Source: a bacterium
GTDB taxonomy: Bacteria > CAYTYR01 > UBA6262
DNA: 42,441 bases
Direction of reading: 5' to 3'
Assembly (NCBI GenBank): GCA_028712895.1
Contig: JAQTPL010000013.1
Coordinates: 1-42,441, forward strand
A model generated the notes under the pieces. The model was given only the letters and a program-made list of their open reading frames with translations, did no database searches and had not been told where the DNA came from. The position numbers and the translations under genes are program-made. Shown one piece after another: positions 1 to 42,441 of the stretch. The first letter of the stretch is position 1. Each line of letters starts with the position of its first letter.

Positions 1-6
1 ATTTTA

Positions 7-1083
7 TTAGCTTCTGACCCTAAGAGCCAGGCCCATACATACGGAAAAGAGCGGTTGCATATCGTCCATTTGTTCATTAGATATATTCTTCAGGTTCAAT
101 TTTGCTTTCTCGAAAGGATTGATCTTTTCGACGGGCAATTTGGTTTCTTGGGTAATGATCTTCTCGATCCCCTTGATCTTTGCCGTCCCGCCGCTCAAAA
201 TGATCTTTTTGAGAGAGCGTTCGCTGGACTGCGCCTGGTAATAATCCAGGGAGCGGCGTATTTCGCCGAGCAGTTCATGGAATACCGGCTTGATGATATC
301 AGAGATCTGTTCTGATTCCTTATCTCCTTCTTCATCTTCAGAGAGGATCACGGCCTTGTTTTTCTTCAGCTCTTCGGCTTTTAAATAATCCAGCCGCAGG
401 TCCCGCTGTAAAGCTTTCGTCAAGTTATTGCCGGCGATAGATACGTCGCGGGTAAAACGGGATATCCCGTTCTCGATAATATTAATATTGGTAAAAGTAG
501 CCCCGATATTCAGGAGGACTATACCGCCGGTATTAGTATCTTCGCCCATATTGTAATCATAAAGATTTTCCAGGGCAAAAGAATCGACATCAATAAGTAC
601 CGGCCGCAAACCGACATTTTTAATAATATTGACCTGACGGTCAATGATATCTTTCTTGCCGGCAACCAGCAGTACATCCATCCGCTTGGTCTCTTCTTCC
701 TCGTTGTCACCCAGGATCTGGAAATCCAACTGCGCCTGGTCCAGAGGGAAGGAAATATAAGGCTCAGCTTCAAACTTAATGGTCGTTTCCAGGTCTTTCT
801 GGGACATCTTCGGCAAAATGATATAACGGACTACGACGGCATCGCCGCTGAGGGAAATGATGGCCTTCTTGATATTTAGCTGGCTTTCGGTGATTATTTG
901 CTTAAGGACGTTACTGATGAGTTTGTCTTTCTCTTCGGCGGGCATGGTGGTTAAAGCAGTGTCGGGACTGATTTCGCGTAAGCCTAACTTGGTGAGGGTA
1001 TCGTTCTTGAGGTAGGCTATCTTGATGGAATGTGTTCCGATGTCAATACCTACTGCATCAAAGCTGGGTTTCATTGTTTTCAT
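7..1083 (-). CDS. pilM: Type IV pilus assembly protein PilM
   Basis: A 358-residue actin-like ATPase. PilM sits on the cytoplasmic face and links the PilB motor to PilN/PilO in the inner-membrane alignment complex. The N-terminal phosphate-1 motif GIDIGTHSIKIAYL (about residues 12-25) and the C-terminal LSGGTAKIKGIE (about 293-304) are the family's nucleotide-binding signatures, and the length is normal. The start ATG has an AAGGAGA ribosome site about 11 nt upstream. A second ATG three codons in is possible. pilN and pilO would lie to the left, outside the window. A TTGACA box at 1146-1151 suggests pilM has its own promoter after the two giant secreted-protein genes. Confidence 0.95.
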   Translation of the reverse strand: MKTMKPSFDAVGIDIGTHSIKIAYLKNDTLTKLGLREISPDTALTTMPAEEKDKLISNVLKQIITESQLNIKKAIISLSGDAVVVRYIILPKMSQKDLETTIKFEAEPYISFPLDQAQLDFQILGDNEEEETKRMDVLLVAGKKDIIDRQVNIIKNVGLRPVLIDVDSFALENLYDYNMGEDTNTGGIVLLNIGATFTNINIIENGISRFTRDVSIAGNNLTKALQRDLRLDYLKAEELKKNKAVILSEDEEGDKESEQISDIIKPVFHELLGEIRRSLDYYQAQSSERSLKKIILSGGTAKIKGIEKIITQETKLPVEKINPFEKAKLNLKNISNEQMDDMQPLFSVCMGLALRVRS

Positions 1084-1123
1084 ATGTATTGTATCTCCTT
1101 TTCGACCACCTTTCTTATATATT

Positions 1124-1151
1124 AATTAACATAATCGCTTTTTCTTGTCAA
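1124..1151 (-). promoter_or_regulatory. Possible promoter for pilM
   Basis: On the minus strand a perfect TTGACA (1146-1151) is followed after 17 nt by TAATTA, about 40 nt upstream of the pilM start. The -10 match to TATAAT is poor. The perfect -35, the spacing and the AT-rich context are the only evidence. Confidence 0.4.
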
Positions 1152-1181
1152 GATTTATTTTTCAAATTACCGCAGTATTCC

Positions 1182-1220
1182 GTGATTCTCCGTCCATAAA
1201 TACGTCGCGTCAGACGAGAA
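1182..1220 (-). terminator. Stem-loop after the beta-helix gene
   Basis: GATTCTCGTC (overlapping the TGA stop region) can pair with GACGGAGAATC downstream on the minus strand, giving about 10 bp with one bulge and a large loop. No U-tract follows, so it may be a processing or repeat hairpin rather than an intrinsic terminator. Confidence 0.3.
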
Positions 1221-4200
1221 TCATGGCCCAGGAACTTTATTGGTGATCTCGTGGGAAATAATATTTCCAGCCTGATCATCTTCGGCAGACACATCAGTCA
1301 CCACTACTTTTCTCGTGCCATTCACATCAGCTTCGGAAATTATCCTGATCATCCGCGCACCGGATATGTTTCCGCCATACCTGGTTGGCATGACCCAGCC
1401 GTGATCGCGGTCAAGCTCCCGCGCAGCCACATCAGTCGCTAAATGGTTGAACGGCGCATTTTCCACGTCAACTCCGGTTGTGCCATGCACGCCACTCGGA
1501 GCGACATTGCCGACACTGGCTAAGGTATTCAGAGAAGTATTTTTAAAGGCTTGCGGCTCATAATCATTATTACAGGCGTAAACACGATAATAAATATGCG
1601 TGGACGCAGTGCCCAGCGTAAAGCTCCCCGACCATTCACCCGGAAAGCCGGCCACTGGCTGCAAACTGACAAAACCATCAAATTTATCCGAGCCCACACC
1701 GTCGCCGCACGCTTCAGCAGTGATCTCACAAGCAGGATGATCAGCATAATTAGTCAACGCAGGATATCCAGCATGCACTGTATCTTCTACATCGCTAAAC
1801 CTGTAATATACTCTCGTGTCATGCACCGGATCATCGGTCGTGCCAGTGGCTCCGGGATTACTGAGTATTCCGCTGTCTATTCCGCCCGAAGCACCTATTC
1901 CGCCCCGGCCGGGGATGACATTTTGGAAACCTGAGACCCCGTAAATATCGGCGGTTCCATTGCTAACATCCCGCAGTCCTATCTTTACGATATAGGTCCC
2001 GCCTCTGGACCAATCACCGCCGCCATCAGCCCAAGCTACACTAGTGCCTTGTCTGTTCTGCGGACCAGGAGCAGTTGCTTCCGGCCGGGAAAGATCATCC
2101 TGCAGAATATAATAAGCAAAAGGATTCGCTTCTGCGGTAGCATCATCGGCAGTCCAATGCGGCACCTGGTTATAGCTATACTTAGTTGCGCCTGCTCCAG
2201 CGCCGTCTTTTACTCTTAGTAAATAATCTACTTTAGCAGATTCCGGCATCAAGCCAAGATCTTGGATCGGCGTAGGCGTAGAAGTGTGACTCACTTTTAA
2301 AAATCCATAGTGGCCATAAAAAGAATTACCACTGTCTGCATTGCCGGTAAATCCGCCGGTAAAACTATTATTTGCGTGATCATCGATCACGGTAGTAGTG
2401 CTAAAACCATTATTCACGGCGATATTCCAGGTGGCATCAACAAAACTGTCGTAGGTAGCATCCATCCAGTTTTGGCCTCTTAAAACCAGGGCAAAAGAAG
2501 GATTGGCAGCATAGCCATCACTATAGGCAAAACGCAGGTAAAAGTCAGGTATTTCACCGTAAAAAACATCCGGCACAGAGTCAGTGGTAGCAGGCTGCAT
2601 CAGACGGGTCAGATCCAGCATACTGGCTACATCAACCGGCACGTTCCCATTAGGCATAAAATATGAAGTGCTGAGAGGGAGGTTTGTTTCCGTGTTCCAT
2701 TCATGTTTCATTGCTTCATGCCTGACATCATTATCCAATTCCCCGAGATGATTAGGGTCGGTACAACTGGCGGCTTTCTTGACATAATAGGTATAAGTAT
2801 GGTTGCCATCATCGTGCCGCCAGGGATCAGCGGCAGACCTCTTACCTGATATCCTTATGCCCACCACGCCGTAATCACTGTTTTCCGAACCGCCGCAGGC
2901 ATGGATATCGCTGGGAAAATCAGCATAATAATAATCATAAGCAGCGTCAGAATGATCAAGAACACCCTGGATATAATAATTTTCAGGGTCAGGGTCAGTA
3001 TCAACATTGGTGTTGACAGTCAGGGAATGTGTCCCGACTGTATAATAGAATCTTACCTCAGTGCCCGCGCCGAGTTTTAGAACCTTGGCATAATGCTTGA
3101 CTGAATCGGCATTAGTAATACAATATGAGTCGACGCCAGCGCCATTATTGGTTAAATCCAGATTTGTCGTTCCTGTTGCATGGTCCAAATCAAGACTGCC
3201 CCCACTGCTGACCAAAGGCTGAAGAGCAGGTTTATCATGAAGATATATTAAATTCACACCAGTAATATTATAGCTGAAATAGATCCGTCCCGGGTCAGAT
3301 GGCGGCGCTACGCTCTTATATACTTTATTCCCGTCGCTTGGGGCAGATAACAGCCAGTATGTTTCTCCATTCTTTACAACCCTGAACATATATTTTACCG
3401 TAGTTCCAGGCACGTGGGCAGGAATAGCCGTGGCAGTTGTATAATAATATTCATTTGCAGCATTGTATATATGGGAATTAACTAAATCCTGGTGAAAGGA
3501 AGTTAAATCCGGATCAGCCCCGGTGTTGGTCCAGTACAAGGTAATAGTATAATCTGCCGGATTACCAGTGTATACTGTCCCTACATAAAGGTTCACCGTG
3601 TTTAGCTCGCTGGGAGTCGTTGGATCACGGTAATTGGGCCCCGCTAAACCAGGTACTGCATCCGCGGGCTTATGCCAGGCCACTTCCGGGAACTTAACCA
3701 TCAGCATCGGCCGCATGAGATCGCTCACATTGCCTGCCACATCTACTACGCAGATGGTATAATAATAAGTACCGCCTGGTTCTAAATTGTCTACCGCAGG
3801 ATTGTCCAGCACATAGGTCGAGTTATTATCAGTCATGCCATGGATATTACTCGATAATAGAAAATCACAGTAAGTATTAAGAAAAGCTATTCTGGTGGCT
3901 TCAGTAGCGTTATGAATGGTCCCCTCAAACGTAAACGTGGAGCGATATACATTATAATGGTCACGGCCGCTTTCGCGTGTATATCCAGGAGGCGGGGTTA
4001 GCGGGGTTCCGGCGCCGCGAACAGTATGCGGAGCATCATCAGTTATCGGCCAGGTCAGGTCAACAGTAGTAGTCCCCGGATTCACGACCGCAGTAGCAGC
4101 AGCAGAATTGACTACGGTCGGACTAGTCACATCTATGCCAAAAGCGATCGAACCAAGATTGGCTTCTGCCCAGTTGCTTTGATTGCCAAAAGTCGTTCTT

Positions 4201-5873
4201 ACATTATCTTCAGTACGTCCCCGCCAATGATACTGTCCTTCACCTGAATTTGCCTGGTTCGGTAAATTTGTTAAAGCAAAACTAATATTGTTAGGGTTCA
4301 CTACATAGGCTGAATTTGCGGTATTAACTATATTCCCCCCGCTGGCAAATGACTCTTCATAGGATACCTCAATATCGCCGCTGACTTTTTCTATTGTACT
4401 TGGCACTATAGGATCACTGTAGTCTGCCTGGATTACAGGATCCAAAGTATTAACCCACCCTCCAGTAACGAGGTTAGGCGGACCCATATTAGTTGGCGGA
4501 TCAGGGTAGCCAATATAATTAGTAGAAGAAATTGAATTCCGATGCGCACCCAGATCACTCTTAAGATCTGGAGCGATTTCACCTGATATGCCGCGGTCAA
4601 CGCAGGGACTAGTCAGGCCTTGTCCGGTATCAACTCTGGCGGGAGTATACTTATTTCTTAATTCATAAGAAGTAGCCCAAACCCCGGTACCGACAGTCAG
4701 GAACTGCGGATCAACATTGATATCATAATAAAAGTCAAACATATGTATGTTATCACCAGTGGGCGGGAAAGAATTGGAGATATAATCCGTATTATTATTA
4801 TAAACACAATTATAATCACCATTGATATCCGTGCAACCATCCCACCAGCCATTATCGCTTTCACTTATCCCATATAAAAAGTTATTAGCAATAATGCTAT
4901 GATCGAGCAGTACATAACCTGCTCCGGAACGAAATCCGGTATTTGAATTATTGGCAAAAGTGCAGAATTGCACCCAGGTATCAGGAGTACTTGGTACTTC
5001 ATTCTTATAATCAATATTTAAACCATATGTATTGCTATAGCTGATATTATAACGATAAATTGATTGGCTATGGTTAGCAGTACAGGCATAAATTTCAAAA
5101 CCATACGAGCTATTACGGACTAAATTGTATTCCACGAGCTGCCCAGCAGAAGCATATTCATAAATAGCCGCACCCATGTTGTAACATATATTATGATGGA
5201 CATTATTAAAATTGCAATACCCATGGAGATCATAATCACCGCCGCCGCCGATAGTCTTGCCAATGCTAATCCCGTTCCTGGAGGTATTATGAACAGTATT
5301 ATACTGGATGATATTGTTGGCAGCGCTGGTATTCAGGCAAATACCATCCTGGATTCTCGTGGCCATAGCCGCATCGCGGCCGTCTATTTCAAATCCATCT
5401 ATAGTTATGTTATCTCCCTGGGAGAATGGCGCTCCGCCCCAGATCTGGATACCGGCACAGACATTACCGCCAAAACTCTCATTAGAACCAATGATCTTGG
5501 CCATGCCACGATTTTGGGCTTTAAGAGTAATTCCACTATAGAATAACATGCATACAGCCATATAATTATCACCGGCTGTCGCCCGGGCAGCGTTACATAG
5601 GGCAGAATTGTCCCAATAAGAATACGTGCCATCCATGACATTGATCACGTCTCCGGCGACCGTGGCAGCATTGGCGGCTCTTTGCAGGCTCTTAAAAGCA
5701 GTAGCCGGAGTAGTGCCGATATTAGCATCATCACCGGCATTACTGACCCAATAATTAACAGCTTGCGCAGGGCCAACAAAAATAGCAGTAATAAAAACTA
5801 CTGCCATTAAAGAGAGATAAAATATTTTACTAAATAACTCCGGACACACATAGGCGCTACGCGGCTTTTTCAT
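1221..5873 (-). CDS. Giant secreted parallel beta-helix protein
   Basis: About 1,550 residues. I place the start at the ATG at 5873, behind GGGGTGG, rather than the GTG three codons upstream. The N-terminus has basic residues, a hydrophobic core and a GPAQA cleavage site near residue 38, so it is exported. Residues about 40-450 open with YWVSNAGDDANIGTTPATAF and continue with Asn-rich coils of the right-handed parallel beta-helix (pectate-lyase-like, DUF1565-type) fold. Residues about 455-740 include fibronectin-III-like modules (YYYTICVVDVAGNVSD). The remaining ~800 residues look like further beta-sandwich modules that I cannot assign. I see no sorting tail, anchor or catalytic motif. It follows the beta-propeller gene by 67 nt and the minor pilin cluster, so a surface or pilus-associated adhesin or polysaccharide-binding role is inferred. 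The substrate is unknown. Confidence 0.8.
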   Translation of the reverse strand: MKKPRSAYVCPELFSKIFYLSLMAVVFITAIFVGPAQAVNYWVSNAGDDANIGTTPATAFKSLQRAANAATVAGDVINVMDGTYSYWDNSALCNAARATAGDNYMAVCMLFYSGITLKAQNRGMAKIIGSNESFGGNVCAGIQIWGGAPFSQGDNITIDGFEIDGRDAAMATRIQDGICLNTSAANNIIQYNTVHNTSRNGISIGKTIGGGGDYDLHGYCNFNNVHHNICYNMGAAIYEYASAGQLVEYNLVRNSSYGFEIYACTANHSQSIYRYNISYSNTYGLNIDYKNEVPSTPDTWVQFCTFANNSNTGFRSGAGYVLLDHSIIANNFLYGISESDNGWWDGCTDINGDYNCVYNNNTDYISNSFPPTGDNIHMFDFYYDINVDPQFLTVGTGVWATSYELRNKYTPARVDTGQGLTSPCVDRGISGEIAPDLKSDLGAHRNSISSTNYIGYPDPPTNMGPPNLVTGGWVNTLDPVIQADYSDPIVPSTIEKVSGDIEVSYEESFASGGNIVNTANSAYVVNPNNISFALTNLPNQANSGEGQYHWRGRTEDNVRTTFGNQSNWAEANLGSIAFGIDVTSPTVVNSAAATAVVNPGTTTVDLTWPITDDAPHTVRGAGTPLTPPPGYTRESGRDHYNVYRSTFTFEGTIHNATEATRIAFLNTYCDFLLSSNIHGMTDNNSTYVLDNPAVDNLEPGGTYYYTICVVDVAGNVSDLMRPMLMVKFPEVAWHKPADAVPGLAGPNYRDPTTPSELNTVNLYVGTVYTGNPADYTITLYWTNTGADPDLTSFHQDLVNSHIYNAANEYYYTTATAIPAHVPGTTVKYMFRVVKNGETYWLLSAPSDGNKVYKSVAPPSDPGRIYFSYNITGVNLIYLHDKPALQPLVSSGGSLDLDHATGTTNLDLTNNGAGVDSYCITNADSVKHYAKVLKLGAGTEVRFYYTVGTHSLTVNTNVDTDPDPENYYIQGVLDHSDAAYDYYYADFPSDIHACGGSENSDYGVVGIRISGKRSAADPWRHDDGNHTYTYYVKKAASCTDPNHLGELDNDVRHEAMKHEWNTETNLPLSTSYFMPNGNVPVDVASMLDLTRLMQPATTDSVPDVFYGEIPDFYLRFAYSDGYAANPSFALVLRGQNWMDATYDSFVDATWNIAVNNGFSTTTVIDDHANNSFTGGFTGNADSGNSFYGHYGFLKVSHTSTPTPIQDLGLMPESAKVDYLLRVKDGAGAGATKYSYNQVPHWTADDATAEANPFAYYILQDDLSRPEATAPGPQNRQGTSVAWADGGGDWSRGGTYIVKIGLRDVSNGTADIYGVSGFQNVIPGRGGIGASGGIDSGILSNPGATGTTDDPVHDTRVYYRFSDVEDTVHAGYPALTNYADHPACEITAEACGDGVGSDKFDGFVSLQPVAGFPGEWSGSFTLGTASTHIYYRVYACNNDYEPQAFKNTSLNTLASVGNVAPSGVHGTTGVDVENAPFNHLATDVAARELDRDHGWVMPTRYGGNISGARMIRIISEADVNGTRKVVVTDVSAEDDQAGNIISHEITNKVPGP

Positions 5874-5940
5874 ATTGACCACCCCATTATACAGTTCTTC
5901 CCTTCATAAAAGTTCCATACAAACTGGATTCTGTCAACTA

Positions 5941-8900
5941 CTATTTTACCAGCGCGACCTTGATGGTTTTTTCAAAGCCATCGCTCTTGATATGGACCAG
6001 GTAAATACCGCTGGCCACTGCTTCGCTGCCGCTGTTCTTGCCATCCCAGGTCACCTTGTTTGTGCCCTTAGCACCGCCGGCAATACCCGGATCATAATGC
6101 ATTTCTTTCACTAATTCGCCATAAATATTATAAATAGAAATGGTTACGTTTCTATCATCATTTAAAACATAGCGGATAGTCAAGAGCCCCAGCTTAGGTT
6201 TATAGGGATTGGGATAGGAGAAATCGCCGGTTATATTATCCAGTTCCCCCGCGTTATCGACAGTAAAATTGCCGGTTGAAACCGCAGTTCCTGTGCCATA
6301 CCCGTCATTGGCGCTGATGCGTATCTGCACTGTTTCGCTATAGGTCTCACCCATATCAGCCAGTGAATTCCAGACAAAAGTATAGCTGGTGGCGGCAGAT
6401 GAACTTGTCGCCAGCCCGGTTAAATTATTACCGCCCTCGCCTTTAGTAGCGCTGGCAAAGGTAGCTCCGCCGTCAAGACTATAAGACACGTTTATAGAGC
6501 AGGTGTCTGTATCAAAATCAGATAATGTATAGTTGATCGTGACATCTTCTCTCTGCGGCGTGGTGATAGCAGACATTGTTATTACCGGCAATGTATTGCC
6601 CTTGGGCAAGGCATTAGCCTGTGGATCGGTGGTGTCGATCTGGCTGGTATTCGGAACCTCATCCTCGGTTTTGATGCCAAACCATAACCTGATACCCACA
6701 GTCAAACCAGTCAGTGTACAGGTTTCTGTAGTTCCTGCTTCCAGGGGAGCTGGAATAATGGTACTGGCAACGTCGGTTAAGTAGCTCTCTGCCCACTCAG
6801 TCCCGTTAAAAGTAGCTGTACCATACTTAATCAAGTAAGCATTAGCAGTGCGTATATTGCCATCATCTCCCGGAGCAGTCCAGGTCAAGACTAACTCACC
6901 TCTCCTGGTGCCGGGAGCGGCTTGTAAATTATTGATCTCTGCCGGGGGAGTCACATCAGAGGAAACCTCTATTTTGATATAATCTGTATATATACCTATG
7001 GGCACTGAACCTAAACCACCACCGTTGTTAGTAGTTTCCACGAGAGCCTGGACAGTACCATCTACCTTGATATAATCGGCGATACTACGTGAAACCAGGT
7101 CTATTTTACAGTTCACTTCGTGATCTCCGACATTGGACGTATCGTAATCATAGCCATCAATACGGTCGAAACGGCCAAGGGTCTTGTTCCATAAGTATAG
7201 AGATACACCGCTGAGCGGCGTACTGGTATAACCCTTCCAATACACCCGGAAATACTTGATATCAGCCACCACATCCGTAATTCTAAAATTAAATTTCATA
7301 TAGGTATAGGCAGCAGTAGTGTCAGTTGCTGATTCATATGTTTCGTCGACGTTTTGCAAGGCAGTGGTATCAGCTACCAAGGTACCGATATTAGCTTCAG
7401 TCGTCAGCGGGAAACTAGTTGTGCTCCCTTTATAACAAGTAGCAGAAGGATCAGTGACAAAGGAATAATAATTAAAGGTAGTATCATCAGCATATTTATT
7501 CACATAGAAAGACCCGTCAGAAAGATCAGTACCTTGCCCGCCGTCGGCACTGGTAACAATAGCCTTGATCTTATAATTACCGCTGCGGATTATTTTGGTG
7601 CTATCCCAGCTGTAGCTGTAAGGAGCGCCTGTATCCGTGCCAATGAGAGTGGAAGTCACGCCTTCGTCTGCTGTATAATAGAAAGAAACACTGCTGATAC
7701 TAGAATCAGGATCTGAAGCTGTGGCAGTAATACTGACCGTACCATTCAATGATTCGCCGCCGTTAGGATAGGTAATTGCCACGTTAGGCGGATTACTAGA
7801 GAGCGACCGGTATACAATATGGTTGAAACTATCCCCATAGCCAAGTTCGGAACTATCTTCCCAAATTATATAAAAAGTACCTGACCTAAGCGCGATGATC
7901 GGCGTAATTGCATTTCCCGCGCTTTCGTTAGAAATATTTTCTGTGTCTATCCCCCAGTCAGCGGCATTAACTGCTTTCTTTTTAAAGAAAATATGCGAAT
8001 TAGTACCAGCATTACGATAATCACTGGCATCGGACCAAACCACATAAACATAATTATCATTAACTGCCAGGCAGGGAGTAATGCCGTTGCCGGTTGATTC
8101 AGTGGATACCACTTCTATATCATCCGGCCAGGAACCGGTAACTATTTTCTTTTTATAAGCGATCCGGTAAATACCAACACCAGGTATCCCATAACGCCAG
8201 GCCACATGGACAGTGTTAGCTGCCACTGCCAGGGAAATAGTCGGGGCATCAGCCCAAGTTCCATTAATAAGATCCGTGTATATTGTTTCTGTAGAGGCGG
8301 GCCAGGTACCACCCAACTCTTTCTTTTTATAGAGGATATCAGCTCCGCCAGAATCGAGGTTTTCATCATACCAGGCAATATAGACGTTTGTACTGTCAAT
8401 AGCTATGACTGGTTTCTTGGAATCATAGCTATATATGCTGGATACAACAGGTTCGTCGCTGGATACAAGTTCGCTGGTTCCCGGCCATGCGCCGGTCAGG
8501 GTTTTTCTCTTATAGAAAATATCCCGGTCTGTACCGCTTCCGTCAATATTGGCCGGACTATCCCAGGTGATGTAAACATAGGTAGCGTCCAGGGCGATCT
8601 GGGGATTCCTGGCATCAGCAGTGCTTTCTGTAGAGACCACTTCTGTAGTGACTGGCCAGGACTCAAGTATATGTTTGCTCTTGTAAGCTATTTTTGAGTT
8701 AGAATTCCCGCTGACATAAGCTGAGTCATCCTCCCATGTTACGAACACATGGGTGCCGTTAACAGCTATCTTAGGATTGCGGGCATTGGCACTTAATTGC
8801 TCACTGGACACCATCTCTTTGGTGCTGTCTGACCAGGCACCGGTCAGGGATTTCCTTTTATAATATATATGGGTATAACCATCGGCAGCCCTCTCTTGCC

Positions 8901-9066
8901 AGACAGCATAAGCATACGTGCCATCGGTAACGACACTGGGAGCGCTGACACTGCTGGTATTATCAGTGGTCACTGTTTCAGTTACGAAAGCCAAGCTCAT
9001 ACTGCAATGAAAGATAATCCAGATACTGAACACCAGCCCTGAAGTTATTTTTTTAGATAATATCAT
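5941..9066 (-). CDS. Secreted seven-bladed beta-propeller protein with Ig, FN3 and FlgD-like tail
   Basis: About 1,041 residues. An N-terminal signal peptide ends near SMSLAF. Residues about 30-410 contain seven ~55-residue repeats, each with a V-x-I/V-x-W core strand and an IxYKKK strand (for example VYITWDSP then DIFYKRK), i.e. a BNR/sialidase-like propeller. An Ig-like module follows (ITYPNGGESLNGTVSITATA, about 415-510), then a beta-sandwich region, a fibronectin-III module (about 690-800) and a cadherin-like module. The C-terminus (about 945-1041) is a FlgD-type Ig domain (FSYPNPYKPKLG, IYNIYGELVKEM, ASGIYLVHI), common as a secretion or attachment tail in several uncultivated diderm phyla. 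It lies in the pilVWX-type cluster where many bacteria have PilY1, whose C-terminal part is also a propeller. A pilus-tip or surface adhesin role is inference. Confidence 0.8.
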   Translation of the reverse strand: MILSKKITSGLVFSIWIIFHCSMSLAFVTETVTTDNTSSVSAPSVVTDGTYAYAVWQERAADGYTHIYYKRKSLTGAWSDSTKEMVSSEQLSANARNPKIAVNGTHVFVTWEDDSAYVSGNSNSKIAYKSKHILESWPVTTEVVSTESTADARNPQIALDATYVYITWDSPANIDGSGTDRDIFYKRKTLTGAWPGTSELVSSDEPVVSSIYSYDSKKPVIAIDSTNVYIAWYDENLDSGGADILYKKKELGGTWPASTETIYTDLINGTWADAPTISLAVAANTVHVAWRYGIPGVGIYRIAYKKKIVTGSWPDDIEVVSTESTGNGITPCLAVNDNYVYVVWSDASDYRNAGTNSHIFFKKKAVNAADWGIDTENISNESAGNAITPIIALRSGTFYIIWEDSSELGYGDSFNHIVYRSLSSNPPNVAITYPNGGESLNGTVSITATASDPDSSISSVSFYYTADEGVTSTLIGTDTGAPYSYSWDSTKIIRSGNYKIKAIVTSADGGQGTDLSDGSFYVNKYADDTTFNYYSFVTDPSATCYKGSTTSFPLTTEANIGTLVADTTALQNVDETYESATDTTAAYTYMKFNFRITDVVADIKYFRVYWKGYTSTPLSGVSLYLWNKTLGRFDRIDGYDYDTSNVGDHEVNCKIDLVSRSIADYIKVDGTVQALVETTNNGGGLGSVPIGIYTDYIKIEVSSDVTPPAEINNLQAAPGTRRGELVLTWTAPGDDGNIRTANAYLIKYGTATFNGTEWAESYLTDVASTIIPAPLEAGTTETCTLTGLTVGIRLWFGIKTEDEVPNTSQIDTTDPQANALPKGNTLPVITMSAITTPQREDVTINYTLSDFDTDTCSINVSYSLDGGATFASATKGEGGNNLTGLATSSSAATSYTFVWNSLADMGETYSETVQIRISANDGYGTGTAVSTGNFTVDNAGELDNITGDFSYPNPYKPKLGLLTIRYVLNDDRNVTISIYNIYGELVKEMHYDPGIAGGAKGTNKVTWDGKNSGSEAVASGIYLVHIKSDGFEKTIKVALVK

Positions 9067-9090
9067 TTAGCCCTCTTTTGATTATTTGTC

Positions 9091-9360
9091 TAGTGTGGTA
9101 CATCCAACACATCTTTATATTTGAAGGAATGGATTTGAGTCGAATACAAGGAGCGACGACGCCGGCGTATCTTTAGATACGTCAAGGAGAAGCGACGCAG
9201 TATTCGGCCAAAGACATCCTTCCCTCCGAGCGGGGCTCTTTTTCCCTGCTTCATCGTTGCTCGTCGCTTATGTGCCTAAAGGCACGCCACACTCCTCGCG
9301 CCTTGAAACAGAGAAAAATATCTCTCGCAAATGTAAAGATCTGTTGGACGCACCACACTA
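9091..9360. mobile_element. MITE-like 270-bp element, copy A
   Basis: Ends are 32-bp imperfect inverted repeats (9091-9122 and 9329-9360, 28 of 32 matching) that begin TAGTGTGGT and end ACCACACTA. The outer TA on both sides could be a TA target duplication, as left by Tc1/mariner/IS630-type transposases. Inside are subterminal pairing arms and two short palindromes: CGTATCT/AGATACG at 9166-9181 and GTGCC/GGCAC at 9272-9285. No open reading frame. The right end supplies the TAG stop of the TPR gene. A diverged second copy is at 34336-34609. It fills almost all of the gap between two genes of the cluster. Confidence 0.75.
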
Positions 9361-10434
9361 GTCAGTTATTTTAGCAATTCCCTCATTTAATTGCCTGGCT
9401 AATCCTTGGTCATTCATTACTTTCAGCCGTATCTTTTCGCATTCTTCATAACTGGTTTGGTTCTTGGTATACCAGTCTGACCACCATTCTTTCTCGTATT
9501 GTTGAAGTTTTGCGCCAAAAACCATAGCCTGTTGTTCGTCAGCCGGCGCTCCTAAGCTCTGGCTTTCTTCATTCATGGCCGCCCGCCAGGTTTTATTTTG
9601 CGCGACAGTGTAGTCAATATATAATTTTTTTTCTCGCGGTGTTAATTCTATCTTAGGAGGAACTTCTTTCTCTATATTGCCACGCCGGCTCTTAGGAGGA
9701 GCGGCTGTCTTCTGCTGAGCGGCTTTTAAAGCTGCTGCGTTTTTCTTGAGCCATGTAGCTGTTTCGAGTTCACCCGCAGCTCGTTTCTGCAAGCCTATTT
9801 GCTTATAGATCCTGGCCAGCTCCAAATGCGGTTGGGGGTCAGCAGGATCACGGATAATTAATAAGTGGTAATATTCCTGGCTAGACCTGATCACATCAGA
9901 TTCCTTATTTTTAATCAGAGCCAACTGTGCCAGGGCTTCTTTGGCCTGGCCCATTTTATTTAGACTCTTGGCTAATTCCAGGCGCAGGACATCTTCATCT
10001 ACAGCGCCGGGGTATTCTTTCATAAGGCGAGTAATGACATCATTACGTTCTTTATATTGCCTTAAGCGGTCATAGATATCTATAAAAAGGATCAAGCCCT
10101 CTTTACGATATGGGGTAGCCTTTGGCCGGGCTACCAATTTCTGCAGCGCCTTAGCAGCGGCAGCATCATTAAACAAAAAATGGCAATAGATATAGCCTGC
10201 TTTATACAAGCTGGGTGGAGCATATTCACTATAAGAGTATTTAGCTCCTACTGACTCGTACTCTTGGACTGCTTCCTGGTACTTTTTATTGTTATATAGC
10301 GCTTCGGCCTTGGTAAAAACAATTTGTGCCTGCTTGGTCTGGTATTTGCGCCAGGCATTAAATCCAGCTATCAAAGCAATGACCAGTATAATAATAATAC
10401 CAAAGCGGGTATAAAGCGCTTTACCTTGTTGCAT
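9358..10434 (-). CDS. Membrane-anchored TPR protein of the minor-pilin cluster
   Basis: 358 residues, starting ATG behind GGGAGG. A single transmembrane helix (about residues 10-26) has a short basic N-terminus, placing the rest most likely in the periplasm. Residues about 35-240 are tetratricopeptide-like helices (FTKAEALYNNKKYQEAVQEY, LELARIYKQIGLQKRAAGEL). A Lys/Ala/Pro-rich linker and a charged C-terminal segment without recognised motifs follow. It lies between the pilX-like gene and the propeller gene, so a scaffold role in pilus or adhesin assembly is plausible, but no specific function can be named. Its TAG stop lies in the terminal inverted repeat of the adjoining mobile element, so the natural C-terminus may have been changed by the insertion. 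Confidence 0.75.
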   Translation of the reverse strand: MQQGKALYTRFGIIIILVIALIAGFNAWRKYQTKQAQIVFTKAEALYNNKKYQEAVQEYESVGAKYSYSEYAPPSLYKAGYIYCHFLFNDAAAAKALQKLVARPKATPYRKEGLILFIDIYDRLRQYKERNDVITRLMKEYPGAVDEDVLRLELAKSLNKMGQAKEALAQLALIKNKESDVIRSSQEYYHLLIIRDPADPQPHLELARIYKQIGLQKRAAGELETATWLKKNAAALKAAQQKTAAPPKSRRGNIEKEVPPKIELTPREKKLYIDYTVAQNKTWRAAMNEESQSLGAPADEQQAMVFGAKLQQYEKEWWSDWYTKNQTSYEECEKIRLKVMNDQGLARQLNEGIAKITD

Positions 10435-10470
10435 ACGTTAGTGCCTCCCGAATATAATTATAAACAATAC

Positions 10471-10779
10471 TCAGTTTTTTTCTTGTAGTGTCACCTTCAC
10501 TGTTGAAGAATCAGGAAATACCAATGTAAAAACATCCGTGTCGTTGGCAACCGTTATTGAATCCAAAAAAACATTATAGGTAGCGTCGTTTTTCAGCCGG
10601 TACAGCGCCTTTTGCGTGCCAGCTTCAGCCAGGTACATAGCTTTGGCCTGCGATTTTACCTGGTTCGATCTTTTTGCTTCTGACCAGAGCCAGAACATCA
10701 AGCCAATTACTATCCCGGTCACAAAAATAATCACTACCATTACGGAAACAATGGCCGCACCCTGCTGGTTTTTTAGCAT
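10471..10779 (-). CDS. PilX-like minor pilin
   Basis: 102 residues. The N-terminus KNQQGAAIVSVMVVIIFVTG carries a Gly-Ala prepilin processing site followed by the hydrophobic alpha-1 helix. AKAMYLAEAGTQKALYRLKN matches the conserved helix of the PilX N-terminal family. The processed protein would be short for a minor pilin. Its position between the pilW-like gene (upstream) and the TPR gene matches the usual pilV-W-X order. The prepilin peptidase that would process it is encoded at 13203. Minor pilins of this type prime pilus assembly and may form part of the tip. Confidence 0.7.
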   Translation of the reverse strand: MLKNQQGAAIVSVMVVIIFVTGIVIGLMFWLWSEAKRSNQVKSQAKAMYLAEAGTQKALYRLKNDATYNVFLDSITVANDTDVFTLVFPDSSTVKVTLQEKN

Positions 10780-10791
10780 GATCTTTCCCCC

Positions 10792-11898
10792 TTAGGGCAA
10801 ATAAGGAAACACTCTACCTTCGCTCCTGTACGTACGCACACCTGAGCTGCTGGTAGTTTGAGGTTCATCATTTGTCAGTTCCAAAATGATATCAAAATGC
10901 TGTTCAAAATTATTATTGACTATATTATCGATCCTAAAAGTGCTGACATACTGGCACAGGGGATTAGGTTCTATTAGTTTCCAGTCGACATTAGCTCCTG
11001 GCGCAAACATATTAGCCAGGCTGCCGCCTTGCCATTCTTCCAGGTAAAGCTTGCCCCGGTTTTCTATACCAGTCGTGCCGGTAGCTGGCTGGTAACGGAT
11101 CCGTCGTACCAGGTTATTGTCTTTTTCTGTTTTTTGATACATGGCCGCAGTCACTGCAGAGGCAGGTGTCACATCCATTATTATAGCTCCTGTTGACACG
11201 GAAATATCATCAAAATATATAGAAGTATCATTTTCTAAGTTGGTGAGCGAGAGGGTGTAAGAACTCGGGCCGGCATTAAAAGGAACCAGCCGGACAAAAT
11301 GCTCCCATTGCCAGTCCTGAGCAGCAGCGACAACCTGAGTATGCACTGGTGCAGTAACCGGTACTGTATTAATTTCAAACTGAAAGGTTTTCGCACTAGC
11401 AGTCTTAAACCAAATGCTTACCAAATAGGTCGGAGCAGGGCCCAAGACCTGGATCGTACCAAGACTGGTATAGGTAAATTGGCCGATAGCCAGGGGATTG
11501 AGACAGATGCAATATATGCCGCTACGCGGCCCGCCGCTGGAAGATATTTTCACTATCTGATTGGGGACTAAATCATTCCAGGCATAGGGAGTGCCGGCAC
11601 CGTAGGGAAATTCAAAGCTGGTGTTGATACCCCGGTCTTCACCATCGCCAGCGGTAACAGGAGAATCAAAAGGTCCAGTTATGCCGATTGAGCTGGCGCG
11701 GGAGCTGCGCAATTCCTGGGTAATATAGTGCATGGCGCTTCTGGCTTCTTCCTGTAAAACTAACTGCGACGTGTTTTTCCAGTAAGCGACGCTGACATAT
11801 TTGATCAACTTGGAAAGACTGAGATAAAGGACAGCCAACATCGAGACAACGATCAGCACTTCCACCAGGGTTATACCTTTATCATTCTTAATAGTCAT
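10792..11898 (-). CDS. PilW-like minor pilin with a jelly-roll insertion
   Basis: 368 residues. The prepilin site is DKG-ITLVEVLIVVSMLAVLY (cleavage after Gly, Glu at +5), followed by an amphipathic helix and the HYITQELRSS segment common in PilW/PilV-type proteins. Residues about 125-240 look like an inserted carbohydrate-binding-module-type jelly roll: YLVSIWFKTASAKTFQFEI, then WQWEHFVRLVPF and SIYFDDISVS. A conserved C-terminal pilin part follows. It is spaced 9 nt from the pilV-like gene and 12 nt from the pilX-like gene, so it is cotranscribed. The insert suggests a binding function at the pilus tip, which is inference. Confidence 0.75.
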   Translation of the reverse strand: MTIKNDKGITLVEVLIVVSMLAVLYLSLSKLIKYVSVAYWKNTSQLVLQEEARSAMHYITQELRSSRASSIGITGPFDSPVTAGDGEDRGINTSFEFPYGAGTPYAWNDLVPNQIVKISSSGGPRSGIYCICLNPLAIGQFTYTSLGTIQVLGPAPTYLVSIWFKTASAKTFQFEINTVPVTAPVHTQVVAAAQDWQWEHFVRLVPFNAGPSSYTLSLTNLENDTSIYFDDISVSTGAIIMDVTPASAVTAAMYQKTEKDNNLVRRIRYQPATGTTGIENRGKLYLEEWQGGSLANMFAPGANVDWKLIEPNPLCQYVSTFRIDNIVNNNFEQHFDIILELTNDEPQTTSSSGVRTYRSEGRVFPYLP

Positions 11899-11907
11899 TA
11901 TGGGTTC

Positions 11908-12483
11908 CTAATATTTATCGACATTGGCGACTATAGTCACTATTTCCACAGGTCTCCTGTTGGGGAAACCTGCATCCAGCTGCGGCCAGGTAACTGTTAT
12001 GATAATACGTTTGAAATCTGTCGGCGCTCCTGACGCATCAGGCAGGATATTACCGTCGTCAGGGACATTAACATATTCCACCTCGACCTCGCGGTGATAT
12101 CTAGATCCAGATCCCGCTATAATAAAACCTTCAGCATCAGCAGCAGGATCAACAAAACCATTATAATCATCAATATCGTCGAATGGTGGCTCACCGGTTT
12201 CAGCACCTAATACTGCGCTACCTAAAGCGATAGCTTTCCCAGGCGCGGCTAATTCATCCCATTTAGGCATGCTCAATATTTCTTCCATCAGCTCTTGCCC
12301 TAATTTCATCGCTGTGGTCGAACGGTTGTAATACATTACTTCCTTGATCGAGCGGTTGAGCAGGAAAAACAACGGCAAAATAGCTACGAATAAAATAGCT
12401 GTAGCTATAGCCATCTCCACTAAGGTCATCCCGAACCTGGTTAATAATCGACTGCGTTTTTTAGGCATGCTGTTTTCCCACAT
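11908..12483 (-). CDS. PilV-like minor pilin
   Basis: 191 residues, first gene of the minor pilin operon. The prepilin signal RFG-MTLVEMAIATAILFVAIL is textbook, with cleavage after Gly and Glu at +5. KLGQELMEEILSMPKWDEL and VEVEYVN resemble PilV-type pseudopilins. The first ATG (12483) lacks a good ribosome site, and an internal ATG five codons on (12468) is also possible. It diverges from a plus-strand pseudopilin gene, and the 160-bp gap carries a promoter for each direction. Confidence 0.75.
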   Translation of the reverse strand: MWENSMPKKRSRLLTRFGMTLVEMAIATAILFVAILPLFFLLNRSIKEVMYYNRSTTAMKLGQELMEEILSMPKWDELAAPGKAIALGSAVLGAETGEPPFDDIDDYNGFVDPAADAEGFIIAGSGSRYHREVEVEYVNVPDDGNILPDASGAPTDFKRIIITVTWPQLDAGFPNRRPVEIVTIVANVDKY

Positions 12484-12516
12484 AAATCAGTAATTTGCTT
12501 TCTATCCCTTATATAA

Positions 12517-12545
12517 AAATTATCATAATAGGTCTATTTTGTCAA
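12517..12545 (-). promoter_or_regulatory. Promoter of the pilVWX-type operon
   Basis: On the minus strand TTGACA (12540-12545) is followed by 17 nt and TAATTT (12517-12522), or by 15 nt and GATAAT (12519-12524). It lies about 35-60 nt upstream of the first minor pilin gene, in an AT-rich divergent gap. Confidence 0.55.
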
Positions 12546-12599
12546 TTCATTAAATACTATTATCTTTACCTGTCTTTAAAGCCGGCAGTTTGGTTTTGC

Positions 12600-12628
12600 T
12601 TGACATCTCATTTAAATAATGTTAGTTA
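12600..12628 (+). promoter_or_regulatory. Possible promoter of the plus-strand pseudopilin
   Basis: TTGACA (12600-12605), 17 nt, then TAGTTA (12623-12628). The implied transcription start would fall almost on the GGAGG ribosome site at 12636, which is tight, and the -10 match is weak. The true -10 may be elsewhere. Confidence 0.3.
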
Positions 12629-12644
12629 TGTATCTGGAGGCACC

Positions 12645-13196
12645 GTGAAAACATCAACTAAAGGATATACCCTGGTAGAACTGCTTATAGTTGGCACCAT
12701 ACTTTCCATTCTTGCAGTTGTGTCTTATAAGTTCTTCAATGGTAATTTTTTCAAAAATAATAAGATCAAGGAAGCTAGAAGCCAGATGATGTCATTGCGA
12801 CTGGCTTTAAAATCGTATCTGGCTGATACTGACGAATGGCCGGTACTCGATGGCTTTGCGCTGGGCATTGCCCCTCATGATAATACGCAATGGGAAAACG
12901 CCTTAATTAACGGCAACAGCGAAACCGGTTGGCATGGGCCGTATGCACTAGCTGTACCAAATGATCCCTGGGAACATCGCTATATCTATATGAATTATAA
13001 TGTAAGCCCAGATAGTTTTTCGGCTATTGTCTGCCAGGGACCTTTGGGCACGGATAACGGGACAGCGCCTCATTATGCTATAGCTGATCCTTATGCGATT
13101 GCCAATAAAGTAACTTATCCTCCTGACCGTCATGGTTTTAGCATCGTCCCAAGCGTTGAAGCTGAAGACTTTTCCATTATTCTCTGGATGGAATAG
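12645..13196 (+). CDS. GspG-like pseudopilin on the opposite strand
   Basis: I choose the GTG at 12645 because TGGAGG lies just upstream and the protein then begins with a normal prepilin leader (KTSTKG-YTLVELLIVGTILSIL). An upstream in-frame ATG would add about 50 residues of non-conserved sequence. The mature part (about 175 residues) has the short alpha-1 helix and a C-terminal WHGPYALAVPNDPWEHRYIY block, resembling the GspG-type pseudopilin motif in which a calcium-binding loop follows DPW. It is the only pil gene here on the plus strand, divergent from the minor pilins and convergent with the peptidase gene only 6 bp away. It could be a minor pilin or a type II-like pseudopilin. Confidence 0.75.
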   Translation: MKTSTKGYTLVELLIVGTILSILAVVSYKFFNGNFFKNNKIKEARSQMMSLRLALKSYLADTDEWPVLDGFALGIAPHDNTQWENALINGNSETGWHGPYALAVPNDPWEHRYIYMNYNVSPDSFSAIVCQGPLGTDNGTAPHYAIADPYAIANKVTYPPDRHGFSIVPSVEAEDFSIILWME

Positions 13197-13202
13197 ATCA
13201 TC

Positions 13203-13982
13203 TTACCCAAAAAGATGGGCTGACACCCAGGCAGAAATCGGTTCGCCAAATAATATCACCGTAACCGCTGCAGCAGCGATGAAAGGCCCGAAAGGGATTG
13301 GATCCTTTCTCTTCCTCAGGCCTGTGACCAACAAGATAATACCTACGACACCACCAGCCAAAAAAGACAATCCCAGCATGATCAGCGTATATTCCCATCC
13401 TAAGAAGGTCCCCAACCCAGCGGCCAGCTTAATATCTCCCCCGCCCATGCCGCCCCGGCTGACCCAGGCAATAAAATAAAGGATGCCACCGCCGGCGAGA
13501 AGGCCAACATAGCTGGCTACCAGGCGGTTCAGCGGCAGCGGGAAATAAAAGATAATTTGCAAGAATAATTCCCGGTTAAAAAAACTGAAGATAGTGCCAG
13601 CCACCATCAAGCCATAGCTCAATTCATCCGGTATGATCTGCTCCTGGAAATCAATAAAGGTGATGATCACCAGAACCAGGCACACCAGGGCATACATCCA
13701 GAAGAAAAAAGTAAAATGATATTTTAGGAATAAAGCCACAGCCAGGATTCCGGTGAGCAATTCCACGAATGGATAGCGCCAGGAGATGGGCGCCTGGCAC
13801 AAACGGCATTGTCCCTGCAGGAGGGCGAAACTTAAGACCGGGATATTATCGTACCACTGGATAGGTTTATGGCAGGACGGGCAGTGCGAAGCAGGAAAGA
13901 CAATAGATTCATGACGTGGCAGCCGGTAGATGCAGACATTGGCAAAACTGCCAAAAAGAAGGCCGAATAATAAGACGATCAC
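13203..13982 (-). CDS. pilD: Prepilin peptidase / N-methyltransferase
   Basis: Polytopic inner-membrane aspartyl protease that cleaves leader peptides of the pilins encoded around it and methylates the new N-terminus. Visible signatures are GSFANVCIYRLPRHES, two CxxC pairs (CPSC and CRLC) in the cytosolic zinc loop, the first catalytic Asp in FIDFQEQIIPDELS, and the GGGDIKLA motif with the second catalytic Asp. The listed GTG start (13982) has no good ribosome site. A GGAGAA lies just ahead of in-frame ATT codons 15-18 nt upstream, and including them would give the usual N-terminal helix length, so a non-AUG start is possible. A strong stem-loop separates it from the pilin gene upstream. Confidence 0.93.
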   Translation of the reverse strand: MIVLLFGLLFGSFANVCIYRLPRHESIVFPASHCPSCHKPIQWYDNIPVLSFALLQGQCRLCQAPISWRYPFVELLTGILAVALFLKYHFTFFFWMYALVCLVLVIITFIDFQEQIIPDELSYGLMVAGTIFSFFNRELFLQIIFYFPLPLNRLVASYVGLLAGGGILYFIAWVSRGGMGGGDIKLAAGLGTFLGWEYTLIMLGLSFLAGGVVGIILLVTGLRKRKDPIPFGPFIAAAAVTVILFGEPISAWVSAHLFG

Positions 13983-14013
13983 AGCTTCCAGGAAAATAAT
14001 ATTCTCCTTTAGT

Positions 14014-14047
14014 ATAAATGGGTTGGGGGAATCCCCAACCCATTTAT
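14014..14047. terminator. Stem-loop between pilA and pilD
   Basis: A perfect 15-bp stem with a GAAT loop (ATAAATGGG.../...CCCATTTAT). In the minus-strand transcript it follows the pilin stop by about 24 nt and precedes the ribosome site for pilD, with no U-tract after it. It therefore looks more like a partial terminator or mRNA-stabilising hairpin that would raise pilin over peptidase. On the plus strand it is followed by TTTT. Confidence 0.65.
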
Positions 14048-14070
14048 TTTAAGTATACTACTACAATATT

Positions 14071-14610
14071 TTACCACAGACTAATAGTTGAAGCTCTTGT
14101 ATCAGGATTTGCACAATCTACCATTACTTTGGCCGTAGACGTTGAAACTTCAGCAGTAGACTGAAACGCCCATCCACCATCATTGGCACCATCTGCATTA
14201 TAAGCTGCTGAGTATACACTGACATTAGGATTACCAGGAACTGTACCACCTTGTGCCCTATGATCACCATCACCGCAATCTTCATTTACGGTTGGCATAG
14301 CATCCAGATAATTATTAGCCCCAGAGCCAATGAACGGTGTCATAGTTAATCCACAAGTAACAGATGTTCCTGCTACGTGTTCAGTAGCATCAGTCCCACG
14401 CGCCGGGTAAATACCTTCCAGGTCGCTGTAATAAATATTAAGCGCGGAACGGATCGCTCCTAAATTACCCTTAGTAGCGCTTTCTCTGGACCTTCTAATA
14501 AAGTTCATATAACGCGGAACAGCAATACCAGCAAGAATACCGATAATGGCTACCACGATCATCAATTCTACCAAGGTAAATCCTTTTTTGCTTCTTAAAA
14601 ATCTCATCAT
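14071..14610 (-). CDS. pilA: Major type IV pilin
   Basis: 179 residues. The leader is MMRFLRSKKG, cleaved before FTLVELMIVVAIIGILAGIA, the canonical type IVa pilin N-terminus with Glu5. The C-terminal domain is Gly/Ala/Thr-rich with three cysteines, two of which may form the D-region disulfide. The GGGAGGGGGTG ribosome site is very strong and the gene has its own TTGACA promoter, consistent with an abundant major subunit. It lies between pilC (upstream) and pilD. Confidence 0.9.
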   Translation of the reverse strand: MMRFLRSKKGFTLVELMIVVAIIGILAGIAVPRYMNFIRRSRESATKGNLGAIRSALNIYYSDLEGIYPARGTDATEHVAGTSVTCGLTMTPFIGSGANNYLDAMPTVNEDCGDGDHRAQGGTVPGNPNVSVYSAAYNADGANDGGWAFQSTAEVSTSTAKVMVDCANPDTRASTISLW

Positions 14611-14658
14611 ATTTATTCACCCCCTCCCGGTTTTGAATAGCTTACTTTCGCTTATATA

Positions 14659-14687
14659 AAAATAACACACTTAGCATGTAGTGTCAA
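14659..14687 (-). promoter_or_regulatory. Promoter of pilA
   Basis: On the minus strand TTGACA (14682-14687), 17-nt spacer, TATTTT (14659-14664), about 50 nt upstream of the pilin ATG. It sits in the pilC-pilA gap. Confidence 0.7.
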
Positions 14688-14710
14688 GACATTTCTATGC
14701 TTGAAGGTGA

Positions 14711-15955
14711 TTATTGCGTCGCTTTGCTCACGACTTCGCCCAGTTCAAAGATAGGCAGGAACATGGCGATGACCATGGCCCCGATCACTACACCCATCAC
14801 GACGATAATAAGCGGCTCGATCATGCTGGTCAGGCCGGCTACCGCGACTTCTACTTCCTGGTCATAAAAATCAGCTACTTTATGCAGCATATTATCCAGG
14901 GCGCCGGTTTCTTCACCGACTGAGATCATCTGGGTCACCATCGGCGGGAAAACCCCGCTTTCTTTCAAGGGCGCGGCGATCCTTTCACCTTCCCGGATAT
15001 TTTCCCGGGCGCTCATGACTGCGTCTTCGACTATTTTGTTGCCGGCGGTTTTCCCGGTAGTGCTGATGGCATCCAGGATAGGCACACCGCTTTTGATCAA
15101 GGTGCCCAGAGTGCGGGAAAACTTGGCAATAGCCACTTTGCGGATAAGCGGCCCGAAAACCGGCAGCTTAAGCAGGAAACTATCCCAGATCCTGCTCCCT
15201 TTTTCTGTTTTAATGTATTGCCGCAGAGCAAACAGGGCAATTACCGTACCAATTATGAATACTAAAATGAACTTTCTCAGGAATTCACTGATCCCGATCA
15301 GTATCTGTGTCGGCATAGGCAATTCCCCGCCAAAAGCCGTAAATACTGTTTTAAAGGTCGGGATAACCGCTACCAACATGAAAACCGTGATCCCGATCGC
15401 TACCAGGGTAACAAGCGTCGGATAGACCATAGCGCTCTTGACCTTGCCTACTAATCTGGAAGTGGATTCCAGGTAGGCAGACAACCGTTCCAGGATAATG
15501 TCCAGCACGCCGCCGGTTTCACCGCTGCGGACCATACCGACATATAGCTCATCAAATACGGTCGGATACTTAGCCATAGAATCAGCGATAGAAAGCCCGC
15601 CTTCGATATCAGTCTTGACATCGCTGATCACCTGTTTGAATACCTTGCTTTCTATTTGTTCCACCAGGATGCCTAATCCCTGGACGATCGGCACCCCTGC
15701 GCTTACCAGCGTGGAAAGCTGCCGGCTGAACAGCACCAGGTTTTTGGCGCCTACCCTTTTGCCTTTTTCCTTTTTCATAAAAGGAATCGCATCGATCAAA
15801 GAGTTGGCTATATTCTTCTTTTCTTCTTCGATCGAGAGAATAATAAATTTCTGTCCCCTGAGCTTATCGGTCACGTCTTTCTGGATCTTGGCTTCCATTA
15901 CTCCCGACATCTCTCCGCCTTGCGGAGCACGGACTTTATACTTGTACTTAGGCAT
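14711..15955 (-). CDS. pilC: Type IV pilus inner-membrane platform protein PilC
   Basis: 414 residues, GspF/PilC family. It is the polytopic platform on which PilB and PilT act to extend or retract the pilus. Two GspF domains are visible: the first with LVLFSRQLSTLVSAGVPIVQ (about 70-90) and the second with AKFSRTLGTLIKSGVPILDA (about 275-295). Three hydrophobic spans are seen (around 170, 220 and 380). The start ATG has AAGGAGG 7 nt upstream. It lies directly downstream of pilT. Confidence 0.95.
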   Translation of the reverse strand: MPKYKYKVRAPQGGEMSGVMEAKIQKDVTDKLRGQKFIILSIEEEKKNIANSLIDAIPFMKKEKGKRVGAKNLVLFSRQLSTLVSAGVPIVQGLGILVEQIESKVFKQVISDVKTDIEGGLSIADSMAKYPTVFDELYVGMVRSGETGGVLDIILERLSAYLESTSRLVGKVKSAMVYPTLVTLVAIGITVFMLVAVIPTFKTVFTAFGGELPMPTQILIGISEFLRKFILVFIIGTVIALFALRQYIKTEKGSRIWDSFLLKLPVFGPLIRKVAIAKFSRTLGTLIKSGVPILDAISTTGKTAGNKIVEDAVMSARENIREGERIAAPLKESGVFPPMVTQMISVGEETGALDNMLHKVADFYDQEVEVAVAGLTSMIEPLIIVVMGVVIGAMVIAMFLPIFELGEVVSKATQ

Positions 15956-15971
15956 CGCTACGCCTCCTTAA

Positions 15972-15999
15972 AAATTTCAAATCTCAAAATTAAAATCAT
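15972..15999. repeat. Four degenerate AT-rich heptads (pilC-pilT gap)
   Basis: The gap holds a 7-nt-period run, AAATTTC AAATCTC then two more diverged units. It is the AT-rich counterpart of the GC-richer heptad arrays elsewhere in this window. Confidence 0.5.
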
Positions 16000-16001
16000 T
16001 T

Positions 16002-17069
16002 TCACTTGAACGATTCCTTGCACAATCTTTGCAAATCTTCGGCATCCAGCGTATGGGTCATCGCTTCGGTATAGGTGATGATATGTTTGGAATAAAGTTC
16101 ATATAAGCCATAATTCATCGTCTGCATGCCATATTTTGCGCCAGTCTGCATAGCTAATGGAACTTGCTGGGTTTTCTGCTCCCGGATCAAATTCCTGATA
16201 GCCGGAGTAACCACTAAAACTTCCGCGCACAATACCCGGCCGGAACCGCTGGCTTTGGGAATGAGCTGTTGGCATAGCACCCCTTGCAGCACGAATGATA
16301 ACTGGGCCCTGATCTGGGTCTGCTGGTGCGGCGGGAAAACATCGATGATACGGTTGATCGACTGGGGCGCATCGGAAGTATGCAACGTGGCAAACACTAA
16401 ATGGCCGGTTTCTGCTATGGTCAGGGCAGCGGAAATAGTCTCTAGGTCGCGCATTTCTCCGACCAGAATGATGTCCGGATCCTGCCTCAACACGTACTTC
16501 AGGGCCTGGACAAAGGAATGAGTATCACTGCCCACTTCACGTTGGTTCACAATGCAATTTTTATGGGAATGGACATATTCGATAGGGTCTTCAATGGTCA
16601 CAATATGGCTGTGACGGTTCTCATTGATATAGTCAATAATGGAAGCCAGGGTAGTGGTCTTGCCGCTGCCGGTCGGGCCGGTGATCAATACCAGGCCTTT
16701 AGGCATTTTTACGAAATCTCCCACTACTTCCGGCAACCGCAAGTCTTCAAACGAGGAGATAGTATTGGGGATAGAACGCAGAGCGGCGCCGATATGGCCG
16801 CGCTGCCGGAAAACATTCATTCTGATGCGGCCTACATCTTTAATCCCGATAGACAGGTCCAATTCATTGGATTTTTCGAATTTTTCCTTCTGATTATCAC
16901 TGAGAATACTGTAAATCAGCCGCTGGGACAGGTCAGGCGTAAGCTCTTCATATTCCAGCTTGATCAATTCGCCATCGATCCTGAGCTGCGGCGGACAGCC
17001 TACTGTAAGATGCAGATCGCTGGCGCCTTTCTGGTACATCAAACGCAATAGTTCATCCATCGTTATCAT
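16002..17069 (-). CDS. pilT: Pilus retraction ATPase PilT
   Basis: 355 residues. Hexameric cytoplasmic ATPase that powers pilus retraction. An N-terminal PAS-like domain (DLHLTVGCPPQLRIDGEL) is followed by Walker A GPTGSGKTTTLAS (about 129-141), the Asp box, Walker B DPDIILVGEMRD and the His box TGHLVFATLHTSDA. The PilT-specific AIRNLIREQKT motif separates it from PilB. The ATG has AAGGAG 9 nt upstream. Gene order pilB-pilT-pilC is the standard one. Confidence 0.97.
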   Translation of the reverse strand: MITMDELLRLMYQKGASDLHLTVGCPPQLRIDGELIKLEYEELTPDLSQRLIYSILSDNQKEKFEKSNELDLSIGIKDVGRIRMNVFRQRGHIGAALRSIPNTISSFEDLRLPEVVGDFVKMPKGLVLITGPTGSGKTTTLASIIDYINENRHSHIVTIEDPIEYVHSHKNCIVNQREVGSDTHSFVQALKYVLRQDPDIILVGEMRDLETISAALTIAETGHLVFATLHTSDAPQSINRIIDVFPPHQQTQIRAQLSFVLQGVLCQQLIPKASGSGRVLCAEVLVVTPAIRNLIREQKTQQVPLAMQTGAKYGMQTMNYGLYELYSKHIITYTEAMTHTLDAEDLQRLCKESFK

Positions 17070-17090
17070 AGCAAAAAGCTCCTTAAAATA

Positions 17091-17164
17091 AGTCGCTAGT
17101 TTCTAGTCGCTGTTCGCTGGTTTTTAAGGTTTCGCTGATTACCAGTGACTAGTAACCAGCAACT
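17091..17164. repeat. Folded heptad array between pilB and pilT
   Basis: The pilB-pilT gap is almost entirely 7-nt units (AGTCGCT AGTTTCT on one side, AGTGACT on the other). The right half is the diverged reverse complement of the left: 22 nt at 17091-17112 pair with 17143-17164 at 18 of 22 positions. The RNA would form one long imperfect hairpin. Confidence 0.75.
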
Positions 17165-17171
17165 GTATTAA

Positions 17172-18911
17172 TTAGGCGGCGTCAGCAAAGGTCACGCGCA
17201 TCATTTCCTCAACTGTAGTGGTGCCGCTGATAACCTTACGGAATGCCGCTTCTCTTAAAGTGACCATGCCATGTTCGCGTGATTTCTGTTTTACCAGATG
17301 AGTGGACGCCCTTTCCAGCACCAGGTCCCTAATCTCATCGTCTATCACCATGATCTCATAACAAGCCAACCGGCCGCGATAGCCAGTATTGGTACAACGG
17401 TCACAGCCTTTACCGCGATATAAAAGTACAGGTTTATCATCTTCATATTTTTGGCCAAGGTCCCGGATAAACTGGGCCGGAACCTGGTAATCCTCTTTGC
17501 AGTTTTCGCAGATCACCCTGACTAGCCGCTGGGCAATGACCATAACTACGGTAGACGCAGTTAAGAACGGTTCAATGCCCATATTGGTCAAGCGGGTAAC
17601 AGCGCCGGAAGCGTCATTCGTGTGCAGGGTGGAAAATACCAAATGACCGGTCAAAGCGGCGTTAATGGCGATCTCCGCTGTTTCTGCGTCACGGATTTCA
17701 CCGACCATGATGATATCCGGGTCTTGCCGCAGGAAGGACCGCAAGCCGGCTGCAAAAGTCAAACCGATATCCGGCTTGGCTTGCACCTGGTTAATGCCTT
17801 CCAAAACATATTCGACCGGGTCTTCAATGGTCATGATGTTACGGTCCGGATAATTGAGCGTGCTGAGGGATGAATACAGGGTGGTGGATTTGCCGCTGCC
17901 AGTCGGGCCGGTGACCAGGACGATGCCGTACGGTATTTCAATATGCTTCTGGTAAATAGGCAATACATCCGGTTCAAATCCGAGTTTGGTCAGGTCCAAA
18001 CAAAGCGATGAGGCATCCAAAATACGCATCACCACTTTTTCGCCAAAAGCCGTGGGCAGGATGGAAACGCGCAAGTCAATTTCCTTGCCGATCACTTTCA
18101 CTTTAATCCTGCCGTCCTGGGGCAAACGCCTCTCGGCAATATCCAGGTTAGCCATAATTTTGATACGGGAAACGATAGCTGAGGTCATTCTTTTGGGCGG
18201 CGAGGATATTTCGTGCAAAACACCGTCTATACGGTAGCGTGTGCGCAATGATTTTTCAAATGGTTCGATATGGATATCGCTGGCCCCGGATTTAACTGCC
18301 CCGGTCAATATCAGGTTCACTATTTTTACGACCGGTGCTTCTTCGCCAGCTGCTTCCAGGGAGGCGATATCAACCTGTTCTTCCTCTTGCGTCACCACTT
18401 CCAGGGTGGCGCCGCCCTTACCGTCATCCATGGTTTTTAAGATGTCTTCCATCGATCCTTTGTTGCCGTAATATTTTTCAATGGCCTGCTTGATCTCTGC
18501 TTCCGAGGAAATTACCACTTTTATTTCATAGCCGGTCATGACCCGCAAGTCATCCACCGTAAAAACATTGAGCGGATCCGCCATCGCGATAGTCAGGATA
18601 TTGTCTTCCATTGAGATCGGCACCAGTGTTTGATGACGGCAAATATTTTCCGGCACGATCTTGGTGACATCGCCGGAAATTTCCCCGTATTCACTCAAAG
18701 AAACATAGGAAATCCCCAATTGTTTGCCGACAAAAGCAGCCATTACATCTTCCGTAATATAGCCGAGCGCCATTAAATTCTGCCCCAGCCGCCCGCCGCT
18801 TTTTTTCTGCTCTTCCAGGGCTTCCTGTAATTGTTCGCTGGTAATAATGCCGGTCTCTACCAGCATTTCACCTAATCTTTTGTGTGTTCCTGTCTTCTTT
18901 AACAAAACCAT
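17172..18911 (-). CDS. pilB: Pilus extension ATPase PilB (GspE family)
   Basis: 579 residues. Cytoplasmic hexameric ATPase that drives pilus extension. An N-terminal MshEN/GSPII_E_N domain (LGEMLVETGIITSEQLQEAL, LGYITEDVMAAFVGKQLG) is followed by the Walker A GPTGSGKSTTLY (about 338-349), Walker B QDPDIIMVGEIRDAET and the His box. A tetracysteine zinc site (CENC ... CDRC, about 453-500) is typical of GspE/PilB and absent from PilT. The start has GAGG 10 nt upstream. It heads the pilBTC-A-D run. The upstream gap to pta holds a heptad array. Confidence 0.95.
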   Translation of the reverse strand: MVLLKKTGTHKRLGEMLVETGIITSEQLQEALEEQKKSGGRLGQNLMALGYITEDVMAAFVGKQLGISYVSLSEYGEISGDVTKIVPENICRHQTLVPISMEDNILTIAMADPLNVFTVDDLRVMTGYEIKVVISSEAEIKQAIEKYYGNKGSMEDILKTMDDGKGGATLEVVTQEEEQVDIASLEAAGEEAPVVKIVNLILTGAVKSGASDIHIEPFEKSLRTRYRIDGVLHEISSPPKRMTSAIVSRIKIMANLDIAERRLPQDGRIKVKVIGKEIDLRVSILPTAFGEKVVMRILDASSLCLDLTKLGFEPDVLPIYQKHIEIPYGIVLVTGPTGSGKSTTLYSSLSTLNYPDRNIMTIEDPVEYVLEGINQVQAKPDIGLTFAAGLRSFLRQDPDIIMVGEIRDAETAEIAINAALTGHLVFSTLHTNDASGAVTRLTNMGIEPFLTASTVVMVIAQRLVRVICENCKEDYQVPAQFIRDLGQKYEDDKPVLLYRGKGCDRCTNTGYRGRLACYEIMVIDDEIRDLVLERASTHLVKQKSREHGMVTLREAAFRKVISGTTTVEEMMRVTFADAA

Positions 18912-18941
18912 TCTTTTTAAACCTCATTTTATTTTACTTAA

Positions 18942-18976
18942 CTGCCGTCCGCCATCTGCGAACTGCCAACTGTTTT
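18942..18976. repeat. Heptad array between pta and pilB
   Basis: Five 7-nt units in register (CTGCCGT CCGCCAT at the start). The array abuts the pta stop codon. It belongs to the same CTGCC family as the array at 29092-29126 and the in-frame array in queA. Confidence 0.7.
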
Positions 18977-19963
18977 TTACTGTATCGCCGTGATCGCAGT
19001 GACATTCACGATGTCCATGGTACTGCAACCGCGCGAAAGATCATTAACTGGCTTGGCCAATCCCTGGAAGATGGGCCCATAAGCTTCGGCTTTGGCCAGG
19101 CGCTGTGTTAATTTATAAGCAATGTTGCCGGCATTCAAGTCAGGGAAAACCAACACATTAGCTTTGCCTGCTACCGGGCTGCCTGGCGCTTTTTTCGCAC
19201 CGACTTCAGGGACCAGGGCGGCATCACCCTGCAACTCACCGTCTATGACCAGGTCCGGGTCTTTTTCTTTGACCAGAGCCAGGGTTTTCAGGACTTTGTC
19301 GACCATTTCATGCTGGGCGCTGCCTTTGGTAGAAAAAGAAAGCAAAGCCACAATCGGCTTTGCATTTAATAATAACCTGGTATTCGCGGCAGTAGCTATC
19401 GCAATATTGCATAATTGCCTCGGGGAAGGATCAGGGACCACACCGCAATCAGCATACATGAGCGCTCCATTCACGCCAAAAGAAGAATCTGGCACAATCA
19501 TCAGGAAGAAACTGGAAAGAGTGGAATTACCTTCTGCTAAACCGACACAGTACAATCCGGCCCGGGCTGTTTCAGCGGTAGTGTTCAAAGCCCCCCCTAC
19601 TAAGCCATCAGCTTCGCCATTGCGGAGCATCATACAGCCGTAGTATAAAGGATTAGCCATAGTTTTAGCCGCATCATCAACACTGATCCCCTTATGCTTG
19701 CGTAAGGCAAAAAACTGGTCTATATACTCTTGCCGGCGGGGATGCGTCATCTGGTCGATCAAAATTACCTTATCCAGGTTGACCTTAAGGGAAACTGCTT
19801 TCTGCCTGATCACATCATTATTGCCGAGAAGGATGATCTTAGCAATGCTTTCCCTGGTGATAATACCGGCTGCTTCAATCGTGCGTTCTTCTTCTCCTTC
19901 AGGCAAGATAACAGTGCGTTTATTATTGCGCGCTCGCGTCCTAATATCTTCAATAACGCTCAT
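18977..19963 (-). CDS. pta: Phosphate acetyltransferase
   Basis: About 328 residues. Converts acetyl-CoA and phosphate to acetyl phosphate and CoA, the first step of ATP-yielding acetate formation. The PTA_PTB fold is clear: [15 protein letters not shown] near the start, [15 protein letters not shown] (about 130-145), [35 protein letters not shown], and [15 protein letters not shown] near the C-terminus. I start at the ATG at 19963 behind GGAG, not the upstream in-frame ATG at 19984. No acetate kinase gene lies in the window. It follows coaD closely, so the two CoA-related genes probably share a transcript. Confidence 0.93.
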
Positions 19964-20007
19964 TAATTCTCCGTCGTAAAACAATATTAATTATTTTTAT
20001 CATATCC

Positions 20008-20499
20008 TTATTTTTTTGTCAATGAAAACTTTTGCCGTAATTTTTGTTCCACAAACAGTGGCAAGAACTGGGCAGCATTACCTCCTTTGGACATAATCTC
20101 CTTCACGACACTGGAAGACAAATACGTATAAGGTTCAGCCGGCATCAGGAAAACAGTATCTACCGCGCTTTCCAATTTACGATTCATTAAGGCCATCTGC
20201 AGCTCGTATTCGAAATCACTGACTGCCCGCAATCCCCGGATGATCACTTTCGCCTTATGCACCTTAACAAATTCAACCAGCAAACCATCAAAGCTTTGCA
20301 CTTCCACTTTAGACATTTGCTTAGTTACGGTCTTGATCATCTCCACCCGCTCCTTGATGCTGAACAGGGTCTTTTTGGATTGGTTATTTGTCACAGCAAT
20401 GATCAGGTGGTCAAAAATATTTGTGGCCCGCTTGGCAATATCCAAGTGGCCATAGGTTACCGGGTCAAAACTTCCCGGATATACTGCTATTTTGCTCAT
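20008..20499 (-). CDS. coaD: Phosphopantetheine adenylyltransferase
   Basis: 163 residues. Fourth step of CoA biosynthesis: transfers AMP from ATP to 4'-phosphopantetheine. Nucleotidyltransferase motifs are visible: YPGSFDPVTYGHLDIAKRA with the T/HxGH motif, GLRAVSDFEYELQMALMN, and the C-terminal YLSSSVVKEIMSKGG. I start at the ATG at 20499, preceded by AGGAGG at 9 nt spacing. The order recG-coaD-pta is a common bacterial arrangement. Confidence 0.96.
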   Translation of the reverse strand: MSKIAVYPGSFDPVTYGHLDIAKRATNIFDHLIIAVTNNQSKKTLFSIKERVEMIKTVTKQMSKVEVQSFDGLLVEFVKVHKAKVIIRGLRAVSDFEYELQMALMNRKLESAVDTVFLMPAEPYTYLSSSVVKEIMSKGGNAAQFLPLFVEQKLRQKFSLTKK

Positions 20500-20557
20500 C
20501 AACCATACCTCCTCAGATGAATCCTATCTAATCATACCACATTAATTACTTTTTATC

Positions 20558-20648
20558 AACCCAGAGTTTGCCTTAGATTTGTAGAACAGAAACGAAAATA
20601 TTGTGCACTTTTTCGGCGAATTCCAAATCTTAAGGCAAATTTTGGGTT
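20558..20648. repeat. 91-bp palindromic element at the 3' end of recG
   Basis: Left arm 20558-20582 (AACCCAGAGTTTGCCTTA...) pairs with right arm 20625-20648 with few mismatches and one bulge. The 40-nt loop contains a smaller CGAAAA/TTTTCG hairpin. The right arm overlaps the TAA stop of recG. No U-tract follows in the minus-strand RNA. It may be a mini palindromic repeat or a 3'-end stabiliser. Confidence 0.6.
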
Positions 20649-22719
20649 AGCCGATATGTATAAAATCTATTCCGCTGCCAAAAATCTTCCTGATCTCCGC
20701 TGCCAGCAGGCGATGCTCCAGGCTGACTAGACGCGGATCCTGCTGCACCAAGTGAAAACTGAGTTCCCGGGTATGGGCCAGCAGGGCAAAATCCCGCAAC
20801 AGGTCAGCGACTTTAAATTCTGGCAAGCCGCTCTGCCTGACCCCAAAAAATTCACCAGGCCCGCGGATCTTCAGATCTTCCTCGGCGATCCTGAAACCGT
20901 CAGTGGTTTCCAGCATAGCCCTGATCCGGCTGCGGGCATCCTCAGTTTTATCATCAGCGCTTAAAAGACAATATGATTGGGCACTGCTCCGCCCCACCCG
21001 GCCGCGTAATTGATGCAGTGTAGCCAGGCCAAATCTTTCAGCATGCTCGATCATGATCACTGTGGCATTAGCCACATCGATCCCTACTTCTACCACTGTA
21101 GTGGCTACCAGCAGATCGATCTTTTTTTCCACAAAATCCTGCATGATCTGTTCTTTATCTTTTACTTTCAGCCGGCCATGCAGCAGTCCGACCCGAAATT
21201 CAGGAAAGATCTTTTCCTGTAGGTCCTGGGCCATTTTTTTAGCTGCTTTTAACGTAAATTTCGGTGATTCTTCGATCAATGGATAGACCATAAATGCCTG
21301 GTGGCCACCGGTAATTTCATCTTTGATGAAACGATAGGCTTCCAGTTCATTTACTTTTTGTGTTTTAACCGGTTTTCTGCCTGGCGGTAATTCCCTGATA
21401 ATAGAAACATCCAGGTCCCCGTAAATGGTCAAGGCCAGGGAACGGGGAATGGGAGTAGCGGTCATTACTAAAACATCAGGATTATGACCCTTTTGCCGTA
21501 GCAGGGCGCGCTGCGTGACCCCGAACCTGTGCTGTTCATCCACTACGATAAGCCCCAGTTTCTGGAATACTACATCTTCTTCCAACAGAGCGTGGGTCCC
21601 GATAGCAACCTGGGCTGTTCCCTGCGCCAAAGACTCCTGATTTTGACGGAGAATCTTTTTGTCCATGCCACTGGTAAACAGGACAGCGTTCAGCCCCAGT
21701 GGCTGCAGGTATTTTTGCAGATATATAAAATGCTGTTCAGCTAGGATCTCGGTTGGTGCCATTAAAACCGACTGGTACTTGTTTTCAGCCGCTAGCAGCA
21801 TGGCGCACAAGGAGACTATGGTCTTGCCACTGCCCACATCTCCCTGCAATAGCCGGTTCATTACCCGGGGTGATTGCATATCCGCGAAAATCTCACCGAT
21901 CACCTTCTTTTGGTCGGCAGTGAACTCAAAAGGGAGCAATTCCTTAAATGTCGTCAGCAAGGTTTTATGGATAACATAGGCAATCCCGTTAGTCTGGTGT
22001 TGCTGTTGGAAATGTTTCATCGCCAGCGCTGTTTCCAATAAAAAAAGCTCGCCGAAAACCAGGCGCTCCCTGGCTTGCTGCTGGGTGGGAAAATCAGGCG
22101 GGAAATGCATCCATTCCACTGCTTCTTTAAAAGTCAGCAAGAATTCCTGTTTCCTGATAGTTTCCGGCAAATATTCGCTTAAATCACCTTTATATTCATC
22201 CAAAGCCCGGCGGATCAAAGTCCTCAGGAAACGCATATTTAACCGTTCGGTAATACTATAGACCGGAACAATCCGGCCGGTATGGATCAGGTCCTCATGG
22301 TCACCGGTCAAGATCTCGTAAACAAAATTCTTTATTTCAAAGGCATTTTTCTTATAGGAAGACCGCTCGAACTTGCCGCTGATAATGACCGTTGTCCCCT
22401 GGGGCAGGTAATCTTTTAGGTAAACCTGGTTAAAACACACCAGGATCACGGTTCCAGTACCATCGCTAACCGTAATCTTTAGCAATTGTTTCCTGAACCT
22501 GGTGTAAATCACCTGGTGACGGAGGACAGTAGCCTGGATGGTGGTAGTTTCTCCTGGATGCAGTTGAGCGATGAGTTTAAGCCGGCTGCGATCAGCATAA
22601 TCGCGCGGGAAATAGGTCAGCAGGTCATAGACAGTGAGGATACCAATATCTTTCAGGAGCTTAGCCCGCTGGGGCCCCACTCCCTTCAGGTATTGCACAT
22701 CTTTATTTAAATCGTTCAT
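20647..22719 (-). CDS. recG: ATP-dependent DNA helicase RecG
   Basis: 690 residues, normal length. Remodels stalled replication forks and branched DNA. N-terminal wedge/OB domain (LKGVGPQRAKLLKDIGI; ISGKFERSSYKKNAFEIKNF), then superfamily 2 motifs: LLQGDVGSGKTIVSL (Walker A), MAPTEILAEQH, VVDEQHRFGVTQR (DEQH box), VMTATPIPRSLALT, TTVVEVGIDVANATVMI-type motif V and QLRGRVGRS motif VI. The ATG lacks a strong ribosome site. It diverges from rpmB and precedes coaD. Confidence 0.97.
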   Translation of the reverse strand: MNDLNKDVQYLKGVGPQRAKLLKDIGILTVYDLLTYFPRDYADRSRLKLIAQLHPGETTTIQATVLRHQVIYTRFRKQLLKITVSDGTGTVILVCFNQVYLKDYLPQGTTVIISGKFERSSYKKNAFEIKNFVYEILTGDHEDLIHTGRIVPVYSITERLNMRFLRTLIRRALDEYKGDLSEYLPETIRKQEFLLTFKEAVEWMHFPPDFPTQQQARERLVFGELFLLETALAMKHFQQQHQTNGIAYVIHKTLLTTFKELLPFEFTADQKKVIGEIFADMQSPRVMNRLLQGDVGSGKTIVSLCAMLLAAENKYQSVLMAPTEILAEQHFIYLQKYLQPLGLNAVLFTSGMDKKILRQNQESLAQGTAQVAIGTHALLEEDVVFQKLGLIVVDEQHRFGVTQRALLRQKGHNPDVLVMTATPIPRSLALTIYGDLDVSIIRELPPGRKPVKTQKVNELEAYRFIKDEITGGHQAFMVYPLIEESPKFTLKAAKKMAQDLQEKIFPEFRVGLLHGRLKVKDKEQIMQDFVEKKIDLLVATTVVEVGIDVANATVIMIEHAERFGLATLHQLRGRVGRSSAQSYCLLSADDKTEDARSRIRAMLETTDGFRIAEEDLKIRGPGEFFGVRQSGLPEFKVADLLRDFALLAHTRELSFHLVQQDPRLVSLEHRLLAAEIRKIFGSGIDFIHIG

Positions 22720-22750
22720 AATTTTTAACCAAACAAATAATCTATGCTGC

Positions 22751-22802
22751 GCCCGCCAAAGCTCTTTAGTCCGCCAGAGCTTGTTGGAGGATTAATGGCG
22801 GG
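22751..22802. repeat. Nested hairpins in the recG-rpmB gap
   Basis: An outer pairing CCCGCC/GGCGGG encloses an inner AAGCTC/GAGCTT stem. The sequence CCGCCA-AGCT occurs twice about 19 nt apart. No function can be assigned. It lies upstream of the rpmB promoter. Confidence 0.35.
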
Positions 22803-22828
22803 TAATTGATTTTACCCTAAATATTCTC

Positions 22829-22857
22829 TTGCCAATATTTGATAAATATGCTATAAA
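22829..22857 (+). promoter_or_regulatory. Promoter of rpmB
   Basis: TTGCCA (22829-22834), 17-nt spacer, TATAAA (22852-22857), then a ~115-nt leader that contains the 9-10-nt repeat array. Confidence 0.65.
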
Positions 22858-22863
22858 GTAAAA

Positions 22864-22955
22864 GCCGAATTAAGCGAATGATAGCGAATTTCTCGAATTA
22901 GTTATTAAGATCATTTGCGATATTCGGATTTTTTAATTCGCGTTATTCGCTTACC
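22864..22955. repeat. Folded 9-10-nt repeat array in the rpmB leader
   Basis: CGAAT recurs four times at 9-10-nt steps in the left half and ATTCG recurs in the right half, so the leader RNA can fold back on itself. The centre AAGATCATT is shared with the array at 32031-32119, which indicates common origin. It is transcribed with rpmB if the promoter call is right. Confidence 0.7.
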
Positions 22956-22980
22956 AAATTAAAAATAAACGAGGTGAATT

Positions 22981-23169
22981 ATGCAGATCAAATGTGCAAT
23001 TTGCGGTAAACACGCGACATCAGGTAATAAAATAAGCCATTCGCACAAAGCCAGTAAGCGCCGCTTCCATGTCAACCTGCAGAAACTCAGGATTAAACTA
23101 GACGGGAAAACTGCCAAGAAATACGTTTGCACACAATGCATTCGCAGTGAAGCGATCCAGAAAGCCTAA
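22981..23169 (+). CDS. rpmB: 50S ribosomal protein bL28
   Basis: 62 residues. Large-subunit protein with the zinc-binding form: Cys5/Cys8 and Cys50/Cys53 make the four-cysteine ribbon. Family motifs are CAICGKHATSGNKISHSH and KLRIKLDGKTAKKYVC. The start has GAGGTG about 6 nt upstream. It is a single-gene unit on the plus strand, divergent from recG and convergent with the PorV-like gene. The four-cysteine form is zinc dependent, and no zinc-free paralogue is seen here. Confidence 0.96.
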   Translation: MQIKCAICGKHATSGNKISHSHKASKRRFHVNLQKLRIKLDGKTAKKYVCTQCIRSEAIQKA

Positions 23170-23173
23170 AATT

Positions 23174-23245
23174 AGCATATAGCGTATGGCGTAGAGCGGA
23201 TAGTTAAAGCTTTTCTATACGCTAAACGCTACCCGCTTAACGCTA
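23174..23245. repeat. Folded heptad array between rpmB and the PorV-like gene
   Basis: Ten consecutive 7-nt units keep register across 70 nt, beginning AGCATAT AGCGTAT, with the second half the inverted form (TATACGC TAAACGC). A closely similar array occurs at 33121-33197. The TAG stop of the minus-strand beta-barrel gene lies in the array. Confidence 0.8.
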
Positions 23246-24286
23246 GTTTCCACCGAATGGCATACTTAAGGAAACCACATAGATAGATATAGTTGCAAAA
23301 CGATCAGGGACTACTGAGTCCCTGATTTTATTTCTTTTCATAGCCAGGTCCAGGATATATCCGTTTTCAGAAAAACCGACCCCGAATGTATAAGCCACTT
23401 TATCCGGGTCATTCCAGTTCTCTCCGCTCATCCCCGCCCGTAAAGTAAACATATTAAACAGGTACTGTTCAATGCCGATATGTTTAGTAGTCACGTCCTC
23501 ATGATCAGGATAATACATCCTTTTGATATCATACATAAAGGTTACTTTTTGCGGCAGGGCCATAGCCACTCCGCCGCTAAAAGCCAGCGGCAATCGGTTC
23601 TTATCATAATCACTCCAATACATATAGCCGATGGCATTAATAGCGCTGACGCCGAAAGAAAGATATGGGCTGGCCACAAAAACCAATCCCAGGTCCAGGC
23701 TCCAGCCGTTACCCGTATCCACATTGATCTGCGTGATATCCGTGGAGGTATCTTTAGTCCGCTGGGCTATAGACAGGTTACTATTCAAATAATTCAAGCT
23801 CACCCCGGTATAAATATTATCCTGGTATTTCCTGGCGGTAGACAGCATTATTTCATTGACAATGACCTTTTTATTCACCCATGTTTCTACGCCATTAATA
23901 TTGGTATGGGTATCAGTTGCTATCTTGGATAAAGGCCGGATGGATAACGCTCCATTAGGCGCAGCAAAACTCATATAAGTCAGTTTTCCGCCCCGCAATG
24001 GGTCGCTTTTGATCACATCTTCCCATTTAGCGCTGCTTTCCCGTTGTAAATACGAGCAAATAGTAAAAGAATTTCCGCTCATTAAGGCTAGCCCAGCCGG
24101 ATTCCAGTAAGGCGCCGAGGCATCACTGCTTAGTCCGGCAAAAGCTTCTCCCACGCCTATCGCCCTGGCTCCTACTACCTGCCCGTCAAAAGCATTAAAT
24201 TCAAGCGGTGCCTTCTCTGCCCAAGCACTACTCGCGAATAAGACCAATAATAATACTGTTATAATTCCTTTTTTTCCTTTAGGCAC
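23243..24286 (-). CDS. PorV/UPF0164-like outer-membrane beta-barrel protein
   Basis: 347 residues starting at a GTG with AGGAGG 8 nt upstream. The signal peptide ends at SSAWA. The mature N-terminus (VGARAIGVGEAFAGLSSDASAPYWNPAGLA) is the hallmark of the FadL-related PorV/PorQ/UPF0164 barrels. The rest alternates polar and aromatic strands and ends in a strand (ISIYVVSLSMPF), as expected for a barrel. PorV proteins shuttle substrates in type IX secretion, but no other type IX genes are in the window, so a secretion role is only a possibility. It is the last gene of the tgt-sec-met run. Its TAG stop lies in a heptad array. Confidence 0.75.
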   Translation of the reverse strand: MPKGKKGIITVLLLVLFASSAWAEKAPLEFNAFDGQVVGARAIGVGEAFAGLSSDASAPYWNPAGLALMSGNSFTICSYLQRESSAKWEDVIKSDPLRGGKLTYMSFAAPNGALSIRPLSKIATDTHTNINGVETWVNKKVIVNEIMLSTARKYQDNIYTGVSLNYLNSNLSIAQRTKDTSTDITQINVDTGNGWSLDLGLVFVASPYLSFGVSAINAIGYMYWSDYDKNRLPLAFSGGVAMALPQKVTFMYDIKRMYYPDHEDVTTKHIGIEQYLFNMFTLRAGMSGENWNDPDKVAYTFGVGFSENGYILDLAMKRNKIRDSVVPDRFATISIYVVSLSMPFGGN

Positions 24287-24323
24287 TTCTCATCCTCCTA
24301 TTATATTAATCTAGTAATCATAT

Positions 24324-24725
24324 TTATAATATTTCCGTAATATGCACGATCAAAGCATGCTCTTTCTTTATTTTCCGGTCATAATAATGCAGACCATATA
24401 ACACCAGCGCCACAACGCCAAGTCCGAAAATCACTCCCAATTTCTCGCCGCCAAAATACCGCCCTGCCAGATAACCGAGAACTAATCCGAAAAGCGGGAT
24501 AATATAGACGATAAAAGCAGATTTTAAAATAAACGGCCCGGCGACAGCTACTTTTACCCGGTCATTGACTTTAGAGCCAATAGTATTTTCAGCTATGATC
24601 TCCATTTTTTCATTGCACCCGGCGATACAAATGCCGCAATGAGCGCACGCACTATGGCGGTCCATAGCCACCGTAGCCTGGGTTCCTTCTACCTTGATGA
24701 CTTTCCCGATCTCTTCCAGCATCAT
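24324..24725 (-). CDS. RseC/MucC family (SoxR-reducing type) membrane protein
   Basis: 133 residues. The N-terminal domain carries four cysteines (C27, C30, C33, C37) and two transmembrane helices follow (about 72-90 and 96-112), which is the RseC_MucC family layout. Members assist sigma-E control or, as RsxC-linked proteins, reduction of the SoxR cluster, and may bind an iron-sulfur cluster. Which applies here is unknown, as no rnf/rsx genes are in the window. It starts at tandem ATGs right after the DUF59 gene's stop, whose end supplies the GGAG ribosome site. Confidence 0.85.
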   Translation of the reverse strand: MMLEEIGKVIKVEGTQATVAMDRHSACAHCGICIAGCNEKMEIIAENTIGSKVNDRVKVAVAGPFILKSAFIVYIIPLFGLVLGYLAGRYFGGEKLGVIFGLGVVALVLYGLHYYDRKIKKEHALIVHITEIL

Positions 24726-24731
24726 CGCCCT

Positions 24732-24974
24732 TTACTCCTCAGCAAATTCCACAGTTATACTATCGATACCTGGCAAAACCTCAAGTTTCTGGGTGATTAT
24801 AGAAGTAAAATATTCAGCCAGAGGAGTCCCGGCATAGCGGTGGGAGAGAATAATACTTACTTTTGCTTCATCTATATTGATCTCCCTGACAATGCCCTCA
24901 TCAACGATACTGACATTCAGTTCCGGATTAACTACTTCTTTCAAAATAGTTTTGATATCATCTTGAAGAATCAT
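24732..24974 (-). CDS. DUF59 / MIP18-family iron-sulfur assembly protein
   Basis: 80 residues from the ATG at 24974, which follows GGAGGGGG. An in-frame TTG at 24989 is a poorer start. The family pattern VVNPELNVSIVDEGIVREI and the C-terminal LEVLPGIDSITVEF match the SufT/PaaD/MIP18 fold, which lacks the second extended domain of full SufT proteins. Members help load Fe-S clusters. Lying between metF and the cysteine-rich RseC-like gene, it may service MetV or other Fe-S proteins of this operon, which is inference. Confidence 0.85.
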   Translation of the reverse strand: MILQDDIKTILKEVVNPELNVSIVDEGIVREINIDEAKVSIILSHRYAGTPLAEYFTSIITQKLEVLPGIDSITVEFAEE

Positions 24975-24995
24975 ATTTACCCCCTCCAAAACCGT

Positions 24996-25080
24996 GTCAG
25001 GGTGTCAGAGTGTCAAAGGGTCAGAGTTCTTGCTGTGACCCTCTTTTTTGACCCTCTTCATTGACCCTGTTTTATTGACA
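24996..25080. repeat. Folded 8-nt / 13-nt array (metF-DUF59 gap)
   Basis: GTCA recurs four times at exact 8-nt steps (24996, 25004, 25012, 25020). The other half has TGACCCT at 13-14-nt steps (25036, 25049, 25062, 25076). The halves are inverted relative to each other (GGGTCA/TGACCC), so the transcript can fold. Confidence 0.7.
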
Positions 25081-25081
25081 C

Positions 25082-25942
25082 TTACTTCACTTTATCCAGT
25101 ATCTCCGAGATATGTTCTTCAAGGCCCAAGGCCATAATATGTACCCCGTCAACATGAGGTTTCAGCTGGGAGATCAATTCCGCAGCGATATTGATTCCCT
25201 CATCCACCGGGCTGGCCGCCCGGCTTAAGCGATCAATATAATGAGGAGAGATATTGATCCCCAATTTCTCTTTCATAAAGATCGCTACCTGGGCTGATTT
25301 TAGCAGGAATACTCCGATCAGTATTTTTGCCGGCAAGTCCCTGGTCCTGGCAACAAATGTTTCTAACAGCTTAAAATCGAAGATCGGCTGGGTCTGAAAA
25401 AATTGAGCGCCAGCCTCTATTTTTTTCTCGACCATAGCCAACTGCAGGTCAAGCGGATCAGCCATGGGATTCACCACTGCACCCAGACAGAACTGCGGGG
25501 AGCCATCCAGTTTTTTGCCCGCCAGGTCAACGCCTGTTTCCAAAGCCCGGGCTGTTTTCAGCAGCTGTACCGGGTCCAGGTCATAAACGGGTTTGGCCTC
25601 TTTATGATCTCCCTGCGACGGGTGATCGCCGCTAAGGATCAAGATATTCTCCACACCCAAGGTATTAGCGCTCAGCAAGTCTGATTGCAGGGCAATACGG
25701 TTGCGGTCACGGCAAGTCATCTGCATGATCGGCTCGCAACCCTGGTCCAGCAAAAGGCGGCAAATCGCCAATGAACCCAATCTCATTACTGCCCGCTGGT
25801 TATCAGTAACATTAAAACCATCGATCTTACCGCGGAGCAGTTTGGCCTTGTCCAGGAGCGACTGGACATTAATCCCCTTGGGAGGGAATAATTCAGCAGT
25901 TATAATAAACTTCTTAGTTTTTAATGTTTCAGCAAATTTCAA
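25082..25942 (-). CDS. metF: 5,10-methylenetetrahydrofolate reductase
   Basis: 286 residues. Reduces methylene-THF to methyl-THF for MetH or for the methyl branch of the Wood-Ljungdahl route. TIM-barrel motifs are ITAELFPPKG near the start, NVTDNQRAVMR, CRDRNRIALQSDL, ILSGDHPSQGDH, and FFQTQPIFD. The start is a TTG, set by AGAGGA about 7 nt upstream, as no ATG fits the conserved N-terminus. The partner metV lies directly upstream, as in the acetogen-type MetVF complex in which MetV supplies the Fe-S module instead of NADH-only chemistry. Confidence 0.93.
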   Translation of the reverse strand: MKFAETLKTKKFIITAELFPPKGINVQSLLDKAKLLRGKIDGFNVTDNQRAVMRLGSLAICRLLLDQGCEPIMQMTCRDRNRIALQSDLLSANTLGVENILILSGDHPSQGDHKEAKPVYDLDPVQLLKTARALETGVDLAGKKLDGSPQFCLGAVVNPMADPLDLQLAMVEKKIEAGAQFFQTQPIFDFKLLETFVARTRDLPAKILIGVFLLKSAQVAIFMKEKLGINISPHYIDRLSRAASPVDEGINIAAELISQLKPHVDGVHIMALGLEEHISEILDKVK

Positions 25943-25972
25943 AACAAATCCTCTTTTCTATCTTGATCTTAC

Positions 25973-26003
25973 CACTCTACTACTTACCACTTTACCACTA
26001 TTT
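25973..26003. repeat. 8-nt CACTTTAC-type array (metV-metF gap)
   Basis: Four units with 7-8-nt spacing (CACTCTAC, TACTTAC and so on). The same units recur at 40064-40102 and 42388-42424. Confidence 0.65.
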
Positions 26004-26640
26004 ATCTCGTCTTGATCCTCTGCGGCTTGCTGATACTGGCATTGCTCTTAATCTTCCTATACTTCTTTATATTGGTGGGATTTTTCTGCAATTTTTCATA
26101 GATCAGGATCCAGACACAATCCTGGCCTGAGTTTACTTCGCATTTACCATTCACTGCCCCGCCGCAAGGTCCGTTCACCAGCGCTTTAGCACAACGGGTT
26201 ACCGGGCAAAGGCCAGCTGTCTCATCGATGATACAGTCCCCACAGAGCGAACAATACTGGTTAAAATTGCCGAGCCGTTCGATACTGCCCAGAAATAAAG
26301 TATCCAGGGCCGGCACCAGGTCCCGCTCCGGACAAACCTGGGCAATTGACTGGACCCCGGCACCGCAGCTGAGCAGCACCAGGCTTTCTGCTAATCCGGC
26401 TTTTTCATTATGCAGCAATTCTTTTTTAACGATACGCATATCGCAAGGAGTATCCAAAACTATAGTGCCAGTGACTTTTTTCTGGTTTTTAGCTAATTCT
26501 TCTGCTAATATCCTGACTTGCTCTTCACCGCCAGTGGCACATTTAGTGGCACACGCCGCGCACCCTACGACAAAAACCCTGTCTTTGCCCTTTAACTGCC
26601 CCAATATTTTCTGTATGTCTTTCTGTTTTGTTATGATCAT
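26002..26640 (-). CDS. metV: MetV, Fe-S subunit of methylene-THF reductase
   Basis: 212 residues with many cysteines: VGCAACATKCATGG near residues 26-39, YCSLCGDCIIDE (about 130-141), LCPVTRCAKALVNGPCGGA, and CEVNSGQDCVW. This is the zinc/Fe-S-rich 'methylenetetrahydrofolate reductase C-terminal' family that partners MetF in acetogens and other anaerobes. The ATG follows AAGGAAAA. It lies between metH and metF, so methyl-THF supply and its consumer are coexpressed. The Lys-rich C-terminal tail (KKYRKIKSNASISK) is unlike the core and may be dispensable. Confidence 0.9.
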   Translation of the reverse strand: MIITKQKDIQKILGQLKGKDRVFVVGCAACATKCATGGEEQVRILAEELAKNQKKVTGTIVLDTPCDMRIVKKELLHNEKAGLAESLVLLSCGAGVQSIAQVCPERDLVPALDTLFLGSIERLGNFNQYCSLCGDCIIDETAGLCPVTRCAKALVNGPCGGAVNGKCEVNSGQDCVWILIYEKLQKNPTNIKKYRKIKSNASISKPQRIKTR

Positions 26641-26664
26641 TATTTTCCTTCCGTATTTCCTACC

Positions 26665-26692
26665 AGCTATGAGCTACCAGCTATGAGCTGCT
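26665..26692. repeat. Heptad array over the metH stop codon
   Basis: Four exact-register units (AGCTATG AGCTACC, then a repeat of the pair with a change). The array encodes the last residues of MetH and its TAG stop. Confidence 0.7.
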
Positions 26693-29054
26693 TTATAACT
26701 CTCGCTGCTTCTACGGCATCCTTGGCATAAGCATCTGCACCGATACTGGCGGCATATTCTCCGGTCACTACTGCACCGCCAATTACGGTTTTTACTTTTA
26801 ATCCAGCTTGTTTTAAGGCTTTAATAATAGCCGGCATTTCCACCATAGTGGTAGTCATCAGCGCAGAAAGTGCCACTACTTCGGCCCGATGCTTTTTTAC
26901 TGCCGCTATGATCTTTCCCTGTGGCACATCTTTACCCAGGTCTACTATTTTGTACCCATAATTCTGCAGGATCGCAATAACGATATTTTTTCCAATATCA
27001 TGGACATCGCCTTTGACTGTAGCAAAAACTATGGTTGCCTGTTTCGGCGAACCTGCAGAAGAATCTTTAGCCAACTCCTGCCTCAGGCGCTTCATCGCTA
27101 CCTGGGCGCATTCTGCTGCCATCATTAGCTGTGGCAGGAAATACTCCCGGTTTTCATATTTTATGCCAACCTCTTCCAAGGCCGGGATTATTTCCAGATT
27201 GATAATATCCAGCGCTCTAGCCCCGGCTAAAAGCTGCTCCGTCAGCGCTAAAATCCCGTCTTTATCCCCCATGATTATGGCTGACCTTAAACTAGTATCA
27301 GCTTTATTCTTTTGACTGTCTTCTGAACGCTGTCCGCTGAACGCTGATAAATATTTCTGCCCGTTTGCATCTTTACCTGAAATATAAGCCGCAGCCAGCA
27401 ATGTTTCCTGCATTTTGGCATCCAGCGGATTCATGATCACTGCATCCAGGCCGGCCGCAACAGCTATACCCAGGAAAGTAGCATTGACCAGGCTCCGGTT
27501 GGGTAAACCATGGGAGACGTTACTGACACCCAGTACGGTTTTTACAGCATATTTCTTTTTGATCTCAGTGATCGCCCGTATAGTATCCATGATCCCGCCT
27601 GGCTCAGCTGAAAGCGCCAAGGTCAGGCAGTCTATAAAAACATCGCTGCGGGGAATCCCACAGTTATCAGTCTCTTTGATTATTTTACCAGCGATCTCAA
27701 CTCTCTTCTGCCAGGTCTTGGGAATGCCTTTTTCATCAATACATAAGCCGATGACCGCAGCGCCGTACTGTTTCACCAGCGGCAGCAATTTCTTCAGCTT
27801 AGCTTTTTCACCAGTGACAGAGTTGACCAGGGCTTTACCGGGAAACTGCTTTAACCCCTCCTCGATCACTTCCGGATTGGGTGAATCCAGAACCAACGGT
27901 TTATCTATTTGGGAACTCAAATCAAAAACAAGTTTGCGGATCGATTCTTTTTCATTTGTTCCTGGCACACTGACATTGACATCCAGCAGATCACAGCCAG
28001 CACTGACTTGGCTCCTGGCTTCTTCTGATGCCAGGGAAAAGTTACCGGACTTAATAGCCTCAGCCAAAGCTTTCCTGGCAGTGGGATTGATCCTCTCCCC
28101 AATAATGACCGGATATTCCCCTATCTCCACCGTCTTCGTCCTTGAAGTCAGGTATGTTTTATCGCTCTTATCTTTTGTCTTTACTTTCAGCTTCAAGCTT
28201 CCAGCTTTTAGCATCTTTATGTGTTCCGGTGTCGTACCGCAACAACCACCCAGGAACGATACTCCCAGTTTGGCGAAAGCCGCGGTAAACGAAGCGAATT
28301 CAGCTGCTTCAAGGGGGAAAACAGTCTTTCCGTTTTCTAACCTGGGCAAGCCGGCATTCGGCTGAATGATCACCGGGACTTTAGCCACTGACGTCATTTT
28401 TTCCGCAACCGCTAACAATTCCTGCGGCCCGGCGCTGCAATTCGCGCCGATCACGTCGGCATCTAGTGATTGCATGACTATAGCCGCAGTTACCGGGTCG
28501 GTTCCAGTTACTGTACGCAAATCTTTTTCAAAGGTCATGGAAGCAATGATCGGTAATCCCGCTTTTTTGCTGCCTATAATAGCCGCCCGCATTTCCTGCA
28601 GGTCAGTCATGGTCTCTATGATCAGGCAATCACAGCCGGAATGTTTTAATAGCCAGGCCTGCTCGGCAAACAGGTCCACTGCTTCGCTAAACGATACTTT
28701 TCCCAGCGGGGCGAGCAGTTCTCCCAGTATGCTGATATCGCCTGCCACCAAAATACCGGTGCCTTTGGCCGCTTCCCTGGCGATCCTGACCCCGGCCGAG
28801 ATTAATTTTTCCTGGTCTGCCTCCAGGCCATAACCCCGCAGTTTAAGGCGGTTAGCGCCAAATGTATTAGCAATGATGACCTGGGCACCGGCATCGATAT
28901 AAGCTTGATGGATTTTCTTGATGATCTGTGGATGGGTAAGATTATAAGTCTCGGGACAAACGCCTTGAGGCAGGTTTTCTCTCTGGAGCATGGTACCCAT
29001 TGCCCCATCGAAAATAATGATCTTTTTCTTCCTAAGCAGATTCTTGAAAGTCAC
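26667..29054 (-). CDS. metH: Cobalamin-dependent methionine synthase lacking the activation domain
   Basis: About 795 residues. Transfers methyl from methyl-THF through cobalamin to homocysteine. Domains: homocysteine methyltransferase (IIFDGAMGTMLQRENL; zinc ligands in IGANCSAG and GGCCGTTP), pterin-binding (IIGERINPTARKALAEAI), cobalamin cap, and B12-binding with DVHDIGKNIV holding the cobalt-ligating His. The usual C-terminal SAM-binding activation domain is missing and is encoded separately just upstream. An ATG at 29072 gives six more residues, but the GTG at 29054 directly follows AAGGAAGG and is my choice. Both inter-domain linkers contain in-frame heptad arrays, and a third array provides the TAG stop. 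Confidence 0.93.
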   Translation of the reverse strand: MTFKNLLRKKKIIIFDGAMGTMLQRENLPQGVCPETYNLTHPQIIKKIHQAYIDAGAQVIIANTFGANRLKLRGYGLEADQEKLISAGVRIAREAAKGTGILVAGDISILGELLAPLGKVSFSEAVDLFAEQAWLLKHSGCDCLIIETMTDLQEMRAAIIGSKKAGLPIIASMTFEKDLRTVTGTDPVTAAIVMQSLDADVIGANCSAGPQELLAVAEKMTSVAKVPVIIQPNAGLPRLENGKTVFPLEAAEFASFTAAFAKLGVSFLGGCCGTTPEHIKMLKAGSLKLKVKTKDKSDKTYLTSRTKTVEIGEYPVIIGERINPTARKALAEAIKSGNFSLASEEARSQVSAGCDLLDVNVSVPGTNEKESIRKLVFDLSSQIDKPLVLDSPNPEVIEEGLKQFPGKALVNSVTGEKAKLKKLLPLVKQYGAAVIGLCIDEKGIPKTWQKRVEIAGKIIKETDNCGIPRSDVFIDCLTLALSAEPGGIMDTIRAITEIKKKYAVKTVLGVSNVSHGLPNRSLVNATFLGIAVAAGLDAVIMNPLDAKMQETLLAAAYISGKDANGQKYLSAFSGQRSEDSQKNKADTSLRSAIIMGDKDGILALTEQLLAGARALDIINLEIIPALEEVGIKYENREYFLPQLMMAAECAQVAMKRLRQELAKDSSAGSPKQATIVFATVKGDVHDIGKNIVIAILQNYGYKIVDLGKDVPQGKIIAAVKKHRAEVVALSALMTTTMVEMPAIIKALKQAGLKVKTVIGGAVVTGEYAASIGADAYAKDAVEAARVIKQLIAGSS
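27316..27350. repeat. In-frame heptad array in metH, linker between pterin and cobalamin-cap domains
   Basis: Five 7-nt units in perfect register (CTGTCTT CTGAACG ...). In the metH frame they read LSAFSGQRSEDSQ, a hydrophilic linker. Seven is not a multiple of three, so five units (35 nt) keep the frame only together with flanking bases. Confidence 0.75.
28189..28216. repeat. In-frame heptad array in metH, linker between homocysteine and pterin domains
   Basis: Four 7-nt units (AGCTTCA AGCTTCC ...) that encode the Lys/Leu-rich linker LKAGSLKLKVK, right after the zinc-binding GGCCGTTP segment's helix. Confidence 0.7.
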
Positions 29055-29091
29055 TTTCCTTCCTTTTGACATATTATGCGTTTAGCTCTTA

Positions 29092-29126
29092 CTGCCGACT
29101 GCGAACCGCTATCTGCCGTCTGCTTT
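29092..29126. repeat. Heptad array at the 3' end of the activation-domain gene
   Basis: Five register-perfect units (CTGCCGA CTGCGAA ...). It encodes the C-terminal KADGR-stop of the gene at 29109 and supplies its TAG. It belongs to the same family as the array at 18942-18976. Confidence 0.75.
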
Positions 29127-29711
29127 TCTCACCAGTCCCCATATCCCGGTTACTGTTTTCTGCGGACTTAACATACATTGGGCAGACATTTTAACGCCTA
29201 TGGTTTGTGCCGCTAATAATCTTAGTATGGCTTTATTCTCATTGACTGGCCAATCGCCATAGCCCGGGCTGAATCGCGGCGTAGGCCGGTATGGCCCTGC
29301 TTGCTGGGTCAGCGCTTCCTGCACTGTATCAGTCAGGACTTCCACTGCTTCACTGCCAACCGCATCCAGGATCACTGCTTTTGTCGGCTCCCCGGCAGAA
29401 AATAAACGATTGATCTCTTTTTCCAGCGCCGAACCGATAGTGGTCACAAAAAGCACTGTCTTTTCAGCATCTTTAAGCAACCTGGCAATATTTTTATTTT
29501 TAATTACCAGGGCAGACAACTTTACTTTTTCCCCATTATTGTCAAGCACAGGTAATATTTTATACTTTAATCCCGGATACACCAAAGTGACGCCAATCTT
29601 GATCTGTTCCCGCACCAGCCTGATAATTTTATCATCTGTCTTGGTTCTATCCAAGTCATACTTTAAATACCTTAAAACTTCTTTTTCCCGGATATTAATG
29701 TCTAACTTCAT
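29109..29711 (-). CDS. Stand-alone methionine synthase reactivation domain
   Basis: 200 residues of the Met_synt_B12 family. Signatures are the RFSPGYGDW block (SAM-binding R-x-x-x-GY region) and KMSAQCMLSPQKTVTGI. In E. coli MetH this domain binds SAM and remethylates oxidised cob(II)alamin. Here it is a separate protein, encoded immediately before the truncated metH, so the two likely act together. There is no flavodoxin gene nearby. The ATG follows secF by 3 nt and lacks a clear ribosome site, so coupled translation is likely. The last few codons and TAG stop derive from a heptad array. Confidence 0.9.
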   Translation of the reverse strand: MKLDINIREKEVLRYLKYDLDRTKTDDKIIRLVREQIKIGVTLVYPGLKYKILPVLDNNGEKVKLSALVIKNKNIARLLKDAEKTVLFVTTIGSALEKEINRLFSAGEPTKAVILDAVGSEAVEVLTDTVQEALTQQAGPYRPTPRFSPGYGDWPVNENKAILRLLAAQTIGVKMSAQCMLSPQKTVTGIWGLVRKADGR

Positions 29712-29714
29712 ATT

Positions 29715-30638
29715 TTACGCATTCTTTCTCATGGCCGCCAGTTTTTTAGCTTTCCTGGTCTCCCATTCATACACCAGGGGACTGGCGACAGCAATGGAAG
29801 AATAAGTTCCTACTACTACGCCAATAAGCAAGGCCAGGGAGAAATCATGGATCACTTCTCCGCCCCAGACATACAAGGAAACCAGCACAACAATAACTGT
29901 CAAAGCAGTGATAATGGTTCGGCTTAAGGTATCATTGATGCTGATATTGATCACTTCACCCAGGGATTTGTTGCGCAATAAACGCATATTCTCACGGATG
30001 CGGTCATAAACAACAATGGTATCATTGATCGAATAACCGATCAGCGTCAATAAAGCAGCGATAATAGTCAAGCTGATCTCCTTATTCAGAATTGAAAAGA
30101 AACCAACCGTGATAGTCACATCATGGATCAGGGCCACTACGCCAGCCACGCCATGGGCTGTTGATTTAAACCTGAAGGCCACATAGACGATAATTCCGAT
30201 CCAGGATAAGATAATGGCCCATAAAGCTTGTTCACTTAAAGCTTCTCCCACTCTCGGCCCCACCATTTCTGTACGCTCTACCGTAAATGAACCTTCTCCC
30301 CATTTTGTTTTAAGCGACTGTTCTACCTTGTTCGCTACCTCAGTCATGGGTATCACCGATTTTTGGATGCGGATGATAAAAACATTCGAATCCAGGAAGC
30401 TCTGTATCTCAGAATTAGCAAAACCATTTTCATCCAGGGTCTTCCTGACCTCAGCGGTAGACGTGACTTGGTTAAATTGTACCTGGATCAGAGAACCTCC
30501 GGTAAAATCTACTCCCAGTCTGGGGCCTCCTTTGGCAATTAAGGACACTATGCCAGCCATGATCATAATAGCGCTAATGGTAAAAAACAGCCACCGCTTG
30601 CCTATAAAATTAATATTTGATTTATGAAATAGTTGCAT
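29715..30638 (-). CDS. secF: Protein translocase subunit SecF
   Basis: 307 residues. Works with SecD to pull exported proteins across the membrane using the proton or sodium gradient. One N-terminal transmembrane helix, the periplasmic domain with GPRLGVDFTGGSLIQVQF, then five more helices with GYSINDTIVVYDRIREN (about 208-224), the SecF signature. The ATG follows AGGAGG 10 nt away. secD ends 14 nt upstream. Confidence 0.96.
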   Translation of the reverse strand: MQLFHKSNINFIGKRWLFFTISAIMIMAGIVSLIAKGGPRLGVDFTGGSLIQVQFNQVTSTAEVRKTLDENGFANSEIQSFLDSNVFIIRIQKSVIPMTEVANKVEQSLKTKWGEGSFTVERTEMVGPRVGEALSEQALWAIILSWIGIIVYVAFRFKSTAHGVAGVVALIHDVTITVGFFSILNKEISLTIIAALLTLIGYSINDTIVVYDRIRENMRLLRNKSLGEVINISINDTLSRTIITALTVIVVLVSLYVWGGEVIHDFSLALLIGVVVGTYSSIAVASPLVYEWETRKAKKLAAMRKNA

Positions 30639-30652
30639 GTACGCCCTTCCTC

Positions 30653-32011
30653 CTATATGCTCAGTTTCTTAATATCTTTGCCCGCTAAGGCATAGTCAAA
30701 TACCAGATGCGTAAAAACAATAGCTGTAAACATGCTGATGAGAATACCTAAGGTCAAAGTAACGGCAAAACCTTTCACCGGGCCGGTCCCGAACTGGAAC
30801 AGGAACGCTGCCGCGATCAAAGTGGTCAAATTTGAGTCAATAATAGCGCTAAAAGCTTTTTCATATCCTGTATCAATAGCCACCCGGATAGTCTTGCCAA
30901 CCCTAAGCTCCTCCCTGATCCTCTCAAAGATCAGCACATTGGCATCAACTGCCATACCCAGGGCCAAAATAACGCCGGCAATACCCGGCAAAGTCAACGT
31001 CGCGTGGAATGCCGCCATGGCTGCCATTAACACGATCAGGTTTAAGACCACAGCTAAGTCAGCAACCAAACCGGACAAGCCATAATAAATTGCCATAAAG
31101 ATTACAACAAACGCTAATCCGATCAGGCAAGCCTTTAAGCCGGCTTTAATCGAATCCTGGCCTAAAGACGGCCCAATGGTCCTGTTCTCAATAATACTCA
31201 CCGGAGCCGGCAAAGCGCCAGCCCTGAGGACTATAGCCAGGCCGCTGGCATCTTCCATGGTAAAATTACCTTCAATGATGGCATGGCCATCAGGAATACG
31301 TGACTTAATCACCGGCGCAGATTGCACCACGCCATCGAGCACTATCGCCAGCCGGCGGTTGATATTATCCCCGGTCAGTTTAGCAAAATCTTTCGCTCCC
31401 TGCTCGGTAAAATCTATGCCTATATAAGGCATATTATATTGCCCGCCGATCTTTACTTTAGCGTTAGAAAGAGCCGCGCCGGTCAAGGAAGCTTCTTTTT
31501 TCAACAAGATATGTTCATCATGCTGGTCTTTAAGCAATTCATACCCTTCCGGTATTTTACCCTCTATAGCTTCATTTAGTTTGCCGGTATCATCTACCAG
31601 CTTGAATTCCAGTAGGGCGGTCTTGCCGATCAGGTCGATAGCTCGCTGTGAATCTTTTACTCCCGGCAACTGCACCAGGATCAGGTTGTCCCCCTGTTTT
31701 TGGATCAATGGCTCAGCTACGCCGAACTGGTCAATACGATTACGCAGGATCTCGATAGCCCGGTCCATGGCATCATTCAAGGTAGTCCCTTTTGGGACTT
31801 TTGTCCGATCTACTTCCAGGACCAGGTGCATACCGCCTTTCAGGTCCAATCCCAGGTTAATGATCTTAGAGACGATCTTATCCTGGATCCTCTCTTTCTC
31901 GTCGCGCTGTTCTGGTGTATATCTATACCACTTGACCGTGGGATACAAATACCAGATCGATAAAGCCATTATCACTAAAACCAGTATCCATTTTATCTGT
32001 TTTGCATTCAT
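30653..32011 (-). CDS. secD: Protein translocase subunit SecD
   Basis: 452 residues. Motifs are GLDLKGGMHLVLEVD (about 53-67), the P1 periplasmic head and LVQLPGVKDSQRAIDLIGKTALLEFK, then the transmembrane block with GMAVDANVLIFERIREELR (about 358-376). Length is typical of the compact SecD of deep-branching bacteria. GGAG lies 14 nt before the ATG. The order tgt-yajC-(HD)-secD-secF is the classic arrangement. Confidence 0.96.
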   Translation of the reverse strand: MNAKQIKWILVLVIMALSIWYLYPTVKWYRYTPEQRDEKERIQDKIVSKIINLGLDLKGGMHLVLEVDRTKVPKGTTLNDAMDRAIEILRNRIDQFGVAEPLIQKQGDNLILVQLPGVKDSQRAIDLIGKTALLEFKLVDDTGKLNEAIEGKIPEGYELLKDQHDEHILLKKEASLTGAALSNAKVKIGGQYNMPYIGIDFTEQGAKDFAKLTGDNINRRLAIVLDGVVQSAPVIKSRIPDGHAIIEGNFTMEDASGLAIVLRAGALPAPVSIIENRTIGPSLGQDSIKAGLKACLIGLAFVVIFMAIYYGLSGLVADLAVVLNLIVLMAAMAAFHATLTLPGIAGVILALGMAVDANVLIFERIREELRVGKTIRVAIDTGYEKAFSAIIDSNLTTLIAAAFLFQFGTGPVKGFAVTLTLGILISMFTAIVFTHLVFDYALAGKDIKKLSI

Positions 32012-32030
32012 GTCTGACTAATGTGCTCCT

Positions 32031-32119
32031 TTCGAGAATTACGAATCACGCTAATTACAGCGAATCACGCGAATAAGATCATTCGAGGCATTCGCTATCA
32101 TTCGGCAGTTATTCGCTAA
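32031..32119. repeat. Folded 9-10-nt repeat array (HD gene-secD gap)
   Basis: GAAT recurs at 9-10-nt steps on the left (CGAGAATTA CGAATCACG ...) and ATTCG on the right, around a shared AAGATCATT centre. The TAG stop of the HD gene (32116-32118) lies in the last unit. Confidence 0.75.
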
Positions 32120-32784
32120 AGTAACTTATGGTCGTTGATCATTAAGGAAAAATTACATTCTAAAAATTTTGCGGCTCGCCTGGATATTACCATCCGGGAC
32201 AAGAATATCTCAAAATACTCCATGACCTGTGAAATAGTCGTATCAATAGTGATCTCCAAAGTGATGATCCTTTTGTCAGCGTCAACCCGCAGGAAAGATT
32301 TTTCTGCCGCGTAATTGACCCGGTCATGAATATCAAACATCACCATGTTCGGATTACGAACCCGACTGCGGTGCACGTCGCTCTTATCAGCCAAGATCAG
32401 AGCCGCGGCTACAGCGCTGACCGGATCGCCAAATTCTTCTTCATGATTGCCGATAGCGCCCACTATTTCCGTGATCTCATCCGGGTCCATATTCAGGTCC
32501 CGCAAGACCATAATAGCAATATTAGATGACGATATCCCGTGGTCTACCCGGCTGATAACATTACCGACATCATGCAAATATCCTGCTACTGCAGCTAATT
32601 CTGCCAGCCGTTCGGTATATTTCAGGTGCGAAAGCACATTCTGGGCAATATTTGAAACCAGGTTCGCATGCCGGTGGCCATGCTCAGTAAAGCCGATCAC
32701 CCCCAGGTAACGGTTAGCCCCTTCCAGCAGGGAAACCACTAAAGGATGCTTTTTTACAGCTGCCAGATCAGCATTATTACTCAT
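32116..32784 (-). CDS. HD-domain phosphohydrolase
   Basis: 222 residues. The metal-binding HD pattern is visible: TEHGHRHANLVSNIA (about 33-47), the HD pair in GYLHDVGN (about 68-75), HGISSSNIA and the later Asp in LILADKSDVHRSR. The fold suggests a phosphohydrolase acting on a nucleotide or cyclic nucleotide, but the substrate cannot be told. Its place between yajC and secD in a tgt-sec operon recurs in several phyla, which hints at a link to the envelope or translation. It starts one base after the yajC stop, with GAGGTGG inside the end of yajC. The TAG stop lies in a repeat array. Confidence 0.85.
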   Translation of the reverse strand: MSNNADLAAVKKHPLVVSLLEGANRYLGVIGFTEHGHRHANLVSNIAQNVLSHLKYTERLAELAAVAGYLHDVGNVISRVDHGISSSNIAIMVLRDLNMDPDEITEIVGAIGNHEEEFGDPVSAVAAALILADKSDVHRSRVRNPNMVMFDIHDRVNYAAEKSFLRVDADKRIITLEITIDTTISQVMEYFEIFLSRMVISRRAAKFLECNFSLMINDHKLL

Positions 32785-32785
32785 C

Positions 32786-33103
32786 TTACTTCACCACCTC
32801 AACCTTATTCTCCTGCTCTATGTCTTGTGGTTTTTTAATGTAGGTGATAGCATCTTTGGAAAAAGTGATCTTTGTTTCTTCGTTCACTTTGAGATCAACT
32901 AAGGGTCCCCGTACGTTAGAAACAATCCCGTGCATACCGCCGCTGGTGACTACGGCATCCCCCTTTTTCAGTTCTGAAAGCATCTGCTTGCGTTCTTTCA
33001 TCTGTTTTCTTTGCGGCATCCAGACTACTACATAAAAGATCACCACAATAAAAAGGATCGGCAATAAATTCATTAATGGATTCGGTGTTGCTGCTGTTGG
33101 CAT
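32786..33103 (-). CDS. yajC: Preprotein translocase subunit YajC
   Basis: 105 residues. A single transmembrane helix (LPILFIVVIFYVVVWMP, about 13-30) is followed by QRKQMKERKQMLSELKKGDAV and VVTSGGMHGIVSNV, the YajC signature. Accessory subunit of SecDF. The ATG has AGGAGG 6 nt upstream. Confidence 0.95.
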   Translation of the reverse strand: MPTAATPNPLMNLLPILFIVVIFYVVVWMPQRKQMKERKQMLSELKKGDAVVTSGGMHGIVSNVRGPLVDLKVNEETKITFSKDAITYIKKPQDIEQENKVEVVK

Positions 33104-33120
33104 TGTTTCCTCCTGTTTTC

Positions 33121-34609
<1,489 letters not shown>

Positions 34610-34614
34610 TAAAC

Positions 34615-34642
34615 AACTAACCTGCTGTTAAGCAGGTTAGTT
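34615..34642. terminator. 12-bp stem-loop between the trehalose operon and tgt
   Basis: Perfect stem AACTAACCTGCT/AGCAGGTTAGTT with a GTTA loop. On the minus strand it is followed by GTTTATAG, so it may terminate the trehalose operon. On the plus strand it is followed by TTATTATA. It also lies at or just after the predicted start of tgt transcription, so the tgt mRNA may begin with this hairpin. Confidence 0.6.
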
Positions 34643-34644
34643 TT

Positions 34645-34673
34645 ATTATAGGACTATTTTCGTTAAAAGGCAA
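34645..34673 (-). promoter_or_regulatory. Promoter of the tgt-yajC-sec-met operon
   Basis: On the minus strand TTGCCT (34668-34673), exactly 17 nt, TATAAT (34645-34650). The predicted start is near 34638. Copy B of the mobile element then lies within the ~310-nt leader of tgt. Confidence 0.65.
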
Positions 34674-34695
34674 TAAAAACTTTTTTAAACTCTAT

Positions 34696-35907
34696 TTACA
34701 AATAAACTACATCTTCCCCATGATAAAGAGACAGGAAAAGGAGCATGTAGTCTCTTAAATGACGGGTGAGCAGGTAGTTATTTTTTATATGTTCCCGGCC
34801 GCTTTCACCTAATTTTTTGGCATAACCAGGATTATTAAGCAATTGTTTAATAGCAAAGGCGGCGCCTTCCACTGAATGGCATAACAAACCAGAATACTTA
34901 TGCTTAACCTGCAAAGGGATCCCTCCTACATTGGCAGCCACTACCGGCTTACCCTTCCACAAGGCCTCAGCTACAGTCAAGCCAAATCCTTCTTTAAGGG
35001 ATTTTTGCAGGATGACAGTAGAAAGCCTTTGCAGGGCATTCACTTCAATGTTATTATGCGGCATCATTAAAAGATGGATATCCGGATCATCCTTGGCTTT
35101 ATCTTTCACCTCTTCGTAAACTTCCACTCCTTCAGGATCATCGCTGGCGGTGCCGCCAGCCAGGATTAATTGGCAGTCGATATATTTTTTTACTAAACGA
35201 TACGCTTCGATCACTCCGACCGGGTCTTTGAGCCGGTCAAAACGGGAGATCTGGGTGATGATCGGTTTGTTTTGTATTATCCCGTATTTATCCTGTACTG
35301 CTTTGATCGTTTCCGCAGGAAGTTCCTTATTTTTGTCACTTAAAGGATCGATCGACGGCGAGATCAGGAATTGCCTGATCGGCAGCACCGGAGAAAAGCT
35401 GGGAGCAGAAAAAACAGCGGCATCATACTGGACAATAAATTCATTCAAAAACCGCCATATTTCTTTATCCGGGCTGGAAACATCGACATGGCAGCGCCAG
35501 ATCCATTTATTGCCGCTTTTCTTTCTGACCAGCCCGATCGGCTGGGGATCATGGATGAAAACAATATCACCATAGATCTTAATTTCTTCCATGTTACGTT
35601 GGCTGGTTTCCCTAAAGACATCCAAATCGTGCAGGGTAATATTTTCTTCCCGGCCATGCAGCGCATTATGTATTTTTTTGGTAACATCAAAGAACTCTAT
35701 GCCTCCCTTGATCAGGTCCCAGTGCGTATCAACGCCCAATTCCTTGAGCAGAGGCACCATCTGGTTAAGTATTTCCGCCACGCCGCCGCCGACGGAGGTT
35801 GAATTGATCGTTTGTACTACTTTCCCCTGCAATTTTTCAGCCAGCAGGCGCAGGTCATCGATAGTTGATTGTCCAGTAATGGGGATATAGTCGTCCATTT
35901 TAGCCAT
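34696..35907 (-). CDS. treT: TreT-like trehalose glycosyltransferring synthase (GT4)
   Basis: 403 residues, the size of archaeal and bacterial TreT, which joins NDP-glucose and glucose to trehalose reversibly. GT4 signatures are INSTSVGGGVAEILNQMVPL near the N-terminus, RCHVDVSSP, ISRFDRLKDPVGVIEAYRL (about 217-235), and the Rossmann-B motif KSLKEGFGLTVAEALWKGKPVVA with the E-x7-E pattern. It overlaps the DUF5752-like gene by 8 nt and is last in the otsA-otsB-DUF5752-treT unit. Two trehalose routes in one operon are unusual. TreT could also run as a trehalose-degrading enzyme. A different sugar acceptor is possible. Confidence 0.88.
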   Translation of the reverse strand: MAKMDDYIPITGQSTIDDLRLLAEKLQGKVVQTINSTSVGGGVAEILNQMVPLLKELGVDTHWDLIKGGIEFFDVTKKIHNALHGREENITLHDLDVFRETSQRNMEEIKIYGDIVFIHDPQPIGLVRKKSGNKWIWRCHVDVSSPDKEIWRFLNEFIVQYDAAVFSAPSFSPVLPIRQFLISPSIDPLSDKNKELPAETIKAVQDKYGIIQNKPIITQISRFDRLKDPVGVIEAYRLVKKYIDCQLILAGGTASDDPEGVEVYEEVKDKAKDDPDIHLLMMPHNNIEVNALQRLSTVILQKSLKEGFGLTVAEALWKGKPVVAANVGGIPLQVKHKYSGLLCHSVEGAAFAIKQLLNNPGYAKKLGESGREHIKNNYLLTRHLRDYMLLFLSLYHGEDVVYL

Positions 35908-36577
35908 TGCTGTTGATCTCCTTTTCTATGAGCCGTATTATCGCCTCCCGCAGTTCTTCCATAGTATGCGTGTAGGGGTCTAACCGGGAAATTTTGCCGG
36001 CCAATTCTTTTTCCAGCAGCGCATGTTCGAGCCAGTTAGAAAAATCATTTTCTTTTTTACCTAACCTGAGTCTTGATTCAAAGATGTGAAAATAGACAGA
36101 ATCAGGAGTGATTTTTTTCAGGATATTATTGAATTCGGCCAAGTCGCTGACTTCATATTTTGTCGGCACTATAAAACTTACTGATTTGATAAAGTGAAAT
36201 TCATCGCCTGGTTCGGCAAAACGCCTGCTGGCTGAAGGATGCGCTTTAAGATAACTGTCAATGGTTTGGATGATCTTTTCACGCAGCTGCCGGATAGAAG
36301 TAAACTGGACCACATCAATACTGGCCAGCCTTTCTCCCAGTTCTTCCTCTACCAGGATATTGGATACCCAGTAAGCAAAATCATTAGGCGGCTCAGGAGA
36401 AATATGCTGATGCTGCTGCAGAAAACGGTGAGTATGATGATAGATACAAGAACCTGGCACTTTTTTTAAAATAGACACCATTCTCTTTAGCGTGCTGGCT
36501 TTTAGCCCGGTTAATTCAGTCAGATGAAGCCTGGTTACAAACCTGAACGGTTCTTTAGCTTTCACCAAAACCTTCAT
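35900..36577 (-). CDS. DUF5752-like protein with internal duplication
   Basis: 225 residues, no signal peptide or membrane span. Two ~95-residue halves are alike: LKKVPGSCIYHHTHRFL ... NDFAYWVSNILVEEELGERL and LKKITPDSVYFHIFESRL ... NDFSNWLEHALLEKELAGKI, each ending in a LREAI-type helix. This matches what I recall of the DUF5752 family, often found beside trehalose and other sugar genes. The biochemical role is unknown. Both ends overlap neighbours (ATGA with otsB, 8 nt with treT), so its stoichiometry is tied to theirs, suggesting a partner or regulator of trehalose synthesis. Confidence 0.7.
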   Translation of the reverse strand: MKVLVKAKEPFRFVTRLHLTELTGLKASTLKRMVSILKKVPGSCIYHHTHRFLQQHQHISPEPPNDFAYWVSNILVEEELGERLASIDVVQFTSIRQLREKIIQTIDSYLKAHPSASRRFAEPGDEFHFIKSVSFIVPTKYEVSDLAEFNNILKKITPDSVYFHIFESRLRLGKKENDFSNWLEHALLEKELAGKISRLDPYTHTMEELREAIIRLIEKEINSNG

Positions 36578-37371
36578 GGTCTCTCCTCCAAGTCCTGGCC
36601 TATCCGTGCTAATACTTTCCTCACCTCTGCGGGATCTTTAAGATAATATTCAGCGGCGGAATTATTAGTCCTGCCTACCACTATAGCATATCCTTGTCCT
36701 TTTAAAAACCTAAATACCCCTTCGTCGGTTCGGTCATCGCCAAAATAAAAAATTGCAGTTTTTTTCCTGTCCCTGGAACCCTCAGGAAGCAACCATTTGA
36801 CTAACTCCCCCTTCCCCCATCTTATCGGAGGGCGGATCTCCAGGACCATCTTGCCTTTTGTTACAACCACTTGCCGGCAATCCTGATAGGATTTTATCAC
36901 TTTATTGAAAATAGTCTTAACGTTCCGCTGCTGCCTGCCGGCAACCAGCCGGTAATGTACAGAAATAGTCACTCTTTTATATTCAATTAAAATCCCCTTG
37001 ATGTCCTTCATTTTTTGGCGCAAGCTGGCATAAAGCTTTTTCAGCAGACCGGAAAAATCATCATCTTTATAAAAGTCTGACCTAACCCCCTGAACATCCA
37101 CTTCCAACCCGTGATTCCCGGCATAAATTATCTTAGGTATTTTGATCATTTTCCTTAAATTCTCCAAAGACCGGCCGCTGATGATAGCCACGATACAACG
37201 CGGCTGGCGCGCTAGCTTTTTTAATATCGTCCTGGTTTTTGGCGGAAGTACGGCCAGGCCCGGCTGGCTGGCAATAGGAGCAAGAGTCCCATCGTAATCT
37301 AAAAAGATATATATTTTCTGGCCTTTGATCCGGGCATATACCCATTCCTGCCAGGCCATAAAATATTTCAT
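36574..37371 (-). CDS. otsB: Trehalose-6-phosphate phosphatase
   Basis: 265 residues from the ATG at 37371, which overlaps the otsA stop as ATGA and follows AAGGAAAAG. A longer upstream start would lie inside otsA. HAD-superfamily motifs are IFLDYDGTLAPIA (motif I with two catalytic Asp), IAIISGRSLENLRKM (motif II), KGKMVLEIRP...KGELVKWLL, and FYFGDDRTDEGVFRFL (motif IV). Removes phosphate from the product of the otsA enzyme. Overlap at both ends points to translational coupling across the operon. Confidence 0.95.
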   Translation of the reverse strand: MKYFMAWQEWVYARIKGQKIYIFLDYDGTLAPIASQPGLAVLPPKTRTILKKLARQPRCIVAIISGRSLENLRKMIKIPKIIYAGNHGLEVDVQGVRSDFYKDDDFSGLLKKLYASLRQKMKDIKGILIEYKRVTISVHYRLVAGRQQRNVKTIFNKVIKSYQDCRQVVVTKGKMVLEIRPPIRWGKGELVKWLLPEGSRDRKKTAIFYFGDDRTDEGVFRFLKGQGYAIVVGRTNNSAAEYYLKDPAEVRKVLARIGQDLEERP

Positions 37372-39611
37372 GTCTTTTCCTTTTTCAATGCTGTCAATTC
37401 GCTGATAATACTGCCCGCCCATTTATAGACATTGTTCTCCTGTACTACTTTACGCATCGATTCCATCCGCCGGGTTTGTTCTTCCCGGGGCATTTCAGTA
37501 GCCTGCAGGATCGCGGCGGCAAATTCTTCAATGGAATAGGGATTGATCTGGATCGCCTGATCCAGTTCTTTAGCCGCCCCGGTAAAACGGCTCAGGATCA
37601 AGCTTCCCTGCAAATCTTCTTTAGCCGCCACATATTCTTTAGCTACCAGATTCATGCCATCATGAAGCGAGCTGACTATGCAAAAATCCGCTAATTTATA
37701 ATAAGGCAGTATTTCTTCCGGGGAAAAATGCCGTTTCAGGTAAATGATCGGCTGCCAACTGGCGTCGGAATGTTTCCAGTTTGTTTTCTCGATCAGCTCA
37801 TCAATTTCCCCCATCAAGTCGTGATACCGTTTGATATGGGTACGGCTGGGGGCAGCCAGTTGGACAAAAACAACTTTCCCTTTATATTGGGGATATTTCT
37901 CGAAAAAACGGTCAATAGACTGAATCCTTTCCAGTAATCCCTTCGTATAATCTATTCTTTCCACTCCTAACCCGACAATTTTACCTGCCAATTCAAGGTC
38001 AGCGCTGATCTTATCTATTTTTTGCCTTAATGATTCAGTATCCGCAAATTTACCAGCTTGGGGGTCAACACTGATAGGAAATGGCTTGATCACTGTTTCC
38101 CGCCCTGCCCTGACTATACTGAATTTTTCTGTGTCCACCCGGGATTCGATCAAACGATTGGCTGTTTCTAGGAAATTATTGCAATGGAACTGCACATGAA
38201 AACCGATGAGGTCGCAGCCCAGCATACCATCCAGTATTTTCTGATAATAAGGACAGATGGAAAATACTTCCGGATTAGGCCAGGGAATATGCCAGAACAA
38301 AGCTATCGTGGCATCAGGCCGGCTTTCTTTGATCATCCTGGGAAGTAAAGTGAAGTGATAATCCTGGATAAAAACAAAAGGATTTTTTGCCGGCAATTCC
38401 TCCAGGATCGAGTCAGCAAATTTTTGATTCACTTTCTGATACATTTCCCAATCTTTTGCTCTAAATACAGGCCGCGTATGTGTCACATGACACAGAGGCC
38501 ACAAACCTTCATTGGAAAATCCATAGTAATATCCTTCTTCTTCAAGCTTGGTAAGCCATACTCTTTTAAGAATGTAACGATTATCATCCGGCGGAACTCC
38601 CAGCTTGTTTTTAGAATTAACAAACTTTTTATCCGCGTTACCGCTGCCATGCGCTACCCAGGTACCGCCACAAGCTCTCAGTACCGGGTCCAATGCAGTC
38701 ACGACACCGCTGGCCGGACGGGTCCACTTAGCTTGACCTGTGATTTCATCAAGCACATGCATATACGGTTCCCGGTTGGAAACGACAAACAAAGCATTTT
38801 CTCCAAGCTTAGCCAGGACCAAGTCCCGCAATTTTGTTTCAGTCCATTGTTCATCGACTTTTAATCTGGCTTGGGCTTCACCGGCAATAGTTTTCCTGGC
38901 TACGCGCAAACTTAAGGCAACCTGCTCAACCTCACTGGCCAGTTTTCCCAATTCCCCTGAATCTTTAATGGGATGCTTATCATCTATTTCACCTTTTTGG
39001 TAGAGATGGAACCATTCTGTTAGTTTTTTTACCGGCACGACAAATATCTGCCTTTGAATCAATAAAACAATAATGATGATCAGCAAAACAATAATACTTA
39101 AAGTAATACTAATATTCCTCCATAACTCAGCTAAACGCGTATAGACATATGAAGTATCATATATAAGTTCAACCACCCCGATCACTTTGCTATTATCATC
39201 AAGCACAGGTATTGCATAGCTGTAAACGGAAAGATCTTTAAATTTTTGCATACCGGCTTCAACTTGCCTGTTCTCCACGACTTGTTGCAAATATGCCTTG
39301 TCTTTTTCCTGCCATTCAGCAATGCGCTCAGTAATCGCCAGGACTTTGCCATTACGATCATATAACACGCAACCTTGCAGGCGTTCCCTTTTCTGGAAGC
39401 TGTCCACCAGGCGCCGGGCGGCTTTTTTATCATTATCCCTGATAATATGCTGGGCTGACACTTCAGTGGTTTCAGCTACTGATTTAGCCTTGCGGTATAG
39501 CTCATCCATTAATTTCTCCTGCTCTATCTTCACCTGAACAATACCGAAAACCGTAAAAACCACCGCAACAATTATCAAGATCGGCAATAAAAATATCAGA
39601 ATTCTCTTCAT
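37368..39611 (-). CDS. otsA: Membrane sensor-HAMP-trehalose-6-phosphate synthase fusion
   Basis: 747 residues from the ATG at 39611 (AGGAG upstream; a TTG one codon before is weaker). The C-terminal ~475 residues are a full GT20 synthase (UDP-glucose + glucose-6-phosphate): VVSNREPYMH, ACGGTWVAHGSG, FIQDYHFTLLP, FWHIPWPNPEVF, VERIDYTKGLLERI, PSRTHIKRY, DGMNLVAKEYVAA. Ahead of it lies a receptor-like module: TM1 (about 5-26), a ~140-residue outer domain (LQGCVLYDRNGKVLAITERI, YAIPVLDDNSKVIGVVELIY) like single-Cache sensors, TM2 (about 170-192), and a HAMP-like linker (FVVPVKKL...GELGKLASEVEQVA). The enzyme would therefore be anchored at the inner membrane and possibly gated by a periplasmic signal. 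First gene of the trehalose operon. Confidence 0.92.
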   Translation of the reverse strand: MKRILIFLLPILIIVAVVFTVFGIVQVKIEQEKLMDELYRKAKSVAETTEVSAQHIIRDNDKKAARRLVDSFQKRERLQGCVLYDRNGKVLAITERIAEWQEKDKAYLQQVVENRQVEAGMQKFKDLSVYSYAIPVLDDNSKVIGVVELIYDTSYVYTRLAELWRNISITLSIIVLLIIIIVLLIQRQIFVVPVKKLTEWFHLYQKGEIDDKHPIKDSGELGKLASEVEQVALSLRVARKTIAGEAQARLKVDEQWTETKLRDLVLAKLGENALFVVSNREPYMHVLDEITGQAKWTRPASGVVTALDPVLRACGGTWVAHGSGNADKKFVNSKNKLGVPPDDNRYILKRVWLTKLEEEGYYYGFSNEGLWPLCHVTHTRPVFRAKDWEMYQKVNQKFADSILEELPAKNPFVFIQDYHFTLLPRMIKESRPDATIALFWHIPWPNPEVFSICPYYQKILDGMLGCDLIGFHVQFHCNNFLETANRLIESRVDTEKFSIVRAGRETVIKPFPISVDPQAGKFADTESLRQKIDKISADLELAGKIVGLGVERIDYTKGLLERIQSIDRFFEKYPQYKGKVVFVQLAAPSRTHIKRYHDLMGEIDELIEKTNWKHSDASWQPIIYLKRHFSPEEILPYYKLADFCIVSSLHDGMNLVAKEYVAAKEDLQGSLILSRFTGAAKELDQAIQINPYSIEEFAAAILQATEMPREEQTRRMESMRKVVQENNVYKWAGSIISELTALKKEKT

Positions 39612-39631
39612 CAAATCTCCTAAAAAGCAAA

Positions 39632-39645
39632 AGTCGCTAGTTACT
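39632..39645. repeat. Two-unit heptad remnant upstream of otsA
   Basis: AGTCGCT AGTTACT, the same units as in the pilB-pilT gap array. Probably a decayed or short array in the otsA leader. Confidence 0.4.
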
Positions 39646-39716
39646 CATAGCAGGATGTTTTCTTTAATGTTATCATAAACAGTTAAAACAAATCAAGGAG
39701 CAAAAATGAATATTTC

Positions 39717-39745
39717 TTGCTTTGATCTTAGGGAGATGCTATAAT
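39717..39745 (+). promoter_or_regulatory. Promoter of the leader RNA and small membrane peptide
   Basis: TTGCTT (39717-39722), 17-nt spacer, perfect TATAAT (39740-39745). Expected start near 39752. It points away from otsA. Confidence 0.75.
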
Positions 39746-39751
39746 ATTAAT

Positions 39752-39850
39752 ATAAATTATTTTAAGGGTTCGGTGATTAAACTGTCACCGGAGGGTTTAT
39801 AAGATAGTCGGGCCGCTATCTGGATATATTCCAGAAGCGGTTTTTATTTT
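39752..39850 (+). ncRNA. Structured leader with H-type pseudoknot and attenuator layout
   Basis: After the promoter, TTCGGTGA (39769-39776) pairs with TCACCGGA (39785-39792) over 8 bp. The loop bases TAAAC (39778-39782) can pair with GTTTA at 39795-39799, which gives an H-type pseudoknot. Next, AGATAG (39802-39807) can pair with CTATCT (39816-39821), but CTATCT is also part of the 5' arm of a strong terminator (CCGCT-A-TCTGGA with TCCAGA-AGCGG, 39813-39840) followed by TTTTTATTTT. The two stems exclude each other, the standard layout of a transcription-control riboswitch. I cannot match it to fluoride, preQ1, c-di-GMP, T-box or other common classes. It could instead be a free small RNA ending at this terminator. 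Confidence 0.6.
39813..39850 (+). terminator. Intrinsic terminator 1 of the leader
   Basis: Stem of 5+6 bp with one bulged A and a TATAT loop, then TTTTTATTTT. The 5' arm overlaps the alternative AGATAG/CTATCT stem. Confidence 0.8.
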
Positions 39851-39852
39851 AT

Positions 39853-39880
39853 CGCTAACTGGGACAGTTTGCGGTTTTTT
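39853..39880 (+). terminator. Intrinsic terminator 2 of the leader
   Basis: CGC-T-AACTG pairs with CAGTT-T-GCG around a GGA loop, followed by G and TTTTTT. It is a weaker second terminator between the first one and the small open reading frame. Confidence 0.6.
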
Positions 39881-39899
39881 ATTTTAAAGGGGAGGTATT

Positions 39900-39995
39900 G
39901 TGTCTGAAAAAATATTCGTATTAATATTACTGGTGGTAGTTGTCTGGTTTATAGTATCCGTAGCCATAAACAGCCGCAAAAACCAGGGCAAATAA
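39900..39995 (+). CDS. 31-residue single-pass membrane peptide
   Basis: GTG start with a very strong AAAGGGGAGG ribosome site 5 nt upstream. The peptide has a short polar N-terminus (MSEK), one hydrophobic helix (IFVLILLVVVVWFIVSVAI, residues 5-23) and a basic tail (NSRKNQGK). That matches the build of small regulatory membrane subunits such as KdpF, but I see no sequence identity and no partner operon next to it. It lies behind a promoter, a structured leader and two terminators, and no plus-strand gene follows, so it is the likely regulated product. It is short enough that chance is not excluded; the ribosome site and the helix are the support. Confidence 0.55.
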   Translation: MSEKIFVLILLVVVVWFIVSVAINSRKNQGK

Positions 39996-40063
39996 ATACA
40001 TGCTCAAAAGCAAGGTTTAAAACCCATTATTTACTAATGGTTTCTGGCTGAGTTCTTTACCTT

Positions 40064-40102
40064 CACTTATCACTCTACCACTCTATCACTTTACCACTAT
40101 TT
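40064..40102. repeat. 8-nt CACTTTAC-type array over the queA stop
   Basis: Five units at 7-8-nt steps (CACTTAT CACTCTAC ...). The last unit supplies the TAG stop of queA (40097-40099). Same family as 25973-26003 and 42388-42424. Confidence 0.75.
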
Positions 40103-41146
40103 AATGAACATCGCATCGCCGTAGGAAAAGAAACGGTATTTTTCCTCAACCGCTACTCGATAGGCCTTCTTAATTGTATCTGTTCCGGCGAAGGCTGATA
40201 CCAGCATCAATAATGTTGATTTTGGCAGATGAAAATTAGTGATAAGTTTCTTAACTATTTTAAACTCATACCCAGGATAGATAAAAATATCCGTGCCCTT
40301 GCTGCCACCAGCTATCTGCCATCTGCCATCTCTCTTTTCGGCCGCGCTTTCCAGGGCTCGTACCGCTGTCGTCCCTACAGAAACCACATTTTTACCCATA
40401 GTGATAGCTTCATTGATCGCGGTTGCTGCATCTTCCAGAATTTCATAAAATTCTGTCTCCATCTTGTGATTGGTAATATCTTGTTCTCTCACCGGAGAAA
40501 AAGTCCCCATACCCACATAAAGAGTGATCGGAATGATCTTGACTCCGTTGGCTTTGATCGCTTCCAGTAAAGCCGGCGTAAAATGCAATCCCGCGGTCGG
40601 GGCTGCTACAGCCCCTTCTTTCTGGGCGTAGATGGTCTGGTATCTATCAACATCTTCATTCCCGGCTACACGTTTAATATATGGCGGGAGAGGCATTTTA
40701 CCTATTCTGGACAAAACTTTTTCAAAATCCGGTGCGTTGAAAGACAAGATCACTTTACCTTCAGTTTCTTTTTCTTTGATTTCCGCTTCCAGTTTTTCAT
40801 CCTTAAAGTAAATCCTGTCACCTGGTTTAAACTTGCGCGCATCTGTGATCAGTGCTTCCCAAATACGCTCGTTCGCGCCGATTTTCCTGAGCAGCAGTAT
40901 CTCTACTTTGCCGCCGGTTTTTTTCTGCCCGTAAAGCCGCGCCGGAATGACCTTGACATTATTGATCACTAAGATGTCATTTTGGCCCAAATGATCAATG
41001 ATCCGGTCAAATTTGGCATGGCCTGTATCATTCGTGTCCCTATCTACGATGAGTAATCGGGATTGGTCGCGTTCTGGGGCAGGAGTCTGGGCAATGAGTT
41101 CCTTAGGTAGGTTATAATCAAAATCAGATAGCAATAATTTATTCAT
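40097..41146 (-). CDS. queA: S-adenosylmethionine:tRNA ribosyltransferase-isomerase
   Basis: 349 residues. Adds epoxycyclopentanediol from SAM to preQ1 in tRNA, the step after tgt. Motifs are DFDYNLPKELIAQTPAPERDQSRLL at the start, ILVINNVKVIPARLYGQK, APTAGLHFTPALL (about 181-193), LYVGMGTFSPVR, SVGTTAVRALESAA, and FIYPGYEFKIV. Between SAAEK and GTDIFIYPGY lies an extra RDGRWQIAGGSK loop encoded by a heptad array. No clear ribosome site precedes the ATG. The TAG stop lies in an octad array. The gene follows the SpoIID-like gene, a pairing seen in several bacteria. Confidence 0.96.
   Translation of the reverse strand: MNKLLLSDFDYNLPKELIAQTPAPERDQSRLLIVDRDTNDTGHAKFDRIIDHLGQNDILVINNVKVIPARLYGQKKTGGKVEILLLRKIGANERIWEALITDARKFKPGDRIYFKDEKLEAEIKEKETEGKVILSFNAPDFEKVLSRIGKMPLPPYIKRVAGNEDVDRYQTIYAQKEGAVAAPTAGLHFTPALLEAIKANGVKIIPITLYVGMGTFSPVREQDITNHKMETEFYEILEDAATAINEAITMGKNVVSVGTTAVRALESAAEKRDGRWQIAGGSKGTDIFIYPGYEFKIVKKLITNFHLPKSTLLMLVSAFAGTDTIKKAYRVAVEEKYRFFSYGDAMFIK
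40302..40336. repeat. In-frame heptad array inside queA
   Basis: Five units in register (CTGCCAC CAGCTAT CTGCCA...). They encode the loop RDGRWQIAGG in a place where QueA length varies between species. Related to the CTGCC arrays at 18942 and 29092. Confidence 0.75.
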
Positions 41147-41249
41147 AGTTATTAAAAAAGCCTTTTACCGAACTTAGATTGTAGGAATAGAGATGAAAAA
41201 GATGGATATTTTTCATCGATTTCCACAAGATAAGTTTGGTACAAGGCAA

Positions 41250-42347
41250 CTAGAGGGCCCATTGTTTGATTTCGGTCCCAGGATAGTAAAACTGGAGAAT
41301 TTGCCGATAGTTGAAGCCTTTTTCCGCCATACCCTTGGCCCCCTCCTGGCACATGCCGACACCATGCCCCCAGCCAGTTCCATCGAAGACATAGGCATCC
41401 TTGTCCTTTTTTATTTTAAACATAGCGCTGCGGATGACATCTGCTCCCATTAAAAGGCGGAATTTATTAGCCTTAAGAAGGATCTTCCCGTCTTTATGCG
41501 TGATCCTGATCTCTATCGCCCGGCCGGAAGGACTTTTGTCGGTAATTTTAATATTTTTGATCTTGCCGACATTAAAGCCACCTGCGGAAAGTATTGATTC
41601 GATCTTAGTCCGCTCAAACCTGGCTGACCAGTTATAGCGAGGTGCTTTTTTACAATACGTGCATTTTTTTATCGGCAGATATTTTATCTTAGTAAGACCT
41701 TCCCAGACATTGCGCGGATCTTCAGTATAGCCACCGCAGAACCCATGATACGGTGTAGAGATCAACTCACTTTGATAAGTGAGAATTTCCCCGGTAGTAG
41801 CATCGACTAAGGCATTCGAGATCCGGTCTTCGCTTTCTAATCCGCCATAAACCTGGCAGCATGTACTATTACATAGGTCATATCCATCTTTGGCATGCTT
41901 CCCGAAATTCTTTAAAGCATAGGTCCTCGCTGCTACAACTTGCGCTTTAATGGCCTCTTCCGGCCATTTTGGTGAAATTTCATGTTTGATAATGCCATAT
42001 AGGTACTCATCAAGCGGTAGGACTTCAACTACGGCAAAAGACTTTGGCGCATTGTTTATGATTTCCAGGGTCCCGCGGTATTTCCTGCCATTGATCAATA
42101 CCTGGTTATCTTCAGTGCGCAGAGTGATCCGATCGCTGATGACTTTCTTAGAATCCACATACAAGCTGTTATTTTTTATTTTGATAGTGATCGGATGGTT
42201 ATAATAGCTGGTTTGGGCAGTTTTAGAAAAGCCTACTTCAAAAAGGCCTTTAGAGCCGACAGTAGCTTCGGTGACATTGCGCAGAATACCGACATGGATG
42301 ATCGGTTGGGCTGCAGCAGCGATATTGGCAGAAAATAATAAAAACAT
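41250..42347 (-). CDS. SpoIID/LytB-domain protein with an early in-frame TAG
   Basis: 365 residues from the ATG at 42347. SpoIID/LytB signatures are VLPLDEYLYGIIKHEISPKWPEEA-type start of the domain (about 112-135), KAQVVAARTYALKNFG, STPYHGFCGGYTEDPRNVWEG, and GWGHGVGMCQEGAKGMA near the C-terminus. SpoIID is a lytic transglycosylase acting on denuded peptidoglycan; non-sporeformers use relatives in cell-wall turnover. The start looks damaged: this ATG has no ribosome site and the leader lacks basic residues. An upstream TTG AAA TAG ACA ATT frame has AAAGGGG in front and would restore a proper signal peptide if the TAG (42363-42365) were a sense codon. Confidence 0.85.
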   Translation of the reverse strand: MFLLFSANIAAAAQPIIHVGILRNVTEATVGSKGLFEVGFSKTAQTSYYNHPITIKIKNNSLYVDSKKVISDRITLRTEDNQVLINGRKYRGTLEIINNAPKSFAVVEVLPLDEYLYGIIKHEISPKWPEEAIKAQVVAARTYALKNFGKHAKDGYDLCNSTCCQVYGGLESEDRISNALVDATTGEILTYQSELISTPYHGFCGGYTEDPRNVWEGLTKIKYLPIKKCTYCKKAPRYNWSARFERTKIESILSAGGFNVGKIKNIKITDKSPSGRAIEIRITHKDGKILLKANKFRLLMGADVIRSAMFKIKKDKDAYVFDGTGWGHGVGMCQEGAKGMAEKGFNYRQILQFYYPGTEIKQWAL

Positions 42348-42387
42348 AAAAATTAAAATTGTCTATTTCAATTTACTTTACCCCTTT

Positions 42388-42424
42388 CACTTTACCACTT
42401 TTATCTCTGTGTTTACTTACCACT
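42388..42424. repeat. 8-nt CACTTTAC-type array upstream of the SpoIID-like gene
   Basis: CACTTTAC and CACTTTTA in tandem, with TTACTTAC and CACTTGCG after a short gap. Same unit as two other arrays in the window. The array may continue past the window edge. Confidence 0.55.
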
Positions 42425-42441
42425 TGCGGTTCTTCCCGCTA

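Follow-up and report, generated by a model that had tools for sequence, protein, structure and literature searches.

A probable Na+-responsive nhaA-I riboswitch with an intrinsic terminator upstream of a one-helix membrane microprotein

The nhaA-I RNAs (Rfam RF03057) were shown by White et al. in 2022 to be Li+-I riboswitches (PMC9646797). Rare nhaA-I variants with an intrinsic terminator, as in D. propionicus, sense Na+ instead and have been named Na+-II; they were reported solely from Deltaproteobacteria, upstream of genes with function unknown (PMC9646797). Read-through on Na+ was shown for the D. propionicus RNA, and a C54U exchange broadened its response to Li+, Na+, and NH4+ (PMC9646797). 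The Na+-I riboswitches (DUF1646 motif; PMC9337991) have a related-looking consensus, are terminator ON switches as well, and control overlapping targets (DUF1646, osmoprotection), but they form a separate family with a different lower P1 and P2 loop.

We analysed a 42,441-nt bacterial contig (JAQTPL010000013.1, hereafter the window), from a genome that represents a small phylum of its own, with 5 genomes in the collection. A first-pass annotation had named a promoter, two hairpins, a competing terminator, a second terminator, a Shine-Dalgarno sequence, and a 31-codon ORF, and all of these were recovered in their places. The putative promoter (39717-39745, +), recognized by its match to the consensus, consists of a -35 element TTGCTT (39717-39722), a 17-nt spacer, and an extended -10 element, TGCTATAAT, with TG at 39737-39738 and TATAAT at 39740-39745. 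It had been called strong; the -35 is weak, matching the consensus at just 3 of 6 positions, and the automatic promoter scan missed the promoter for this reason. The aptamer (39766-39821, +) is ordered GGGU, P1, AGG, linker, and P2, the strands of P1 lying at 39770-39777/39784-39791 and those of P2 at 39802-39808/39815-39821 around the loop CGGGCC. A regulated intrinsic terminator, T1, predicted from the fold and from covariation between its arm and P2, follows at about 39813-39845 (+), with a stem of CCGCU + UCUGGA and UCCAGA + AGCGG ahead of UUUUU. T2, a second terminator-like hairpin with UUUUUUAUUUU behind it, occupies 39851-39885 (+; fold -9.4 kcal/mol). The Shine-Dalgarno sequence GGGGAGG (39889-39895, +) precedes the microprotein ORF (39900-39995, +), which has its GTG start at 39900 and would encode the 31-aa peptide MSEKIFVLILLVVVVWFIVSVAINSRKNQGK. 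The fold energy of the leader was -45.7 kcal/mol vs -29.9 ± 3.5 in dinucleotide shuffles (z = -4.5). The divergent neighbour is a trehalose-6-phosphate synthase gene (GT20; 37368-39614, -; PF00982, E 1e-122) with an N-terminal membrane sensor region; the aptamer lies on the opposite strand and would drive the peptide away from that gene. Downstream of the ORF, no gene is found on the same strand before a convergent queA-like gene.

The RNA had been presented as an orphan riboswitch of no known class. It matched RF03057 across the full model (positions 1-55) at 48.9 bits (E 9.6e-9; gathering cut-off 37), and the invariant GGGU, AGG, and GUCGGGCCGC core of nhaA-I were all present in the window (alignment A2). 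By these sequence criteria it is a member of the known nhaA-I family in its terminator-bearing form, and the orphan claim, against which the annotation itself had set a fit to an existing Rfam riboswitch, is removed. The ion it had suggested as ligand type was a good guess, the RNA now being placed in a family of validated Li+/Na+ riboswitches. In sequence, two-hairpin structure, and conserved motifs the RNA resembles Li+-I, and the window held no Rfam match to Na+-I. Nearest in anatomy is Na+-II, which belongs to the same family, has a terminator overlapping P2 in an ON layout, and shares with the window a target whose function is unknown. Na+-II differs in having C at position 54, where the window has U at the base taken to correspond, and in being reported from Deltaproteobacteria only.

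A covariance model and a search of relatives, as the annotation had proposed, bore out the pairing of both hairpins. Our own model of the variant group, R1, was trained on 28 sequences including that of the window, and returned 112 matches, of which 111 were distinct. Standard pairs filled 93.8% of the P1/P2 cells in these 111 sequences, in an alignment fitted to the structure and hence biased in favour of pairing; changes on both sides were seen in 12 of 15 pairs, and pairing fell to 33-49% when the partners were slid. The covariation score of 0.528 was reached by none of 500 shuffles. R1 gave 62.3 bits for the window, itself in the training set, vs 27-38 bits for Li+-I RNAs, and untrained members (e.g. 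L309, L284, and L181) scored as high as the window. Six plasmid-borne Li+-I RNAs were used for comparison, five of them annotated beside nhaA or a Na+/H+ antiporter gene (the record of the sixth, L179, is unannotated there), in place of six Proteobacteria chromosomes that had DNA-pattern matches only and no model matches. A possible anti-aptamer helix between 5' flank and linker, present in the MFE fold of the window, showed no clear conservation (mean 4.73 bp vs 4.59 bp for dealt partners).

P2 and T1 are mutually exclusive because the 5' arm of T1 is the 3' strand of P2. The fold energy of T1 in the window is -19.7 kcal/mol vs -6.0 for P2, and the computed stability of T1 exceeded that of P2 in 133 of 149 relatives; a ligand must therefore tip the balance to P2, which would make the RNA an ON switch. 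Among relatives with a GCGG-U terminator arm, partly pattern-chosen for GCGGTTTT with the covarying base left free, the arm base tracked the 3' base of P2: C occurred with G in 52 cases and U with A in 22, besides 8 C-A combinations and 5 U-G wobbles (Fisher 1e-9, relatedness ignored). A single base thus changes in concert with two different partners, which is what mutually exclusive stems should produce. This covariation and that within P1 and P2 support the predicted ON switch, whose direction is suggested by homology to the experimentally tested members, including the D. propionicus relative of the same layout. The earlier description of a ligand-controlled transcription switch ahead of a real one-helix peptide is upheld at this level.

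The region 39752-39899 would accordingly form the 5' leader of a single-gene mRNA with a terminator-type nhaA-I cation riboswitch. With the ligand absent, T1 would take the 3' strand of P2 and transcription would stop at about 39845. A bound cation, most likely Na+, would stabilise P1-P2 and block T1, and the polymerase would then continue towards the GTG of the one-helix membrane protein. T2, which resembles a diverged copy of T1, should terminate transcription even after T1 has been bypassed, a point against this explanation; it may tighten the OFF state or itself be regulated. Similar second hairpins were detected by a crude screen in 13 of 149 relatives, and they occur in microprotein leaders too (L015, L118, L309, L310, and L326).

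More than 150 relatives of the aptamer were found in Omnitrophota, Elusimicrobiota, Desulfobacterota, and other groups. A pattern scan of the genome collection followed by a structure filter yielded 47 aptamers in 44 loci, the window's genus included; the filter removed about half of the pattern-scan loci as fortuitous hits within coding DNA. The 44 loci belong mostly to Omnitrophota, Elusimicrobia, and Desulfobacterota/Syntrophales, apart from isolated cases under the labels Nitrospirae, Desantisbacteria, Riflebacteria, Margulisiibacteriota, and Actinomycetota. RF03057 was detected in 98 of 384 sampled genomes of Omnitrophota, 52 of 295 of Elusimicrobiota, and 40 of 395 of Desulfobacterota, the phylum of a Smithella. 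The set of 164 aptamers keeps a few chance matches, and the pair counts were therefore taken from covariance-model matches. Tandem aptamers about 110-160 nt apart were observed in L200, L191, L047, L184, L284, L288, and L199, L200 having a run of three. Strong variant-type aptamers were also seen on two contigs of the viral collection (L239, 517-568, -, 52.4 bits; L264, 3957-4014, -, 49.4 bits), and these are either phage-borne or bacterial DNA within that collection.

Genes behind or near the aptamers were assigned by Pfam to GT20 trehalose-phosphate synthase, MscS, Na+/H+ exchanger, DUF1646, CitMHS/ArsB-type transporter, Na+/Ca2+ exchanger, Rnf-Nqr subunit, Band 7/SPFH, and OmpA families. 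Homologues of trehalose-6-phosphate synthase are frequent direct targets, and in a second genome of the window's genus (G002) an aptamer (L005, 1500-1551, -) lies directly in the leader of the synthase gene. The window's genome has a second nhaA-I aptamer (L002, 1501-1559; G000:C58:19168-19226) before an OmpA/Pal-type lipoprotein gene, and G002 has one (L003) before the same gene. The leaders of L002 and L003 share a second hairpin, GCUGGCA...UGCCAGC or GCCGGUA...UACCGGC, whose pairing is kept by compensatory changes. No DUF1646 partner was found in the window's own genome. Long-leader aptamers of the Desulfobacterota type in L072, L160, L171, L189, and L207, some with loop C (GCCGGG), lie upstream of a ~400-aa gene with a periplasmic binding-protein-like product (MKKLFVFA...AQPIRVGAVINLTGPASTWGQ), possibly part of an amino-acid or osmolyte ABC transporter.

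The 31-aa peptide had been described as standing alone and matching no known class. It does stand alone in the window, and no match to KdpF, FixQ, OadG, or any other Pfam/NCBIfam family reached the cut-off, but its relatives recur behind the same riboswitch in several other phyla. Enough downstream DNA was available for 161 aptamers, and behind 25 of these lies an ORF of 28-61 aa that has a Shine-Dalgarno sequence and encodes a hydrophobic helix. The corresponding counts were 0.125 for dinucleotide shuffles, 2.55 for random positions within these loci, and 1 for the reverse strand. Several of these microproteins share the pattern [DE]-W-P-V..(I/L)..G.F..F..Y...(N/K)-G-(R/K) (A1, A4), and such patterned peptides precede DUF1646 (L330), MscS (L281, L349), and trehalose-phosphate synthase (L311, L346). 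In 295 Elusimicrobiota genomes, the six matches that scored best against the peptide-family profile (>70 bits) were each found directly 3' of an RF03057 aptamer. Against a profile of riboswitch-linked and related microproteins from which the window was left out (family A, defined in this analysis), the window's peptide ranked first in its entire genome (E 1.5e-5). The hhalign probability of the peptide against family A was 96%, and none of 2000 shuffled peptides scored as high. A further genome of the genus (G003) has an aptamer (L004) before a homologue with a 1-base deletion in the frame; of the 22 base differences between this copy and the window's, 14 affect the third position of a codon, and synonymous codon changes outnumber non-synonymous ones by 10 to 6. 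G002 is without the peptide, which, like the deletion in G003, speaks against the explanation favoured below. Given the profile match, hhalign, the shuffles, and the third-position differences, the ORF is most probably a genuine and conserved gene for a microprotein, and its translation is predicted.

From gene context we infer that the peptide most likely serves in the membrane as a small subunit with an accessory or regulatory role, and that its conserved microprotein family is part of a regulon for Na+ and osmotic stress (trehalose synthesis, MscS, Na+ antiporters, DUF1646, SPFH). The OAD gamma subunit and the symporter small accessory protein NF045580 are likewise one-helix proteins in a Na+ transport context. 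Other microproteins of the set scored below their cut-offs (13.3 bits vs 35 and 13.4 vs 27), and the window's own peptide had no match to either.

The reading we favour, with a probability of roughly 0.78 for the explanation as a whole, is a Na+-type terminator nhaA-I ON switch for a Na+/osmotic-stress membrane microprotein. The switch most likely senses Na+, a ligand we consider probable and favour over Li+ because the target set is coherently one of Na+ and osmotic stress. That the RNA is a true Li+-I riboswitch, working by the same mechanism with Li+ as physiological ligand and a peptide that aids lithium export or tolerance, appears unlikely; a broad or other ligand takes up what remains. 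The Li+ reading draws on the loop of the window, GUCGGGCC, which is identical to that of nhaA-linked Li+-I RNAs; U39808 in this loop is of the Li+-I type and would correspond to position 54 of the D. propionicus RNA, where exchanging C for U added a Li+ response (PMC9646797). Six genuine relatives, all but one of which come from Desulfobacterota, have a GCCGGGC core with C in the loop, and this C/U position is probably that changed by White et al. Against Li+ speaks the first pair of P1, which is G-C in all six plasmid Li+-I RNAs (GGGUG...CAGGU), whereas it is U-G in the window and C-G, U-G, or U-A (Y-R) in 109 of 111 relatives. White et al. think that most Li+-I members act on the ribosome-binding site without a terminator (PMC9646797), unlike the RNA of the window, and their target is nhaA rather than a microprotein. 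The trehalose, MscS, and Na+ transporter targets of the window's relatives and the gap in R1 scores between the window, a training sequence, and the Li+-I RNAs point the same way.

The class first proposed, an orphan aptamer that has an H-type pseudoknot and an unknown ligand, is now hardly credible. The P1 loop UAAAC can indeed pair with the linker GUUUA in the window. This 5-bp helix was present in 2.4% of the 164 homologous aptamers vs 2.1% with randomly dealt linkers, and the Rfam consensus structure of RF03057 contains no pseudoknot; the pairing thus lacks conservation and is, judged by these comparisons, a chance complementarity of the window sequence alone, whereas every invariant nhaA-I position is kept and the Rfam match exceeds the cut-off. 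It is also improbable, though less remotely so, that a working riboswitch precedes an untranslated or decaying ORF and controls nothing or a non-coding transcript. Such a remnant would suit the lack of a downstream gene, the frameshifted copy in G003, and the limit that T2 would place on expression, but sits poorly with the genome-wide profile match, the shuffles, the excess of third-position and synonymous changes, the strong Shine-Dalgarno sequence, and the intact homologues in several phyla.

With the ON-switch reading, the terminator-bearing variants are extended from the Deltaproteobacteria of the 2022 report to several uncultured phyla and a coherent osmotic-stress regulon. We give even odds to a broader proposal: that in Omnitrophota, Elusimicrobiota, and allied phyla a Na+/osmotic-stress regulon is defined by terminator-type nhaA-I riboswitches, and that its recurrent product is a set of one-helix membrane microproteins, the window's included, which would serve Na+ transporters, MscS, or trehalose synthesis as small subunits or regulators not recognised before. 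No description of the riboswitch-microprotein link was found in the literature searched, and the pairing appears to be undescribed. The recurrence of peptide relatives behind the same riboswitch is of more interest than the orphan claim; these microproteins offer a concrete lead on the bacterial response to internal Na+, and the riboswitch tells under which condition to look for them.

Behind the same riboswitch, three or more additional families of one-helix microproteins were seen. These include (R/K)(L/I)SGWI(F/L)MI... in L118, L302, L061, and L310, MDxxMxFIFI... in L060 and L299, and, in L317, L319, L321, L324, and L328, a type of 49-61 aa whose helix is C-terminal and which precedes DUF1646 or trehalose-phosphate synthase genes. 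A weaker related group of 36-48 aa (MYIDFASDWPAYIFMA.F..F.YVIIKG.SK) occurs without the riboswitch in Elusimicrobiota (L334-L345, L350, and L351). Its members usually lie between a gene that, by inspection, we take to be cysteine-desulfurase-like and a 165-aa gene that is presumably yajQ.
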